Source of the DNA: Desulfogranum japonicum DSM 18378
Lineage (GTDB): Bacteria > Desulfobacterota > Desulfobulbia > Desulfobulbales > Desulfobulbaceae
Direction: 5' to 3'
Assembly: GCF_000429945.1 (NCBI RefSeq)
Contig: NZ_AUCV01000002.1
Span: 1-64,000, forward strand
Length of the DNA: 64,000 bases
The position numbers and the translations under genes were made by a program. The notes under the pieces are model-generated. The model was not told the DNA's origin. It saw nothing but the letters and a program-made list of their open reading frames with translations, and searched no databases. This document shows positions 1-64,000 of the stretch, piece after piece (the stretch's first letter is position 1; every line of letters begins with the position of its first letter).

Positions 1-51
1 CGGCTCTCCGACTCTGAGGACGGACGATGTTTCCTTACGATGCGCTACCAT
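1..51 (-). CDS. ltrA: Group II intron reverse transcriptase/maturase, N-terminal 17 codons (partial)
   Basis: The minus-strand ATG at 51-49 follows a good ribosome binding site (GGAAAGGAG, 8 bases upstream) inside the intron. It opens a frame reading MVAHRKETSSVLRVGEP to the window edge. This polar, Arg/Lys-rich start resembles the N-termini of bacterial group II intron-encoded proteins. No reverse transcriptase motif is visible because the gene leaves the window. The assignment rests mainly on its position inside the intron. Confidence 0.6.
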   Translation of the reverse strand, partial: MVAHRKETSSVLRVGEP

Positions 52-497
52 GTGTAGTCTCCTTTCCTCCAGCAGCATTACCTGCCTTCATTGGTACTAT
101 GAGGCTATCCGACTCCCTGTGCCACATTTGCCTTCCTACCTCTTCAGTTGTCCGGCATACTCTTTGACTTCAAAAGAAGCACAGGGCCTCCCGGGTTGCC
201 GTGTATTCACTATGTCAGACATGCCATGGTCTCTGACCCCGAGGAAGCAGATGGCAACTTGCCATAGCGCTGGCACCTGTGTTGATTTCCACTTTTATTA
301 CAGTGTGATCCTTCCTGACGCGACAATTTCGGGGCTCAATCCCTTCAACCTTACGGCTTACGGCCTATCTGCTCGATGTCTTACGCTTAAAACACTATGT
401 TACCACGGTGCCTCCAAAGACTTGCTACCCGGTGGCTGGCCAACCTTCCGGGGCGGGGGTCACACCCGCTGAAATACACGACCTGGCCCGGCCGCAC
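1..497 (-). mobile_element. Group II intron, 5' part (runs off left edge)
   Basis: Read on the minus strand, the sequence starting at 497 begins with the group II intron 5' consensus GTGCG. It continues through about 445 bases with no convincing coding frame, as expected for the ribozyme domains that precede the intron-encoded protein. The stretch just before the internal start codon (roughly 130 down to 52) has wording typical of bacterial introns: a 'GTACCAATGAAG.CAGGTAATGC.G.TGGAG' pattern followed by a Shine-Dalgarno GGAAAGGAG. The encoded protein then starts at 51 and leaves the window. The 5' exon is the AT-rich repeat at 498-520. The rest of the maturase and domains V/VI lie outside the window, so intactness and class cannot be judged. 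Confidence 0.85.
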
Positions 498-740
498 AAT
501 AAATCTGTCCCCTTTTTTTCACAAGCTTGTTTTGCCCCAAACAGGTATCAAAAAGAGATCATGGTGTCTTGGCAAGCTTAGAAAAATTAATCTGTCGCCC
601 GTGTTGCAAGCAAAGTTGCCACCCGTTCTACCAGTTTGCGGAAATCTGTGATGAAAGTGGGCTGGGCGTTATTTCCTCAAAAAATAATCTATCGCCTTCT
701 TCGTTATCAGTGCGAGGAAATAGTTCTGTCCCCTTTTTCC
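498..740. repeat. Four degenerate copies of a short A/T-rich 'AATCTGTCCCC' repeat
   Basis: Similar short blocks occur at about 498-520 (AATAAATCTGTCCCC then T-run), 585-600 (AATTAATCTGTCGCC), 682-697 (AATAATCTATCGCC) and 718-735 (AAATAGTTCTGTCCCC then T-run). The full form, A-rich then CTGTCCCC then a T-run, is widespread in proteobacterial intergenic DNA and often lies near REP/IS200-like transposases, but no transposase is present here. The group II intron sits exactly against the first copy, so that copy is its 5' exon. The blocks probably mark an old mobile-DNA insertion zone. Confidence 0.45.
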
Positions 741-751
741 CTTTTCGTTGT

Positions 752-1093
752 TTAGGTCGACTCCTTTTTCGTTCTTGTGATATAGTCTCGAATATATGGG
801 CGAACATTATAGATCCATACTGTAAAGAAAAATGAGTACCCCCCTCCAAGACCTATAATCGACTGCAATATAATAAGCAAATAAGAGTTCCAATTTGGAT
901 GTGCATATTGGACTGATATGCGAATGTGTAATATTAAGATAGTCCAAAGGATAGAAATTATAAGCGCAGCCCATGTTGCCAATCGTTGAAAACCTTTTCC
1001 GTTAAATTTTTTCCAGATTCTTATTTTTTCATGATCAGGCAAGTCAGCCAATTCTGGAATAGCTTTTGGGGAAACGATAAATTTGATTTTCAT
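752..1093 (-). CDS. Small two-TM membrane protein, candidate immunity partner of the RHS protein
   Basis: 113 residues, starting at the ATG at 1093, which has AAGGG seven bases upstream. The N-terminus (about residues 1-35) is soluble and contains a 'VSPKAIPELADLPDHEKIRIW' type segment. Two hydrophobic stretches follow, about residues 38-56 and 68-92, with a basic C-terminal tail. I do not recognise a named family. The gene is the first downstream of the large RHS gene, on the same strand, separated by about 180 bases with a hairpin. In polymorphic-toxin loci that place is typically held by the immunity gene, and a membrane immunity protein would fit the hydrophobic, Gly-rich RHS tail. This role is inference only. 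Confidence 0.6.
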   Translation of the reverse strand: MKIKFIVSPKAIPELADLPDHEKIRIWKKFNGKGFQRLATWAALIISILWTILILHIRISVQYAHPNWNSYLLIILQSIIGLGGGYSFFFTVWIYNVRPYIRDYITRTKKEST

Positions 1094-1238
1094 TGCTTTG
1101 CCCTTATCCATTCCATATATTGAAAAAAACGATCAAGTCGGAATCGCAAGTTGAAGCAAAAGAAACCGCTCATTGGGCTAATTATTTTGAAATTGAGGTT
1201 TATTTTGATTAGCCTTTCCGCTTCTGGATGCGATAAGT

Positions 1239-1266
1239 AAGTTTACCCTTTTTAGAGGGTAAACTC
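1239..1266 (-). terminator. Hairpin downstream of the RHS gene
   Basis: A perfect 10-bp inverted repeat, AGTTTACCCT (1240-1249) and AGGGTAAACT (1256-1265), surrounds a 6-base loop just after the RHS stop codon. It lies between the RHS gene and the next co-directional small gene. There is no long T-run on the minus strand, so it could be a weak terminator, an RNA-stabilising hairpin or a processing site. Confidence 0.45.
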
Positions 1267-1276
1267 ATATCCCGCT

Positions 1277-4200
1277 TTACTTAGAGCATTTGTTATTACA
1301 CCCTTCATTTGATAAAATCATGCAACCAATATCAAAGGGAACTGTATACCCTATCCCTATCCCAGTTGCTGCTACTGCGTAACCCGCTGCTATGCAGGCA
1401 GCGCCACCAGCATAACTACAGCCTGTGGAGCATCCTTGGTTAAGTGAATTTATATAATCAGGATTTACAGGTACATTGGAAACAGGGGTATAGTCATAGT
1501 GTCTATAATGTTCCATTCGGTCTTCCACTCCAAAAAGATTATCCCAAAATCCATCGTAGGTCTTGAGCCCCCATGGATCGATCCAATTAACAGGATTCCC
1601 CCCAACAAACCCATACAGATTAATCCCACCTTCTTCCCCAAGCGGGTCCCGATTCAGCCACCGTTCCTGAGCAGGATAATAAAACCTATATCCATAATAC
1701 ACCAGTCCCAGCCCACTGTCATATCGTTTAGTAGAAAAGGTAAAGGGTTGTTCAAAGTCTCCGCTCTGACTGACCAGTTGGCCGAAGGTATTATACCGAT
1801 ACTGAGCAACCTGTTGCTGATTTGCATCCAGCACAGCAATAATATTGCCTTTGCCATCATACAATGGGTGATAATTCTCCCCACCGCTGGCAATATTGAT
1901 CAATCCACCGATACCACCGCCAAAGTTTTTACCCCAGGTATATTCACGGAGCACTGTGTTGTTGGTATCTCTATCCTGTAGGGCAAGCCTGCCATGGCGA
2001 ACAATGTGGGTTTCATCAACCAGGTTATGGCCCTCAAACTTCTGGATTTTGGCCAGAAAGGAATCAAAGCGATAGGTGTAGACGGTTCGGTGCCGGATAT
2101 TGTCCGCATCAGTATAGCTGATTTCATGGAGCCGGTTAAAGGCATCATATTCTGCCTGGAAGCGGTATCCTTCCCTGGTATAGCCTTCAACCAGGTTGCC
2201 GTCGTAATCATAGACAAAGTCCTGGTCAGGATTGGTGGTGGCAAGCAGCTGGTTGACCATGTTAAAGGAACCTTCTGTTACCAGATCCTGCTGGGAAGGT
2301 AAGGGGAGGCCACCGGTCAGGGTTTCTGAATCTCGTTGATCCTGGTTGTTGTAGGTAAAGGTGGTTGCGTTGAATACGCCTGCAGTGCCGGTGTTTTCCA
2401 CACCTGTCAAACGATGCATGGCATCGTAGCTGTAGGTGGTAGTTGCATCGCCTGGTCTGGTCAGCGATTCAATCAGGGAAGTATTACCTTTGTACCCATA
2501 GCTGAACACTTGGCTATCGGTCTGAATCTGTTCTAAACGACCAAGTGTATCGTAGCCAACCTGCTGTGTCTGCCCTCCCTGGGGAGTAAGGCTTTGCAGA
2601 CGACCAAGCTCGTCATAGGTATAGGTGATGGTGTCGTCTTCCCAAGGGCCATCCACGGTGGCAAGCTGGGAAGCATCATTATAGGTGAGGGTAGTGGTAC
2701 CGGAACCGTCCACAATAGTGGTGAGCCGATTATAGGTGTCATAGGTAAAACTCACATCAGGGGTCTGGTCCTGATGATCAATGGTGAGCAGATTACCCAT
2801 CCTGTTATAATAATAGCGGGTATTAATCCCCCGTGCATTGGTGGATGTCTCCACCAGCCCACGGTTATTGTAGGTGTATTGCTGGGAGTGGCCATCAGCA
2901 TAGGTTTTGCTGACCAGATTCCCGGTAGTATCATACTCAAAACTGGTCTGATTGCTGTTGGGGTCAATAAAGGCTGCCAGGGTTGAGCAGGATTTGCCGT
3001 ACAGGAATCTTTCAATTCCGCCTTCATTATTAACAGCACGTTCCACCAGTTTCTGGCCGTTATAGATGTAGTCTGTAGTGATACCTGAACGTTCTGTAGA
3101 TTTGGTCAGCAGGTGCGGATAGATAAGAGAATTGTATTCATACTCCGCCTTTTTGCCATCCGGGTAGGTGACAGAAGTCAGGTGATCCAGGTTATCGTAG
3201 GTATAGCTTAGGGCCATTCCATCGATCTCACTGGAAGTCAGTCTGCCTTTTGCATCATAGCTGTATTCTGCCAGTACTTGACTATCCCGTTCAACACGGG
3301 CCAGGCGGTTATCAGAACCATAAATAAAGCTGGTGACCTGGTTGAGCGCATTAGTAATGGAGCGGATCTGGCCATTGCCATTATAGCTGGCGGTGGTTCT
3401 GTTACCTGCCAGGTCGGTATATTTGGTGACATCGTGGGTAGTGTTATACTCCAGGATGATTTCACCAAGGCCGTTGGAAACATTCACCACATCAACCCCA
3501 TTATCTGCATAGGTAAGGGTGGTGACTTGGTTGTCTGGTTCCTTGATGGTAGCCATACGGCCTTTGTCTGTATAGGTGAAGGTATAGCGACTGCCTGAGG
3601 CGTCGGATTCAGAAAGTTTTTGGCCTGTGGTGGAATCATAGGTAAACTGTCTTCGTTCCCCGTTAGGGTAGGTGATACTGCTAATTTCACGACCTTGATT
3701 GGTATTGGTGAAATAATAGAGAGTTTTGGGCACTGAGGTTGAGCTGTTGTTCAGGCTTGGCGTGTACTCCTGGTAATGCTCGGGTAAAACCCTCCAGGCA
3801 TAGGCACCTATGGCTACATAATGGAATTCCTCTTTTCCTCCATCCGGATGGGTGATGGTGAGCCTCTTATTAAAACTCATTTCAGCCCCTGGAGCTGGGT
3901 AGTTGGTCTGCGGGTAGCTGCTATTTGTATTTCGCTCCAGATTGAATTCTGTACGGCTCCCAGCATTAACCAGGGCGCTGAGATAGCCGTTACTGTCATA
4001 CTCCATCTGGGTTTTGAACCCGCCCATGTCAGTGATGGAGGTCATATACTGATCGCTGTTATAGGTGAACCTGACGTTACGGCCAAAAGGGTCGTTCACT
4101 TGCTCCAGCAGGTTTTCCTCATTGTATTGCAGGGTAGTGGTATTGCCATCCTCATCGGTCAGGCTGGTGAGCAGGTCACCGGTATAATCAAGGGTTAAAT

Positions 4201-5236
4201 GGTGACCGTATTGATCTGTTATAGCAGAGAGAAAGATGTTGCTGTTGGCAGTGACAGACTGATAATGATAGATTATTCCTGATTGAAGGGTGAGTTTGTA
4301 TTGGTTTTTCGCCTGTTGGGTGAGAGTGTCAAAACGTTGGTACGCGTATTGAAAAGTCCCATCATCATTTTTCGTGTAGGTGTCTTTTCTTCCTCCCGGC
4401 ATAATGATGGTGACATTGCCGGTGTCATCTACAGTAACATAAGAGCGATAGCCCAGGTTCCACTTGTTCCCTAATATGGAATCCGTACGCACGACGCGTT
4501 TGTTGCTGTAGTTAAGGGTCAGGTTGACTGAGGGTCCAAGAGCTGGATCGTAACGCAGAGGAAGATCCCTGACGTAGAGGTTAAGGTCCACAGGGTTTAC
4601 CGCCCATACCGGGGAACCATTACCACAGTTACAACATGCAGTATTTCCCTTTGGACATTTGTCATCATCTGGCTTGGGGCTATTGGAATCACCGACAGGA
4701 GTAGCAGAAGCATGCCCGCCCATAATTGTCGCAGCTGATTGTCGAGAAAGTATTGGCAATCCTGCTGTGATATCAGTGCTGAGTGCAATATTATTGTACT
4801 CTCCTCTGAAATTTGCCAGGGCCATGGCAGTTATGTGCTCTGTGCTGCCATCATACAGTTGCACTGTATCCTGCTCTATTTTCTGGAGCACAGTAAAGTG
4901 ACCAACTGGTTTGCCTTTCAGGTGCACGATTACCGGCAGGTCAAGTTCTGCAAGTTGCTCGGAGGTCACCTGGTAGGCTTGCAGGGGCAGGGATACTGTC
5001 TCTGCAATTCGGAGCAAATCACTGACTGACTGTCCCTTGCTGAGTTGCCCACGCATTTCCAGGACAGCTTGCGCCTGTTTTTCACTTCCCTGCAGCTTGA
5101 GTAGATGGGCAAGGGATTGCAGGCCGCAGTCATTGACAGAGGCCAGGGCATGGGAACAGGTAAAGAGAAGCAGCAGGGTAAGGCGAAGAATAGTGTGCAG
5201 CATGGTTCGTTGTGATGGTGTTTTCATATGCATCAT
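1277..5236 (-). CDS. Secreted RHS-repeat protein with N-terminal C39-like peptidase domain and variable C-terminal tip
   Basis: 1319 residues. A signal peptide (about 1-33, ending near HALA) is followed at once by a peptidase C39-like domain (about 34-160) with Cys in NDCGLQSL, His in GHFTVL and an Asp in LYDGS, consistent with a catalytic triad. Next come a DUF6531-like entry segment (NPVDLNLYVRDLPL, about 215) and a long array of YD/RHS repeats. The RHS core ends at the usual PLGEEGGINLYGFVGGNP and DPWGL. The last ~95 residues are unrelated to the core: hydrophobic, glycine-rich, with seven cysteines. The start has AGGGG nine bases upstream. By family knowledge the RHS shell encloses a C-terminal effector. 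Here the effector is small and could be membrane-active. The preceding FlgD-Ig gene ends 12 bases upstream, so the two are probably co-transcribed. Confidence 0.9.
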   Translation of the reverse strand: MMHMKTPSQRTMLHTILRLTLLLLFTCSHALASVNDCGLQSLAHLLKLQGSEKQAQAVLEMRGQLSKGQSVSDLLRIAETVSLPLQAYQVTSEQLAELDLPVIVHLKGKPVGHFTVLQKIEQDTVQLYDGSTEHITAMALANFRGEYNNIALSTDITAGLPILSRQSAATIMGGHASATPVGDSNSPKPDDDKCPKGNTACCNCGNGSPVWAVNPVDLNLYVRDLPLRYDPALGPSVNLTLNYSNKRVVRTDSILGNKWNLGYRSYVTVDDTGNVTIIMPGGRKDTYTKNDDGTFQYAYQRFDTLTQQAKNQYKLTLQSGIIYHYQSVTANSNIFLSAITDQYGHHLTLDYTGDLLTSLTDEDGNTTTLQYNEENLLEQVNDPFGRNVRFTYNSDQYMTSITDMGGFKTQMEYDSNGYLSALVNAGSRTEFNLERNTNSSYPQTNYPAPGAEMSFNKRLTITHPDGGKEEFHYVAIGAYAWRVLPEHYQEYTPSLNNSSTSVPKTLYYFTNTNQGREISSITYPNGERRQFTYDSTTGQKLSESDASGSRYTFTYTDKGRMATIKEPDNQVTTLTYADNGVDVVNVSNGLGEIILEYNTTHDVTKYTDLAGNRTTASYNGNGQIRSITNALNQVTSFIYGSDNRLARVERDSQVLAEYSYDAKGRLTSSEIDGMALSYTYDNLDHLTSVTYPDGKKAEYEYNSLIYPHLLTKSTERSGITTDYIYNGQKLVERAVNNEGGIERFLYGKSCSTLAAFIDPNSNQTSFEYDTTGNLVSKTYADGHSQQYTYNNRGLVETSTNARGINTRYYYNRMGNLLTIDHQDQTPDVSFTYDTYNRLTTIVDGSGTTTLTYNDASQLATVDGPWEDDTITYTYDELGRLQSLTPQGGQTQQVGYDTLGRLEQIQTDSQVFSYGYKGNTSLIESLTRPGDATTTYSYDAMHRLTGVENTGTAGVFNATTFTYNNQDQRDSETLTGGLPLPSQQDLVTEGSFNMVNQLLATTNPDQDFVYDYDGNLVEGYTREGYRFQAEYDAFNRLHEISYTDADNIRHRTVYTYRFDSFLAKIQKFEGHNLVDETHIVRHGRLALQDRDTNNTVLREYTWGKNFGGGIGGLINIASGGENYHPLYDGKGNIIAVLDANQQQVAQYRYNTFGQLVSQSGDFEQPFTFSTKRYDSGLGLVYYGYRFYYPAQERWLNRDPLGEEGGINLYGFVGGNPVNWIDPWGLKTYDGFWDNLFGVEDRMEHYRHYDYTPVSNVPVNPDYINSLNQGCSTGCSYAGGAACIAAGYAVAATGIGIGYTVPFDIGCMILSNEGCNNKCSK

Positions 5237-5248
5237 GACGGCGGCCCC

Positions 5249-6328
5249 TTAGCGAAAGGTAACAGGAAGCGACCAGGAGGCAGCGCGGTCGTCCGAGGTG
5301 ATCAGGTTAACGGTGAAGATATGTTTTCCGGCCGGGATTTCCGAGGCATCAAAGGTAATAGTTGCCGGGGTTTTGGTGGTCTGGTATTCCGCAGCAAACG
5401 TATGATCGATAAAGACCATGGTTTCCGAAAGATTGGTGTCGGGAATACCTTGTTTGAGGCTAACAGTGAATTTGACCTTCTTGCCGAGCGCGGCTTTATC
5501 TGTAGCATTCTTGAAGCTCACCTCAAAAGCAGGTTCTGGCAGCAATGGCTCACTGTAGAGCGCATAGTAACTGGGCTGGTTGCTGTTAGCGGCTTGCAGC
5601 GGGTACTGGGGGTAGTGCTTCTGGCTGATCTCCATAGGTCCGTCGATAACAATGGCATTGGCGGGTAAGGAAAACCCGTCAAATACCAGGTACAAGTCAT
5701 CTCGATTGGTTAAATCGATCCTTCCTGTGGTATCCTTCCCATCCCAGGAAAGTGAATGGCTGCCAGGTTCAAAGATCTGCCAGGGTGCCAACGTGATATA
5801 AATAGGTCCCCCATCAAGGATTCCGACACGTACACGGCCATACGCCTTGGTATGCAGGGTGAAATCAAGCGTTTTTTGATTGTACTGCATGTCCTGGGCA
5901 AAGACTTCTTTCCCCCAATTGTCATCGGTGGCGCTATAGGTATTGCTCCCCTTACGGGCCGTATTTGCCTCGATCACAGGAACATACACCCCGCCAGGGC
6001 AAGGCTCGCCATCATCATCCAGGCCATCCCAGGTCTGGCTGTATTCGCCTCTATCCATCTGCGTATTGGCAACCAGAGTTCGAACGATATTTCCCCTGAG
6101 ATCGCAGATAAGTACAGTTGTCTCTGCAGCATCGAGTAACTCAAAGGAGACAGTGGCAGCATCTGCAGCATCATCAGATTTAGCAGCTTGAGCAGTTCGC
6201 AGCTTCTTTTGCTTACTGGCTATAACCTGATTATCAAGACTGACCCGGGAGACGACCTCTTGCCCGGCAAATGCTGTCGGAGAGACGCCTATGGTAATGG
6301 CGAGTACGAGAAAGAAGAACTGTTTCAT
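5249..6328 (-). CDS. Exported FlgD-type Ig-like domain protein
   Basis: 359 residues with a clear signal peptide (about 1-21, cleavage after AFA). Residues ~65-115 match the FlgD Ig-like fold (DLRGNIVRTL, then WDGLDDDGEPCPGGVYVP), the module found in many secreted and C-terminally sorted proteins. A second copy with the WDGKDTTG signature follows at ~165-215, and a third Ig-like beta domain ends the protein. There is no catalytic motif, and no cysteine at the cleavage site to suggest a lipoprotein. Its ATG overlaps the stop of the ABC ATPase gene (ATGA), and the RHS gene starts 12 bases after it, so it is translationally coupled to both. It may be a periplasmic or surface scaffold for the RHS protein; that role is inferred. 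Confidence 0.75.
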   Translation of the reverse strand: MKQFFFLVLAITIGVSPTAFAGQEVVSRVSLDNQVIASKQKKLRTAQAAKSDDAADAATVSFELLDAAETTVLICDLRGNIVRTLVANTQMDRGEYSQTWDGLDDDGEPCPGGVYVPVIEANTARKGSNTYSATDDNWGKEVFAQDMQYNQKTLDFTLHTKAYGRVRVGILDGGPIYITLAPWQIFEPGSHSLSWDGKDTTGRIDLTNRDDLYLVFDGFSLPANAIVIDGPMEISQKHYPQYPLQAANSNQPSYYALYSEPLLPEPAFEVSFKNATDKAALGKKVKFTVSLKQGIPDTNLSETMVFIDHTFAAEYQTTKTPATITFDASEIPAGKHIFTVNLITSDDRAASWSLPVTFR

Positions 6329-7083
6329 AGTTGTACCTTATATGGCTGTTCTGGTGATATTGCCCGATTATGTGACAGCGTGTGCTTTTGTGTGGAAAAA
6401 AACTCCCTGGCAGGGGCCAGTGTTTTCAGTCGTCCCTGATTCAGCACTGCAACCCGATCTGCCATGTAGGCGGCTTCCCGCATATCGTGGGTGACATAGA
6501 TCGTTGTTATGCCCAGTTGATCAAGCAGGGTACGTACTTCCTGTAGGAGGGTATTTCGCAGATCAGTATCCAGTGAAGAAAATGGCTCATCCATTAACAA
6601 TATATCCGGGGCCTGAGCCAGGGCGCGTGCCAGGGCCAGGCGTTGTTGCTCCCCTCCGGAGAGTTGGCCTGGATATTTGTCCGGGTACGGGAGATGTACC
6701 AGGTTGAGCAGGTGCATGATTTTTTCTTGCCGTTGTCTGCGTTTCACGGATTTGGGCAGGACAAAAGCAAGGTGTTGCCTGGCGGTCATGTGGGGCCAGA
6801 GCGCTAGGTCCTGAAAAACCATGGCGATCTTTCGTTTATATGGAGGAACCAATTTGTTTGCTGCACTGACAGTGGCACCACCCATTTGGATGGTGCCTGA
6901 CTCAGGTTGCTCAAATCCGGCGATGAGGCGAAGGGTGGTAGTCTTGCCGCAACCTGAAGGGCCGATGAGTGCCAATTTCTCTTTTGGAGCCAGGCTCAAC
7001 GAAAGTTTTTCCACAATCCCGAAGCAGATATTACTCAAGCAGATTGCAGGCACAGGTCTTTTTAAATGGATAAGCGAGGTCAT
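6325..7083 (-). CDS. ABC transporter ATP-binding protein (Fe3+/spermidine-type importer family)
   Basis: 252 residues from the ATG at 7083, which overlaps the permease stop codon (ATGA). The frame is open further upstream, but that extension lies inside the permease gene and shows no homology-like sequence. Visible motifs are Walker A GPSGCGKT, the Q-loop in AMVFQDLALWPHM, the signature LSGGEQQR, Walker B ILLMDEPF and the switch His in YVTHDM. The C-terminal regulatory beta domain of longer PotA/FbpC relatives is nearly absent. It energises the two-domain permease encoded just upstream and is coupled by a second ATGA overlap to the FlgD-Ig gene. Confidence 0.92.
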   Translation of the reverse strand: MTSLIHLKRPVPAICLSNICFGIVEKLSLSLAPKEKLALIGPSGCGKTTTLRLIAGFEQPESGTIQMGGATVSAANKLVPPYKRKIAMVFQDLALWPHMTARQHLAFVLPKSVKRRQRQEKIMHLLNLVHLPYPDKYPGQLSGGEQQRLALARALAQAPDILLMDEPFSSLDTDLRNTLLQEVRTLLDQLGITTIYVTHDMREAAYMADRVAVLNQGRLKTLAPAREFFSTQKHTLSHNRAISPEQPYKVQL

Positions 7084-8681
7084 GCGGCACCTCTGGCAGT
7101 GGTAAGAAAAAGCATGGTGGAAATACAGAGTGTGGTGAACATGAGTATCAGGGAGAGGGCGGCCACCAAGGAGCCGGCTCCGTAATGCATAAGCGTATAT
7201 ATTTTTAAAGAAGCAGTAGATAGCCCAGGTGGAATGACCAGCAGGGTCGCCCCCAGTTCTCCCATGGAAAAAATAAAAACAATGCACCAGCAGGTGCAGA
7301 GCGGTTTCAGCAACAGGGGGAGTTCAATCCTGGTTAATCGTCTCCACAGGGAAGATTCACAGAGCAGAGCAGCCTCAAGCTGATGGGGATGCACCTGCTT
7401 CAGCCCTGCAGACAGAATGCGAACGGCAAATGGTATAAAACGACCCATACAGGCTAACAGAAGTATGGCTGTTGTGGTGTATATCATCTGTGTTGCCGAT
7501 GTATTCCAGGTATAAATCAAGCCGATACCAAACAGCGTGGCTGGAAAGGCAAAGGGCAGATAGGTTACAAAGCCCTGTACAGAAGTGTTTCGCGACGACT
7601 CAACATGCCTGGCAACCAGATAGGCCAGGATAGTAGTAGCAGTTGCTGCCAGGGACGCTGTGAGGAGGCTGGCTCCGATTTCCTTATAAGAAGTTTTCAA
7701 GGCCATGAGATAATTTGACCAGCTACCAGCCTGTTGCACGAGGGCAGCAACGGGCAGCAATACTGTAAGGCAAAGTATCAACAGGCAGAAGATTGCTGCT
7801 GCTGTTTTGACAATCAGCCGGGAGTGATATTCACTGTGCTGTCTGGCATGGCTGATGGCAACGAATTCTTTCCCTGCAAGCATCCATTGCTGCCAACCAA
7901 GCAGGAGGACTGCAAGCAGGATGGTTGGAGCACAAAGGGCTGCTGCTCCGGCTTCGTCGTAGAAGGCGGAAAATCGTGCCATGATTTCAACCGGAAAGGT
8001 TGATATCCGAAACATGGAGCTGACGCCATAATTAAAAAAACTGAAGATGAAAACAAACACTCCACCACTGATGCAATAGGGTTTGAGCAGCGGCAGGGTA
8101 ATCTTTAAGAGAGCGGCCAGGGGATGTCGCGACAAAACTGCAGCTTCTTCCATGGAGTGTTGCATTGTCTGCAGGCCGGTTATCACAGGCAGGATAACCA
8201 GCGGCAGGTAACATAACCCCAGCACCAGGGCAACGCATGGTACTGTGTACAACTCAAAAGGGAGCATGCAGCAGGGCAGGTGGGTTGCAAAAAATCCCTT
8301 TTCCCCCCAGAGTGCAATCCAGGCAAGGCCATGCACATGGGGTGGAATAAACAGGGGCACAAGATAGAGCATTCGGCACAACGTATTGCCTGGAAAGGAT
8401 ATGCGGGAGACAGCCAGAGCAAAAGGAATCCCCAACACACATGCGACCAGGGTCGCACCGCAGGCTATGCCACCACTACGTGCCAGGAGAATCCAGGTAC
8501 GCAGATCGCCGAAGACTGCCTGGTAATGGCCAAACGACAACTGGCCTTCCTGGATCAGGCTCTTGACCAGCATAATCCCCGGCGGCAGCAAGGCTACAAC
8601 CGAAAACAGGAGTATACCTGCAATGGTCAGGGGCGTTGGCAGGCCTGGTATTCTGCCCTGTCTGTGACTCGCAAATGCCAT
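7080..8681 (-). CDS. ABC importer permease, two fused transmembrane domains (FbpB/ThiP type)
   Basis: 533 residues with about twelve hydrophobic segments in two similar halves, the layout of iron(III)/thiamine-type permeases where both membrane domains lie on one chain. Each half carries an EAA-like coupling loop: around 'MEEAAVLSRHPLAALLKITLPLL' in the first half and 'HQLEAALLCESSLWRRLTRIELPLL' in the second. These contact the ATPase. The start lies four bases after the binding-protein stop, and the stop overlaps the ATPase start. The substrate cannot be read from the permease; see the binding-protein entry. Confidence 0.9.
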   Translation of the reverse strand: MAFASHRQGRIPGLPTPLTIAGILLFSVVALLPPGIMLVKSLIQEGQLSFGHYQAVFGDLRTWILLARSGGIACGATLVACVLGIPFALAVSRISFPGNTLCRMLYLVPLFIPPHVHGLAWIALWGEKGFFATHLPCCMLPFELYTVPCVALVLGLCYLPLVILPVITGLQTMQHSMEEAAVLSRHPLAALLKITLPLLKPYCISGGVFVFIFSFFNYGVSSMFRISTFPVEIMARFSAFYDEAGAAALCAPTILLAVLLLGWQQWMLAGKEFVAISHARQHSEYHSRLIVKTAAAIFCLLILCLTVLLPVAALVQQAGSWSNYLMALKTSYKEIGASLLTASLAATATTILAYLVARHVESSRNTSVQGFVTYLPFAFPATLFGIGLIYTWNTSATQMIYTTTAILLLACMGRFIPFAVRILSAGLKQVHPHQLEAALLCESSLWRRLTRIELPLLLKPLCTCWCIVFIFSMGELGATLLVIPPGLSTASLKIYTLMHYGAGSLVAALSLILMFTTLCISTMLFLTTARGAA

Positions 8682-8685
8682 CGTT

Positions 8686-9693
8686 TCAGCGCATAAAAAG
8701 TTTCTGCACTGCCTGTACAGATTCTTCCATCATGTCTGTGGTTCTGCCAAAATCCACCTGCGCAGCCTTGATGTCTTCCTGTCGGAATTGTCCTTTGGGC
8801 ACGGTTATGCCAGGACGCAGGGGAATCTGGGCAGACTCGGAACTGCAGAGTTTGCTTTCAACCTCTCTACTGAGCATATAGTCGATGAGCTGTTTAGCTT
8901 CAACAGCGTGGGGTGCTCCCTTGATCATGGCAATGGTATTGGGGATAAGCAGTGTCCCAGAACCGTCCTGGTCAGGAAGGATAGGTTTGATTGGTTTTCC
9001 ATTCAGAACACCAACATTCACATCATCGGTATCTGTGATACCCCATGGCGCAGTCCCCTCGGCCACCATATCGCGGACCACGGAGTTACCGTCAACGATA
9101 CGCACTTCATTGGCGATGAGATCCTGGAGAAACTGCTCAGCAGGTGCAGCGCCCCACATATCGAACAGTGTTGCCACATGGGTGGAGGTGGTTCCAAACA
9201 TGGGGTTGGCCATGACTGGTTTGCCTTTCCACTTGGTATCCACCAGATCATGAATGGATGTCGGGTACTGGTCTGGCTGCAGGATATTCGTGTTCACTAC
9301 CAGAACCCTGGCGCGGGCTGCAAAGCCTGCCCAATAGTGATCAGGATCTTGAAATTGAGCGGGAATATCATCTGCAGAAGGGGACGCATAGGGTGCCAGA
9401 ACTCCTTCACGCTGCAGTTTGATGGTTCGCATGATCTCGTTATTCCAGAACACGTCGCATTGAGGGTGTTTTTTTTCAGCAAGCAGGCGATTAACCAGGC
9501 CTGTGGTTTTTACAGCTTCAATGTCATAGACAGCTTTTACGGTAATACCGGTCTGTTGCTCAAATTCTTTCAGTATGGGTTCTGCAAAGATCTGGTCCAT
9601 GGCAGTGTAGACTACCACTTGCTTATCTTTTGCATGGGCAACGGTGGCCAGGAACAAGGCCAGTATGCATAAGGTGTATTGGATCGTTTTCAT
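8686..9693 (-). CDS. ABC importer periplasmic substrate-binding protein (Fe3+-type family, substrate uncertain)
   Basis: 335 residues from the ATG at 9693, giving a clean signal peptide (MKTIQYTLCILALFLATVAHA). The longer open frame upstream overlaps the preceding gene and is not needed. The mature N-terminus VVVYTAMDQIFAEPIL and the later WGITDTDDVNVGVLNGKP are typical of the FbpA/AfuA-like SBP cluster. However, the adjacent Tyr-Tyr pair that binds iron in classical FbpA is not visible in the expected C-terminal half. Iron is therefore only the default guess; another metal, an oxyanion or an organic ligand is possible. The gene lies four bases after the exported ChrB-domain gene, suggesting a shared substrate or stress. 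Confidence 0.88.
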   Translation of the reverse strand: MKTIQYTLCILALFLATVAHAKDKQVVVYTAMDQIFAEPILKEFEQQTGITVKAVYDIEAVKTTGLVNRLLAEKKHPQCDVFWNNEIMRTIKLQREGVLAPYASPSADDIPAQFQDPDHYWAGFAARARVLVVNTNILQPDQYPTSIHDLVDTKWKGKPVMANPMFGTTSTHVATLFDMWGAAPAEQFLQDLIANEVRIVDGNSVVRDMVAEGTAPWGITDTDDVNVGVLNGKPIKPILPDQDGSGTLLIPNTIAMIKGAPHAVEAKQLIDYMLSREVESKLCSSESAQIPLRPGITVPKGQFRQEDIKAAQVDFGRTTDMMEESVQAVQKLFMR

Positions 9694-9697
9694 TGCA

Positions 9698-10186
9698 TTA
9701 TTTTGTAGTTGTTTGTGTTGTAAAAGTATCCAAATATTGGAAGCAGCGTTGGTAGCTTTCTTCATTGTCAGCGCTTTCGTGGAATAGCTTTCGCAAGTCT
9801 GTTTCCAGTGTTCTGGCATCCTGTGTATTTTGGCCAAAAAAATTGAGTTCAATCAACCGAACCAATTTGCCTATCTCTATGGATTTCTGGTCTTGTATAT
9901 TGTATTTCGCAAGAATAGATTCATAGGTCGAACGTTTGTGGTCCCGTCGTAGTTCAGCAACCGGCAGATCAAAAGGGGTTGCCTGCTTTGGCGGTAATTG
10001 ATTATCTTCCAGGAATATGAATTCTGCTGTGGTATCCACCTTCCTGGCAATGAGCCAGGCAGCGGCACAGCGGTCGACTTCCACAGCTTTCCCGGTTGCC
10101 CAGGTACCGGCGAGCCCTTCACTGGTGAGAAGGGACGCCAGCAACAGGCCAGGCAGGCAAAAGATACATGGTTTCCAACAATTCAT
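9698..10186 (-). CDS. Exported ChrB C-terminal-domain protein
   Basis: 162 residues: a signal peptide (about 1-26, ending SEGLA) and then a single domain resembling the C-terminal part of chromate-resistance protein ChrB. The recognisable path is 'VDRCAAAWLIARKVDTTAEF', then 'PFDLPVAELRRDHKRSTYE', then an acidic/aromatic helical end. Cytoplasmic ChrB is a chromate-responsive regulator with a longer N-terminus. This version lacks that part and appears to be periplasmic, which is unusual. It starts 14 bases after the end of the giant beta-helix gene and ends four bases before the binding-protein gene, so it is firmly part of the operon. It may sense or bind the transported ion in the periplasm; that is inference. 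Confidence 0.78.
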   Translation of the reverse strand: MNCWKPCIFCLPGLLLASLLTSEGLAGTWATGKAVEVDRCAAAWLIARKVDTTAEFIFLEDNQLPPKQATPFDLPVAELRRDHKRSTYESILAKYNIQDQKSIEIGKLVRLIELNFFGQNTQDARTLETDLRKLFHESADNEESYQRCFQYLDTFTTQTTTK

Positions 10187-10200
10187 GGGTAATCGGCCTG

Positions 10201-13200
10201 CTATGGATGGGATGCTGCACTGGCTGGGTTGGTACCTGATTGGATTTCCACACCATCGAGCACACCATCACTATCACTGTCAGGATCAAGGATGTTTATG
10301 AGACTGTCATTATCGGCATCACTGTTCCATTGCTCCTGCCAGTATTCCAACTCATCACCATCGCCTATACCGTCTCCATCGGAGTCGGCAAAATATGGAT
10401 GGGTATGGAGTTGTTCAATTTCCGTAACGTCTGAAATGCCATCGTTATCGGAATCCAGGTCTCCAGGAAGAACACTCATGGTTTGTATGTCATCCACTGA
10501 GCAATTGCCGCGTACAAGGAACCCTAGAACGGCTTCCAACTCATTGCCTGGTTGGGCTTCCTTGAGGTCAAAGGCAAGATCTCTGGTAAAGGAACGCCAT
10601 TGACCGCCTTTTGCATCAATACCCAGTCCATGGTCGATAACTTCACCACTGCCCAAGGAGTCCTCATCAACTGGTTGATACTGCAGGTACCGTATACCTG
10701 AAGATGTTTGGACAACAGCTGTAACGATGAATGTGTCTGCAGCGTTGATGGACCATTGCAGGATGGAATGATCATTATTCTCCCACCAGGTGCCGTCAGC
10801 ATTGCGGAATCGATAACCGTTGGCTGTTTCCGCACCAAAAAGTTTGATAATCTGGCTCTTTTTCTCAGCATCATAGAAGTTATCAATGCTGGCACCGACA
10901 GGATCATTATCAAAGATATCCCAACCTTCCAGCAGGCCATCCTCAGCATTTTCGTACAGCATCACAGGAGGCAATGAGGAGCTGGTGGATGCAGTAGCAG
11001 TCACGTTTTTTGTAGCAGTGCCCTTGCTGGACATGGCCATTTTCAACGCCAATACTGCTTCTTCCTGATTATCAGGAATTCCATCATTGTCAGTATCGAC
11101 CAGATTCGGATCTGTGCCATAGATGTTCACTTCATCATAATCAGTAAGTCCGTCCAGGTCGGTATCCACCTGACTGATGGTTAACCATGGCTCATAATCA
11201 ACATGGTCGCTGACACAGGCACCTGATCCATCAGGATTATATAAACCGCCATTGGCTGTGTCGTCAGAGTTATCCAATGGACCGCTGGCGTCGCCAAACC
11301 AGTTGTTTTCAGCCTGTATCATGGTGGAACTGCTGTTGGTGATTGCACAACCGCCAAGATTGACGAAATTGCTGGCTGTAATTGTAGGCTCACCACCTTG
11401 AACTCGAATACCTGTGTATTTGGTGTGAGCTATGGTGAGGTGATCGATGATTGGCGAAGCATTGTACGCATATACAGCCCCACTGCCTGAACCTCCTGCA
11501 TAGCGGATGGTGGTCCAGTTGAGGGAACTCATATCAGAACTTACTGGATTGAAAGTCACTCCATACCAGTCACCAGCGGCCTTCTCTGCCTGGGCAGAGG
11601 TGAAGAGAACCTGGCTTTCTTCAGTTCCCTGGGTAATAAGTGCCCCTGGGGTTGTGCTGTATCCCACAGCTATTTGCGTGTTTCTTGCGAAACGTACTTC
11701 AACATCGGGGTCAATGGTGAGCGTTGTGACCCCATCATCGCCATCAGTCCCGCGGATAGTCATACTGCCCATCATTTGATAGGGTGCAACAGGTTTCCAG
11801 GTGGTATCTTTACTGAGAATACCTCCCGCAATCTGCACTGCACTGGTGTCATTGAGTCCAGTAACTGAGCTGGTAGCGCTGAATGTGCCGACCACATCAG
11901 GAATCAGGTAGATTGGGTGGGCATCATCCTGAATCATTGTGTTTGCTGTAAACTCAGCAAAATTACCAGACGAAATATATAGACCGTTCTGAATGGTACT
12001 GTTGGTTATGGTTGGCGAACCGTTACTGATGTTTATTCCATAATATTTGGAGTTCTGTAGTGTAACATGGTCAAGGGTTGGAGATGCGTTATTCACATAT
12101 ACAGTCCCGCTGCCAGAGCCACCTGCATATTGAATGGTTGTCCAGGCGATGGAACTCATATCGCTACTTACAGGATAAAAATAGAGACCATACCAGTCAC
12201 CAGCGGCCTTCTCTGCCTGTGCAGAGGTGAAGAGAACCTGGTGCTCTTCAGTTCCCTGGGTAATAAGTGCCCCTGGGATTGTGCTGTATCCCATTGCTAT
12301 TTGCGTGTTCCTTGCGAAACGTACTTCAACATCTGGGTTGATGGTGAGCGTTGTAACGCCATCATCGCCATCAGTACCGCGGATGGTCATACTGCCCATC
12401 ATCTGGAACGGGGCAATGGGGTTCCAGGTAGCGTCTTTTATCAAAATACCCCCTGGGATTTGGACTACGGTGTTTTCGTTCGTATCAGTTATCGTGCTGC
12501 TTTCACTGAAGAGCCCGACTGCATCTGTGGCTATATAGAATGGGTGTGCATCATCCTGAACCAGTGTGTTTGCAACAAACTGAGTAAATGTGCCAGAGGA
12601 CATGTAGATACCGTTAGTAATGGTACTGTTGGTAACAGATGGAGCTCCGCCATTTACTCTAAGTGCATAATTTTTGGAATACTGAAGTGTTACATGATCC
12701 AGGAGTGGAGAAGCCTGGTTACTGTAAAATGTGCCGTTGCCTGATCCTCCGGCGTATTCAACAGTAGTCCATTTGAATGCACTCAAATCGCTGCTTCTAG
12801 AATTTACATTCAAACCATACCAATCTCCCGGAGCAGGTTCAGCTTGGCCCGAGGTGAAGAGAATTGGTTTTTCTTCTGTTCCTTCAGCTATTACGGCCCC
12901 AGGTGCGCTGTAAGCGACGCTTATTTGGGTGTTTTGGTTGAAACGTACAGTAACACCAGGCTCGATGCGGAGCGTGGTTACCTGATCATCACCATCGGTA
13001 CCCTGAACAGTTAAACTTCCTCGTACTCTATACGGCGCCACAGGCTTCCAGGTTGCATCTTGAGACAGAGTGCCACCATTAATAAAAATCTCACTGTTTT
13101 CAGTCAGTCCCGTGATGGTGGAGCCCGTACTGAATGGGCCTACAGCGTTTGCACTCAGATAAACTGGATGATTGTCATCCTGAATGAGGGTGTTTCCGCT

Positions 13201-16200
13201 GTAGTTGCTGAAACTTACAGAGGCTGAATAAATGCCATTATAAATGGTGTTGCCGGTAAGTGAAGGATTACCTGAGCTGATATAAATTCCGTAACCGTTC
13301 GCAGAAGCAAAGGCACCATCGGTGATAACAGGTGTACCTCCGGAGATGTTTACTGCAGCATACTTTGAATCTAAGACGGTTACATGGTCCAGGGTTGGCG
13401 ATGCTCCTTGGATATATAAAGAACCGTAGCTTGAATATCCGGCATATTGGATGTTTGTCCATGCAAGTGTGCTGAAATCAGCAGCACCAGAATAGAAATA
13501 CAGCCCAGACCAGTCACCAGAGGATGGGGTAGCTTGAGCCGAGGTAAATAGAATTTGAGATTGTTCTGTACCATTGGCTATAAGTGCACCAGGGGTAGAT
13601 GAATATCCAATAGCAATTTGGGTATTCCTTGCAAATCGCAACTCGGCTCCAGAATCAATGGTCAAGCTTGTAACCCCGTCTTCACCGTCAGTACCCCGAA
13701 TAGCTATAGAAGCGAGCATATGGTATGGGGCAACCGCTTTCCAAGTAGCATCCTGGGAGATGATTCCACCTGCCACTTGGATAACGCTTGTATCAGTAAG
13801 TCCGGTAATAGTACTGCTGTCACAGAACATTCCTACAGCATTCGGGTGCAGGTAGATGGGATGGGCATCATCCTGAACAAAGGTATTCGAGTTGAGTGCC
13901 ACAAAGGTTGTTGCTGGAGCGTATAAACCGTTATTGATGGTATTTTCAATAAGTGTTGGCGTACCACCAGTGAGATTTACACCGTATCCAAGGCTTGATT
14001 CAAAGTAACTCTTTCTTAACACTGGCAAACCACTGATGATACTTACAGCTGCATATTTAGAGTTTGCTATGGTCACATGGTTAAAGCTTGGTGAGGCGCC
14101 ATTGATATAAGCTGCACCGTAGGATGGTGATGTCCCTGCATATTGAATATCAGTCCATCTCAGAGAACTGTAGTCACCTGCACCGGGGTAAAAATATAAA
14201 CCAAGCCAATCACCAGGAGATGGTTCTGCCTGATCCGAGGTAAACACAACCTTTTCTTCCTCGGTACCGTTGATTATCACTGCACCAGGAGTGGTTGAAT
14301 ATCCAATTATCATCTGGGTATTTCTGGCAAATTGAAGCTCAGCTGCAGGATCAATGGTCAAGCTAGTTACTCCATCTTCACCGTCAGTGCCCTGAATAGT
14401 AATAGAACCGAGCATATGGTATGGGGTAATCGCTTTCCAAGAGGCGTCCTGAGAGATGCTTCCACCAGCCACTTGGATAATGCTTGTGTCTGTGAGTCCG
14501 GTGAGAGTATTGCTGTCACAGAACATTCCTACAGCATTCGGATGCAGATAGATGGGATGGGCATCATCCTGAACAAAGCTATTCGAGCTAAGTGCGGTAA
14601 AGTTTATTGCTGGAGCATACAAACCGTTATTGATGGTGTTGCTTATAAGAGTTGGCGAACCACCCGTGATATTGACACCATATCCGAGGCTTGATTCAAA
14701 ATCACAGTTGCTGAATACAGGCAACCCACTATGGATATACGTTGCAGCATATTTTGAGTCTGTAATGGTCACATGATTAAAGGCAGGTGAGGCACCCTGA
14801 ATGTATACCGACCCGTAGGAGGGAGACATTCCTGCGTAGGAGATGGTTGCCCATTGTATAGTGCTGAAATCAGCAGCACTGGGATAGAAAGACAACCCTG
14901 TCCAGTCACCAGAGGTGGGGGTATCCTGTGCTGAAGTAAAGCGGATCCGTTTATTTTCAGTACCTTCAGCCTTCAGTGCTCCGGGCGTAGTGGAGTAGCC
15001 AATGTACATGGCTGTATTCTTTGCAAAACGGAGTTCAGTATCTGGTTGCAAAGTAAGTGTGGTGACAGCATCATCTCCATCGTTCCCCTGGACGGTTACA
15101 GTACCCAGTATCTGATATGGAGCAACAGGACGCCAGGTTGTGTCTTTTGAAATAGTGCCTCCAGATACTTGAATAACACTGGTAGAGGTAAGACCGGTAA
15201 TCGAGCTGTTTGCAGAAAACTCTCCAACAGTTTCAGCATTCAGGTAAATTGGATGGGCATCGTCTTGCACAATTGTGTTACCTGTGTATCCTGCAAAATT
15301 TATGGTTGGAGAGTAGATTCCATTGTAAATGGTATTCCCGCTGAGTGTAGGTGTTCCAGCACTTATATAAAGGCCATAACCTATCGTTGAAGAAAAGCTA
15401 CTGTTGGTAATGGAAGGTGCACCTCCATTGGCGTTAATAGCAGAGTATTTTGAGTCAGTCACAGTGATATGATCAAAAGCTGGAGAGGCATTTTGAATAT
15501 ATATGGAGCCGGCATTTGAATTTCCTGCATATTCAATGGTAGCCCATTTAATAGAGCTGAAGTCAGCCGCTCCAGGGTAGAAGTATAGTCCACCCCAGTC
15601 TCCGGCTGCGGGTTCAGCCTTTGCGGAGGTAAACAGGATGGGTTGCATTTCTGTACCTACAGCTATGAGCGCTCCCGGAGTCGTGCTGTAACCGACGTAC
15701 ATCGTTGTATTGGTAGCAAATTGCAATTCAACTGCAGGATCGATAGAAAGAGTTGTTACACCGTCGTCACCATCGGTCCCTCTAATATAGAGTGTCCCGC
15801 GTATATAATAGGTTGCGATAGGGGCCCAGGACGCATCCTTGGAAATTGTACCACCTGCTATTTGGATATTACTGGCATCGTCAAGGTTGGTTATTACGCT
15901 GTTATTGCTAACTATACCGACTGATTCAGGATGTATATAAATAGGGTGTGCGTTATCCTGGGTAAAGCTATTGGACTCAAATCCTGTGAATATCGTTGAT
16001 GGAGCATACAGTCCATTGTGTATTGTGTTTCCATGAAGAGAAGGGGTTCCAGATTGGATATACATCCCATAGGCAGTTGTTGATGCGAGAGAGGTATTGG
16101 TAAATATTGGAGTACCCCCATTAATATACACAGCTGCATACTTTGAATCTCTTACCCTTATGTTGTCAAAGGCAGGTGACGCATTTAAAACATAAACAGA

Positions 16201-16761
16201 TCCTTGAGAAGAATATCCACCATTTTCAATGGTTGTCCATTTAAGGGAGCTGAAATCAGCAGCACCAGAATAAAAATAAATTCCCGCCCAGTCACCAGGG
16301 GCTGGCTCATCCATGGCAGAGGTCAAACGAATCTGATGTTGTTCGGTACCGTCAGCAATGATTGCGCCTGGGATATTGGTAGAGCCCACGGTGAGTTGAC
16401 TGTTTTTGGCAAATTTCAGTTCAACTTCCGGCTGCAAGGTCAGCGTGGTATGGCCATCCTCACCATCCTCACCCATAATGGTAATACTACCCATCAAGTG
16501 ATATGGGATGATGTGTTTCCATGACGCGTCTTTTGATAGCGTACCCCCGGCAATTTGTATGAAAGATTGAGTACCCCAGCCTTTCACCTCTGAATTTGCC
16601 GAAAATATGCCAACAACATCGGGATGCAGGTAAAGAGAATGTGTATCATCCTGTACAAAGGTATTAGCGGTTAATGCTGTAAAAGTGCTTACACCTGGAG
16701 CATAAAGGCCATTATGGATTGTATTTTCAGTGAGAATTGGCGAACCGGAAACGATGTACAT
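10201..16761 (-). CDS. Large C-terminal fragment: beta-helix repeats and thrombospondin type-3 calcium repeats
   Basis: 2186 codons are open from the first ATG after the MITE. Eight long units, each about 200-235 residues, carry the same order of motifs: 'PGDWxGLYFYPGAADFSS', 'SPAFDHVTVxDSKYAA', 'NTIHNGLYAP', 'VQDDAHPIYLHPxAVG', 'VQIAGGxxSKDATWKPIAPY' and 'GTDGDDGVTTLTIDP'. This is the pattern of right-handed parallel beta-helix surface proteins. The tail holds DTDLDGLTDYDE, DTDNDGIPDNQEE, DSDNDGISDVTE and DSDGDGIGDGDE motifs, which bind calcium. A lectin-like beta region lies between the two clusters. Without the upstream part this fragment has no signal peptide, so it is unlikely to be exported even if translated. 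The ChrB-like gene begins 14 bases downstream. Confidence 0.8.
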   Translation of the reverse strand: MYIVSGSPILTENTIHNGLYAPGVSTFTALTANTFVQDDTHSLYLHPDVVGIFSANSEVKGWGTQSFIQIAGGTLSKDASWKHIIPYHLMGSITIMGEDGEDGHTTLTLQPEVELKFAKNSQLTVGSTNIPGAIIADGTEQHQIRLTSAMDEPAPGDWAGIYFYSGAADFSSLKWTTIENGGYSSQGSVYVLNASPAFDNIRVRDSKYAAVYINGGTPIFTNTSLASTTAYGMYIQSGTPSLHGNTIHNGLYAPSTIFTGFESNSFTQDNAHPIYIHPESVGIVSNNSVITNLDDASNIQIAGGTISKDASWAPIATYYIRGTLYIRGTDGDDGVTTLSIDPAVELQFATNTTMYVGYSTTPGALIAVGTEMQPILFTSAKAEPAAGDWGGLYFYPGAADFSSIKWATIEYAGNSNAGSIYIQNASPAFDHITVTDSKYSAINANGGAPSITNSSFSSTIGYGLYISAGTPTLSGNTIYNGIYSPTINFAGYTGNTIVQDDAHPIYLNAETVGEFSANSSITGLTSTSVIQVSGGTISKDTTWRPVAPYQILGTVTVQGNDGDDAVTTLTLQPDTELRFAKNTAMYIGYSTTPGALKAEGTENKRIRFTSAQDTPTSGDWTGLSFYPSAADFSTIQWATISYAGMSPSYGSVYIQGASPAFNHVTITDSKYAATYIHSGLPVFSNCDFESSLGYGVNITGGSPTLISNTINNGLYAPAINFTALSSNSFVQDDAHPIYLHPNAVGMFCDSNTLTGLTDTSIIQVAGGSISQDASWKAITPYHMLGSITIQGTDGEDGVTSLTIDPAAELQFARNTQMIIGYSTTPGAVIINGTEEEKVVFTSDQAEPSPGDWLGLYFYPGAGDYSSLRWTDIQYAGTSPSYGAAYINGASPSFNHVTIANSKYAAVSIISGLPVLRKSYFESSLGYGVNLTGGTPTLIENTINNGLYAPATTFVALNSNTFVQDDAHPIYLHPNAVGMFCDSSTITGLTDTSVIQVAGGIISQDATWKAVAPYHMLASIAIRGTDGEDGVTSLTIDSGAELRFARNTQIAIGYSSTPGALIANGTEQSQILFTSAQATPSSGDWSGLYFYSGAADFSTLAWTNIQYAGYSSYGSLYIQGASPTLDHVTVLDSKYAAVNISGGTPVITDGAFASANGYGIYISSGNPSLTGNTIYNGIYSASVSFSNYSGNTLIQDDNHPVYLSANAVGPFSTGSTITGLTENSEIFINGGTLSQDATWKPVAPYRVRGSLTVQGTDGDDQVTTLRIEPGVTVRFNQNTQISVAYSAPGAVIAEGTEEKPILFTSGQAEPAPGDWYGLNVNSRSSDLSAFKWTTVEYAGGSGNGTFYSNQASPLLDHVTLQYSKNYALRVNGGAPSVTNSTITNGIYMSSGTFTQFVANTLVQDDAHPFYIATDAVGLFSESSTITDTNENTVVQIPGGILIKDATWNPIAPFQMMGSMTIRGTDGDDGVTTLTINPDVEVRFARNTQIAMGYSTIPGALITQGTEEHQVLFTSAQAEKAAGDWYGLYFYPVSSDMSSIAWTTIQYAGGSGSGTVYVNNASPTLDHVTLQNSKYYGINISNGSPTITNSTIQNGLYISSGNFAEFTANTMIQDDAHPIYLIPDVVGTFSATSSVTGLNDTSAVQIAGGILSKDTTWKPVAPYQMMGSMTIRGTDGDDGVTTLTIDPDVEVRFARNTQIAVGYSTTPGALITQGTEESQVLFTSAQAEKAAGDWYGVTFNPVSSDMSSLNWTTIRYAGGSGSGAVYAYNASPIIDHLTIAHTKYTGIRVQGGEPTITASNFVNLGGCAITNSSSTMIQAENNWFGDASGPLDNSDDTANGGLYNPDGSGACVSDHVDYEPWLTISQVDTDLDGLTDYDEVNIYGTDPNLVDTDNDGIPDNQEEAVLALKMAMSSKGTATKNVTATASTSSSLPPVMLYENAEDGLLEGWDIFDNDPVGASIDNFYDAEKKSQIIKLFGAETANGYRFRNADGTWWENNDHSILQWSINAADTFIVTAVVQTSSGIRYLQYQPVDEDSLGSGEVIDHGLGIDAKGGQWRSFTRDLAFDLKEAQPGNELEAVLGFLVRGNCSVDDIQTMSVLPGDLDSDNDGISDVTEIEQLHTHPYFADSDGDGIGDGDELEYWQEQWNSDADNDSLINILDPDSDSDGVLDGVEIQSGTNPASAASHP

Positions 16762-16909
16762 TCCGTAGCCGGAATCAGAGGAGATGTTGCTATTTTTGAC
16801 GGTCGGGATTCCACCCTTGATATATACACCGTGATTACCTGACCTGGAGACAGCTACATGCTCAAGCTTGGGGCTTGCATTTTGAGTGTAAATTGCACCT
16901 GTAGAGTAG

Positions 16910-17121
16910 GGGTGTAGCCGGTCTTCCTAAAAAAACAGGGAGAAAAGAAAATAAGAAAAATTAGCACGATACACAACATCGTTTTCCTATAATTTGTCAA
17001 TAACTGTGTTTTAATGCCAAAAATCGCCATTTTTGACAAATTGTTGAAAATGCCTTTTTTCAAAATTTCGCAATTATAGTCAGATAGAAAAGTGTTTTTT
17101 TAATATAGACCGGCTGCACCC
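16910..17121. mobile_element. 212-bp MITE with imperfect TIRs and 9-bp target duplication
   Basis: The ends are GGGTGTAGCCGGTCT (16910-16924) and, read on the other strand from 17121, GGGTGCAGCCGGTCT. Both continue into an A-run (TAAAAAAACA). The 9-bp sequence GTAGAGTAG directly flanks both sides (16901-16909 and 17122-17130). Subterminal inverted repeats AATTTGTCAA (16991-17000) and TTGACAAATT (17033-17042) give extra internal symmetry. The element is AT-rich, encodes nothing convincing and interrupts the beta-helix gene. A 9-bp duplication points to an IS4-like or related DDE transposase supplied in trans, but no such gene lies in the window. Confidence 0.88.
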
Positions 17122-18215
17122 GTAGAGTAGCCTGCATATTCGATGTTGCACCACTTCAGGGAGCTTGTTTCAACTGCAGTGGGGTAAAAACTGATACCAT
17201 ACCAATCGCCGGGAGCTGCAAAACTCTCTGCTGTGGTAAATACGATGGGCAGATTTTCTGTTCCTTCTGCAATGAGGCCACCAGGGAGGTTTGAGGCTTC
17301 TCCTACTGAAAGGAAAGTGTTTCTGGCAAACCTGAGTTGTGTTCCAGGCTGGATGGTGAGGGTGGTTACGCCGTCATCTCCATCTGTTCCTTTGATGGTG
17401 ATAGACCCTGTAACAAGGTAGGGTGCAATAGGTTTCCATGTTGCATCTTTTGATAGTATCCCACCAGAAACTTTGATGATAGCGCTCTCCTCTGAAAAGC
17501 TATTGTTCGAGGAGAAGTCACCAACACTGTCAGCAGGAAGAAGTACTTCTGTTTCAGCACCAGTAAAAGTATTTCCGGACACATCAGGTTGACCGGTCAT
17601 CGCACTGGTAGTGATACCTTCTGATAGTGTATTTCCAGCAATTACTGGGGCTGAAGCACCCTGGATGTAAATGCTGGCCGTTCCGGAATTGATAATGGTT
17701 GAATATTCAATGGTTGGAGAACTGTCTCGAATGTAAATGGCCCCAGCTGAACCACCGGCATAGTTAATTTTGCAATGGCTGAGGACTGTTGAGCTCCCTG
17801 AGGTACTGTAAATATAAAAGCCGTACCAATCACCTGGCTGAGGTGTGGTTGCCGTTCCGTCACCATTGGTATCGCCATATACCTGGTCATCTTTTGAGGA
17901 GGTGAACGTTATTGGATTATCTGAGGTTCCCTGCGCTAAAAGGGTTCCATTCACAGTGATAGCAGTGTTTGGAGCCATTTTGAAAATGGTCCCAGGCTCA
18001 ATGGTAAGTGTTACGCCTTCTGCAACTGTTATGCTCGAAGAAACCAGGTATGGGCCTGCTGCTGCTGTAAGAGTGGTATCTTCTGAAATTCTTGTCGTTG
18101 TTAAGGCAGTCGGCAGGCTGGCAGTAGTTGTGAATGTCCAGGTTTCACTTTCCCAGGAAGCGCCATGGTTATCCTTGGCAATGATTTTCCATACGTAACG
18201 AGTTGCAGGATCAAG
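17100..18215 (-). CDS. Middle fragment of the giant beta-helix protein, between the TAG codon and the MITE
   Basis: The frame is open from just after the amber codon at 18216-18218 to a TAA created inside the MITE end at 17100. It begins in the second half of an Fn3-like domain (ATRYVWKIIAKDNHG, then ETWTFTTT). It passes through a first, shorter beta-helix entry segment (GVTLTIEPGTIFKM) and one full repeat unit (KGTDGDDGVTTLTIQPG). The first internal ATG is at 17978. No signal peptide or convincing ribosome binding site was found, so independent expression is doubtful. It is in the same frame as the fragment upstream, supporting a single ancestral gene. Confidence 0.7.
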   Translation of the reverse strand, partial: LDPATRYVWKIIAKDNHGASWESETWTFTTTASLPTALTTTRISEDTTLTAAAGPYLVSSSITVAEGVTLTIEPGTIFKMAPNTAITVNGTLLAQGTSDNPITFTSSKDDQVYGDTNGDGTATTPQPGDWYGFYIYSTSGSSTVLSHCKINYAGGSAGAIYIRDSSPTIEYSTIINSGTASIYIQGASAPVIAGNTLSEGITTSAMTGQPDVSGNTFTGAETEVLLPADSVGDFSSNNSFSEESAIIKVSGGILSKDATWKPIAPYLVTGSITIKGTDGDDGVTTLTIQPGTQLRFARNTFLSVGEASNLPGGLIAEGTENLPIVFTTAESFAAPGDWYGISFYPTAVETSSLKWCNIEYAGYSTGAAGLY

Positions 18216-18941
18216 CTAACCTAATTCATAGTTAGTGGTAAGTTGATTTTCTGACACCAGTGCAACAGAGCCGGATTTACCAAAATAGACATCGTAGGTT
18301 ACAGTATCAACGCTGTTTGGATCAATTGCTTCCTGCCATTGAAGGTATGCATTTGAGTAAACCACTGTTGATTCAAGGGCAGGAAAAATCGGTGCACTTG
18401 CTTCTGGAGTTTCATTGCCGGTGGTGAAAGACCATGTCGGGCTTTCTGTTTCCTGGTTAAAATTATCTTTTGCAACGACTTTCCAATAATAGGTAGTTAG
18501 AGGATTGAGATCAGGCAATTGGAAAGAAGATGATGGTATACCGCTGGTATAAAGTTCGGGCGTTTCAGACGTTCCGATGAAAAGAATATACGTAAGATGT
18601 TGAGAGGGGTCAGCTGTTTCTGGTTGCCATGAAATGAGGGTGGTAGTGGGCACATTCGTGGCTGCATTGACAGGAATTGGTGTGTGAGGTGTTACTGGAG
18701 GATCAGCAATTCCTGACCCACCCTGTACGGTGGTAATCAGTTTGTTGCCCAACGTATCATAACTACGTATGGTTTGCGTACCATCTGGGCGGGCAACATT
18801 TACAACCCGCTGCATGGCATCGTATGAATACTGTATTGTCCCTGCGACGCTTATTGACGGCAAGATGAACAGGATAGCACCACATGTTAAAAAATATAGT
18901 GTTTGCAGTAGCCAGAAGGATTTTGTCTGGGTATTGATCAT
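18216..18941 (-). CDS. N-terminal fragment of the giant beta-helix protein: signal peptide, YD motif, Fn3-like domains
   Basis: 241 residues. A signal peptide with a long hydrophobic core (about 10-33, ending VAG) is followed by one RHS-style YD unit (YSYDAMQRVVNVARPDG, SYDTLGNKL) at 36-70. One complete Fn3-like domain follows (TYYWKVVAKDNFNQETESPTWSFTTG), then the start of a second, cut by TAG after NYELG. The single YD unit is notable because a full RHS protein is encoded at the far end of the same gene run. Whether a short secreted product still accumulates is unknown. Confidence 0.75.
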   Translation of the reverse strand: MINTQTKSFWLLQTLYFLTCGAILFILPSISVAGTIQYSYDAMQRVVNVARPDGTQTIRSYDTLGNKLITTVQGGSGIADPPVTPHTPIPVNAATNVPTTTLISWQPETADPSQHLTYILFIGTSETPELYTSGIPSSSFQLPDLNPLTTYYWKVVAKDNFNQETESPTWSFTTGNETPEASAPIFPALESTVVYSNAYLQWQEAIDPNSVDTVTYDVYFGKSGSVALVSENQLTTNYELG

Positions 18942-19956
18942 ATTGTACTCTCGTTCATCTGTAATGATTCACAACAGGATATTTCCAGGAGTGAAAAACA
19001 ACACGCATTCAACCGTTAACTTAATTTGGACTATGTGACTTTACGTAAAACTGTATGAAAAAAGAAAATAGACATAGGCCGTTCTACAAATTTCTCGCAA
19101 GAGAACTGTAGACTTTGAGCGACAGAAAACTAAGGGAAAATGTTTGTGATGTCAAATGAAAAGAAAGGTGAATTTTATTCTTGAGATTCAAGTGTTATAA
19201 AAAGCTATTGTGTAGCAATGGCTTTCCCGGAATTTTTAAGAATAATTTTTTATAAAAAATAATTTTCAGTAAATTTTTTATTGATGAGCTGCTTTCTTCT
19301 TCTATAGGCAATTGTATTGGTTCAGTAGAAATACATAGTCAAGGGCAATCTGAAATTGTCGCTGGACAGACGGTTTGAAAATGCGAGGTCGTCTTTTCTC
19401 AAAGACCCATATTCTAAAGATATTTTGTCACGCCGCTGAAAAAAAAACTTGCACTTTTTTAGGTTCGCGTTTATAAACCCGGCCTCATCAACCCAACGTT
19501 TTTTCAATCTTAACTGATAAGGAGGTAGCCATGATTTTAGATATTTTTCAGTGCGCACAGAGCCTCCGTATATTCGGTTAACCGTATTACTCGGCCCGGC
19601 CCCGGGCTCTTTTCCTACAGGTCAAAGAGATTCATTATTTCTACATGAGCATAGCTGTGGCTTTGTGTGCTTGGTTTATTTGTATTTCATTGTTGTAACT
19701 TCTCACAGGAGAAGGCCGTTAACTTCGAGTAACTCCTGTATGTGTAACTGGTTGTAAGGAGCCTGATATTTCTGCAAGCAGGCTGGTGCAGCGTATTGGA
19801 TTGTATGTAAGCCAGGCTGATCGATAAATGATCAGGTGCACATGTAAGCAGTTACCCGTTATTTATGATTAAAACTGCATATGACTCGCCATATATCTGT
19901 ACGTGTATATTACAGGTCTGTCTTAGGTGATGATGTGCAGATCGTATGTATACAGT
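18942..19956. other. Kilobase without a recognisable gene, divergent promoters expected
   Basis: This stretch separates the minus-strand surface/ABC run from the plus-strand rtcB-prfH operon and must hold promoters for both. The left part (18942-19320) is AT-rich. The middle (19320-19560) carries a minus-strand frame of 78 codons that I do not trust. The right part (19690-19860) is rich in inverted repeats, including ACAGGAG (19705-19711) with CTCCTGT (19733-19739) and the structured element listed separately. No tRNA, IS or known riboswitch was recognised. Confidence 0.5.
19744..19855 (+). ncRNA. Candidate structured RNA upstream of rtcB2 (three-stem fold)
   Basis: A 7-bp closing stem GTAACTG (19744-19750) / CAGTTAC (19849-19855) encloses two perfect 6-bp hairpins: AGCCTG (19760-19765) / CAGGCT (19779-19784) and CTGATC (19817-19822) / GATCAG (19830-19835). 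The fold is roughly cloverleaf-like at 112 nt, but it is not a tRNA and lacks the T-loop consensus. It lies about 100 bases before the RNA ligase start. Some RtcB operons carry Y-RNA or tRNA-like RNAs, which makes this worth testing. It may equally be a leader or repetitive palindrome DNA. Expression is not known. Confidence 0.3.
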
Positions 19957-21084
19957 ATGACAACAACTAGAGAAAATAATTGTAAAATTCAGCTAATTGC
20001 TGATGAATCTTCTGCCGTTGATGGAGAAGCCATGGCACAGTTGCGGAAAACCTCTTCGTTACCAGGTATGCAAGTCGTTGTGGGATTACCAGATTTGCAT
20101 CCAGGCAGAGGGTATCCTGTTGGTGTTGCCTGCCTGAGCAGGGGATTCATCTATCCTCAGATAATAGGCAGTGACATTGGCTGTGGTATAGGTTTGTGGG
20201 GCTTGGAATGTATTGCTGCAAACGTTAAACAAAGTAAATGGGTTAAACGTTTGCAATCCATGCATCACCATTGCCATGATAATTCGTCTTTATCGCATGA
20301 GGGCAGAGATGAACAACATAACAATACTGATGTTCTTCTTGGTACTATTGGTTCAGGGAACCATTTTGCAGAGATTCAACGTGTTGAGTCTGTCCATTGT
20401 CCTGAACGGTTTCGAGCATTGGGCCTCCAGAGAGAGCAGGCCTTGTTGCTCGTACATAGTGGATCCAGGGGGATGGGTGATGTCTTGCTGAGAAAACATC
20501 AACAGGTTTATGGTATACATGGAGTACAGGAAGGTACTACAGATTGTACTGATTATCTCTCTCTGCATGATGCCTGCGTGCAATGGGCAAAGCGTAACCG
20601 TTCTGTTTTAGCTGAGCGAATCGCTGAGCGGTTGCATGTCAAAAGTTACCCGGTAATCGACATTGTCCATAACTGCGTGGAACAGCTTGATATGGGATCC
20701 TATACTGGTTGGTTGCATAGAAAAGGCGCAGCTACTTCAAGTAATGGGCCAATCGTTATTCCTGGTACTCGAGGGACGTACAGTTACCTTGTTGAACCAA
20801 TTGGAGAACAACGCAGGAACCTGTTTTCTCTGGCCCATGGTGCCGGCCGAAAATGGAATCGGAAAAGCTGCAAAGAGCGTCTCTACAAAAGATATTCAGC
20901 TGATAGTCTTCGTCGCACAGCCATGGGAAGCATAGTGATCTGTGATGATCGTGCCTTGTTGTACGAGGAGGCACCACAGGCATACAAGGACATTGAGGCA
21001 GTTATTAAAACGCTGGAAAAGCAAGGTCTTATCCAAATTATTGCCGTGCTGAAACCATATATTACCTTGAAACAGTCACTATAA
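19957..21084 (+). CDS. rtcB: RNA-splicing ligase RtcB family protein, PrfH-associated (RtcB2)
   Basis: About 375 residues from the ATG at 19957. An earlier GTG/ATG cluster at 19927-19932 would add ten residues, but the N-terminus [16 protein letters not shown] matches the usual length of PrfH-linked RtcB. Metal and nucleotide sites are visible: [12 protein letters not shown], the Cys in [27 protein letters not shown], and HGAGRKWNR carrying the GMP-accepting His. The enzyme joins 2',3'-cyclic phosphate and 5'-OH RNA ends using GTP and Mn2+. The gene ends five bases before prfH. Family knowledge says RtcB2-PrfH pairs repair or rescue ribosomes whose 16S decoding centre has been cleaved. Confidence 0.92.
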
Positions 21085-21089
21085 CACTA

Positions 21090-21716
21090 ATGAAAATAGT
21101 CCAAATTAGCTCCGGAAGGGGACCTGAAGAATGTCGATGGGTGGTACGTCAACTTGCAGAGTATCTTATTGAAGAGGCAGAATATTTACACATCCAAGCT
21201 GATGTTTTGGAAACTGTTCCCGGCAAATTTAAAGGAACTCTGCATTCTATGCTATTGAGTTTTTCCGGGAGCATGCGAGTGACAGCCTTTGTCAAAAAAT
21301 GGGAAGGGACTGTGCAATGGATAGGTACCAGTATGTTTCGACCCAATCATAAAAGAAAAAACTGGTTTGTTCAGGTAACAGTTCATGACCCTGCGGAGAG
21401 TGAATCGTTGCTTGCCAGTGATATTCGTATAGAAACCATGCGCTCATCCGGACCAGGTGGACAGCATGTGAACAAGACAGATTCAGCTGTGAGGATAACA
21501 CATGTACCAACCGGCATGCAGGTTATTGCCAGGGAAGGACGTTCGCAGCGGCAGAACAAAAAAATTGCCTTGATACGACTTCAGACAGCGTTAGAGGCAC
21601 GAGCAAACCAAAACAGGGAGGTGATGAATCATGAGCGTTGGAATAATCACAATACGCTTGAACGGGGAAATGCCAAACATGTTTTTACAGGTAAGCGGTT
21701 CAAACTGAAAGGGTGA
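21090..21716 (+). CDS. prfH: Peptide chain release factor homolog PrfH
   Basis: 208 residues, shorter than RF1/RF2 because the stop-codon-reading superdomain is reduced, as is typical of RF-H. The catalytic GGQ loop is present in [25 protein letters not shown], and a basic C-terminus follows ([17 protein letters not shown]) that enters the ribosome. Its start is five bases after the rtcB2 stop, so the two are co-translated. In the known system PrfH releases the nascent chain from a ribosome with a damaged decoding centre, letting RtcB2 reseal the rRNA. This points to defence against ribotoxins that cut 16S rRNA. Confidence 0.93.
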
Positions 21717-21805
21717 ATCAGGCTGCATAGATTTGCAGCGGATAGCTATCGCCCAAAATTTCAAGTATCTGCAACAACAGAAATTCACATATTCCAGGAG
21801 GCAAT

Positions 21806-21940
21806 ATGATTAATACCACAATACTTCTACATACGACACAACAAGGAATGCACACACAGAAAAACTACGTGGAGTTTACCCGTTATGGAACGGAAAGAAG
21901 TAGAAGAAATAATCGCCTGCCTCTCACAGGAGCGGGATAA
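21806..21940 (+). CDS. Possible 44-codon upstream ORF with strong SD, overlapping the next gene
   Basis: The ATG at 21806 has AGGAGG six bases before it, the best ribosome binding site in this operon. The frame encodes 44 residues and ends at 21940, overlapping the start of the 324-residue gene at 21885 in the +1 frame. It looks like no known protein. It could be a translational-coupling leader that loads ribosomes for the next gene, or the true start of that gene before a frameshift. Coding status is uncertain. Confidence 0.3.
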   Translation: MINTTILLHTTQQGMHTQKNYVEFTRYGTERSRRNNRLPLTGAG

Positions 21941-22859
21941 ATTTTATTATTTTAAAGATCGCTATGCCCTGATGCTGCTTACCTATAGCATCGGGAAAGG
22001 TATGGATATACAGGCAATACGTAAGAGCCCTTCCAGCAGACTGTTAGAGAGGCCGGCTGTAAGAGAGGTTCTACAAAAAACAGGGTCCAGGCAGCTCAAG
22101 CCGGAACAGCTTGCTTCATATTGGCCCCGGAAATATCACTGCTACAGACTAAGTCTTGGTGCCTGGGGAAATAAAAAACAAGGTGCAAGATTTTATAACC
22201 AGACATCCAGAACAGGCTGGAATCTGGTATTACGCCTGAATTTTTCAGCAGAGCATGATACGGCGTATAGAAATGTCATTCAACCTCAACGGCTGCAGCC
22301 GTTCCAATGTTTAAGTCATCCGATTTCCAGGAAAAAAGGGGAAAATACCCTTGCCTGGGCTCGTATTGATCTGGACATGGAACGCGATGAAGCTTTGATC
22401 GAAGAAATACAGAATGACTGGATACGCATGGCTATGTGGAGTAGGCAATATATTGCTCAATACGGTGATCCTTTCAGGCTCCGGGAAGAGAAGCAATGGA
22501 TGCCAAGCTATGTCAGATGGCTTGGGTGTACTGGAGATGCCCTGAACAGGTATCTGGAAGAGGTGCTGAAGCCTCATATTCCTTTATGGGATGAGGCTAT
22601 GCTGATGGCTGCTGTTCAGTTCCTCAAACAGGAGATCGGCATAAAAAACATCTATTACCATACCTTTGATTTTGGGTGTAGGTTGAAACGTATCGGTGAG
22701 AAATATCAGCCGCCGCGTTCCATCTATACGCAATTGCCTGCAAGGTTCTGTTTCAAAAAAACTACGCAGGTTCCTGCCTTTCTGCTGCGGAATCTCAACC
22801 GAACTGCAACAGAGTGGTTGAAAGAAACTGACAAACCCTTTTACAGGCTTGCTGTCTGA
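21885..22859 (+). CDS. Conserved-looking hypothetical protein downstream of prfH
   Basis: 324 residues, unrecognised. It is cytosolic, rich in Arg, Tyr and Trp, with no signal peptide or membrane segment. A distinctive C-terminal block reads 'IYYHTFDFGCRLKRIGEKY' and then 'PPRSIYTQLPARFCF', which looks like a conserved family core. A second notable segment near residue 100 is FYNQTSRTGWNLVLRLNFS. It follows prfH by about 170 bases on the same strand and may belong to the same transcript. Its presence beside an rRNA repair pair invites a role in RNA damage, as nuclease, sensor or repair factor, but no catalytic motif is evident. The start at 21885 has only a weak SD of its own. Confidence 0.65.
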   Translation: MERKEVEEIIACLSQERDKFYYFKDRYALMLLTYSIGKGMDIQAIRKSPSSRLLERPAVREVLQKTGSRQLKPEQLASYWPRKYHCYRLSLGAWGNKKQGARFYNQTSRTGWNLVLRLNFSAEHDTAYRNVIQPQRLQPFQCLSHPISRKKGENTLAWARIDLDMERDEALIEEIQNDWIRMAMWSRQYIAQYGDPFRLREEKQWMPSYVRWLGCTGDALNRYLEEVLKPHIPLWDEAMLMAAVQFLKQEIGIKNIYYHTFDFGCRLKRIGEKYQPPRSIYTQLPARFCFKKTTQVPAFLLRNLNRTATEWLKETDKPFYRLAV

Positions 22860-22873
22860 TGCACAGCATACTG

Positions 22874-22971
22874 CCTGCAACCGGTTGTCTGCGGTGACTA
22901 TCGGTTGCAGGATGCATTATGTACTCCTTGTAACTGCTAACAGAGAAAGGGCAGAGGTTGGCAGTTACTCC
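22874..22971. repeat. Two hairpins between convergent genes
   Basis: CTGCAACCG (22874-22882) pairs with CGGTTGCAG (about 22901-22909), and GTAACTGCTAAC pairs with GTTGGCAGTTAC (about 22930-22971, one wobble). They fill the 130-base gap between the plus-strand hypothetical gene and the minus-strand dehydrogenase. Neither has a T-run, so they may be bidirectional RNA stabilisers or repetitive palindromes. The GTAACTG/CAGTTAC arms repeat the closing stem found upstream of rtcB2. Confidence 0.45.
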
Positions 22972-22992
22972 AGTATTTCTCAATGGTAACCA

Positions 22993-24033
22993 TCATTCGA
23001 AAGCCAGTTGCACCTTTACAGCCTTGGAGCGATCAGTGGCAGTGTCCAGTGCTTGCTGCACAGCATCCATGGGAAATACTTCTGAGATCATAGGCGTAAC
23101 GTCTATATTTCCACGGCTGATCAGTTTAATCGCTTCTTTGTATTCATAGTGGAACCTGTGACTGCCCATCCATTTTATCTCTTTGCCTACCAGGCTGCTC
23201 AAGGGAATGTTGAGTTCACCGGTTACCCCAACCTGAATAATCATACCCTGAGGGCGAATTACTTTAAATATGTTGGCCATGGCTGCCTGGGCTGCCGAAC
23301 ATTCAAACACCAGATCAAAATACCCTTTATCTGCTGCATAGTTGTTAAGCTGCTCCGGTCCTTGGCTGAGATTTATGGCTTTATCTGCGCCCATCTGCAT
23401 TGCCACATCCAGGGTTTTGGTAAACAAGTCGGCAACTACGATTTCCTGCGCATGGAAGTGTCTGGCAACAGCCACGCACAAAGCTCCGATGGGGCCGGCA
23501 CCATTGACCAGGATTTTTTGCCCTCGCAGATCACCTGCCTTTCTGGCTGCATGGAGACAAACAGCCAGCGGTTCTGCACTTGCCAGTTTTGCAAAATCAG
23601 TATCCTGACCACCTTGAACGCATTGCTCGGCTTTGATGGTTAATCGTTCTCTGAATCCCCCCTGTTCGTGGGGGAGGGCAAAGGCTGACCCGATAAAACG
23701 CATATTCAGGCAATGCTGTGGGGTGTCTTGTTCACAATATTTGCAGCTGCCACATGGTTGACTGGGATTGATCCCAACTCGGTCGCCGACGGCAAGGTCT
23801 GAGACATCAGGGCCAACCTGTTCTATATAGCCTGCAAATTCGTGCCCCATAATGATGGGTTCACGAACTCGAATCGGACCAAAGCCACCGTGTAAAAAGT
23901 AGTGCAGGTCTGAACCGCATATTCCGCCACGCATAACGCGGACCAGTACCTCTCCCGGACCTGGGGGGGAAACGGAATCTGTTTCAATTCGGACATCGCC
24001 TTGACCATACAGACGACAAACACGTGTTTCCAT
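22993..24033 (-). CDS. Zn-dependent medium-chain dehydrogenase (L-idonate/L-gulonate 5-dehydrogenase-like)
   Basis: 346 residues from the ATG at 24033, ten bases after the dctM stop; the frame is open further but that would run into dctM. The catalytic-zinc Cys lies in GGICGSDLHYFLHGG, followed by GHEFAGYIEQVG. The structural zinc cysteines are in PCGSCKYCEQDTPQHCLN. The Rossmann motif is NGAGPIGALCVAVARHF, with an acidic NAD-type residue after the second strand (VVADLF). This pattern matches L-idonate 5-dehydrogenase, L-gulonate 5-dehydrogenase and RspB-type enzymes. Placed with a TRAP transporter, UxuA and UxuB, the most economical role is oxidation of L-gulonate (or a related hexonate) to D-fructuronate. 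The exact substrate is inferred from context. Confidence 0.85.
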   Translation of the reverse strand: METRVCRLYGQGDVRIETDSVSPPGPGEVLVRVMRGGICGSDLHYFLHGGFGPIRVREPIIMGHEFAGYIEQVGPDVSDLAVGDRVGINPSQPCGSCKYCEQDTPQHCLNMRFIGSAFALPHEQGGFRERLTIKAEQCVQGGQDTDFAKLASAEPLAVCLHAARKAGDLRGQKILVNGAGPIGALCVAVARHFHAQEIVVADLFTKTLDVAMQMGADKAINLSQGPEQLNNYAADKGYFDLVFECSAAQAAMANIFKVIRPQGMIIQVGVTGELNIPLSSLVGKEIKWMGSHRFHYEYKEAIKLISRGNIDVTPMISEVFPMDAVQQALDTATDRSKAVKVQLAFE

Positions 24034-24043
24034 GGGAACCTCT

Positions 24044-25321
24044 TTATTGCATGAGAAGTCTTGGCAGCCAGGTAGATATCTGGGGGATATAGGATACCAG
24101 CAACAAGACAATGATATTAGTAAGTAAATAAGGAGTGATTGCCCGAATTACTGCTGAAAGCGGTAGCTCTGCAATATTGGCGCATACAAACAGACACACA
24201 CCGACAGGCGGGGTGGTCAGCCCGATCATCAGGTTCAGGACGGCAAAAGTGGCAAAATGCAATGGATCAACTCCGACGCTTTGGGCCAATGTCAAAAGGG
24301 GTACAAACAGAATGATCAGAGCTGCAATGGTTTCCATGAACATGCCCACAAAGAGCAGCAACAGGTTAATAAGCAGAATAACCAGATATGTATTCTCTGT
24401 AACAGAGAGCACTGCAGAGGCTATCATCTGGGGGATACGTTCTGAGACCAGAATCCAACCAAAAACATTGGCAAAACCAACCAGCGCCAGGATGGCAGCA
24501 GAAGAAATCGCACTGTCGACAACAATTCTTGGGATAGCCTTGACAGGTAGTTCTCTGTAAAAGAATACACCTACAATTATGGCGTATATACAGGCGATTA
24601 CTGCTGTCTCTGTTGGCGTCATCAGGCCGCTGATCATGCCGACAATAATTAAGGTTGACATGGCAAGGGCCCAGAAAGCTCCCAGAAAAGCTTTCAGAAC
24701 CTCACCGAACCCCTGCCAGCGTTGACGGGGAAAATTGTTGCGGGAAGCTATCAGGTAGGTCGTTACGAGCATGGCTCCGCCAAGGAGAAAACCTGGTATT
24801 GCTCCGGCAATGAACATCTGGCCAACAGAAATGCCAGACAGGGCGCCGACAATAATCATGGGCACTGAAGGCGGAATAATAGGCCCAACGGTTGATGAGG
24901 CGGCTGTCACTGCGGCTGAAAATCCAGCAGGGTATCCGGCTTTTTTCATGCCGGGGATCATTACCCCACCAATGGAAGCTGAATCGGCTACAGCCGTTCC
25001 GGAAATCCCGCCAAAAAGCATGGATGCGGCTACGTTGGTCAATCCTAGTCCACCGCGCACCCAGCCTACCAGGGCGTTGGCAAACCGTATAATACGCTCT
25101 GTAATGCCTCCATTGTTCATTAGATTACCAGCAAGTATGAAACCGGGAATGCAGAGCAATACAAAGACATCTATACCGGCATACATTTTCTGTGGCATTA
25201 CCACCAGGGGGATGCCCGCCGCAAGCAGGTAGCAGAATGAGGAAAAACCAAGGGTAACGGCAACGGGGAGACCGATGACAAGTCCGCCTATAAAGGTACC
25301 TATGAGTATAGCCAGGTTCAT
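24044..25321 (-). CDS. dctM: TRAP transporter large permease DctM
   Basis: 425 residues from the ATG at 25321, which overlaps the dctQ stop (ATGA). About twelve hydrophobic segments are present. Conserved DctM features are GGISGTAVADSASIGGVMIPGM and AAVTAASSTVGPIIPPSVPMIIVG, the glycine-rich motifs that line the transport path. It forms the sodium-driven channel of the uptake system with DctQ and the binding protein DctP. A longer frame upstream lies within dctQ and is not coding. Confidence 0.93.
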   Translation of the reverse strand: MNLAILIGTFIGGLVIGLPVAVTLGFSSFCYLLAAGIPLVVMPQKMYAGIDVFVLLCIPGFILAGNLMNNGGITERIIRFANALVGWVRGGLGLTNVAASMLFGGISGTAVADSASIGGVMIPGMKKAGYPAGFSAAVTAASSTVGPIIPPSVPMIIVGALSGISVGQMFIAGAIPGFLLGGAMLVTTYLIASRNNFPRQRWQGFGEVLKAFLGAFWALAMSTLIIVGMISGLMTPTETAVIACIYAIIVGVFFYRELPVKAIPRIVVDSAISSAAILALVGFANVFGWILVSERIPQMIASAVLSVTENTYLVILLINLLLLFVGMFMETIAALIILFVPLLTLAQSVGVDPLHFATFAVLNLMIGLTTPPVGVCLFVCANIAELPLSAVIRAITPYLLTNIIVLLLVSYIPQISTWLPRLLMQ

Positions 25322-25833
25322 GTGTGTGCCTCCTTGTCTTGCACATCGTTGCCGGTAAGTTCCATAAACAGTGTCGTTATCCGGATAAGGGCAAAAACAA
25401 GCAGAAAGGCCAGTAACACAAGAACACTTGCATGAATAAAATCCATGCGCCATCCCAGGGCAGGGGAGGTCTGGAACTTACCTATGCTTGTAAAGGTATA
25501 TGCCGGTGATATCAATACGCTGCTCAGTCCTGCAACTATAATCGCCGAGATAAGCCGTAAAATCCAGGGCAGGGGACGGGGCAGTGCTTCGCAAATGATA
25601 TCTACATTAACCAGATCTCCACGAATAAAGGAAAGTCCCACACCAAAGGCGGTGAGATAAAGCAAGGCAAAGCGGGTAAGTTCCTCAGTCCACACAGGGC
25701 TGTCAAACAAGGAGGAACGTCCTAAAACCTGAATGGTTACCGCGACGATAAGAACCAGGAACGATGTACCTACCAGAACCTCTGCCATGCGCGTCAGCAG
25801 CGTATTTATTGAGCGAACGAAATTTTTCACCAT
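25318..25833 (-). CDS. dctQ: TRAP transporter small permease DctQ
   Basis: 171 residues, four hydrophobic segments, with the DctQ-family signature WTEELTRFALLYLTAFGVGLSF in the middle and an amphipathic linker before the last pair. It is co-translated with dctM. It follows dctP by about 210 bases that include a hairpin, suggesting that membrane subunits are made in smaller amounts than the binding protein. Confidence 0.9.
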   Translation of the reverse strand: MVKNFVRSINTLLTRMAEVLVGTSFLVLIVAVTIQVLGRSSLFDSPVWTEELTRFALLYLTAFGVGLSFIRGDLVNVDIICEALPRPLPWILRLISAIIVAGLSSVLISPAYTFTSIGKFQTSPALGWRMDFIHASVLVLLAFLLVFALIRITTLFMELTGNDVQDKEAHT

Positions 25834-26009
25834 GTTACTACCTTTTCAATATACGCTCTCACAGGCAGGTCCTTTTTACCCTGACCCGTTTCCATGACGA
25901 GGCCAAAATACTGTGTATAAACTGATATACCTGTGAAAGCATAGAGATGTACTTATTTGATTCTACAAAATAAAGAACCCTTGTACGGCTTAGTTTGAAA
26001 AAATATTGA

Positions 26010-26038
26010 AGCTGCACAACCTGCTTTGTGCAGCCTGT
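26010..26038 (-). terminator. Intercistronic hairpin between dctP and dctQ
   Basis: GCTGCACAA (26012-26020) pairs with TTGTGCAGC (26027-26035) and is followed on the minus strand by TTCAATATTTTTTC. The hairpin stands 12 bases after the dctP stop. Its strength suggests partial termination or 3' protection of the dctP message, a common way to produce excess binding protein in TRAP operons. Confidence 0.6.
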
Positions 26039-26047
26039 ATTCAGTGT

Positions 26048-27025
26048 TTACTCGTTGAACAGTTTTTCAACGATTGGGCGGATTTCAGCTTTTACATTGG
26101 CAAGAACAGCATCTTTTGCTTTGGCGGCAAAAGCATCATTGTCAACGTCAACAAAGGTCATGCCTTTTGCTTCAAGTTCAGCGACCAGTTTTTGCTCGTC
26201 GGCGTTAAACAGTTCACGTTCGTAGGCCTGCGCACGTTTTCCTGCCTCCAGAACAGCCTTCTGGTCAGCCTCTGAAAGCTTGGACCAGGTGAGTTCTGAA
26301 ATGGTCAGATAAATCCAGGAACGTACATGCTCGGTTTTGTTGATATATTTCTGTACTTCAAAGAAACTTGCAGATTTAATCAGGGCCAGAGGATTTTCCT
26401 GTGCGCCGATGGTGCCGTTCTGCAGCGAAGTAAACACTTCGGAAAATGCCATGGGAGTCGGCTGTGCACCAAGCGCTTTCCATACATCGACGAACAGGGG
26501 GACATTGGGAACACGCATTTTCAGGCCATTCAGGTCTGCAGGGGATTTTACAGGACGGTTGGAAGTAAGATTCCGCGGTCCGCGGGCAAAGTAGGCAACC
26601 GGACGGATACGAGCATTTGTGATGATCTGGGCTTCTATCTGTTTTCCAATTTCACCGCCGGCAACAGAGTCCATGTGCTCAATGGATTTGTATGCATAGG
26701 GAACTGCCAAAAGAGCAGCCATGGGAGCCCAGTTTTGCAGGCTTTCTCCTGTGATGGTCATGTCAGCGGTACCCAACTGCATGCCGTTAATGAGGTCCAT
26801 TTCCTTACCAAGGGATTCGTTGGGGTATACCTCAACTGTGATGCGCCCGTTAGTTAATGCGGAAAGTTCTTCACCGAATTTGAGAGATGCTTTGTGCCAG
26901 ATATTGTCCTCATTGGCCAGATGTCCGAGCTTCAGAGTCATCTCCGCAGCTGAAGCAGGCGTGGAAATAAGTACTACAGCGCACAGGGTCAGCAGCATTT
27001 TACCAGAACTTTGCAATAACTTCAT
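26048..27025 (-). CDS. dctP: TRAP transporter periplasmic solute-binding protein DctP
   Basis: 325 residues with a signal peptide (about 1-27, ASA cleavage). The DctP-family sites are present: MTLKLGHLANEDN at the mature N-terminus, the ligand-carboxylate-binding Arg in GLKMRVPNVPLFVDVWKALG, and the QNGTIGAQENPLALI segment. The Arg implies an acidic ligand. With uxuA, uxuB and a hexonate-type dehydrogenase nearby, a sugar acid such as L-gulonate, D-mannonate or D-fructuronate is the likely cargo. A good SD (GAGGAGG) precedes the ATG, and a promoter candidate lies at 27108-27137. Confidence 0.92.
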   Translation of the reverse strand: MKLLQSSGKMLLTLCAVVLISTPASAAEMTLKLGHLANEDNIWHKASLKFGEELSALTNGRITVEVYPNESLGKEMDLINGMQLGTADMTITGESLQNWAPMAALLAVPYAYKSIEHMDSVAGGEIGKQIEAQIITNARIRPVAYFARGPRNLTSNRPVKSPADLNGLKMRVPNVPLFVDVWKALGAQPTPMAFSEVFTSLQNGTIGAQENPLALIKSASFFEVQKYINKTEHVRSWIYLTISELTWSKLSEADQKAVLEAGKRAQAYERELFNADEQKLVAELEAKGMTFVDVDNDAFAAKAKDAVLANVKAEIRPIVEKLFNE

Positions 27026-27107
27026 AATTCCTCCTCGTGAAAAGTACAGTTGATGGGATAAGGCTTTTAGGATCGTAGAAAAATAGTATCCAATTCTGTT
27101 TTGGAGG

Positions 27108-27137
27108 GTATAATTTCCCTCGCCCTTTACCTTTCAA
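27108..27137 (-). promoter_or_regulatory. Candidate sigma-70 promoter for dctPQM-dehydrogenase
   Basis: On the minus strand TTGAAA (27137-27132) and TTATAC (27113-27108) are separated by 18 bases, with dctP starting about 80 bases downstream. It sits between the GntR gene and dctP. The boxes are close to consensus, but no operator was identified with confidence. Confidence 0.45.
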
Positions 27138-27201
27138 TGCAGACAGAAGGACGAACCGGCAGGGGTACGTTGTACAGCGGCTGTCGCTTTTTAGTCTGCG
27201 G

Positions 27202-27903
27202 TTAACGCCCTCCTTTATCGATAAAGATTTCAGGTTGTTGTGAAATCAATACCGGTAAATCCTGTAAAACCACCTGCAAGTGTGAACGTATTGCTTTCCT
27301 CGCAAGGGTAGTGTCTCTCTCAGCAATGGCCTCAACAATGGATTCATGTTGATCAACCAGGGGCTGAATTGGTTTATGGTTGGATGCCAGGTAGCGGACA
27401 CGGTCAAAATGGGCTTTGGTGCCGGCAATAAATTTCCAGACATTTCCTTTTCCGGCTAATTCTGAAAGGGTGCGATGAAACAGTTCATCGAGTTGTAGAA
27501 ATTCTTCAAGTTGCTTTTCCTGTAAAAGGCGTTGCTGCTTAATTTGCGCCCGAAGAATGTCCACCATTTCATGAGACCTGTTTTTCACAAGCAGCTTAAT
27601 GATATCCGCTTCAACAGCTTCCCTGATGAATCTGGCATCGTTCACTGCCTCTATGGAAATTTTTGTCACATATGTGCCACGCTGCGGGCGGACTTCAACC
27701 AACCCCTCATCGCGTAGTTTTATGAACGCCTCTCGAACCGGCTGACGACTTATTTTAAGGGTGCGAGATACCTCTGCTTCAGAAATCCTCATACCAGGTG
27801 CGAAATAACCGTGGATAATCTGATTTCTGATCAATTCATATGTCTGCAGGCCAACGCTTTTCCCTTCAGTTAAGAACCACTGTGTATTGTCTGTTAATAT
27901 CAC
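27202..27903 (-). CDS. GntR-family transcriptional regulator, FadR/FCD subgroup
   Basis: 233 residues from the GTG at 27903, chosen because AGGAGG lies eight bases upstream. An ATG at 27951 lacks such a site. A winged helix occupies residues ~15-80 (GMRISEAEVSRTLKISRQPVREAFIKL, then VRPQRGTYV). A helical FCD ligand-binding domain follows, with D/H metal-ligand positions around DELFHRTLSELAG and SNHKPIQPLVDQHESIVEAIAERD. FCD regulators of uronate genes (UxuR/ExuR/KdgR types) usually repress and are released by the sugar acid. It lies between the divergent transporter and uxuAB units and probably controls both. A direct repeat TAGTATG-G-TAGTATG at about 27933-27948 (minus strand) might be its site. 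Confidence 0.88.
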   Translation of the reverse strand: MILTDNTQWFLTEGKSVGLQTYELIRNQIIHGYFAPGMRISEAEVSRTLKISRQPVREAFIKLRDEGLVEVRPQRGTYVTKISIEAVNDARFIREAVEADIIKLLVKNRSHEMVDILRAQIKQQRLLQEKQLEEFLQLDELFHRTLSELAGKGNVWKFIAGTKAHFDRVRYLASNHKPIQPLVDQHESIVEAIAERDTTLARKAIRSHLQVVLQDLPVLISQQPEIFIDKGGR

Positions 27904-28146
27904 TTGACGACCTCCTTGTTGCGTTTTATAACATACTACCATACTAGTCAACAGAAAATCGGTTGTCTTGCTTTCTTCCTGAGGTATTTCATTTCGCTTC
28001 TGAGACGTTCAGGGATTTACGACCAGCTTTGTGTACATACCAAACCGATACTTGCTAATGTTCGTGTTGACTGGCTCCAGCTTAGAGCTGGAAGATTAAT
28101 TCGGGCGCTCGCCCGTAATGCAAAAGAGCTCTAATGAGGTTATCCA

Positions 28147-29364
28147 ATGAAACAAACATGGAGATGGTTTGGTCCCCCTGACAGGACATCGATAAATGAC
28201 ATTTTGCAGGCCGGTGCCGAGGGCATAGTTTCAGCTTTGCATCACATTGCACCAGGCGTTGTCTGGACCGTTGAGGAAATTGACAAACGTATTGAAGAAA
28301 TAGGGCACATGGATGATGGCGAGCCATCAGGTTTACACTGGGATGTGGTCGAAAGCCTGCCTGTTTCAGAAGATATCAAGAAGCAGGCTGGTGACTGGCG
28401 TGAGCACATTGAAAATTACAAAATCAGCCTCAGAAATCTTGCTCAACGCAATATCGAGGTAATATGTTATAATTTCATGCCTGTGCTTGACTGGACACGT
28501 ACCGATCTGAAGTATCGTATGTCCCATGGTGGGACTACCATGCGTTTTGATCTGATAGATTTTGCGGCGTTTGATATCCATCTGCTGCAACGGGATGGTG
28601 CGGTTGAAGCTTTTTCCAGTGAAATAGCAGAACATGCAGGCCGCCGTTTTAACCTCATGAGTGAACAAAAAAAACATGAGATCAGCAATAATGTTGCTTG
28701 CGGCCTGCCAGGCTCAACAGAATCTTTGACCTTGGAAGATATTCGACAGCATCTCGCTGAATACAACAACATCAGTTCAGATCAGTTGCGCCGCCATTTC
28801 ATTGATTTTCTGTCAGAGGTGGCTCCGGTGGCAGAAGAGTTAGGCATGCGTTTGTGTTGTCATCCAGATGATCCTCCATTTCCCTTATTGGGATTACCGC
28901 GCATCATGTCAACGGAAGAGGATTACAAAACCATTATCCAAGCCGTTGATATGCCTGCTAACGGCATTACCCTTTGTGCCGGTTCTCTCGGAGCGCGTCC
29001 TGACAATGATCTCCCTGGTATGGTCGATAGATTGGGAGACCGGCTGCATTTTGTTCACCTGCGCAATGTGAAAAGAGAAACCCAGGGTATTCCTGCTTCC
29101 TTTCACGAGGCGGAGCATTTGGCTGGTGACACGGATATGGTAGCATTAACCAAAGCCGTGTTACAGGAGGAAAAACGTCGCAGGGAAATGGGTCGAAAAG
29201 ATTGGAGTATTCCCATTCGCCCCGATCATGGCATGGACATTCTCGACGATCTTAAACGAAGTGGTCAGCCAGGATATCCCTCCATTGGAAGGCTGAAAGG
29301 GCTGGCTGAGTTGCGTGGTTTGATAACTGCGCTTTCATCCCTGGAAGACAAAGGTAACAGGTGA
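28147..29364 (+). CDS. uxuA: D-mannonate dehydratase UxuA
   Basis: 405 residues, usual UxuA length. The N-terminus MKQTWRWFGPPDRTSINDI is diagnostic. Metal- and substrate-site blocks are visible: the His/Asp of LCCHPDDPPFPLLGLPRIMST, the Cys in ITLCAGSLGARPDNDLPGM, HFVHLRNV and the C-terminal IRPDHGMDI. The enzyme removes water from D-mannonate to give 2-keto-3-deoxygluconate (KDG). GAGG precedes the ATG by seven bases. uxuB follows directly. A CCAGCT-tag-AGCTGG hairpin at about 28077-28091 in the leader may serve regulation. Confidence 0.96.
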   Translation: MKQTWRWFGPPDRTSINDILQAGAEGIVSALHHIAPGVVWTVEEIDKRIEEIGHMDDGEPSGLHWDVVESLPVSEDIKKQAGDWREHIENYKISLRNLAQRNIEVICYNFMPVLDWTRTDLKYRMSHGGTTMRFDLIDFAAFDIHLLQRDGAVEAFSSEIAEHAGRRFNLMSEQKKHEISNNVACGLPGSTESLTLEDIRQHLAEYNNISSDQLRRHFIDFLSEVAPVAEELGMRLCCHPDDPPFPLLGLPRIMSTEEDYKTIIQAVDMPANGITLCAGSLGARPDNDLPGMVDRLGDRLHFVHLRNVKRETQGIPASFHEAEHLAGDTDMVALTKAVLQEEKRRREMGRKDWSIPIRPDHGMDILDDLKRSGQPGYPSIGRLKGLAELRGLITALSSLEDKGNR

Positions 29365-29374
29365 GGTGTGTTCC

Positions 29375-30838
29375 ATGGATCGTCTAAAAGATACTATTGA
29401 TATTCCTGCTAATGTGCAGGTTCCAGGTTACCAGAGGGAACAGCATGGTATAGGTATTGTTCACTTTGGTTTGGGTGCCTTTCATCGAGGACACATGGCC
29501 GTGTATACCGACGATGTTTTAGCCGATAAAGGTGGTGATTGGAGTATTGTCGGTGTCAGTCTGCGTAGCCCTGGTGCACGCGATCGTCTCTTGCCGCAAC
29601 ACTGTCTCTATACACTGGTCGAACGTGGTGTAGAGGGTGAAAAGCATCGTATTATAGGGAGTGTGAAAAACGTGCTTGTTGCCCCTGAAAATCCTGAGGC
29701 CGTATTGCAGCAGCTCTGTGATCCCAAGGTGCATATTATTTCATTTACCATTACGGAAAAAGGGTATTTGCGGGATGCTGCAACCGGAGAGCTGCTCCGT
29801 GGGCATCCTGATATCCAACATGATCTCGTCCACCCGGAACAGCCACGCACCATGCATGGATTTATCACCGAAGCCCTGGCCAGGCGCAAACAGGCAGGTT
29901 TTGCACCTGTAACTTTGCTGTGCTGTGATAATCTTCCGGAAAATGGGGTATCATTACGGAAGGCTGTATGTGGCTTTGCACGGTTACGTGATCAGAAGCT
30001 GGCAGACTGGATCGAAGCTTCCATTGCTTTTCCCTGCACCATGGTAGATCGCATTGTTCCTGCAACCACAGCATCCGACATTGAGCAGACATCGCTTGCG
30101 CTTGGCAGGTATGATGCCGCACCTGTTATCTGTGAACCATTCTGCCAATGGGTAATAGAGAACAATTTTTCTTCACCCAGACCTGTCTGGGAAGCGTTTG
30201 GAGCAACCCTGGTGCAGGATGTGGCGCCATATGAAGACATGAAACTGCGCCTGCTGAACTGTTCCCATTCCGCCATGGCTTACTTGGGATATTTAAGTGG
30301 TATAGAAACCATAGACCAAGTTATCATCACTCCTGTATTTAAAAATTTTGTAGTGCAGTTAATGCAGGAAGTGTTACCGACATTGGATATGCCTGAAGGC
30401 GTTGATCTTCAAGAATATTGTGCAGCTTTGATTGAGCGGTTCCGTAATCCAAGCCTGAAACATCGGACCTGGCAGATAGCCATGGATGGTTCCCAGAAAA
30501 TTCCCCAAAGGATATTGAGCACCATCAGGGCGTTAAAGGCTGCAGGAAAGCCATACACCTGCCTGGCTATGTCGGTTGCCGGTTGGCTTCGCTATGTGAC
30601 AGCAATTGATGAACACGGAAACTCCATTGAGGTCAGCGACCCAATGGCTGAACAACTGTGCCGCATCGCTGAACAAAACAAAGATAATCTTCAAAACTAT
30701 GTGCAGGAGATAGTGAAGATGGCAGATATCTTTGGCCCTGATCTGGCCAGTGACGCTGCCTTTCAAGATACCATTCACAATTGTCTGCAAACCATTTACG
30801 ATCTGGGTGCTCAGGGCGCAGTTGGTTCGCTTCTTTAG
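29375..30838 (+). CDS. uxuB: D-mannonate oxidoreductase (fructuronate reductase) UxuB-type
   Basis: 487 residues from the ATG at 29375, with GAGGTG six bases upstream. A GTG at 29366 is possible but overlaps the SD. It is a long-chain polyol dehydrogenase: N-terminal NAD-binding GIVHFGLGAFHRGHMAVY, and the catalytic Lys-Asn-His set in MKLRLLNCSHSAMAYLGYLSG. It interconverts D-fructuronate and D-mannonate with NAD(H), feeding UxuA. The uxuA stop is ten bases upstream. No uronate isomerase (UxaC) is in the window, so fructuronate must come from elsewhere, plausibly from the Zn-dehydrogenase. Confidence 0.92.
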   Translation: MDRLKDTIDIPANVQVPGYQREQHGIGIVHFGLGAFHRGHMAVYTDDVLADKGGDWSIVGVSLRSPGARDRLLPQHCLYTLVERGVEGEKHRIIGSVKNVLVAPENPEAVLQQLCDPKVHIISFTITEKGYLRDAATGELLRGHPDIQHDLVHPEQPRTMHGFITEALARRKQAGFAPVTLLCCDNLPENGVSLRKAVCGFARLRDQKLADWIEASIAFPCTMVDRIVPATTASDIEQTSLALGRYDAAPVICEPFCQWVIENNFSSPRPVWEAFGATLVQDVAPYEDMKLRLLNCSHSAMAYLGYLSGIETIDQVIITPVFKNFVVQLMQEVLPTLDMPEGVDLQEYCAALIERFRNPSLKHRTWQIAMDGSQKIPQRILSTIRALKAAGKPYTCLAMSVAGWLRYVTAIDEHGNSIEVSDPMAEQLCRIAEQNKDNLQNYVQEIVKMADIFGPDLASDAAFQDTIHNCLQTIYDLGAQGAVGSLL

Positions 30839-31295
30839 GGAGGGGATATGTATTTAAAAGGCATTATTCTCCCATTTTTAATCTAATTCTCATCAATCCA
30901 GGCCAGCCCGAAAGAGTAAAGGAGGGGATTACCGAATACCGATGCAACGGACTTTAATATAGTTCCTATAAATAGGAAACATGTTAAGGCCGGGCTTGGT
31001 AAGCATGATTATGACTGCTAGGAATAAGGTTAAGTCATCAGCAATTGTACTCTTCGTAATTCTTTTTTTAAGGTATCCCCTATTCAGATATGGGTTACCA
31101 ATCCTGAAAGAACGTTTATGATTTGAAAAGCATCAAGATTGCCGGGAACAATATCAAGCGAGTCAGGCATCGGCAACTACTCAGGATTTTCCTAGTGACA
31201 AATGACAGACTATCTTTTAGGAGGTAAATTGAACTAAGTAAGAACCGCTCAGTTCAACTGTCTAAATACTATTGAGTAAAAAAAAGAGAATACAA
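30839..31295. other. Intergenic stretch after uxuB
   Basis: 457 bases with no supported gene. It opens with an SD-like GGAGGGG and a 13-codon frame that I do not trust. No terminator hairpin with a T-run was found after uxuB. From here to 35448 gene density falls and the DNA becomes AT-richer, suggesting an accessory region. Confidence 0.4.
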
Positions 31296-31859
31296 ATGCG
31301 AATATTTCTGACGGGTGTCAGTTGCGTTGGGAAGACGACAATTGGCAATAAAATGGCGAAACTCTTGGGCGTTAACTTCTTCGATTTGGATGAAGAGATA
31401 GAGAATTTTTTCAATACAAGCATTGAACGACTTCAGCATAAATTCCTTACGATTTGTTCTTTTCGCAATGAGGCTGCAAAAGCTTTGTTGGATTTATTGA
31501 ACAGACCTGAGAGTAAAAGATGTGTAGTGGCATTGCCGCCAAGCGGATTAATGGGGGGATACTTGAGGGTGGTAAAGAAAGTCGGGTGTACCACAGTGGT
31601 GCTAACTGACAAGCCGGAGAATATATTGGATAGAATTAGCTTCTATGACTTGGACTCCCGCCTTATTGAGAAAAAACTGACGCCCAAAGAGAAAAAATTG
31701 TATTTGAAAGAGATTAAGAAAGACATTACTTACTTCGGTAAAAGCTACCATCGTGCCAACCTTCAGGTTGATATTTCTGGCTTTGATGCAGAGCATGCAG
31801 CAAGTAAAGTCATAGAGGTTATTAAAAAGTTTGATAATACAATAATATCAGATACATAA
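31296..31859 (+). CDS. Shikimate kinase-like P-loop protein
   Basis: 187 residues from the ATG at 31296; a TTG eight codons earlier is an alternative. The P-loop GVSCVGKTTIG starts at residue ~7 and is followed by FFDLDEEIENFF, the DxD region of shikimate-kinase-like enzymes. A 'ALPPSGLMGGY' loop corresponds to their substrate-gating glycine region. The lid arginine area (YDLDSRLIEKKLTPKEKKLY) is altered, and the genomic context is not aromatic biosynthesis. It is therefore better called a shikimate-kinase-superfamily ATPase/kinase of unknown substrate. Such orphans are common in accessory regions. Confidence 0.65.
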   Translation: MRIFLTGVSCVGKTTIGNKMAKLLGVNFFDLDEEIENFFNTSIERLQHKFLTICSFRNEAAKALLDLLNRPESKRCVVALPPSGLMGGYLRVVKKVGCTTVVLTDKPENILDRISFYDLDSRLIEKKLTPKEKKLYLKEIKKDITYFGKSYHRANLQVDISGFDAEHAASKVIEVIKKFDNTIISDT

Positions 31860-32234
31860 AAAGTAAAATCGCGAAATCAGCTGAACACTGATGAAGCGTA
31901 GCATCGGTTTGCGCATCGTTCGATGAAAAAACAGGGTCTTTGTCATAGTTGCGGAACAATGCATCTTCCCAAGCCTTGGCGGAAAAATGATTTCATTTCG
32001 CCCAAACCCTTCTCGTTATGGGCAAAAGGGATTTGGGTGAAATGAAATCATATACCAAGATATAGCACCAGGTATTCTCAAGAAATACATCATGAAGAAA
32101 TCGCGACCTAACTTGTTGGCTTATCGTTTATAAACATCAATACGAGTAGGTGCCCTTTCTGCAACTATGATAAAGACCCAAAATTTAGTGGACGCAAAGA
32201 CCGAGCCCCTTGTTTTTGCATATCGAGGTACAAA
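31860..32234. other. Intergenic region containing a long palindrome
   Basis: 375 bases without a gene. It includes the 65-bp inverted repeat listed separately at 31987-32051. The remaining sequence shows no promoter or RNA gene that I can support. Confidence 0.4.
31987..32051. repeat. Palindromic repeat with arms of about 22 bp
   Basis: ATGATTTCATTTCGCCCAAA (31987 on) pairs with TTTGGGTGAAATGAAATCAT (ending 32051) with one mismatch, around a 19-25 base loop. It would form a strong hairpin on either strand. There is no T-run, so it is not a classical terminator. It may be a REP-like element, a recombination remnant or an RNA stabiliser. Confidence 0.6.
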
Positions 32235-32696
32235 ATGTACACTGAATTGACTTCTCTTAAAGCAGATTACATCAAGAGCATGGTGAGTAAAATCCCTGAT
32301 GATCTACCGGAACTGAAGAACGAGATAGCAGAGTTCGTTACTTATCCAGACGTGGCGACATGGGGTGTCAATTGGTCAGGGGATAACATAAATTTATTAC
32401 CAGAGGAGTCAGATCCTGAATACATCTATATCGGGTTTAACAATTATGGCGACAGGATCGCAGTGGTGAAAGCAAACGGCAACGTGGTATATATCAACCA
32501 TGATTACGATAACCCTCTCAAATACATGAATCGGGACGCGGTCTCTCTGTTCAGGTCGATTTGTGCATACACATCGGAGAGACTTACTCATGATAAGCGC
32601 TTGGCAAAGTCAATGGGCGTGATCGATCCGGAAGCTTATCGGCAAGGTTACTGGTGGCACCAAGAGCATGTTGCTTTGTCTGCGGACAAAGGCTAA
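32235..32696 (+). CDS. Hypothetical protein, possibly SUKH-like
   Basis: 153 residues, soluble, acidic in the N-terminal half. The central part 'YIYIGFNNYGDRIAVVKANGNVVYINHD' resembles the beta-strand core of SUKH (SMI1/KNR4) proteins, which often act as immunity proteins. The rest (MNRDAVSLFRSICAYTSERL, QGYWWHQEH) is not diagnostic. No partner toxin is adjacent. The start at 32235 follows GAGGTAC by a few bases. Confidence 0.5.
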   Translation: MYTELTSLKADYIKSMVSKIPDDLPELKNEIAEFVTYPDVATWGVNWSGDNINLLPEESDPEYIYIGFNNYGDRIAVVKANGNVVYINHDYDNPLKYMNRDAVSLFRSICAYTSERLTHDKRLAKSMGVIDPEAYRQGYWWHQEHVALSADKG

Positions 32697-32811
32697 GGTT
32701 GCCACTTTTAATCTCAATTATTGGTTTGCTTCCCCCAGCCTTAGATTACTCCGCACCTCTGCTATTGCTGAATTCATTGTTCTTATTGGGAATTGGTTCC
32801 TGGTGTATCGC

Positions 32812-33003
32812 TTATTGTGCTACTCCGTTTATCTTTATTTCGCGATTAACCTCTTTACACTCTCTAAGCCAAGCCTTCCTCACCTCTCGGTCTGATGACA
32901 GCATTTGGGTATTGTCTTTGCAATCAATTTTTGGAGCACAAGCCGATAATAAAGAGAGAAATGCTGTGAAAATAATCAGGTGGTTTATGGTAAATATGTT
33001 CAT
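32812..33003 (-). CDS. Possible small lipoprotein
   Basis: 63 residues on the minus strand with a classic lipoprotein signal: hydrophobic MNIFTINHLIIFTAFLSLLSAC with a lipobox LSAC at residues 19-22, then a polar, Lys/Asp/Glu-rich tail containing two further cysteines. The plus-strand frame over the same DNA looks like its antisense. The SD is weak (AGG). It is the only small gene in this gap with a coherent protein feature. Confidence 0.4.
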   Translation of the reverse strand: MNIFTINHLIIFTAFLSLLSACAPKIDCKDNTQMLSSDREVRKAWLRECKEVNREIKINGVAQ

Positions 33004-33748
33004 TGGACCTATTTGGGTATCCTGGCGATTGTGAATTGTTGGATGAAAAAACTATTCCTAAGAGACGAAATGATTCTGTAAAAGCTAGAATCGTGTTGAG
33101 TTACAGACCAATGGAAAATATCTTCAGGATTGTGTTGGAAGAGACAATCAAGCAGAAGTAGAATTTGCAGAAAATCATTGAAGCCCGTAACCTGATATTA
33201 CTTCTGATATCATCTTAATGCCACTGAATCAGGCATGCAGCAAATAAAAGAAGAGGGAATCATGAAAACTACCGAGGGAGACCTGATACAGAAAGCCATT
33301 AAAAGGGATTTCGATCTCATCGATCATGGGGTAATGGCTTCTGAGTAATGGGGTGGGAATCAGGGAATCGCATGGGTAATATCAGCCAAACAATATCTTA
33401 GATCGTAAGGGCTGTTTTATGCGGCAGTGACGGAAGGTATGGCTATTTCATTATCTCGCAGTATCTAAAACTCTCAGAAAGAAGGAGATTGGCAGAGCTT
33501 TAGTTGTGAGGAGTGCATTCATTTTTTACAACGTAGGCATGTCCTGATTATGGTTCGTGAGAACAACGAGATCGGTAATGCATTTTGGAGTCACTTGGAG
33601 TTTCAGAATGCAGACTGGGTTGCGGTTAAATTTTTCAAGGCCAAATGAAAGGTTAGCCTGGAGGTAAAACACACCTTGGTTTAGAGCGATGAGAACAAGT
33701 GCATCATACTATGCAGCATCACCTTATGAGGAAATCTAACAAGTAAAA
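33004..33748. other. Gene-poor stretch holding only a decayed GNAT gene
   Basis: Apart from the pseudogene at 33262-33648 I see no coding region. Stops are frequent in all frames. The pattern is that of decaying accessory DNA rather than a regulatory region. Confidence 0.4.
33262..33648 (+). pseudogene. Degraded GNAT N-acetyltransferase
   Basis: Acetyl-CoA-binding motif A is recognisable in one frame at about 33450-33520 ('YLAVSKTLRKKEIGRALV'). The C-terminal GNAT strand/helix continues in another frame to a stop at 33648 (VLIMVRENNEIGNAFWSH, then FQNADWVAVKFFKAK). At least one frameshift is needed to join them. An SD-backed ATG at 33262 opens a short frame ending in a stop after 28 codons that may be the original N-terminus. 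An intact but different GNAT lies just downstream. Confidence 0.65.
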
Positions 33749-34192
33749 ATGGCGTACTGGTACTTAAGACCTGCCACAGAGCAAGATATTGATTTTATAT
33801 ATGATTTGAGAATCAAAACAATGAAATCATATTTTGAGGGAACAATTGGTTGGAAAGCTGGGGATCAATATAAATTTGCTTCTGATTATTTAGCTGAAGC
33901 AAGCATTATTTGCTATGAAAAGAAAATGATCGGTGTGATGAAAGTGCTGAAACATAATGATTATATCGAGTTGCATCAAATTCAAATTCTTCCAGAACAT
34001 CAGAACAATGGCATAGGGAAGGCGTTGATTCAAAGTGTGATTACATCTTCAGATAATTGCAACTTACCGATAAAACTCATGGTATTAAAAAATAGTCCTG
34101 CGCGTAGATTATATGAAAATTTGGGTTTTAAGACCACCAAAGTGTTTAAATATAATCAGGAAATGACAAGGCTATCATCAGAAATATTGTGA
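33749..34192 (+). CDS. GNAT-family N-acetyltransferase
   Basis: 147 residues, one GNAT domain. The N-terminus YLRPATEQDIDFIYDLRIKTM is the usual alpha1 region. Motif A is LHQIQILPEHQNNGIGKALI, whose QNNGIGKA pyrophosphate loop binds acetyl-CoA. Motif B is NSPARRLYENLGFKT. The substrate cannot be predicted, and there is no toxin-type partner. It is AT-rich like its neighbours. Confidence 0.9.
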   Translation: MAYWYLRPATEQDIDFIYDLRIKTMKSYFEGTIGWKAGDQYKFASDYLAEASIICYEKKMIGVMKVLKHNDYIELHQIQILPEHQNNGIGKALIQSVITSSDNCNLPIKLMVLKNSPARRLYENLGFKTTKVFKYNQEMTRLSSEIL

Positions 34193-34294
34193 AAAACATG
34201 ACGGGAGTGGAGAGAATCGTCACAGATTGCTATTCCATAGTCCCTGACATATTGAGTAAATTGGAAATTAACAGAACGAAACGAAAGGAGGCGA

Positions 34295-34831
34295 ATGTCT
34301 GAAATCTTGATTGTTTATGCAACAACAGACGGACATACATTTGATATTGCTCTTCGAATTCGGCAGTTGAGCGAACAGCAAGGTCATCGAGTAACAATGG
34401 CTTCTATTAGAGATGAGGCCAATATTAACCTGAATTTATTTGATAAAATAGTTGTTGGGGCAAGTATCCGCTACGGAAAACATGGTGTTCAGGTTTATAG
34501 ATTTGTGAAAAAATATCAGGGCATTCTGGAAAACAAACAGAGCGCCTTCTTTTCGGTAAATCTAGTTGCCCGCAAGCCAGAGAAAAGCCAACCTGAAACA
34601 AATCCATATGTACAAAAGTTTCTAAAGCAAATTCAGTGGGTACCGCAGGAGTTAGCAGTCTTCGCTGGAAAGTTAGATTATCCTAGATATCGTTTTTGGG
34701 ACAGGCAGATGATAAGGTTAATAATGTGGATGACAAAAGGGCCTACCACCCCTCAGGCAGTGATTGATTTTACTGATTGGAAACAGGTTGAGGCCTTTGG
34801 GCTTCTCGTGGGCAAAATGAAAAACGTATAA
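34295..34831 (+). CDS. hemG: Menaquinone-dependent protoporphyrinogen IX dehydrogenase HemG
   Basis: 178 residues, same length as the Escherichia coli enzyme and matching it in several blocks: flavodoxin FMN loop YATTDGHTFDIA, VVGASIRYGKH, FFSVNLVARKPEKSQPETNPY, FLKQIQWVPQELAVFAGKL and YPRYRFWDRQMIRLIMWMTKG. It oxidises protoporphyrinogen IX to protoporphyrin IX and passes electrons to menaquinone, so it supports haem synthesis without oxygen. AAAGGAGG lies before the ATG. No other haem gene is adjacent. Its isolated place in an accessory region hints at horizontal acquisition from a gammaproteobacterium-like source. Confidence 0.95.
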   Translation: MSEILIVYATTDGHTFDIALRIRQLSEQQGHRVTMASIRDEANINLNLFDKIVVGASIRYGKHGVQVYRFVKKYQGILENKQSAFFSVNLVARKPEKSQPETNPYVQKFLKQIQWVPQELAVFAGKLDYPRYRFWDRQMIRLIMWMTKGPTTPQAVIDFTDWKQVEAFGLLVGKMKNV

Positions 34832-35448
34832 CAAATACAAGGGTAACTGCATGTAGCGCACTTAATTTTGCCACGAGTATGCTGGTTTACGTATGATTTG
34901 ATCTTCTACGAACGCCACAGGCAATCTGTAATCAGTTATACATTCTGAAGACCTTCAAGGTTATCCGTCTAGCCGTTGAGTAGTTAGATCAGTGAAATTG
35001 TTGTATCCATTTTGACTGTAAAAGGAACTGTTTGGATTTAGAATTTTCCTCTGGCAAAGAAGCCTCTCTGCCACAGAGTTTTTTCTCTACTCTCAGAATT
35101 CTCGAATTTCTTTGTGTTTTGCGCTATTCTGAATACAGAAACCGGGTGTGAAGGTTGTGAGAGCTGGAAAAAATTATGCTAGGAATCTGTCGGAGAAAGC
35201 TCTTTTTCCCCGATAGCTTTGTTGTCTTTTAAAATTTTATCCTCGGAGGTAGCGAAGACTCCAATATCAGGCATATGCCTATGGGAAAATCTTGAAGACA
35301 CCTCGGAATCTTCGCTTATCTGCTTTCAGACGAAAATCATCATGTGTTGATAGGCGTTATATTAATCATTGGATAGAGCTGGGAGGGATATACGCTTTTC
35401 AGATCGAATTTACCAGGGACCATCAATTATCTCTTCAGGAAGTACTGC
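34832..35448. other. Intergenic stretch before the HDOD gene
   Basis: 617 bases with no supported gene. An imperfect hairpin CTGTCGGAGAAA / TTTTCCCCGATAG lies at 35187-35216, followed by a T-rich segment. It could terminate plus-strand transcription from the accessory region. No riboswitch was recognised. Confidence 0.4.
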
Positions 35449-36288
35449 ATGGGGAACCAGAACACCTTTTTATCTACATTAGATCGATTGATCTCCTCCG
35501 AACAGCTCAGTTTGCCTGCATTCAGTCCCGTCTTATTACGGGTTCAGCAGGAACTCGTAAAAAAGGATCCGGATCTCCAGAAAGTTTCCAAGCTTATAAG
35601 TGGTGATCAGGCGCTTTCTGGAAATGTTATCAAAATCGCCAATTCAGCAATGTACAGAGGATTTTCTCCTGTAACCAATACAAAGGCCGCAGTTGTTCGG
35701 TTGGGACTGTCAGAGGTTGGCAGGATTGTTTTTACTGATATCAATCAAAAAATGTTTCGCTCCAGGGATCCTAAACTAAATATACTTATGAAAAAATTAT
35801 GGCAGCATTCCCTTGGGTGCGCCTTTGCAGCCGGAATGCTTTCCCAGAGCCTTGATTTCGGGGTAATGCAGAATCAGGCTTTTTCAGCCGGATTATTTCA
35901 TGATATAGGCAAATTAATCATTTTGAGGGTAATTGATGAAAAGAAACGAAAAAATAAGGCACTTGTCGTTCCGCAAGATCTTGTTATTGAAGCCATGCAG
36001 AAACTGCATATGAAATATGGAGCTAACCTGCTGCAGAACATACAACTTCCAGAAGTCTTTGCTGTAATAGCTCGAGATCATCATCATGAAGAGTTCGATG
36101 CTCAAAACTACACCCTTGTTCTAGTACGTATGGCAAACCATATCTGCCATGCTATGGGAATCGGGCTGGTGCATAACCCTTCGCTCCTTTTGCTTCACCA
36201 GCCTGAAGCGAAGGTTTTGGAGGTAAGTCATGCTGAGTTGGATCAGGTGCAAAAATTTTTGGAAACAGCTACAGGTGTTTTTGAGTAA
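35449..36288 (+). CDS. HDOD-domain protein
   Basis: 279 residues with one HDOD domain over nearly the whole length. It starts LPAFSPVLLRVQQELVKKDPDLQKVSKLISGDQALSGNVIKIANSA, then VRLGLSEVGRIVFT, and includes the HD-like pair AGLFHDIGKLIILRV and IARDHHHEE. HDOD proteins are non-enzymatic or poorly characterised relatives of HD phosphodiesterases, used in signalling, cell-cycle and chemotaxis control. AGGAAG lies eight bases before the ATG. It stands alone between two long intergenic stretches. Confidence 0.88.
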   Translation: MGNQNTFLSTLDRLISSEQLSLPAFSPVLLRVQQELVKKDPDLQKVSKLISGDQALSGNVIKIANSAMYRGFSPVTNTKAAVVRLGLSEVGRIVFTDINQKMFRSRDPKLNILMKKLWQHSLGCAFAAGMLSQSLDFGVMQNQAFSAGLFHDIGKLIILRVIDEKKRKNKALVVPQDLVIEAMQKLHMKYGANLLQNIQLPEVFAVIARDHHHEEFDAQNYTLVLVRMANHICHAMGIGLVHNPSLLLLHQPEAKVLEVSHAELDQVQKFLETATGVFE

Positions 36289-36985
36289 TGAAAGGGCTGT
36301 TCTGCTGATATCCACCTATTTCACGACTAAGCAGATATTTTCGCTATTTTTTTAGCTTATACTTAATTATCCTTAAAAATTTCAATCCTATAACTCCATC
36401 GGATTTCAACTTATCAGAAAGCTATTCAGGCAGCCTTGTACGATTCAAAACCGAATCATTTTTTATATACAGGTATTTTGCTTCTTGTTGAATTTTGGAT
36501 TCCTTGGTAGTTTGTCCCAGATTTTTCCCCTTTTAGCCCGCATCTCTCATGCTTTTTTGAAAATTATGCAAACAGATTGCGTGTCCATGGCATGTTGTCT
36601 ACGTGAAGGGTCGTTTTTTCATATTCAAAAAAGTCAGCTTTTAGGGTGAGTGCATTTTGCTGTATCAGCATAGTTAATGTGCACACATAGCTATTACGGT
36701 TTTCATACCCGGTGGCTTATGTATTACAGCAAATATGCCAATGTGAGAAATACTGGCTAGATTTCAGACATCCATCCAGACCACCATCAATGCCGTATCG
36801 TTTGACCTGTAGAAGCTCTCTTCACTGCATTTCAGCGATGTAACGTTGTAATGGTTTCAAAGATCTACCGAAATTATCGGGAAGAATTGCGCCGTTTAAG
36901 TGTTATGGTTCAACGTGCTGATAATGCAGATGTTTTTTATTTTACGTAAGATCTGTATTATTTTGAGAATATAGAGGAGTGACCT
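36289..36985. other. Intergenic region upstream of the bifurcation operon
   Basis: 697 bases with no supported gene; it must contain the promoter of the nuoE-like gene at 36986. I looked for a Rex-type palindrome (TTGTTAA...TTAACAA) and did not find one. The SD GAGGAG sits just before the operon start. Confidence 0.4.
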
Positions 36986-37450
36986 ATGCCGGGACAATCA
37001 ACAGATTCATCTCTTATTTCTTTACTGGCAGAGTATGGCAAGGAAAGGGAAAATCTGATTCCGTTACTGCAGGAAGTGCAGGAACGTTTTCAATTTCTTT
37101 CTCCTGAAGCCGTACGTGCTGTTGCAGATCACCTGGATCTTTCTGAAAACGATGTATATGGCGTAGCTACATTTTATGCCCAGTTTCGTTTTGTTCCTCC
37201 AGGTTTGCATCATATTAAAGTGTGCGAAGGAACAGCTTGCCATGTCCGTGGAAGCGATCACATTTTGGAAGCTGTGGAGCGCAGTATCGGTATTAAACCA
37301 GGCCAGACAAGCGAAGACGGGTCTTACAGTCTGGAGAGGGTTGCCTGTTTTGGTTCATGTGCCTTGGCTCCTGTTGTTGTGGTTGACGATAAGGTTCATG
37401 GACGCATGACAGGCAACAAAACACAAAAGCTCATTGAGGAAGAAGAATGA
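36986..37450 (+). CDS. NuoE-like [2Fe-2S] thioredoxin-fold subunit of a bifurcating transhydrogenase
   Basis: 154 residues. A helical N-terminus (LLAEYGKERENLIPLLQEVQ) is followed by the thioredoxin-like [2Fe-2S] domain. Cluster ligands are the two Cys of VCEGTACHVRG and the two of VACFGSCALAPVV. This matches NuoE, HndA and related small subunits, which sit beside a NuoF-like flavoprotein and relay electrons. Its stop overlaps the start of the next gene (ATGA-type), so the subunits are made together. No hydrogenase gene is nearby, so this is not a bifurcating hydrogenase set. Confidence 0.93.
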   Translation: MPGQSTDSSLISLLAEYGKERENLIPLLQEVQERFQFLSPEAVRAVADHLDLSENDVYGVATFYAQFRFVPPGLHHIKVCEGTACHVRGSDHILEAVERSIGIKPGQTSEDGSYSLERVACFGSCALAPVVVVDDKVHGRMTGNKTQKLIEEEE

Positions 37451-39303
37451 GTTTCCAGACCATACAACAGCAGGCAAAAACAGAGTGGGAATTATTTGAT
37501 CGTCCCGACCGGTTTCGTATCCTTGTTGGCTCTGCAACCTGTGGCAGGGCAGCCGGCTCCCAGGAAGTTATTGAGAAGTTCAGAGAAGAGCTTGCCAATC
37601 GACATCTTCTGGCGGAAACAGACATTTATGAAGTGGGCTGTCTTGGCCTTTGTTACGCTGAAGTGCTTGTCGAAATACAGGGAAAAGATGGCAGGCGTAT
37701 TCTATATCAAAGCGTGGAACCCAGGCGCGTGGCTGATCTGATAGATGCACAGCTTGTTCAGGGCGGAATATATGAACCCCTTGCCATGGCATGTACTCAG
37801 AGCGAAACAGATACGAGCATTCCAGCATTTTCAGATCTGGAAATCATGCAATCGCAGGTTCGTATTGTGTTACGAAACTGTGGTATTATCGACCCGACCA
37901 ATGTTGAACATTACATCGCACGTGGCGGTTATAGTGGTTTAGCCAGAGCCTTGCAGATGTCAGCAGATCAGGTGATTGAAGAAATTCAGCAGTCCGGTTT
38001 ACGTGGTCGAGGAGGTGCAGGATTTCCCACTGGCATGAAATGGAGTTTTGCCCGGCGTACTGAAAGTGATCGGAAATATGTAATCTGTAACGCAGATGAG
38101 GGCGACCCGGGTGCTTTTATGGATCGTTCCGTACTTGAGGGTGATCCCCATGCTGTCCTTGAAGGCTTGCTCGTTGCCGGATATGCCATCGGAGCTGATA
38201 CTGGCTACGTCTACTGTCGGGCTGAGTACCCTCTTGCCATTGAACGGCTGCAGCAGGCCATAGTCCAGATGCATGAAAAAGGTTTGCTTGGTGCAAATAT
38301 TCTTGGCTCAAACTTTTCATTCAGCATCAAAATCAAAAAGGGCGCAGGAGCTTTTGTCTGTGGTGAAGAAACGTCCCTTATGCAGTCCATTGAAGGGAAA
38401 CGTGGGATGCCCAGATCAAAACCACCGTTTCCTGCTGTTTCCGGTTTATTTGAAAAGCCTACAAATATTAATAATGTGGAAACACTGGCTGCGGTATCTG
38501 CCATCATGGAAAAAGGCGCAGCCTGGTATGCAGGATATGGTACTGAAAAGAGCCGGGGTACAAAAACATTCGCCCTGGCAGGCAAAATTACGCGTACCGG
38601 ACTTATAGAAGTACCCATGGGCATATCTTTGCGAACAATTATCGAAGATATTGGCGGTGGAGTATTGGATGGAAAGACGTTCAAGGCTGTGCAGACAGGG
38701 GGCCCGTCCGGTGGATGTATCCCCGCACAGTACATTGATCTTCCCGTGGACTATGAGCATCTTGCAGAGGTCGGATCTATTATGGGGTCCGGCGGTATGA
38801 TTGTTATTGATGAAGCATCCTGTATGGTCGATATGGCCCGCTATTTTCTGACATTTACGGAAAATGAATCCTGTGGGAAGTGTGTGCCTTGCCGTATGGG
38901 GACCCAACATCTGCTTAACATCCTTACTGATATAACCCAGGGAAAAGGTAAACCTGAACATCTGGATACGTTACGAAAGATTGGCGCAACCATGAAAAAC
39001 GGTTCGCTGTGCGGACTCGGTCAGACAGCGGCAAATCCAGTACTGACCACTCTGACCCATTATGAGGATGAATACCTAGAACACATTGACAATTTAAAAT
39101 GCCCGGCTGGAGCCTGCAGATCATTGATTCATTTTTCCATTGATGCAGCACAGTGTACCGGTTGCGGGGCATGTTCCCGTGCGTGTCCTGTAGATGCCAT
39201 CAGCGGAACAAGGAAAGAACCGCATGCTATTGATCAGCAGACCTGTATCTGTTGCGGTTCCTGTAGAGATGCCTGTAAATTTGAGGCAGTGCTCGTCAGC
39301 TGA
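37447..39303 (+). CDS. NuoF-like NADH-binding FMN subunit with extra N-terminal [2Fe-2S] and C-terminal 2x[4Fe-4S] domains
   Basis: 618 residues in three parts. Residues 1-120 form a second thioredoxin-like [2Fe-2S] domain (GSATCGRAAGS, GCLGLCYAEV). Residues ~140-540 form the NuoF core, with GLRGRGGAGFPTGMKW and CNADEGDPGAF for FMN/NAD, AFVCGEETSLMQSIEGKRG and the [4Fe-4S] set SCGKCVPCRMGT plus SLCGLG. The last ~60 residues are a two-cluster ferredoxin (CTGCGACSRACPVDAI, CICCGSCRDACKFEA). This is the layout of HndC/HydB-type subunits, where bifurcation is thought to occur at or near the FMN. It is expected to exchange electrons with NAD(H) in the cytoplasm. Confidence 0.94.
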   Translation: MSFQTIQQQAKTEWELFDRPDRFRILVGSATCGRAAGSQEVIEKFREELANRHLLAETDIYEVGCLGLCYAEVLVEIQGKDGRRILYQSVEPRRVADLIDAQLVQGGIYEPLAMACTQSETDTSIPAFSDLEIMQSQVRIVLRNCGIIDPTNVEHYIARGGYSGLARALQMSADQVIEEIQQSGLRGRGGAGFPTGMKWSFARRTESDRKYVICNADEGDPGAFMDRSVLEGDPHAVLEGLLVAGYAIGADTGYVYCRAEYPLAIERLQQAIVQMHEKGLLGANILGSNFSFSIKIKKGAGAFVCGEETSLMQSIEGKRGMPRSKPPFPAVSGLFEKPTNINNVETLAAVSAIMEKGAAWYAGYGTEKSRGTKTFALAGKITRTGLIEVPMGISLRTIIEDIGGGVLDGKTFKAVQTGGPSGGCIPAQYIDLPVDYEHLAEVGSIMGSGGMIVIDEASCMVDMARYFLTFTENESCGKCVPCRMGTQHLLNILTDITQGKGKPEHLDTLRKIGATMKNGSLCGLGQTAANPVLTTLTHYEDEYLEHIDNLKCPAGACRSLIHFSIDAAQCTGCGACSRACPVDAISGTRKEPHAIDQQTCICCGSCRDACKFEAVLVS

Positions 39304-39339
39304 CAGTGATGAAGCGCTCGTGTGTATCAAGGAGATGAA

Positions 39340-41847
39340 ATGAGTATAATCAGTTTGACCATAGATGGCCTCGATATCGAGGTTCAGGAAGGCACTACAG
39401 TTCTCCAGGCTGCCCGTAAAGCAGGTCTTTCCATACCCACCATATGCGACCACAAAGATTTGAGTCCTTACGGAGCCTGTCGTATGTGTGTGGTGGAAAT
39501 AGAAGGGGTGCGTGGCTTTCCAACTTCCTGTACGACTCCGGTTACGCCTGGCATGCAGGTTACAACACAGTCCGAGCAGTTAAGCACCTTACGGAACTGT
39601 ACTCTTGAATTGATGTTTTCAGGGCATCCTAACAGCTGTCTGAAATGTCCCCATCGTGAATTATGCGAGGAGGAACGTCCTCAGGCAACTAAAGCCGCCC
39701 GCACCACCAGGTGTGGTTTTTGTGCAAACAGGGATGAGTGTGAACTGCGTGAAATGGCTCTTGACTCAGGTCTGAATGAATTAGATCTTCCAACCATATA
39801 TTCTGCGCATAAGCTGGAGCGTGACGATCCGTTTATGGACAGAGATTATAACCTCTGTGTGCTTTGCGGCAGGTGCTGGAGGATTTGTGAGAAAATTCAC
39901 GGCAAACCTGCAATAAACATTATACATCGAGGGAAATGGGCAAGAATTGGTACGGCATTTGACAAAAGTCATCTGGATTCTGGATGCGTCTTCTGCGGTG
40001 CCTGTGTCGATATTTGCCCCACCGGTACCCTGACAGACCGTTTTGCCCGCTGGCAGGGTAAACCTGATCAGAGTGTGGCAACAACCTGTCAGTTATGTCC
40101 CCAGGGGTGTTCAGTGCAGGCACAAAGTAAAGACGGACAGTTGCAGGCCTATACCATGCCAGGGTTTGATAAGGAAGATCGTTTGTGTCTGTTAGGCCGT
40201 TTTGGTGCTGCTCAGATTCTCAGCTCCAGTAAACGGATTACTCGGCCGCTGGTACGTGAAGGAGATGATCTCATTCCTGTTGACTGGGATTATGCATATC
40301 AAACAATCTCTCAAGGACTGCTCGACGCCAATGGCACAACCGTGTTCCTGATCAGTGAAACCACTTCCAGGGAAGAGAGGTACCTGTATGCTCGACTTGC
40401 TTCCAGTGTTCAAGGTCTGCTACTTTCCTGTACTACAGAAGCTGGCCCTGATGATCCCAAAATTCAAGAGCTGGCGGCATCCATTGAACAGGGTAAAGTC
40501 AAGGCCGTGGTTACCAACGGCTTTTTCATCAGCAAGGAAATTCTGAACAAGACTGCTTTTTCACTGGTCATTGACTGCATGGAGTCAGAATTACTGGAAA
40601 CGGCACAGGCCGTACTTCCTGCTGCAGTTCTTTGCGAAACCCAGGGCTCTTATCGCTCTGCCGATGGAACAGTGAAACAATTGCGTCAATGTTCACAAGC
40701 TCCTGGGGATGCCCGGCCGGAATGGCAGATTGTCTGTTCACTTGCTCAAAGCCTTGGCAAAGAGGGTTTTGAATTTGATGTACTTGATGCTGTTACACGG
40801 TTAGTAGACAATGATGCGCCACCAGCTGCATTGGAAAAAGATCCGCGTGAAAACAGCCGCGAAATAGTTACTCGTTTCAGAGGGCATTACGTAGCTGATA
40901 TTGTTCCAAGCCTTGCTGCTTTCGATGTACCGGTAACACTTGCCAACGATGCAGGCGACGGACGTAAGAAAGGATTTGCCCTCCTTGAAAAACAGGAGAT
41001 TGTACCCAATATGCATTTTCTTACCATAGAGGCCCCGCAGGTTGCCAGGTTTGCCCAGCCCGGTCAATTTGCAATTCTCATGGCACGGGAAACTTCTGAA
41101 CGCTCTCCTTTTACACTGGTCGACTGGGATAAGGAACAAGGAACCATTTCCCTGGTCATTGAGGAGGTCGGTCGCTCCAGCCGAGAACTCGCATCGCTTC
41201 GCGCAGGCGAACACATCGCCCATGTGAGCGGTCCTCTCGGGTTACCCATGACCATAGAAAATACAGGTACTGTCTTTCTTGGCGGAGGCTGTTATGGCAT
41301 AGGCGCCATATATCCTCTGGCCAGGGCCTTCAAGGAGGCCGGCAATAGAGTGATCTGTGCAATTGAGGCAGCATCGTCCTATCTGCTGTATCGCCAGGAT
41401 GAACTGGCTGAGGTGTGTGACCATCTCCTTGTCGGCACTAAAGACGGTAGCCTCGGGATTCACGGAGGAATAGCGGAAATTGTGTCAGCTATTTCTAAAC
41501 AGGAACAGATTGATCAATGTGTCATTATTGGCTGTACGTTTATGATGCGCATGGTCACGAAGCTTACCAAATCCCTGAACATTCCCACCCAGGTCGCTTT
41601 AAACCCCATTATGGTCGATGGTACTGGCATGTGTGGCGCCTGTCGTGTGTCCATTGATAATCAGACCCAATTCGCATGCGTTGATGGCCCGATATTTGAT
41701 GGCCACAGCGTAGATTGGGATGAACTGGCCTTACGTCGTTCTGCTTATCGACGTCAGGAAGTTCAGGCGCTTCCCCAGACTGTGGATTTAAATGCCCTCA
41801 TGCATTCCCATTCCGGTGGGTGCGGGTGTGGCCGAAAAAACGATTAA
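39340..41847 (+). CDS. NuoG-like iron-sulfur protein fused to an NfnA-like flavoprotein domain
   Basis: 835 residues from the ATG at 39340 (AAGGAG five bases upstream). Residues 1-80 hold a plant-type [2Fe-2S] cluster (C36, C47, C50, C64). Residues ~96-110 hold the NuoG His-Cys cluster (HPNSCLKCPHRELC), and C125/C128/C134 form another CxxC group. Two ferredoxin clusters follow (C173-C183, C216-C226), then a molybdopterin-family Fe4S4 segment (C250, C253, C257) with a short, degenerate remainder. From ~543 to the end is an NfnA-like FAD/NAD(P) module (ERSPFTLVDWD, FLGGGCYGIGAIYPLA) ending in the [2Fe-2S] loop GTGMCGACRVSI. Such a fusion physically joins a Nuo-type relay to an Nfn-type flavin site. 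No H-cluster motifs, so not HndD. Confidence 0.9.
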   Translation: MSIISLTIDGLDIEVQEGTTVLQAARKAGLSIPTICDHKDLSPYGACRMCVVEIEGVRGFPTSCTTPVTPGMQVTTQSEQLSTLRNCTLELMFSGHPNSCLKCPHRELCEEERPQATKAARTTRCGFCANRDECELREMALDSGLNELDLPTIYSAHKLERDDPFMDRDYNLCVLCGRCWRICEKIHGKPAINIIHRGKWARIGTAFDKSHLDSGCVFCGACVDICPTGTLTDRFARWQGKPDQSVATTCQLCPQGCSVQAQSKDGQLQAYTMPGFDKEDRLCLLGRFGAAQILSSSKRITRPLVREGDDLIPVDWDYAYQTISQGLLDANGTTVFLISETTSREERYLYARLASSVQGLLLSCTTEAGPDDPKIQELAASIEQGKVKAVVTNGFFISKEILNKTAFSLVIDCMESELLETAQAVLPAAVLCETQGSYRSADGTVKQLRQCSQAPGDARPEWQIVCSLAQSLGKEGFEFDVLDAVTRLVDNDAPPAALEKDPRENSREIVTRFRGHYVADIVPSLAAFDVPVTLANDAGDGRKKGFALLEKQEIVPNMHFLTIEAPQVARFAQPGQFAILMARETSERSPFTLVDWDKEQGTISLVIEEVGRSSRELASLRAGEHIAHVSGPLGLPMTIENTGTVFLGGGCYGIGAIYPLARAFKEAGNRVICAIEAASSYLLYRQDELAEVCDHLLVGTKDGSLGIHGGIAEIVSAISKQEQIDQCVIIGCTFMMRMVTKLTKSLNIPTQVALNPIMVDGTGMCGACRVSIDNQTQFACVDGPIFDGHSVDWDELALRRSAYRRQEVQALPQTVDLNALMHSHSGGCGCGRKND

Positions 41848-41893
41848 TGTATGCTCTAAAAAATGGTTTCCCTGTCTGATTCCAGGAGAGGTT

Positions 41894-41940
41894 CATGCAA
41901 CGTATCGTTATGCAGGCTGTATAAAACGATACGTTGCATG
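41894..41940. repeat. Perfect 16-bp inverted repeat between the NfnA fusion and nfnB
   Basis: CATGCAACGTATCGTT (41894-41909) and AACGATACGTTGCATG (41925-41940) form a perfect 16-bp stem with a 15-base loop, inside the 148-base gap between two genes that should work together. There is no T-run after it. Likely uses are RNA stabilisation, partial termination that tunes subunit ratio, or a repetitive palindrome. Confidence 0.65.
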
Positions 41941-41995
41941 TCAGTCCTGAACAGACTGGCCATTTTTTTAAAGATACTAACTTGCGGAGTTTTTG

Positions 41996-43429
41996 ATGAA
42001 ATCAACCAACGAATCCGTATCTGAAGTACCTCAAAAAGCAAAAGGCAGGGTGAAAATACCCCGTCAGCCCATGCCGGAACAGGATCCCCGTCGTCGCCGA
42101 ACGAATTTTGAAGAAGTACCACGGGGATATAGTGAGGAAGTTGCCATGCTTGAGGCTTCCAGATGTATTCAATGCAAGAAACCTGGTTGTGTGCAGGGAT
42201 GTCCGGTCAATATTAACATACCAGCATTTATCAAAGAGATTGCAGAAGGGCGTTTTGTTCAGGCTCTTGGAAAGCTCAAAGAGTATACAGCACTACCTGC
42301 TGTTTGCGGACGGGTCTGTCCCCAGGAAAGTCAATGTGAATCGCGTTGTATTCTCGGTAAAAAAGGCGAACCCGTAGCCATTGGCCGCTTGGAACGTTTT
42401 GCTGCTGATTATGCCCGCCAGAATAATGGTGTTCCTGAGAACAGGCATGCATCTCCAACCGGTAAAAAAATAGCGGTGGTGGGTGCCGGACCAGCAGGTA
42501 TAACCGTAGCAGGTGAACTGGTAAGCCGAGGGCATGAGGTTGTCATGTATGAGGCCCTGCATCTGGCTGGAGGTGTCTTGATGTACGGCATTCCCCAATT
42601 CAGACTCCCAAAAGAAATTGTGCAGTATGAGATCAATAGTCTAAAAAATCAAGGGGTCACCATCCATACAGACTATGTAATCGGCAAAAGTGAAACGGTT
42701 GATCAGCTACTTGCAATGGGCTTTGACGCTGTATTTATTGGAACCGGTGCTGGCCTGCCTTCCTTTCTCGGAATTGAAGGTGAGAATGCCACAGGCGTAT
42801 TTTCAGCCAATGAATTTCTTACCAGGGCAAATCTGATGCGAGCCATTGATTTCCCTCGATTTGCCACCTCTCCGGTGCAGGCTCATCGGGCTGTAACTGT
42901 TGGAGGGGGAAATGTGGCCATGGATGCCGCACGAACTGCTTTACGTATGGGGGCAGAATCTACCATTGTGTATCGTCGAAGCAGGGAGGAGATGCCAGCC
43001 AGGGGAGAAGAAATACATCATGCTGAAGAGGAAGGCGTTAACTTTCATCTACTGACCAATCCGGTTCGCATTGTCACCGATGAAAACAATCAGGTTACAG
43101 GTGTTGAATGTTTGCAAATGGAGCTTGGTGAGCCGGATTCCTCCGGAAGAAGACGCCCTGTACCTGTGGAGGGGAGTGAATTTATTGTACCTGCTGACAC
43201 GGTTATCATTGCCATAGGTAACAAGCCAAATCCCCTGGTGCCGCAGACATCTCCTGAAATTCAAACAAGTAAATGGGGCACCATTCTTGCCAATGAAGAG
43301 ACTATGATGACTTCAAAACCAGGAGTTTTTGCAGCAGGCGATATCGTTTCCGGTGCTGCTACAGTTATCAGCGCAATGGGGCAGGGAAAAATCGCTGCAG
43401 GCGCCATCCACAGTTATCTCTCCAAGTAA
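41996..43429 (+). CDS. nfnB: NfnB / GltA-type NADPH-binding iron-sulfur flavoprotein
   Basis: 477 residues from the ATG at 41996 (GGAG seven bases upstream). The N-terminal [4Fe-4S] region has CIQCKKPGCVQGCPVNINIP and CGRVCPQESQCESRCILG. It is followed by an FAD-binding GAGPAGITVAGELVSRGHEV and an NADPH-binding GGGNVAMDAARTALRMGA with basic YRRSREEMPARGEE. The C-terminal GKPGVFAAGDIVSGAATV closes the FAD fold. This is the NfnB subunit, alike also to the glutamate synthase small subunit. No glutamate synthase large subunit is near, while its NfnA partner is fused into the gene just upstream. So the pair should form the NADPH and ferredoxin side of a bifurcating complex. Confidence 0.92.
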   Translation: MKSTNESVSEVPQKAKGRVKIPRQPMPEQDPRRRRTNFEEVPRGYSEEVAMLEASRCIQCKKPGCVQGCPVNINIPAFIKEIAEGRFVQALGKLKEYTALPAVCGRVCPQESQCESRCILGKKGEPVAIGRLERFAADYARQNNGVPENRHASPTGKKIAVVGAGPAGITVAGELVSRGHEVVMYEALHLAGGVLMYGIPQFRLPKEIVQYEINSLKNQGVTIHTDYVIGKSETVDQLLAMGFDAVFIGTGAGLPSFLGIEGENATGVFSANEFLTRANLMRAIDFPRFATSPVQAHRAVTVGGGNVAMDAARTALRMGAESTIVYRRSREEMPARGEEIHHAEEEGVNFHLLTNPVRIVTDENNQVTGVECLQMELGEPDSSGRRRPVPVEGSEFIVPADTVIIAIGNKPNPLVPQTSPEIQTSKWGTILANEETMMTSKPGVFAAGDIVSGAATVISAMGQGKIAAGAIHSYLSK

Positions 43430-43448
43430 CTGTTATCATCACCTTATA

Positions 43449-43496
43449 AAACAGCCCTGTTTTCCATGGAACGACATGGGAAACAGGGCTGTTTTT
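43449..43496. terminator. Bidirectional terminator between nfnB and cstA
   Basis: AACAGCCCTGTTTTCCATG pairs with CATGGGAAACAGGGCTGTT around a short loop, followed by TTTTT on the plus strand and flanked by AAAA on the other. It stands between convergent genes and can serve both. A second hairpin, TATCCCCTTT / AAAGGGGATA, lies immediately beyond at 43499-43530. Confidence 0.85.
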
Positions 43497-43574
43497 ATAT
43501 CCCCTTTCTGCCTGTCTGCAAAGGGGATATTCTGCCTTTTTTACAGCAATATAACAACGAGCAGTATAACCTCG

Positions 43575-45008
43575 TTATATACTTTCAGGTTGCGGATCAT
43601 CTGCTAGAGTTTCTTCAGGACGAGCATAGATCAAAAATATAACGAATACTGCAAAGGCGATTACTACGCTGGCAATATTGGAAGGCATGGCAGGCAGACC
43701 AAATCCGATTTTTGCCTGGAGGATAAACGCAGCATCAACCGCGGTCATAAAGGTGGCAGGAATGGAGCATATCCAGTGCAGTTTGTTCTTCTTGGCCAGG
43801 TAGATAGCTGCACTCCACAGAACCAGCATGGAAAGCATCTGGTTGGACCAGCCAAAATAGCGCCAGATGATTTTGAAATCAACCTGGGTGATGAGAAAGG
43901 CAATGATAAAAAGGGGAATGGCAATCAGCAGACGTTTTGCAATTTTAGACTGATCCATTTTAAAAGTTTCAGCAATAATGAGACGAGTGGAACGGAAGGC
44001 TGTATCACCGCTGGAGATAGGCAGGATAACCACGCCCATTATTGCAAGGAATCCGCCAAGTGGGCCAAGTAATGTGTTACATGCTTCATTAACAACTGCA
44101 GACGGTGTTCCTGATGCAATAACAGCATTCATGGCTTCAGGGCCACTGTAAAAGCTCATACCTACGGTGGCCCAGATAAGAGCAATGATGCCTTCAATGA
44201 TCATTGAACCATAAAAGACCTGACGCCCATGGTTCTCGTTACGAATGCATCGTGCCATAAGTGGGGATTGGGTTGAATGAAATCCACTGATAGCACCGCA
44301 GGACAGGGTGATAAAAAGAAGTGGCCAGATAGCTTTATTACCAGGATGAGTATTGGTGGCGAAATCCAGATTTGGAAGAATATCATAGCCGTGATAAATC
44401 AGCCCTCCCATGATACCGATGGTCATAAAGAGTAGCAATGCGCCAAAAACAGGATATAACCGACCTATAATCTTATCGATGGGAAGCACAGTTGCAATGA
44501 AGTAATAGAAAAAAATACAACCTATCAACAACTGTACATTGAATCCGGTCAGATTACTCAGCAGTTTTGCTGGGCCAAGAATAAAGACAACGCCTACAAG
44601 CATGAGGAGAATAATAGAAAATATACGTAGCACCTGCCGAGCTGTCATACCCATGTTATCTCCAACAACTTCTGGTATGGATTTCCCCCCGCTGCGAATG
44701 GAAAGCATGCCACTGAAATAATCGTGCACACCTCCGGCAAAGATACTGCCCACCACAATCCAGATCAGAGCCGAAGGACCATACAATGCTCCGAGAATTG
44801 GACCAAATATCGGTCCCAGACCAGCAATATCAAGAAGCTGGATAAAAAATACCTTCCACGTCGGCATGGATATATAATCCACACCATCTTCCTGCACCAT
44901 ACATGGTGTTTTTCTATTGGCATCAATTCCAAAAATTTTTTCGACAAAAACGCCGTAGGTAAAATAGCCGAGTATAAGTAACCCGACACAGGTAAAAAAA
45001 AACGCCAT
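43575..45008 (-). CDS. cstA: Carbon starvation protein CstA-family transporter (pyruvate/peptide)
   Basis: 477 residues from the ATG at 45008, which has AAGGAGG eight bases upstream; the longer frame upstream is not coding. About twelve or more hydrophobic segments. CstA-family features are AGLGPIFGPILGALYGPSALIWIVVG, GGVHDYFSGMLSIRSGGKSIPEVVG and ISGFHSTQSPLMARCI. It is shorter than E. coli CstA (about 700), as are many anaerobe versions. Family members import pyruvate or peptides during starvation. A LytS/LytTR pair 2.6 kb away resembles BtsS/BtsR, which controls the CstA-like BtsT in E. coli. Confidence 0.93.
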   Translation of the reverse strand: MAFFFTCVGLLILGYFTYGVFVEKIFGIDANRKTPCMVQEDGVDYISMPTWKVFFIQLLDIAGLGPIFGPILGALYGPSALIWIVVGSIFAGGVHDYFSGMLSIRSGGKSIPEVVGDNMGMTARQVLRIFSIILLMLVGVVFILGPAKLLSNLTGFNVQLLIGCIFFYYFIATVLPIDKIIGRLYPVFGALLLFMTIGIMGGLIYHGYDILPNLDFATNTHPGNKAIWPLLFITLSCGAISGFHSTQSPLMARCIRNENHGRQVFYGSMIIEGIIALIWATVGMSFYSGPEAMNAVIASGTPSAVVNEACNTLLGPLGGFLAIMGVVILPISSGDTAFRSTRLIIAETFKMDQSKIAKRLLIAIPLFIIAFLITQVDFKIIWRYFGWSNQMLSMLVLWSAAIYLAKKNKLHWICSIPATFMTAVDAAFILQAKIGFGLPAMPSNIASVVIAFAVFVIFLIYARPEETLADDPQPESI

Positions 45009-45409
45009 GGGACAACCTCCTTTTGTGTAATGGCTTAACCTGCGGTAACTCGATTTGCTGTGTCCTTCATGTAGGAGAATGGTGTACATATCAGAGATAT
45101 AGTGTCTGTTATCTGCCAGAATACACCTTCGAGTTGCCTGCAGAGAAACGTGGCATTGCTTATCAATATGACCACTGAAAATAAAGCAAGCAGGTTGAGA
45201 CAACCATTATTTGTAGCTGAGAGGTATAAACGCAGGGTTAAAATGCGCACAGATAGCGTTGAAATGCATCAGGCGGAGATGTTCTTTGTTGAAAAGATGG
45301 TGTCTGTCATTGCCAATTTCTCCTGATCTCTTACAATATACGTAACTGGTTATAAAAACAAGTTTACGGGTTGCTGATACAGGTGAAATATATACAGGAG
45401 GGTAGGCGT
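45009..45409. other. Divergent intergenic region (cstA / hypothetical)
   Basis: About 400 bases between divergent genes, expected to contain both promoters and any LytTR operator for cstA. I could not single out a convincing direct-repeat operator or -10/-35 pair by eye. Confidence 0.4.
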
Positions 45410-45772
45410 ATGACGAAGCAAATGTCGTATACAAAAATTGAGAATGACATCCTTCCAAAATTCAGAAAAAACATGAACCTTGCTGAATCCACTGAAGATG
45501 TAAAAAAATTTTTCAGCTATGCTATGCAGGAGTTGCTTGGTAGAGTGTTTTCTGATGATTTTATGCCAACCTATGATGATATTCAATTGCAGCCAGGTCA
45601 CAGTCCCCCGTATCTTTTAAGTGATGCGATATGTCAGCTTGAGAAATATACTGCCATTTGGGACCATTCAGATCTGGCAGAAATTTTACTGCGTTTTGCA
45701 AAGATGGCGAACCATCGCTATGATCATCTCGAGAAAAAGCCTGAAAAAACCGAAGCGAAGATAAGAATGTGA
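45410..45772 (+). CDS. Hypothetical protein, 120 residues
   Basis: Soluble, mainly helical, starting at the ATG at 45410 with GGAGGG upstream. Segments such as NMNLAESTEDVKKFFSYAMQELLGRVF and LLSDAICQLEKYTAIWDHSDLAEILLRFAKMANHRYDHL suggest an all-alpha fold. I do not recognise a family. A strong hairpin downstream (45872-45890) supports it being a real transcription unit. Confidence 0.6.
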   Translation: MTKQMSYTKIENDILPKFRKNMNLAESTEDVKKFFSYAMQELLGRVFSDDFMPTYDDIQLQPGHSPPYLLSDAICQLEKYTAIWDHSDLAEILLRFAKMANHRYDHLEKKPEKTEAKIRM

Positions 45773-45871
45773 ATAACGTTCAATGGCAACATACAGGCTG
45801 TTGACGCAACAATTTGGCTGCCCGAAGAACAGGCAAAATTGGATGTTATATTTTACAATTGGACCTTTAAA

Positions 45872-45898
45872 AGAGCAGCAACGCTGCTCTATATAAAT
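45872..45898 (+). terminator. Hairpin after the 120-residue hypothetical gene
   Basis: AGAGCAGC-AAC-GCTGCTCT (45872-45890) is a perfect 8-bp stem with a 3-base loop, followed by an AT-rich run including TTTT. It lies between convergent genes, 100 bases after the hypothetical gene. Confidence 0.6.
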
Positions 45899-45979
45899 TT
45901 TCAATGCTACCCGTGCTCAAAAAACATACAGGGTAACTTGTTTTTCTTTGCGTATAATCAATAATATGAACCAGTGTGA

Positions 45980-46393
45980 TTACACTCCTAGGGCTTCAGC
46001 AGCTCTATCGTAATCATCTGCTTTAACATAAATAAGGTAACCATAACTTCCTCTTCCATCGGTTACCCCACTGGTAGCATAAACATTAATATTTGCTTCA
46101 TACAATTGCTGATGCAACTTTGCCAGAGCCCCTAACTCATCGTCCCCCTGAATAAGTAAAGCATGATGTGGACCGTCCATATTCATTCCTGACAGTTCTG
46201 CCTCACGGATCAATTTCGCTGGTTCCTCTGGGAAAAGGGCCAACTGTGTAGAATTGGGACCAATAGGGACTGCGGAAAACGCCAGTTGATTTATTCCCCT
46301 GTCAGCGAGCATATTCAGCAACGTATAGGCCTCTCCGGGTTGATCTGGCAGTGTTACATAAAAATATTGAACCCTCTTAATAGTTAGCGACAT
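45980..46393 (-). CDS. ACT-domain protein
   Basis: 137 residues, apparently two ACT-like halves. The first is VQYFYVTLPDQPGEAYTLLNMLADRGINQLAFSAVPIG, with the D-x-P-G loop typical of ACT domains. The second is GPHHALLIQGDDELGALAKLHQQLYEANINVYATSGVTDG. No catalytic domain is attached. Such stand-alone ACT proteins bind amino acids or small ligands and regulate partners. It has a good SD (AAGGAGGAAG). Partner unknown. Confidence 0.8.
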   Translation of the reverse strand: MSLTIKRVQYFYVTLPDQPGEAYTLLNMLADRGINQLAFSAVPIGPNSTQLALFPEEPAKLIREAELSGMNMDGPHHALLIQGDDELGALAKLHQQLYEANINVYATSGVTDGRGSYGYLIYVKADDYDRAAEALGV

Positions 46394-46705
46394 ATTTCTT
46401 CCTCCTTTATTTCAGGATAAGAATTTTGTTTCTCTCCTAATAATAGGCCGTTATCCCAGACACTGTCAATGTTAGTTGCCTGTCCCTGCTTGGGTAAGGG
46501 TCACTGAAAAAATAAATTATCCAATCTTGGTGGATCTATGATTACTTGCTGTTGACTGTGTAGCATAGGTGATTAACCCTATTGATATGTTTGTCTTTTA
46601 TCTCTTGGATATTAACATGGGGGTATTCAATCATGTCAATGCAGAGGAGTGTATTTCTTTTTAAAAGCGGGCGGCTTCTTAACCATAATTGTAGAGGATA
46701 AACCT
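46394..46705. other. Divergent intergenic region
   Basis: 312 bases between the ACT-domain gene and the dehydrogenase gene. Nothing beyond expected promoters could be supported. Confidence 0.35.
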
Positions 46706-47569
46706 ATGAGTACATATGGATTTCTTGGCCTTGGTATTATGGGTACAGCTATGGCCACCAACCTGATTCAAGCTGGTTTTGATGTGACAGTATGGAACAG
46801 AACAAACACAAAATGTGCCCCTTTGGTTGAACTGGGGGCCAAACAGGGAGAATCTGCTGCAGCTGTTGTTGCAGGATGCGACATAACTTTTGGGATGGTC
46901 TCAGATCCTGAGGCTGCCCTTTCTCTATGTTTTGAGAAGGGTGGGGTTCTTGAAGGAATTACTGAAGGAAAATCGTATATTGATGTTTCAACTGTCGACC
47001 CTGACACTGCTTCCACAGTTTACAAAGCAATACAGAATAAAGGTGGCAGATACCTTGAAGCTCCGGTTTCGGGTAGCAAGCAACCGGCAGAAGATGGAAC
47101 ATTGGTTTTTCTCTGCTCAGGTGATGAATCCCTGTATAGCGATGCTCAGGAAGCCTTGGATGTAATGGGAAAAAAATCCTTTTATTTTCCCTTAATCGGG
47201 CAGGGTGCCCAGATGAAATTAATCATTAATATGGTCATGGGGACTATGATGACCGCATTTGCCGAGGGGCTTTCGCTTGGGCAAAAAGTTGGACTTCAGC
47301 CAAACGATATTATTGATGTTATTGCACAGGGGGCGATCAATAATCCGATGTTCCAGCTTAAAGGCCCTCGTATGACCGAGGGGATGTTTGCCACCGCATT
47401 TCCTTTGAAGCATATGCAGAAAGATATGCGCCTGGCCTTGTTATTAGGAGATGCACACAATCAGCCTCTCCACACAAGTAGTGCGGCAAACAACGCTTAC
47501 ATCAGGGCTAAGCAAAACGGGTATGGTGAGGAAGATTTCTCTGCAGTAATAAAAAATATTGAAAAATAG
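46706..47569 (+). CDS. Beta-hydroxyacid dehydrogenase (3-hydroxyisobutyrate / succinic semialdehyde / glyoxylate reductase family)
   Basis: 287 residues from the ATG at 46706, with GAGG eight bases upstream. NAD(P)-binding GFLGLGIMGTAMATNLIQAG is followed by VWNRT, where the Arg suggests NADPH preference. The substrate-binding block is PVSGSKQPAEDGTLVFLCSG, and the catalytic Lys lies in GQGAQMKLIINMVMGTMM. The features fit the GLYR/GHBDH branch that reduces glyoxylate or succinic semialdehyde better than true 3-hydroxyisobutyrate dehydrogenase, though motif reading alone cannot settle this. It is transcribed toward the LytS gene, which is convergent. Confidence 0.9.
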   Translation: MSTYGFLGLGIMGTAMATNLIQAGFDVTVWNRTNTKCAPLVELGAKQGESAAAVVAGCDITFGMVSDPEAALSLCFEKGGVLEGITEGKSYIDVSTVDPDTASTVYKAIQNKGGRYLEAPVSGSKQPAEDGTLVFLCSGDESLYSDAQEALDVMGKKSFYFPLIGQGAQMKLIINMVMGTMMTAFAEGLSLGQKVGLQPNDIIDVIAQGAINNPMFQLKGPRMTEGMFATAFPLKHMQKDMRLALLLGDAHNQPLHTSSAANNAYIRAKQNGYGEEDFSAVIKNIEK

Positions 47570-47621
47570 TAAAGAGTTACAGGCTAACACTCTTTATCGC
47601 TAAGGATTTCTCTCTAACGTT

Positions 47622-49394
47622 TCAGGTGGCGGTAAGCAAATCTTGTCTATGAGGAATACAAAAAGAAATGGTTGTTCCCTTGTTCGGGAAACTTTCTATA
47701 TGTATACCGTATTGTGGTCCATAGATGTGTTCGAGTCTGAAATGGGAGTTGCGTAAACCAATACCACATGTGCTGGAATCCATTTCCCGGCGATCGAGCA
47801 GTGTTTCCAGGACTTTTTCTGATATTCCTGCTCCATTATCCTGGACAGTGACGTGTAATTCATTGTGAAGATTTTGAATATTCATGCCTACGGTCCCTCC
47901 ACTTTCACGGACTTTCAAGCCATGTTTGATGGCATTTTCAATCAATGGCTGAATGATAAGTGAAGGGATCGGCCACTGTTCACAACCTGGTTCAACCTGT
48001 ATATCGACCTTTATGAGTTCACCAAAACGCGCCTTCTCTATGGCGAGGTAGGCGTGTATCTGCTCCAGTTCATCGGCAAGGGAAATAAAACCACGACTGG
48101 AATCAAGGTTCTGGCGCATGTAAAAAGACAAGTCGAGGATAAGTTCTCTGGCTTTGTCTGGGGCTGTGCGACAGAATGAAGCGATGGTATTCAGTGAATT
48201 AAAAAGAAAATGTGGATTGATCTGTGCCTGGAGATGTCGTATTTCGGCATGGGCAAGTAACTTATCTTTAATCTGAATGTCTTCAAGTTCAAGTTGAATG
48301 GAAAACAGATCTGCCAGGCCTCGGGCAACCTCAAAAAGAATGGTATTCAACGCAACTGTTGCTGAACCGTAAAATTTTACTGTCCCTACAATTTTCCCAC
48401 TTTTTTTAAGGGGAACAATAATCGCAGAATGGAAAGGGCAGTCTTCATGCTGACATCCAATGAGTTCTTTCTGTTTAAGGAATATAGCTGAACCTGAGTC
48501 AATCACCCGCCCTGTAGCCCGCGTGGAAATGGGATTTTCCGGCAGGTGATGGTCGTTTCCCTCTCCTACATGGGCAAGAACATGGGTTGCGTCGGTTACA
48601 GAGACCGCGACCACCGGCAGTTTATCATAAATGACCTGTGCCATGGCCTTGGCACTTTCAACATTTAATCCTGCACGCAGGTAACCCACAGTAGTATTTG
48701 CAATGTCAAAAATTTTCTGGGTCTGGTCTGAGTCTCGACGTTCCCGATATCCTTTAAGGGTGTTCAGGACATGTACAAATAAAGTCGCCCCCAGACTGTT
48801 GCCAATAATCATGGGCCAGGCAATGACATGAACCAGTTCTCTGGCATCATCTATGGGCCGGGAGAACAACAGCACTAACCCCATGTGCATTATTTCCGCA
48901 GCAAAAGTCAGAATAAAGGCAATTCTCCAATCCATGGACCTGTCTTTAAGATAAGCATGGACGAGCCCTGCGAGAATCCCTTCGAGAACAGTGGCCAGGG
49001 AACAGGCGAGGGTGCTGAATCCCCATGGGTCAATGAGAAATCGATGGGCACCTGCTATGAAGCCCGCGCCAAAACCAACAACCGGGCCGCCAAAAAGACC
49101 GGCTGTTATAACGGCCATGGCCCGTAGGTTGGCAATGGAATTAAATATGGCATTCCCACTATATGTGCCGAGTATTCCGATAAAACCGAAAAAAATAATC
49201 AGAAAAACTCGGTTATATGCGGAGTCACGACGAAAATTCAGCTCCTGGACAGGGGAGAGTGTCAGTACGACAAAGGCACCGGCAATCAGCAGACCAACGT
49301 GTTTGAGCAACAGGGTGATGAGGGCTGTAATAGTCATTGAATCAAACTTGCGTGAAATACATGCATGAAAAAACTGAAAAATCAGGATGAACAT
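47622..49394 (-). CDS. LytS/BtsS-type sensor histidine kinase
   Basis: 590 residues. The start at 49394 shares a base with the regulator stop (TGATG), supporting it. The N-terminal 5TMR-LYT membrane sensor spans ~20-210 (GILGTYSGNAIFNSIANLRAM, GGPVVGFGAGFIAG, DPWGFSTLACSLATVLEGILAGLV). A GAF-like domain follows (~225-360), then a His_kinase domain with the phospho-His in QAQINPHFLFNSLNTIASF, and an HATPase domain (ENAIKHGL, DNGAGI, GIGLRNSHFRLEHIYG). It phosphorylates the LytTR regulator encoded just upstream. BtsS, the closest known type, senses pyruvate. Confidence 0.93.
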   Translation of the reverse strand: MFILIFQFFHACISRKFDSMTITALITLLLKHVGLLIAGAFVVLTLSPVQELNFRRDSAYNRVFLIIFFGFIGILGTYSGNAIFNSIANLRAMAVITAGLFGGPVVGFGAGFIAGAHRFLIDPWGFSTLACSLATVLEGILAGLVHAYLKDRSMDWRIAFILTFAAEIMHMGLVLLFSRPIDDARELVHVIAWPMIIGNSLGATLFVHVLNTLKGYRERRDSDQTQKIFDIANTTVGYLRAGLNVESAKAMAQVIYDKLPVVAVSVTDATHVLAHVGEGNDHHLPENPISTRATGRVIDSGSAIFLKQKELIGCQHEDCPFHSAIIVPLKKSGKIVGTVKFYGSATVALNTILFEVARGLADLFSIQLELEDIQIKDKLLAHAEIRHLQAQINPHFLFNSLNTIASFCRTAPDKARELILDLSFYMRQNLDSSRGFISLADELEQIHAYLAIEKARFGELIKVDIQVEPGCEQWPIPSLIIQPLIENAIKHGLKVRESGGTVGMNIQNLHNELHVTVQDNGAGISEKVLETLLDRREMDSSTCGIGLRNSHFRLEHIYGPQYGIHIESFPNKGTTISFCIPHRQDLLTAT

Positions 49395-50173
49395 CAGAGC
49401 CCAAGTTTCATTTTGAACTCTCTGACCCGGGAACGGCTGACTGCCAGTTCTGTCGCAAAACGATCATCCATGATGAGATTATATTTACCATGAAACCAGG
49501 GGCTGAATTCTTTGATAGCGTTGAGATTCACGAGAATTGCACGGTGGACGCGGAAAAAAGACGAGCCGGCAAGATGCTCTTCCAGCTTATCCATGGTAGT
49601 GATGCCATGAATTGGCAGTGCTTCGTTGGAGGTGTGGACAAGGATATGATTGTCCGCATAGCTGCAGAAGACTATCTCTTCGGGCGAAAGCAGTCGCATT
49701 TTGCCTTTCTTTTCAACGGAAATTTTAATCAGTTCTCTGACCGGTGGAGATACTTTGTCCAGCAGAACTTGCAACTGTTGTTCAATAAAGCTGTTATTTT
49801 TCTGGGCAATAAGAGTTCTGACTTTTTCCAGGGTTTGCGCAAGGCGGCGGGAAGACAACGGTTTCAGAATATAATCTACCGCACTGGCTTCAAATGCCTG
49901 TATGGCGTAATTATCAAAGGCTGTAGCAAATACATAATGTGGCTTTGGGGCTGTCTCAGATGCGAGTGCTTTGATGACCTCGAAACCATTGCGGCCCGGC
50001 ATTTGAATATCCAGAAAAACAAGATCCGGTTTCAGCTCTTCAATTTTAGCTATGGCTGCTGTAGCAGAATCAGCTTCATCAATGATGTCTATTCCCTCAT
50101 AGGCGGAAAGCAAGAAGCGTAATTCATCGCGGGCTGGGGCTTCATCATCAACAATGATACATCGGATATGCAT
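49394..50173 (-). CDS. LytTR-family response regulator
   Basis: 259 residues from the ATG at 50173; a TTG six codons earlier is possible. Receiver domain with acidic pocket IIVDDEAPARDEL, phospho-Asp in PDLVFLDIQMPGRNGFEV, Thr/Lys switch in FATAFDNYAIQAFEASAVDYILKPL. The C-terminal LytTR DNA-binding domain runs from about residue 155 to the end (VRELIKISVEKKGKMRLLSPEEIVFCSYADNH, FFRVHRAILVNLNAIKEFSPW). Members bind paired direct repeats. It is coupled to the kinase gene and probably regulates the nearby cstA. Confidence 0.94.
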   Translation of the reverse strand: MHIRCIIVDDEAPARDELRFLLSAYEGIDIIDEADSATAAIAKIEELKPDLVFLDIQMPGRNGFEVIKALASETAPKPHYVFATAFDNYAIQAFEASAVDYILKPLSSRRLAQTLEKVRTLIAQKNNSFIEQQLQVLLDKVSPPVRELIKISVEKKGKMRLLSPEEIVFCSYADNHILVHTSNEALPIHGITTMDKLEEHLAGSSFFRVHRAILVNLNAIKEFSPWFHGKYNLIMDDRFATELAVSRSRVREFKMKLGL

Positions 50174-50783
50174 AATTAATACAGTGTGCAACTTAAATGA
50201 TTGTGGAACGTGTCCTGTACCTCATCAATGTACCGATAAAATTAAGGAGAAACAAGAAGTATTACCAGCGATGCCGTGTCCCATTATGGCCCCTGCAAAG
50301 CAAAGGTGGAGCAAAAATGACACAAAACTGTTTGGGGTATAAATTGAATGCCAGAAAAAGACACTGTTGTTAAATCTTTTCCTGATTATGTTATCTCCCC
50401 TATCCCGTGTCTTTATTCAGGTAAAAAAGCATTCAGTGATGTTGCAGAACTCATATCGAGTTGAACAAAAATCGATCTTGTGTGTGTATTTTGCACTATA
50501 CAAATAGCTATTCTGTTCTATTTTTATTCTCTACATGAGTTCGTTCGGATTCAAGACTGTGCAAGGGGATTGCTCCGAGAATGATCACCTGTAATCAAAT
50601 CTCACTATGTCACAGTGCAGTCCTCTCTTTCTGGCGTATATAATGTGTCGTTGAGAAATCCGAAATCTATGTGGTTACGTTTTTGCACCACCGCAATGTT
50701 GTGTAAATCAGTTTTTCACCAAAACCCTTTGACTGGATGGATACTTACCATGAAAAGGGAATTTATTAAGGAGTGTTGGCAGA
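50174..50783. other. Divergent intergenic region (LytTR / flavodiiron)
   Basis: 610 bases without a supported gene. It should contain promoters for both sides. The flavodiiron gene has GGAGTG a few bases before its ATG. No riboswitch or repeat was recognised. Confidence 0.4.
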
Positions 50784-52010
50784 ATGAAAGTACAAAAAGT
50801 GGTTGACGATATCTATCGTCTTGCAGTCAATATTGAAGATGAGAACTACCTCTTTGAAGGAATTTGGCCTATTCCAAATGGAATCAGCATTAACAGCTAC
50901 CTGATCAAAGGGGAAAAGAATGTGCTCATCGATTTGACCCAGGATATTATGGACTTCCCTAAAGCAATTGCTGAACAGATGGAAGACGCATCCCTGACAG
51001 TCGAAGATATTGACATCATAGTCGTTAACCACATGGAGCCTGATCATTCCGGCTGGTTGCGTGAGTTTTGTAAGAAAAACAGCAAAGGTGTTATTTATTG
51101 CACCAAAAAGGCAATTCCTTTACTCCAAGCTTTTGGCGATGTTCCGCCAGAAAGGGCCATTGCCATTACAGATGGCATGACTTTGGAAATTGGTGATTAT
51201 GAACTCCAGTTTTTTGATACCCCAAATATTCACTGGCCAGAGACTATGATGACCTATGAAAAGAAACGCGGGATTCTTTTTGCCTGTGATGCGTTTGGGT
51301 CATATGGAAAGGTTGAAGATGATACCATCTTCGACGACCAGCTATCTCAGGAAAAACATCAGTTTTTTGAAAAGGAAGCGTTGCGCTATTATGCAAATAT
51401 CGTGGCGACATTTTCTCCTTTTGTCCTCAAGGGACTTACCAAACTTTCAGGGTTGGACATAAAGGTAATCTGCCCCTCCCATGGTATCATCTGGAGAGAC
51501 AATCCCGGTGTCATTATTGATCATTACAAACGCTACGCTGAGTACAGCAAAGGACCGGCAGAGAGAGAAGTCACTCTGGTCTGCTCAAGTATGTACGGTA
51601 ATACCAAGTCCATGATGAACCTGGTTGTTGAAACGCTGAAAAAACGGCAGATACCGGTACATGTCTACCAGGTACCCGGTGACGATATCGGCTATATTCT
51701 TGCAAGTGCCTGGAAGTCCGCCGGCCTGATTTTCGGAATGCCTACCTATGAGTACAAGGTCTTTCCGCCTATGTCCCACGTTATAGAAGAATTGCTGGTG
51801 AAAAAAGTCACCAATAAGAAGGTTTTTCGTTATGGCTCTTATGGCTGGGTAGGTGGAGCACAACGTGACTTTCAATCCAAAATTGAAAAATCAGGTTGGG
51901 ACCTGCTCAGTTTTTACGAATGGCAGGGAGCACCCACAGAGGAAGATAAGGAAAATATGGTCAAAGCCCTTGATTCATACTGTGATGAACTGATTAAATT
52001 TACAGAATAA
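50784..52010 (+). CDS. fprA: Flavodiiron protein (A-type flavoprotein, FprA/ROO)
   Basis: 408 residues, typical two-domain length. The metallo-beta-lactamase-like diiron domain carries the ligand motif HMEPDHSG (HxExD-H), a later Asp in FACDAFGSYG and His in CPSHGIIW. The flavodoxin domain starts near residue 258 (VTLVCSSMYGNTKSMMNLV for FMN phosphate) and ends with RYGSYGWVGGAQ. It reduces oxygen to water, and in some members nitric oxide to N2O, with electrons from rubredoxin or a similar donor. No rubredoxin gene is adjacent. It protects an anaerobe from brief oxygen exposure. Confidence 0.95.
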   Translation: MKVQKVVDDIYRLAVNIEDENYLFEGIWPIPNGISINSYLIKGEKNVLIDLTQDIMDFPKAIAEQMEDASLTVEDIDIIVVNHMEPDHSGWLREFCKKNSKGVIYCTKKAIPLLQAFGDVPPERAIAITDGMTLEIGDYELQFFDTPNIHWPETMMTYEKKRGILFACDAFGSYGKVEDDTIFDDQLSQEKHQFFEKEALRYYANIVATFSPFVLKGLTKLSGLDIKVICPSHGIIWRDNPGVIIDHYKRYAEYSKGPAEREVTLVCSSMYGNTKSMMNLVVETLKKRQIPVHVYQVPGDDIGYILASAWKSAGLIFGMPTYEYKVFPPMSHVIEELLVKKVTNKKVFRYGSYGWVGGAQRDFQSKIEKSGWDLLSFYEWQGAPTEEDKENMVKALDSYCDELIKFTE

Positions 52011-52017
52011 ATTGTAT

Positions 52018-52058
52018 ATCAAGCGGCCACGTACCCAACGTGGCCGCTTGATTTTTTA
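52018..52058 (+). terminator. Rho-independent terminator after the flavodiiron gene
   Basis: TCAAGCGGCCACGT and ACGTGGCCGCTTGA form a 14-bp GC-rich stem with a short loop, followed by TTTTTT. It begins about ten bases after the stop codon. Confidence 0.93.
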
Positions 52059-52111
52059 TGCCTCATATCAAGTTGATGAACAACAACTCGAAAAGTTTTG
52101 AGAATGACGGA

Positions 52112-52792
52112 TTAGTCCTGTTTGGTCAAGGCCACCAGAAGTGGACAATCAATACTCACAGACTCACCTTTACGATATCTGTTGAGCACTTGCTGTGATT
52201 TTTCAGCAAGTTCCCTACGAACCTCTCTTCTCTTCCCTTTGATGCGAGCTATGCGCATACTGTCATACAGGGTTGTTTGATGTCGCATCCAGGCAATAAC
52301 AGCAGCCGCAACCTTGCGCTCAATGGGTAGCCTGGAAGTCCTGGCGACTGTTCCAGATCCCACAGGCGTGGCATGTTTAGTTACGGCCAGGGCTAATTTT
52401 TCTGCGATTGGTGCATGTTGGGCAGGAAACCGAAGGTAGTCAAGGGTGGCCTGATAAAATTCTTCAACATATGCTTCATGCTTTTTCTGCCTGCGTTTTT
52501 GCTCAGCTTCTCTGCGTTTGCTGTATTCAGGAGCATTACGTTTCTCTTCAATTTCTTTCTGTCCTGCTGTAATGTGCTCTTTTTGTATCCATATTCCCAT
52601 AGAGATGTCCCTTTTTCTCTTCTTAACCTGAACCTGCCAGTGCGGACCTCTTTTTTTCACATTTCTAGTCAGCGGTCCATCGCCAGCAGGTAAAAAAGCC
52701 CAGTTATCTGGTGGGATAAGGAGCTGATTATCTTCAGTAAGTACAGTACCCTCTTTATGGCCGGGCTTTACTATTCGAGTAGTATCTGGCAT
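52112..52792 (-). CDS. DUF2293 domain-containing protein
   Basis: 226 residues. The N-terminal ~50 residues are a polar segment. Residues ~55-110 are strongly basic and helical (EEKRNAPEYSKRREAEQKRRQKKHE). From ~120 the DUF2293 core appears: PAQHAPIAEKLALAVTKHATPVGSGTVARTS, then VAAAVIAWMRHQTTLYDSM, with the usual Arg-rich end. The function of DUF2293 is not established; the charge suggests nucleic acid binding. It is convergent with the flavodiiron gene. Confidence 0.8.
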   Translation of the reverse strand: MPDTTRIVKPGHKEGTVLTEDNQLLIPPDNWAFLPAGDGPLTRNVKKRGPHWQVQVKKRKRDISMGIWIQKEHITAGQKEIEEKRNAPEYSKRREAEQKRRQKKHEAYVEEFYQATLDYLRFPAQHAPIAEKLALAVTKHATPVGSGTVARTSRLPIERKVAAAVIAWMRHQTTLYDSMRIARIKGKRREVRRELAEKSQQVLNRYRKGESVSIDCPLLVALTKQD

Positions 52793-53337
52793 ATTTTAGT
52801 ATCTCTCAGGCTTTCATTCTATTTGCTATTAGGGGCGCGGAAAATAATAAATATCCAAAAATTGCGTAGTATATCGGTTTGGTGACGTCGTCGCCTCAAT
52901 GGTTACATATTGGCCGTATTGACCTATTGAGGCGACGACGTTACCGAGTTGAGATATAAGCAAGATCCGATAATTTATTTTTCCGTGACCCTTACGTATA
53001 AGAAAGGGCTCTTGTTCAGGTGGCCGGCTTGCAGGCCTCATATTCCCGTTTCAGAAAAAAAAGAGCGGACTATATGCCAGCCGGATGATACGCGCAATTT
53101 TTTTCTCTTGTTATATACCATCTCCATTTCTTATCTTCTCAAGCTGCTATATTCCTTCCTGGTTACAGTGGAGTTTGCGATTTGATTTGTTCAGATATGT
53201 CAAGAGCGTAGTAATGAAGTTTTTTTTACGGTATATTGCACCGTGTCTTTTCCGTTGGATATAAGGACTTCCCTGGTTGAATCTGAAATGCTTGTGATTC
53301 AGTATTTAGCTGTACCAGCAAAACGCACACCTGCAGT
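52793..53337. other. Divergent intergenic region with a palindrome
   Basis: 545 bases between the DUF2293 and tamA genes. It holds the inverted repeat listed at 52881-52944. The rest is AT-rich with several -10-like hexamers, but no promoter can be chosen with confidence. Confidence 0.4.
52881..52944. repeat. Palindromic repeat with arms of about 20 bp
   Basis: GGTGACGTCGTCGCCTCAAT (52881-52900) pairs with ATTGAGGCGACGACGTTACC (52925-52944) with a single mismatch, around a 24-base loop. No T-run follows on either strand. It is GC-richer than the surrounding DNA, so it looks inserted. REP-like element, protein-binding site or recombination remnant are all possible. Confidence 0.65.
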
Positions 53338-55179
53338 ATGCAAATGAACCGATCATTTTGTTGCGATTATTCACACCCTATTATGTTTCTCGTGACAGCT
53401 AAACAGAAAAAGCGATCCATCATCTCCCGTGGGATGCGTATATTGGCGTTGGCACTCCTAGGGGTTGTGTGTATTTTCAGTGTGACAGGTTATGGAGCTG
53501 AGGATATCAAAAATTTCAGCTTTAATATCCAGGGCCTTGAAGATTCATTACAACAAAATGTTTCTGCCTCACTGTCATTGCAGGAATTTCAATATACTGA
53601 GCATTATACCCCGGAACTTCTTGACAATCTGCTCAGCAATGCGCCTGATAAAATTCGAAATGCGCTTCAGCCTTTCGGTTATTACTCTCCCAAAATTTCG
53701 ATTTCCCAATCTCAGCAGAATGGTCACACGACAGTGCTTATTCATATAGACAAGGGGGAGCCGATTCTTGTGCAATCAGTTGTCATAGACTGCATTGGTA
53801 AAGGATGCGAAAATCAACGTATACAAAAAGTTGTCAGTCAATTTCCATTGAGATCAGGTGATATTTTTAATCATCAGGTCTATTCCCGGGGCAAACAGCA
53901 GCTCATCACCAAGACGCTTGACCTTGGGTTCCAGAAGGCTTTTTTTGAGAAGAAGCAAGTAGCTGTCAATGAGGGAAATAAAACTGCTGATATCACATTA
54001 CATCTTGATGTCGGGTTACAATACTATTTTGGTGCTATCACCTATAAATGCGGCTTTATCAAGGAACGTATTCTGAAAAGAATCACTGGATACAGGCAGG
54101 GAGATCCTTTTTCACCCAGGGCACTGACAACAATGCGGCAGGCTTTGCTGGCTACAGAGTACTTTGATACAGCTGAGGTTGAATATGACCTGAGCAAAGC
54201 TGACCAGGACGGCAATGTACCGGTCACAATCACATTGACACGCGGCAAAAGAAATCGCTACGGTATCGGTATGGGGTACGGTACAGACACCGGTATTCGT
54301 GGTTCTCTAGAATGGTATAACCATCGTTTGAACAAGTACGGCCATCAACTTGATCTGCAATGGCAGCCTTCGGAGCGGAAAAGTTATTTTGGAGGTATCT
54401 ACACTATTCCCATAAGCGATCCCAATAAAGAGCGGGTTACAGTATTGGGTAAATGGGAAAATGAAAACTATGACAATACTGATACAGAAAGCCTGTCAAC
54501 GGCAGTAAGCTATGATCACCTTCGTAAAAACGGTGAATATAGTATATATCTCCGTTATATCGATGAAGATTATACAATAGGCGGTGAAGATGGACAAAGT
54601 GCTGTTCTTGCGCCTGGGGCTAAAATTTCGTGGAGATGGGTTGATAATCGTATTAAAGCCAATCAGGGATTAAGTGTCACAGCAGAATTCTGTGGTGGCA
54701 ACAAAAATTTTTTATCTGATACCACTTTTATTCAGGGATCAGTCAGTTCTAAAATTATTTTACGTTTTTTAGATCGATACCGTTTCATTGGTTTTGGTAA
54801 AGCTGGAGCTACCATTGCTGATACGTTTTACGATCTTCCCCCTACACTTCGATTTTATGCAGGTGGAGACCAAAGCGTTCGTGGATACGGCTACAAGCGT
54901 ATAGGTCCTGAAGACAGTGAAGGCAATATCATAGGTGGTAAATACCTGTTGACCTATTCTGCTGAAATTGAGCGACAATTGTCAGACACCTGGGGCGTTG
55001 CCATGTTTCTTGACAGCGGTACAGCCACCAACGAATGGGACCACCTGGAAATGAAACATGGCGCTGGAGCAGGTCTTCGCTGGTACGCCTCGTTCGGGCA
55101 ACTGCGCTTTGATGTGGCCAGGACCCTGGATGATGGTAATAATTGGAGAGTGCATTTTACATTAGGTGCAGACTTTTGA
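53338..55179 (+). CDS. tamA: Outer-membrane assembly protein TamA (Omp85 family)
   Basis: Up to 613 residues. The start is uncertain: ATGs at 53338, 53383 and 53434 are in frame and none has a good SD. A hydrophobic export segment (RILALALLGVVCIFSVTGYGA) is common to all. Three POTRA-like domains follow (to ~290: ISISQSQQNGHTTVLIHIDKGEPI; TADITLHLDVGLQYYFGAIT; VPVTITLTRGKRNRYGIGMGYG). A 16-strand beta-barrel follows with the lid-lock motif GGDQSVRGYGYKRIGP and a terminal aromatic strand (VHFTLGADF). With TamB it helps insert outer-membrane proteins and supports phospholipid transport. Its stop overlaps the tamB start. Confidence 0.93.
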   Translation: MQMNRSFCCDYSHPIMFLVTAKQKKRSIISRGMRILALALLGVVCIFSVTGYGAEDIKNFSFNIQGLEDSLQQNVSASLSLQEFQYTEHYTPELLDNLLSNAPDKIRNALQPFGYYSPKISISQSQQNGHTTVLIHIDKGEPILVQSVVIDCIGKGCENQRIQKVVSQFPLRSGDIFNHQVYSRGKQQLITKTLDLGFQKAFFEKKQVAVNEGNKTADITLHLDVGLQYYFGAITYKCGFIKERILKRITGYRQGDPFSPRALTTMRQALLATEYFDTAEVEYDLSKADQDGNVPVTITLTRGKRNRYGIGMGYGTDTGIRGSLEWYNHRLNKYGHQLDLQWQPSERKSYFGGIYTIPISDPNKERVTVLGKWENENYDNTDTESLSTAVSYDHLRKNGEYSIYLRYIDEDYTIGGEDGQSAVLAPGAKISWRWVDNRIKANQGLSVTAEFCGGNKNFLSDTTFIQGSVSSKIILRFLDRYRFIGFGKAGATIADTFYDLPPTLRFYAGGDQSVRGYGYKRIGPEDSEGNIIGGKYLLTYSAEIERQLSDTWGVAMFLDSGTATNEWDHLEMKHGAGAGLRWYASFGQLRFDVARTLDDGNNWRVHFTLGADF

Positions 55180-58100
55180 GAAGAATTGTACTGAGAACAT
55201 GTCTCTATATTCTGCTGTTGATCGGGGTGCTACTGGTACTCGGCAGTACCACGACCCCAGGTTTGCGCATTCTGTATACAGTCGCCTCTTGTATTGCACC
55301 GGGGACTCTGGAAGCCTCTGCCATCCATGGAACTCTACTGAATAAAAGTGTTTTTGAAAATGTGCATTATCACTGGAAAGATGTGGATGTTACCATTTCA
55401 ACGGTGAGTCTGGAACCTGTACTTTCCAGCTTATTTTCTCTTTCTCCCAAAGTCACAGCAGTACATATCGGAGACATGGTTATTGTTTCTGAAGAAACAG
55501 AAGAACCTTCCGACACTCACCTTGCGCTGCCTTTTGTATTACAAGTGGATAAGGCGTCCATGAACTCCCTGGTACTGTATAACACCGACGAAACAGAACC
55601 ATATTTTATTTTGCGTAAAGCGGCCTTCAGCCAAGCTGAATGGCACAATGAGAAAATCACCTTTACCCACCTGGAAGGGGTGTATGCTGACGTTTCAGTT
55701 ACCTTAACCGGTCAGATAGAATTATGGAAAAAATTTCCTCTGGAAGTCACGGGGGCATACTCAACTGATGTGCCTGGAATTGGGTATCTCCAGGGAACCG
55801 GCTCTGTAACAGGAGACTTTGCCTTGCTGAAGGCGCAAACCAGCCTGGAACTGCCAGTTAAAATGGATATGGAAGGTGAAATCGTATTCAGTGAACTTCA
55901 GGAGAATACGTGGAAGCTCCAGGCCATTGGCAAAGATATTTCTTTACAGAATATAAACGCTGACTGGCCGGCTGTAGAACTGCATGAACTGGACTGGAAC
56001 GGCTATGGAACCTTTAAGGCTTTCCAGGCAGACTTCGACACATCTGTTACCTATGGGGATGTCCTCAATGCTACGGATATAACCGGCACTTTTGAGTTGG
56101 ATGCAACGGGGTTACACGTTTCCTCCTGTCGTGCCCGTCAGGAAAATACAGAGTTTTCCGGAACAGGAAGTCTGCAATGGGAGAAAGGACTTCGCTGGGA
56201 TATTGTTGTAAATGGTGAATCCATCGACCCCGGTATATGGTTTGCTCAGTGGCCAGGTAACCTCCATGGAAAACTTGCTCTGTCTGGTTCGTATGCCAAA
56301 CAACTGTTGACTTCAGAGATATCTCTGAGTGAGCTCAGGGGTGTTTTGCGAAATTTTCCTGTTGATGCTTCTGCTGCTGTGAGTATCAAAGGTAATCAAA
56401 TTGACGTTCATCAGGCACATCTGTACAGTGGTGATACCCATGTTACGGTGCAGGGAAGTCTAAATGGGCAAACAAATCTGGATGTTACACTGCAATCTCA
56501 AAACCTGAATGAACTTTGGCCCGGTATACACGGTAGACTGCACATAAAGGGCAACATGCAGGGCAGCATGCATCAGCCACTCATTGATGTGCAGGCATCA
56601 GGTAACGAAATAGCCTATTCTGAATTACAAATACAATCATTACAGTTGGCTGCCAAGGGTACCCCTTTTTCCCAAGAGGATTTTTCAGGAACTTTACATA
56701 TTAGAGATATGAATATGAACGATTATCACCTGGATATCGTTCAATGTAAACTGCAGGGGGTGCATGGGAATTCAGTTTTGGATCTTTCTTTCAATAACGA
56801 TGTGTCTAATGGAGAAATTGTACTTCAGGGACAGTATAAAGATACAGCTGTGAAAGGAAATATCCGCTCCTTTCATATCACTGATAAAAACTTTGGTGCA
56901 TGGCAACTCTCGAGAGAAACAGAATTTATGCTCTCTACCGAAGCAAGTCATGTTGCCCCCTTCTGTCTTGCAAGTGAAGAGCAGGACAGAATTTGTCTGA
57001 CAGCAGACAGCACCCTTGCTGCATGGCAGGTTGAATTGCAACAACTTCACCTTTCTTTACGTAACGTAGAAGAGGTACTTGACAGACCTATCCCACTTGA
57101 AGGCGCTCTTGTTGGGAAGGGTTCTTTCAAGGGTAAAGGTTCTGTCTTAGAGCAAGCACAAATGGAACTGTTTTCAGAAAAGGCGAACCTTACAGGCTTT
57201 ATGGCCGATGAAATTGAAATTTTCAGAGAGGTTGGCGCGATTAGCAGGTTGGAATTTATTGAAAAACAGTTGATTGCGGACCTTGATATTCATTTTCAGA
57301 ACGATGATTCCCTCAAAGGCAAACTGCTCTTAAACAATTTTGACCCCGGTAATTTCAAGCCGGCGGATACTCTGCTTAATGGACAGATTATTGTGTCTTT
57401 GCACGATATTTCAGTGATTAATCCGATCACTGAAGGGTACGCGATTTTACAAGGCACTCTGCAGGGGGAGCTTCACCTGGAAGGGACCCTGGCTGACCCT
57501 TTAGTATCCGGGCAGCTCGGTCTTGAAAATGGAGTTGCGGACATTGTTCCTTTGGGTATCACTCTTGATCCTGTTGTTGCCTCTGTGACAGGGGATATGA
57601 AGGAGGTCGAGCTGTCAGCTCAGGCCCATTCAGGTAAAGGTGATATAACCGTTACAGGCTCGTTCTCTCCTGTAAATGGTTGGCAGCAACCCATTACAAT
57701 TCGTGTACAGGGAAAAGATTTTGAAGCTGTTCGCCATTCCTATGTAAAAGCTGAAATTTCACCTACGCTCATATTTTTACTCTCTCCTGAAGAATTGCAG
57801 GTTCATGGAGATATACATATTCCTTTTGCTGAAATTTCACAAAATGAAGAGAATACTCCCATTCGGCCTTCCAAGGATGTTGTCATTGTCGATGAATCTG
57901 CACCAACCGCAAATGATAGCTGGCCATTGTATGCCAATATCAAGATAATAGCCGGTGATGATGTTTCCATTGATGCCTATGGGCTTCGGGGAAAAATACG
58001 GGGGCAGTTGGAAATTGCTGATCGGCCTAATTCGCTGCCCATTGGAAATGGCGTTGTGCGAGTAGAAAACGGTACATTTACCCTATACGGTAAACGACTG

Positions 58101-58631
58101 GATATCGACGTAGGCCGCCTTATTTTCACAGGAAATCCCCTTGATAATCCAGGCCTTGAGGTTCACTCGGAAAAACGTGACAACGGAACCACTGTGGGCG
58201 TAAATGTCGGTGGTTTTCTTCAGAGTCCTGAAATACGTCTGTATTCAACGCCATATATGGAACAATATGAAATCCTTGCCAAGTTGCTCACCGGTACCTC
58301 AGCAGGTGGTGAATCCAGAGAAGATACTGGAATAATAGGCGAGCTGGCCACCAAGGCCGGATTCGGAGAACTTGCTGACTTGATGCGTGATTCCAAAGAG
58401 TTATTGCATATAGACGACATCAAGGTCGATACAGGTGATTCATTTGATGAAGTATCCTTAATTATCGGGACATGGCTAACTCCACGATTTTATGTGAGCT
58501 ATGGCAGAAATCTGCTTAAAGAATCAGGAAGTTTCAATACTCGATATACCCTTGGGAAAGGATTTTATATCAAAACAGAAACCGGAACCAGTCAGAGCGG
58601 CGGAGACATTAAATATGAATTTGTGCGCTGA
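55176..58631 (+). CDS. tamB: Translocation and assembly module inner-membrane protein TamB
   Basis: About 1152 residues. No ATG exists near the start; the TTG at 55176 overlaps the tamA stop (TTGA) and follows AGGTG, while a TTG at 55143 would add eleven residues. A single N-terminal membrane anchor (CLYILLLIGVLLVLGSTTTPG) is followed by a very long stretch of beta-strand repeats of the AsmA/VPS13-like 'bridge' type, such as GTLQGELHLEGTLADPLVSGQL. It ends in the conserved TamB C-terminal domain (PNSLPIGNGVVRVENGTFTLYGKRLDI, LGKGFYIKTETGTSQSGGDIKYEF). It spans the periplasm from the inner membrane to TamA. Confidence 0.94.
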   Translation: MRRIVLRTCLYILLLIGVLLVLGSTTTPGLRILYTVASCIAPGTLEASAIHGTLLNKSVFENVHYHWKDVDVTISTVSLEPVLSSLFSLSPKVTAVHIGDMVIVSEETEEPSDTHLALPFVLQVDKASMNSLVLYNTDETEPYFILRKAAFSQAEWHNEKITFTHLEGVYADVSVTLTGQIELWKKFPLEVTGAYSTDVPGIGYLQGTGSVTGDFALLKAQTSLELPVKMDMEGEIVFSELQENTWKLQAIGKDISLQNINADWPAVELHELDWNGYGTFKAFQADFDTSVTYGDVLNATDITGTFELDATGLHVSSCRARQENTEFSGTGSLQWEKGLRWDIVVNGESIDPGIWFAQWPGNLHGKLALSGSYAKQLLTSEISLSELRGVLRNFPVDASAAVSIKGNQIDVHQAHLYSGDTHVTVQGSLNGQTNLDVTLQSQNLNELWPGIHGRLHIKGNMQGSMHQPLIDVQASGNEIAYSELQIQSLQLAAKGTPFSQEDFSGTLHIRDMNMNDYHLDIVQCKLQGVHGNSVLDLSFNNDVSNGEIVLQGQYKDTAVKGNIRSFHITDKNFGAWQLSRETEFMLSTEASHVAPFCLASEEQDRICLTADSTLAAWQVELQQLHLSLRNVEEVLDRPIPLEGALVGKGSFKGKGSVLEQAQMELFSEKANLTGFMADEIEIFREVGAISRLEFIEKQLIADLDIHFQNDDSLKGKLLLNNFDPGNFKPADTLLNGQIIVSLHDISVINPITEGYAILQGTLQGELHLEGTLADPLVSGQLGLENGVADIVPLGITLDPVVASVTGDMKEVELSAQAHSGKGDITVTGSFSPVNGWQQPITIRVQGKDFEAVRHSYVKAEISPTLIFLLSPEELQVHGDIHIPFAEISQNEENTPIRPSKDVVIVDESAPTANDSWPLYANIKIIAGDDVSIDAYGLRGKIRGQLEIADRPNSLPIGNGVVRVENGTFTLYGKRLDIDVGRLIFTGNPLDNPGLEVHSEKRDNGTTVGVNVGGFLQSPEIRLYSTPYMEQYEILAKLLTGTSAGGESREDTGIIGELATKAGFGELADLMRDSKELLHIDDIKVDTGDSFDEVSLIIGTWLTPRFYVSYGRNLLKESGSFNTRYTLGKGFYIKTETGTSQSGGDIKYEFVR

Positions 58632-58801
58632 CATCCCGTAACAGTTTGCCTGGAGGAGGACAAAAACAGCCATCAGCTGATATCTCATGATCTGTACATT
58701 TGCCGCACATGTGATACCATGATTATAGCCTTATACCAATTTTCATCTCGTTCACCTTTTACCAGATTGTATATTGTTAATTCATCCGGAAAATATTTGA
58801 G

Positions 58802-60991
58802 ATGTCACCAATAAGGACACTTTCAGAAATGGCTTTGCATGAAAATGTTATTAACCAGGTTATGGACAGTAGTCCTGTTGCACTTTTTGTTTTGAATATG
58901 CAACATGAAATTGTTTACTGGAATCATGCCTGTGAGGTGATTACCGGTCACTCTGCTACAGATATGACAGGTACCAACGAAGCGTGGAAAGCGTTCTATT
59001 CTCAGCCTAGACCGGTTATGGCAGATCTTATCGTTGATGGAAAAACGGAAGACATACCTACCTATTATTTGGGCAAGATAAAACGTTCTCCGATTCAGGA
59101 AGATACGTGGGAAGCAGAGAATTTCTTTGACCATTTTCCCGGAGGAGGGCGGTGGCTTGCCTTTTCAGCCAAACCTCTACGAGACAGCAATGGCCAACTC
59201 ATAGGTGCCATTGAAACATTGCGGGATATCACTACCGAAAAACAGGCTTTTCTTGATATGGAAGCCAGCCAGCGAATGTTGCAGGAAGTGATAGATGGCT
59301 CGCCTGTTCCCATGTTTGTTCTTGACAGAAAGCACCGTATATCTCATTGGAACAGAGCCTGCGAAGCCATAACCGGGGTCATGTCTGAAAAGGTGGTAGG
59401 TACAGGTAAACAGTGGAAAGCATTTTATGAAGAAAAAAGGCCCGTTCTCGCTGACCTTGTCATGCAGGGGAATACCTATGAAATCCCGGAATATTATCAA
59501 GGCGGCTGTCAGCGCTCTGACGTAATCAAGGATGCATGGGAGTCTACAGCTTACTTCCCCCATTTTCCTTCAGGACCCAAGTGGCTCTATTTTACGGCCG
59601 CACCCTTGCGTGATAAAGATGAACAGTGTATCGGCGCTGTGGAAACGCTCCAGGATGTCACTGCACAGAAATTGTATGAACAGGAACTTGCTCATCAGGC
59701 CAATCATGACTCTCTGACCGGACTTGCTAATCGTAGTTTACTTGATACCCTGCTAAAAAAAGAAGTCGTCCAGGCACAGCGAAGTGAAACCATTCTTGCT
59801 GTACTTTTCATAGACCTGGATAATTTCAAACAGATCAACGATACCCTGGGGCATTCGATCGGAGATCGTGTTATCCGTCTCATAGGACAGCGTATAGCAG
59901 GGAGCGTTCGTGATGTGGATACTGTCGCCCGGATAGGCGGGGATGAGTATGTGGTACTCTTGCATGAGCCAGAATCACAGCTCTTTATTACCAGGGCCGT
60001 ACACAGGATACTTGGAGCGGTGCAAGAAAAATTCAGCATAAATAATCAGCCGCTGCATATTGGTTGTTCTATAGGTGTGGCCGTCTATCCCAAAGATGGC
60101 GAAACTGCCTCTGCATTGATGATGTATGCTGATGTGGCCATGTACAAGGCCAAAGAAAAACACAAGGGCGGGTTTTGTTACTTTCAGTCTGAAATGACCG
60201 AACAGGCACGGTTGTGGCTTAATTTAAAACAAGATCTCCACCAGGCTGAGCTACGCAACGAATTTGAACTTTATTATCAACCTCAGTACTCATTACAGGA
60301 TCAACGAATAATTGGTGCAGAGGCGCTGATTCGTTGGAATCACCCCACTCAGGGTATGCTTCATCCAGGTACGTTTGTTCCCATTGCAGAGGAAACAGGT
60401 TTAATCTTGCCCATAGGTGCCTGGGTGGTCGAAACTGCTGTTTCTGAGGCTTGTCGCTGGCGCAATGAAATAGGGACTGATATACGTTTGTCTGTAAATA
60501 TTTCAGCCAGACAATTTCGTTACGATGAACTGGTAAAAATGTTGTTACAGATAGTGGAAAGAAGTCATTTCCACCCATTTTTTCTTGAGTTGGAACTTAC
60601 CGAAAGCCTTGTCATGGAAAATCCGGCACGGGCAGTGAAAATTTTGGCTGTTTTAAAGGAAAAAGGATTTTCTCTCGCTATGGATGATTTTGGCACAGGT
60701 TATTCCAGTCTTGCGTATCTGCGACGCTTTCCCTTTGACATGATTAAAATTGACAAGTCATTTGTCGATGATGTCGGTAGAAATAGAGAGGCTGAAGCCA
60801 TTATTACGGCTATGTTGAATCTGGGACAGGCACTGGGCCTTCGAATGGTTGCTGAAGGAGTTGAAACAGAGGAACAACTTGATTTTCTCCGTTCTCGAGG
60901 TTGTCATGAAATTCAAGGATTCTTCTACTCCAAGCCATTAAAGGCAGAAGATTTTTTTACGTTGCTCAAAGATGGAGGAACAAGAGTGTAA
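58802..60991 (+). CDS. PAS-PAS-GGDEF-EAL cyclic-di-GMP signalling protein
   Basis: 729 residues, no membrane segment or signal peptide. Two similar PAS domains lie at ~10-145 and ~150-295, both with 'VIYWNHACEVITG'-like cores, and appear to be an internal duplication. The GGDEF domain (~305-465) has an active-site GGDEY with the RIGGDEYVVLL context, so cyclase activity is possible. The EAL domain (~480-725) has EALIRWNHP, NISARQF, ELTES, DDFGTGYSS, KIDKSFV and VAEGVET, all consistent with phosphodiesterase activity. It stands alone, and the cue sensed by the PAS pair is unknown. Confidence 0.95.
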   Translation: MSPIRTLSEMALHENVINQVMDSSPVALFVLNMQHEIVYWNHACEVITGHSATDMTGTNEAWKAFYSQPRPVMADLIVDGKTEDIPTYYLGKIKRSPIQEDTWEAENFFDHFPGGGRWLAFSAKPLRDSNGQLIGAIETLRDITTEKQAFLDMEASQRMLQEVIDGSPVPMFVLDRKHRISHWNRACEAITGVMSEKVVGTGKQWKAFYEEKRPVLADLVMQGNTYEIPEYYQGGCQRSDVIKDAWESTAYFPHFPSGPKWLYFTAAPLRDKDEQCIGAVETLQDVTAQKLYEQELAHQANHDSLTGLANRSLLDTLLKKEVVQAQRSETILAVLFIDLDNFKQINDTLGHSIGDRVIRLIGQRIAGSVRDVDTVARIGGDEYVVLLHEPESQLFITRAVHRILGAVQEKFSINNQPLHIGCSIGVAVYPKDGETASALMMYADVAMYKAKEKHKGGFCYFQSEMTEQARLWLNLKQDLHQAELRNEFELYYQPQYSLQDQRIIGAEALIRWNHPTQGMLHPGTFVPIAEETGLILPIGAWVVETAVSEACRWRNEIGTDIRLSVNISARQFRYDELVKMLLQIVERSHFHPFFLELELTESLVMENPARAVKILAVLKEKGFSLAMDDFGTGYSSLAYLRRFPFDMIKIDKSFVDDVGRNREAEAIITAMLNLGQALGLRMVAEGVETEEQLDFLRSRGCHEIQGFFYSKPLKAEDFFTLLKDGGTRV

Positions 60992-61058
60992 GGTTGCTTT
61001 GCTTCAGCGGAGTAATATTTTTAGTTGTGGCATGGCCCTTCATGATTGCTATTTCAGG

Positions 61059-61511
61059 TTATGATGGCTGTGTATGACCTGAAGTCAACTGTTCCAGCAG
61101 TTCTGCGGCTGTACGAATAAAATGGGGACAGACGGTCTGAAACAGCTTTTCTTCCTGTGCTTTTTTCATACCTTCTGACGTTCGTATATTACATCCAAGC
61201 AGTGCCCTGCAATATAACGAACCGCAGCGTGCAACGAAAGCCTGCTGAAATGTTTCTACTGCCTGATACACGTTCCTGCGCCCCTTACCTGTGGACGATT
61301 CAGGGGTTCCAAAATGAAGCCCCAATACCATGATTGAACCGGTAACGACACCGCATGTATCCGCTTTGCGCATACCTCCTGCAAAACCTGCAGCCAGACA
61401 TAGAGCCAGGTTTTCATCAAGCCCGTATATGGGAGCATATTGCGTGAGAATGGCCTGTGAGCATGCATACTGCCTTTCAAATTTTGAGAGTGCGCCATCT
61501 ATATTATCCAA
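61059..61511 (-). CDS. C_GCAxxG_C_C family redox protein
   Basis: 150 residues. The family pattern is visible in order: Cys in YACSQAILTQY, a second in LALCLAAGFAGGM, the Gly-rich Cys in ADTCGVVTGSIMVLGLHFG, and later cysteines in RCGSLYCRALLGCN and TVCPHF. Members are small proteins of anaerobes thought to hold a redox or metal site. No function is proven. The gene is divergent from the leader-phzE unit. Confidence 0.85.
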   Translation of the reverse strand: MDNIDGALSKFERQYACSQAILTQYAPIYGLDENLALCLAAGFAGGMRKADTCGVVTGSIMVLGLHFGTPESSTGKGRRNVYQAVETFQQAFVARCGSLYCRALLGCNIRTSEGMKKAQEEKLFQTVCPHFIRTAAELLEQLTSGHTQPS

Positions 61512-61639
61512 TTTTTTTCTCCTGTATGTTGTATAAAGGCCGCAAAAGGATGTAGGTAAAAACGATGCACAGATACCATGGAACAGACAAAAAAAGCAAT
61601 GACAGGCTGTTGACTTTTACCAAGGATTCCACATTATAC

Positions 61640-61668
61640 TTGACAGTTTTTTCATCACTCTTTATGCT
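61640..61668 (+). promoter_or_regulatory. Near-consensus sigma-70 promoter upstream of the Trp leader
   Basis: TTGACA (61640-61645) and TATGCT (61663-61668) are spaced by exactly 17 bases. A second TTGACT (61610-61615) with TATACT (61635-61640) lies just upstream at 19-base spacing. Transcripts would start near 61675 and run into the leader ORF about 200 bases later. Confidence 0.6.
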
Positions 61669-61876
61669 CTTTTTCAATATATAATTATCTAGTGTCTGTC
61701 CAGAAATGAGGAGTTTTGCTCAAGTTTAGCTAAGCGTAGACTCCGAGGCATGCGATAAATTTTACCGCAGACATATACTTAATATTTCGAGGATAAAATT
61801 TTGAGCATAACACAAAAATTGGGTGAAAAGCCTATTTATGCACAGATACTAGCTAACCTCATCACCCTGAATTTTT

Positions 61877-61963
61877 ATGATTATTGATTTATCCACTCGC
61901 ATACTCTCTTCCTGGCGCATGTGGCGTAGCCGCTGGAACGGTGAATTGCGAGCTTGGCACTAA
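61877..61963 (+). CDS. Trp-rich leader peptide (putative trpL-like attenuator peptide)
   Basis: A 28-codon frame from the ATG at 61877 to TAA at 61963 has Trp at positions 13, 16, 20 and 27; a shorter start at 61919 gives 14 residues beginning MWRSRW with three Trp. Four Trp among 28 residues is far above chance. It is followed within 31 bases by a terminator hairpin and then by a chorismate-using anthranilate-type synthase, the arrangement of trp attenuation. The weak point is the absence of an obvious SD before either ATG. No antiterminator pairing was identified by eye. Confidence 0.6.
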   Translation: MIIDLSTRILSSWRMWRSRWNGELRAWH

Positions 61964-61993
61964 ATCAGGAAAAATCTAAAAATACACTAATTT

Positions 61994-62032
61994 ATCCTTA
62001 CAGGCCACTCGGGCAGGTAAGGATTTTTTTTT
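61994..62032 (+). terminator. Leader terminator (attenuator) before phzE
   Basis: ATCCTTAC (61994-62001) pairs with GTAAGGAT (62017-62024), with an inner GCC/GGC pairing, followed by a run of nine T. It lies within the transcript leader of the downstream gene, with no other plus-strand gene upstream to terminate. A regulatory, attenuation role is therefore the natural reading. Confidence 0.75.
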
Positions 62033-62083
62033 CAGGCAACCTGTGCGAGCTCCTGTAGAAAGAAAAACAAAGGAGCCCCAGCC

Positions 62084-63958
62084 ATGGACAACATCGACTT
62101 TCTACTTTCCTCTGCATCGCCTGCTTTTGCCCTGATTCAAAGGCAGGACAGCGACGAAATCTACATTTTTACAGGACGGACAGCTCAATTTAACAGTGTG
62201 CATGAGATCCCCAGAAATTCCCAACATGACAGCAACGGGCAACTTCAACACCATACGTTGAGTGTCGTACCCTTTCATCAGGTATCTGAGAAGGGTTACC
62301 AGACTCACCAAGGCGATGAACGGATACGGACACTGTTAATTGATACAGAATTACGGGTACGAACTGACACATTGTTAGCATTATTACCTGATAATGAGAT
62401 TTCCCTTTCCACTCCTCTCCATTTTACCACTACTGAGAAGGAATATGCAGATATCATCCGGGCAATTATCGAAGATGAAATAGGGCAGGGAGAAGGAGCT
62501 AACTTCGTCATTCCTCGTGACGGAATGGGGTGTGTCAAAAATTTTGACAGAGCTACAGCACTTTCCATTTTCAGGAAATTGGTAGCTAATGATTACGGTA
62601 CCTACTGGAAATTTCTGGTGTGGGATGAACAAGGCTGTTTTGTTGGGTCTACTCCTGAGCGTCACCTGGAGGTACGCAAAGGAAACGTAAAAATGAATCC
62701 GATAAGTGGCACATTCCGAAAAAATGTAGAGTACGAATGTCGGCAGCATTTTAAAGATGAGCTGATGCATTTCCTGCGGGATCAAAAGGAAATTAATGAA
62801 TTGTTTATGGTTGTCGATGAAGAGTTGAAAATGATGGCACGTATGTGCGACAAAGGGGGTGCCATCATTGGTCCACTCATCAAAGAGATGTCACGGCTTA
62901 TTCATACTGAATATTTACTCAGCGGACAAAGCGATAAAGATCTCATAGAACTGTTTATTGATTCCATGTACGCTGCAACAGTTGTAGGCAGTCCCGTGGA
63001 GAATGCCTGCCGTATTATTAAAAAATATTCTCAGCATTCCAGAAGATACTATGGCAGTGCTTTGCTCCTCATGGGAAGAGATGAGCAAGGGATGGATTTT
63101 TTGGATTCTCCAATCACCATACGCACCCTTGATTTTTCGCATAATGGGACTTTTCATATCAGTGTTGGTGCTACCCTTGTTCGAGATTCCAATCCTACTG
63201 ACGAGGTTGATGAGACCCGTGCCAAAGGTGCAGCTGTGCTATCATGTCTGGAAAAAGGAAATGTCACGCCACAACCAAGATTAATGTCACGGCTTGCCAA
63301 TGATGATTCCATAGCAGAAGAGTTGGTGCTACGTAATCAAAAACTTTCTAAATTCTGGTTCTACCAGCAGAGCGCTTTCTCCATCAATGCTTCTGCATCA
63401 AAATATACGATTAGCCTTATTCAGAATAATGATGACTTTATATATATGCTAAGCCATATTTTGCAGGCGCTTGGACATATAACCCGGGTAACTTCCTGGG
63501 AGGATTATGTTTTTTCTGAAGATACAGCAGACATAGTTTTGCTCGGTCCTGGCCCTGGCAACCCTACAGCCAGCGATGTAAAAAAGATGCATATAAATAC
63601 AAGTATATGCTCACAAATTCTGAACACAGGCAAACCTGCTTTATTTGTTTGCCTCGGGCATCAAATTCTCTGCCAGAATCTGGGATATACTATTAAAAGA
63701 ATGCCGTCACCCATGCAGGGGATACAGGTTGCTATAGATTTTTTTGGCCGTTCTGAACTTGTGGGTTTCTATAATACCTTTGTTGCAACACATTCCGGTG
63801 AAGCCACATCTGATGCAATCAGTTTTCTTGATGGCTCAAACCGTATTGCAGCACTTCGTGGTTCCCATTATGCAGGATTTCAATTCCATCCAGAATCTCT
63901 TCTCACGAGCAACGGTGCGCAAATTCTCGCTGAATCCATCGACTATATCATGCGGTAA
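62084..63958 (+). CDS. phzE: Fused chorismate-utilising synthase and glutamine amidotransferase, PhzE/TrpEG type
   Basis: 624 residues; AAAGGAG lies nine bases before the ATG. The N-terminal two thirds are a TrpE/PhzE-like chorismate enzyme: STPERHLEV, MNPISGTFRK, VVDEELKMMARMCDKGG, TVVGSPVENACRII, and YYGSALLLMGRDEQG. The wording VDEELKMMA and SPVENACRII is closer to PhzE than to classical TrpE. The C-terminal third is a class I amidotransferase with LLGPGPGNPT, catalytic Cys in LFVCLGHQILCQ, and His/Glu in FQFHPESLLTSNG. It makes anthranilate or 2-amino-2-desoxyisochorismate from chorismate and glutamine. The Trp-rich leader upstream argues for a tryptophan-linked role; phenazine-type secondary metabolism cannot be excluded because the next genes are outside. 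Confidence 0.9.
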   Translation: MDNIDFLLSSASPAFALIQRQDSDEIYIFTGRTAQFNSVHEIPRNSQHDSNGQLQHHTLSVVPFHQVSEKGYQTHQGDERIRTLLIDTELRVRTDTLLALLPDNEISLSTPLHFTTTEKEYADIIRAIIEDEIGQGEGANFVIPRDGMGCVKNFDRATALSIFRKLVANDYGTYWKFLVWDEQGCFVGSTPERHLEVRKGNVKMNPISGTFRKNVEYECRQHFKDELMHFLRDQKEINELFMVVDEELKMMARMCDKGGAIIGPLIKEMSRLIHTEYLLSGQSDKDLIELFIDSMYAATVVGSPVENACRIIKKYSQHSRRYYGSALLLMGRDEQGMDFLDSPITIRTLDFSHNGTFHISVGATLVRDSNPTDEVDETRAKGAAVLSCLEKGNVTPQPRLMSRLANDDSIAEELVLRNQKLSKFWFYQQSAFSINASASKYTISLIQNNDDFIYMLSHILQALGHITRVTSWEDYVFSEDTADIVLLGPGPGNPTASDVKKMHINTSICSQILNTGKPALFVCLGHQILCQNLGYTIKRMPSPMQGIQVAIDFFGRSELVGFYNTFVATHSGEATSDAISFLDGSNRIAALRGSHYAGFQFHPESLLTSNGAQILAESIDYIMR

Positions 63959-63982
63959 AAATCAGCATATAAAGGAAAAAAC

Positions 63983-64000
63983 GTGGGCATCCATCTACGA
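63983..64000 (+). CDS. Start of the next gene in the phzE operon (partial)
   Basis: A GTG at 63983 with AAAGGA nine bases upstream and 24 bases after the phzE stop opens a frame (MGIHLR) to the window edge. Six codons are too few to identify it. Its identity, for example TrpD or another Trp gene versus PhzD/PhzB, would decide the pathway. Confidence 0.35.

Follow-up and report, generated by a model that had tools for sequence, protein, structure and literature searches.

A putatively exported ChrB_C-domain protein linked to an FbpA-type ABC importer in Desulfogranum japonicum and other genomes

Ferric-binding proteins of the FbpA/FutA type belong to operons that encode a solute-binding protein (SBP), a fused permease, and an ATPase, the same set as in the locus described here. 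ChrB of Ochrobactrum tritici TnOtChr is a chromate-responsive regulator in which the substitutions R180A, R187A, and H229A each abolish the response to chromate, and H258A results in high uninduced expression and insoluble protein (PMC3817168). Both kinds of protein meet in Desulfogranum japonicum DSM 18378, in the first 64,000 nucleotides of contig NZ_AUCV01000002.1 (the window), where a gene for a ChrB_C-domain protein with an export-type start precedes the genes of an FbpA-type transporter. We give an even chance to the explanation that these genes encode an ABC importer that depends on a binding protein of the FbpA type for capture and has a periplasmic partner derived from ChrB_C. The importer is different from ferric-iron importers of the known type, and the ligand class proposed below is deduced from the sequence.

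The genes form a run on the minus strand from 10186 to 1277 (Table 1), in which successive genes are separated by 4 and 4 bases, two overlaps, and 12 bases, with a beta-helix gene closely ahead. A preliminary description of this DNA had placed the ChrB-type and binding-protein genes at 8686-10186, four bases apart; both genes were recovered there, and the spacing (bases 9694-9697) was reproduced from their start and stop positions. The mechanical start of the ATPase ORF is a GTG at 7287, and the ATG at 7083 was taken instead. In the product of the last gene, the C39-peptidase-like domain is N-terminal, and the start looks signal-like by eye.

Table 1. Features of the minus-strand gene run, listed from its upstream end
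Feature	Coordinates	Strand	Remarks
Large beta-helix/TSP3 repeat protein, 2186 aa	10201-16761	-	Ends 14 bases before the ChrB_C gene; Pfam on the last 986 aa only
Exported (predicted) ChrB_C-domain protein, 162 aa	9698-10186	-	PF09828 103.9 bits (cut-off 25), from residue 29 onward; ATG at 10186, stop at 9698; exported tree branch
Probable signal peptide of the ChrB_C protein, residues 1-26	10109-10186	-	Hydropathy 2.32 at residue 8; cleavage site by eye
FbpA-fold SBP (predicted), 335 aa	8686-9693	-	ATG at 9693, stop at 8686; signal peptide by eye
TDTDD motif, SBP residues 220-224	9022-9036	-	Stands where FbpA/FutA have their tyrosine pair
Fused (double-length) ABC permease, 533 aa	7080-8681	-	PF00528 in two stretches; PhnU2-like, far below cut-off
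ABC ATPase	6325-7083	-	PF00005 125.8 bits; start (ATG at 7083) overlaps with the end of the permease gene
FlgD_ig-domain protein	5249-6328	-	PF13860; overlaps the ATPase stop
C39-peptidase-like and RHS-repeat protein, last gene of the run	1277-5236	-	PF03412, PF05593

PF09828 is the sole family above its cut-off in the ChrB_C protein, which is without the N-terminal ChrB half. All 19 aligned exported proteins, from which L055, L060, L064, and L073 were omitted as frameshifted, truncated, or extended, match the ChrB_C family at E <= 1 (best 7.4e-36), while a PDB sequence search with the window protein returned one match at chance level. The signal peptide that had been claimed for this domain is supported as a putative one by hydropathy and by eye: the best 12-residue value within the first 40 residues is 2.32, and the 19 exported proteins (the window's included) range from 1.84 to 3.33, compared with maxima of at most 1.55 in 12 short and at most 1.82 in 32 full-length canonical ChrB proteins, a thin margin. 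An exported-type copy from Thiodictyon reaches only 1.47 when read from the annotated start, a position that could be wrong. The model of the window protein has a pLDDT of 87.7, with mean values below 70 in each of the first three blocks of ten residues. As judged from its sequence, the protein appears to lack two features of the ChrB chromate sensor, namely the N-terminal DNA-binding half and the cytoplasmic location.

To locate the residues required for chromate sensing, a constant offset of 148 was applied, and R180, R187, and H229 then fall at positions 32, 39, and 81. The mapping was checked on 38 canonical rows, where the three columns hold R in 37/38, R in 38/38, and H in 38/38, respectively, and the H258 column holds H in 23/38. 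Among the exported proteins (the residue table holds distinct sequences only, 19 exported and 38 canonical), the R180 place is W in 16 and G in 3 and is never R, the R187 place is basic throughout (K in 15, R in 4), and the H229 place is R in 17/19 and never H. The chromate-sensor residues thus seem not to be kept in the exported form, except that the R187 place stays basic. Position 36 is acidic (E36 in the window protein) in 19/19 exported vs. 0/38 canonical rows, and position 113 is E in 19/19 exported vs. D in 38/38 canonical rows; D38 and D73 are common to all 57. In a ChrB_C tree, a quick one built on few columns, the exported proteins make up one side of a branch with an SH-aLRT value of 99 (21 rows vs. 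51 canonical rows).

The fold of the ChrB_C model gave a lead rather than a result. The 34 best rows of the VIA search are DHH-type enzymes, by title in most cases and by our own assignment in about five, and include RecJ, CDC45, NrN, family II pyrophosphatase, and NanoRNase; proteins of other kinds start at Z 4.0. The top matches are 8a8k (Z 8.1, rmsd 3.8, 127 residues) and 7d62 (Z 7.7), obtained with one predicted model and close to the Z of 7 to 8 at which models without a clear match typically peak. Foldseek gave an E-value of 0.075 at best. A DHH relationship was not supported by sequence profiles of modest depth (Neff <5), since hhalign gave a probability of at most 4.7% against DHH proteins. 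The position that we presume to be DHH motif IV is L111 in the window protein and D in 17/19 exported proteins.

A scan of the contig collection with the window ChrB_C protein as a single sequence gave no matches. With a three-member ChrB_C profile, whose members are all linked to the transporter so that linked relatives are favored, 22 named loci were found, and transporter genes lie beside the exported ChrB_C gene in 19 of them: 17 with an SBP and/or permease gene, and two (L069 and L071) with an ATPase gene directly before ChrB_C. No transporter gene is visible in the remaining three: L061, which retains other usual neighbors; L063, which looks solitary; and L064, the sequence of which opens with the ChrB_C gene. 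The loci carry titles including Desulfobacterales, Desulfosarcina, Desulfatibacillum, Thiomargarita, and Scalindua, and some are from MAGs titled Acidobacteria, Wallbacteria, BRC1, and Heimdallarchaeota. The cluster in the Heimdallarchaeota-titled MAG (L066) is on a contig of just 4453 bases, which may be a binning error. The ChrB_C gene is located ahead of the SBP gene in the window, L053, L054, and L055, and behind the ATPase gene in most others. The annotated plasmid pTs485 encodes FlgD_ig, PD40, SBP, permease, ATPase, and ChrB. A search of other genomes for the two linked genes had been called for, and they are linked far more often than chance would allow; the pairing is genuine, conserved, and broader than the window alone had shown. 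It does not appear in the titles and abstract openings of the papers (PMC7039435 among them) retrieved by literature searches for the pairing or for ChrB with DHH, which leaves room for an earlier description in print.

Exported ChrB_C is present in 4/395 genomes of the inferred phylum of the window, with scores of at least 139.6 bits (the next match has 78.6). The SBP is present in 26/395 of these genomes (E 1e-30), including all four with exported ChrB_C, although in G360 it is on a different contig, at the contig end. The ChrB_C profile had no match in the 22 other SBP-bearing genomes, and a PF09828 search of 16 of those 22 gave 0/16, indicating that the transporter can exist without ChrB_C. 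SBPs linked to exported ChrB_C do not cluster as one group in the SBP tree, where they require six changes, a pattern still compatible with a single origin.

The SBP clade extends well beyond the exported ChrB_C proteins. At E 1e-50, relatives were found in 163/294 genomes of Planctomycetota (sample of G494) and 25/297 of Acidobacteriota (sample of G478), and in 0/398 of Pseudomonadota, the last sample (G493) being one without a known matching genome and so showing little; all three phyla, like that of the window, are assigned from the record titles of named relatives. In this wider clade, the usual exported neighbor is not ChrB_C but a protein like LamG or 3-keto-disaccharide hydrolase, which is encoded in 10/16 regions of one set (four of them exported-ChrB_C regions; Pfam was run on three of the ten) and in 27/60 regions of a second set, two of which overlap. 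The Pedobacter plasmid pA27BH1 has chrB, chrA, a short ChrB_C gene, DUF1259, a LamG-like gene, SBP, permease, and ATPase genes together, and the same cluster is present in a Sphingopyxis macrogoltabida plasmid (two records).

Fifty-six SBP-bearing genomes of Acidobacteriota and Planctomycetota (phyla by title), chosen by SBP score only, contain 30 ChrB_C copies not identified as exported, 11 of which (in 10 genomes) are within 10 kb of an SBP relative and 19 elsewhere. Random placement in genomes taken to be 4.5 Mb long with 1.2 SBPs each would put about 0.17 copies near an SBP; this binomial expectation was computed with 31 rows, two of which are pieces of one gene. The nine nearby copies examined by residues and tree, all but the G1381 copy and one of the two from G1066, are canonical. 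When SBP rows linked to ChrB_C or ChrA are considered together, the tree requires seven changes, at least five of them forced by starred branches. On these counts, the association of ChrB_C with the SBP is either of repeated origin or ancient with frequent loss. ChrA was rejected as a constant partner of exported ChrB_C: it is present in 5/23 genomes or records with the exported form and in 3/60 SBP regions, one of these being a weak partial match, and was not found in the genome of the window. In relatives of the window's organism (L002-L006), canonical ChrB and short ChrB_C genes lie beside a gene that resembles MFS by eye.

The other neighbors suggest a cell-surface setting and point to no ligand. 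Homologs of the window FlgD_ig protein were found in eight other loci (the same eight by cluster analysis and BLAST), PD40 proteins in five, DUF1573 proteins in three, and RHS proteins like that of the window in L057, L059, and L065; FlgD_ig and PD40 are also encoded together in pTs485, L113, and L247. A PD40 propeller and FlgD_ig recur in order ahead of the SBP in L113 (4334-7443, with a DUF1573 protein in the same order), L062 (1289-3347), and L074 (7420-9531). Large secreted-type repeat proteins (beta-helix; PKD/NHL/dockerin) are encoded next to the transporter genes in L054 and L067. A cytochrome c554-like protein adjoins the SBP in L267 (8964-10055), and its BLAST cluster is present in 10/60 regions. 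A Reg_prop propeller gene is next after the ATPase gene in Picosynechococcus pAQ7, L104, and L109; such propellers after the ATPase in L155 (15244-16296), L104 (8650-9786), and L109 (2680-3699) have an N-terminal hydrophobic stretch and mark a subset of the wider clade. BLAST clusters of the neighbors over 60 regions gave no clear hint of a ligand.

The SBP had been likened to FbpA relatives, and its sequence matches 6g7n by phmmer with an E-value of 1.9e-23. Its model (pLDDT 92.4) aligns with 1y4t in VIA at Z 36.4, rmsd 2.1, over 303 residues, and the top matches are ferric-binding proteins, so that the protein is predicted to have the FbpA fold. The absence of an adjacent tyrosine pair, also noted earlier, is borne out by sequence alignments. 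In four of five printed phmmer alignments, the tyrosine pair of 6g7n, 7li0, 1y4t, and 2pt1 falls over D223-D224 of the window SBP; the fifth is AfuA (4r72), itself without the pair. Asp-Asp is found at this place in 96/102 collected rows, with one gap and five distant rows having YA. At 97% identity the 96 reduce to 92, since three pairs are the same protein entered twice and a fourth pair is near-identical. Across the 96 rows, D33, D57, E59, K62, W83, R129, N203, D221, D223, and D224 are invariant, and the charged ones are mostly acidic, K62 and R129 being basic. Presumably H9, Y195, and Y196 of FbpA are replaced by D33, D223, and D224 (numbering assumed, alignment by eye), and we suppose that D28 of MctA might correspond to D33; no paper carrying the word MctA was found in our literature search.

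Such an acid-rich site argues against ferric iron and, because the invariant charged residues are mostly acidic, against a bare oxyanion, and a cationic ligand would fit better. We propose that what the SBP takes is a divalent metal or metal complex, or else a small molecule with an amine group, at a candidate site formed by the carboxylates D33, D221, D223, and D224 with D57, E59, and K62. In the periplasm, exported ChrB_C may bind this ligand or prepare it for transfer, either beforehand or while the transfer takes place, and import would be the work of the permease and ATPase. In other phyla, the partner would be a canonical ChrB controlling the transporter, with the exported LamG-like protein often in the periplasmic place. 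The earlier suggestion of a substrate other than ferric iron is in line with the Asp-Asp pair, while its oxyanion part loses ground with the acidic site and with an exported ChrB_C protein without the R180 and H229 residues. An importer of a chromate-, molybdate-, or vanadate-like oxyanion, with exported ChrB_C as the periplasmic catcher, is in our view quite improbable, given that the R180 place is W or G in all 19 exported members and that molybdate, tungstate, and sulfate permease models were matched far under their cut-offs. A metal or oxyanion theme is nevertheless favored by the occurrence of the same SBP clade in chromate clusters on plasmids of Bacteroidota and Alphaproteobacteria as well as in genomes of Acidobacteriota, and by its proximity to ChrB_C genes in Planctomycetota (the phyla of the genomes by title). 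The oxyanion reading is also helped by two places of the exported domain that are basic (K or R at R187 in 19/19, R at H229 in 17/19).

FbpA-fold relatives without the tyrosine pair, namely AfuA, the PLP-binding P5PA, and PhnS, bind phosphorylated or phosphonate ligands. Exported ChrB_C might be imagined as a processing enzyme, a phosphoesterase of the DHH kind acting on a phosphorylated nutrient, with the SBP taking up the trimmed product. The DHH-type rows at the head of the VIA list and the acidic position 36 with D38 and D73 speak for this unlikely alternative; the Foldseek and profile-profile values, a top Z near that of models without a clear match, and L111 in place of the motif IV aspartate speak against it. 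A broader speculation, which we consider unlikely, is that ChrB_C as a whole is a shrunken DHH-type phosphoesterase domain, the pocket of which became the chromate sensor in cytoplasmic ChrB and a metal-dependent processing enzyme fronting an importer in the exported branch. R180 and R187 would then lie around motif I, and H229 around motif III, of the former phosphate pocket. The acidic cluster E36, D38, D73, and E113 would give rise to the periplasmic enzyme, which would serve a widespread ABC importer that is also encoded inside chromate-resistance clusters. An importer of iron, either ferrous or in a complex, in which carboxylates stand in for the tyrosines and ChrB_C is a passenger, would agree with the FbpA/FutA fold at Z 36, a plasmid annotation labeling the permease "iron," and the fact that many hosts are anaerobes, where iron is ferrous. 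The repeated linkage of ChrB_C in two arrangements is hard to explain with a passenger, and we judge this reading to be as improbable as the oxyanion one.

An SBP clade that occurs in more than half of the Planctomycetota genomes sampled (phylum by title) gains a genetic context and a testable site, and ChrB_C domains prove to be more than chromate regulators, with partner genes and residues identified for testing. If the ligand is found, it could give names to many proteins whose present label is iron-type or plain "extracellular solute-binding protein," and it would explain why chromate clusters contain an ABC importer.

Among the known systems, the ferric-binding proteins FbpA/FutA (1y4t, 2pt2, 6g7n) have the same fold and the same length as the window SBP, with 19-25% identity in structural alignments. 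The window SBP differs from them in an extra conserved YDxEAxKTxG segment and in having Asp-Asp at 223-224, where adjacent tyrosine iron ligands would be expected. The 2-aminoethylphosphonate system PhnS2/PhnU2/PhnT2 resembles the window system in its fused permease and in that its SBP is among the best NCBIfam matches, but the scores against the equivalog cut-offs of TIGR03261, TIGR03262, and TIGR03265 (98.5 of 392.75, 86.8 of 593.25, and 230.8 of 457.7 bits) are all far below, and this system was rejected for SBP, permease, and ATPase alike. The thiamine system (TIGR01254, 37.6 of 93.4 bits, under the subfamily score) and the molybdate/tungstate permeases (TIGR02141, 99.6 of 182.6 bits; NF040839, 59.8 of 340 bits) were also rejected. 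ChrB of O. tritici TnOtChr shares the C-terminal PF09828 domain with the window protein, which differs in being without the N-terminal part, in its predicted export, and in the replaced R180 and H229 places. The chr clusters of Pedobacter pA27BH1 and Sphingopyxis have an SBP of the same clade (43.2% and 40.4% identity), a permease, an ATPase, and ChrB_C; unlike the window run, they also carry ChrA and the LamG-like protein, and the short ChrB_C proteins encoded there start without a signal-like stretch and retain T-R and D-R, as in canonical members.
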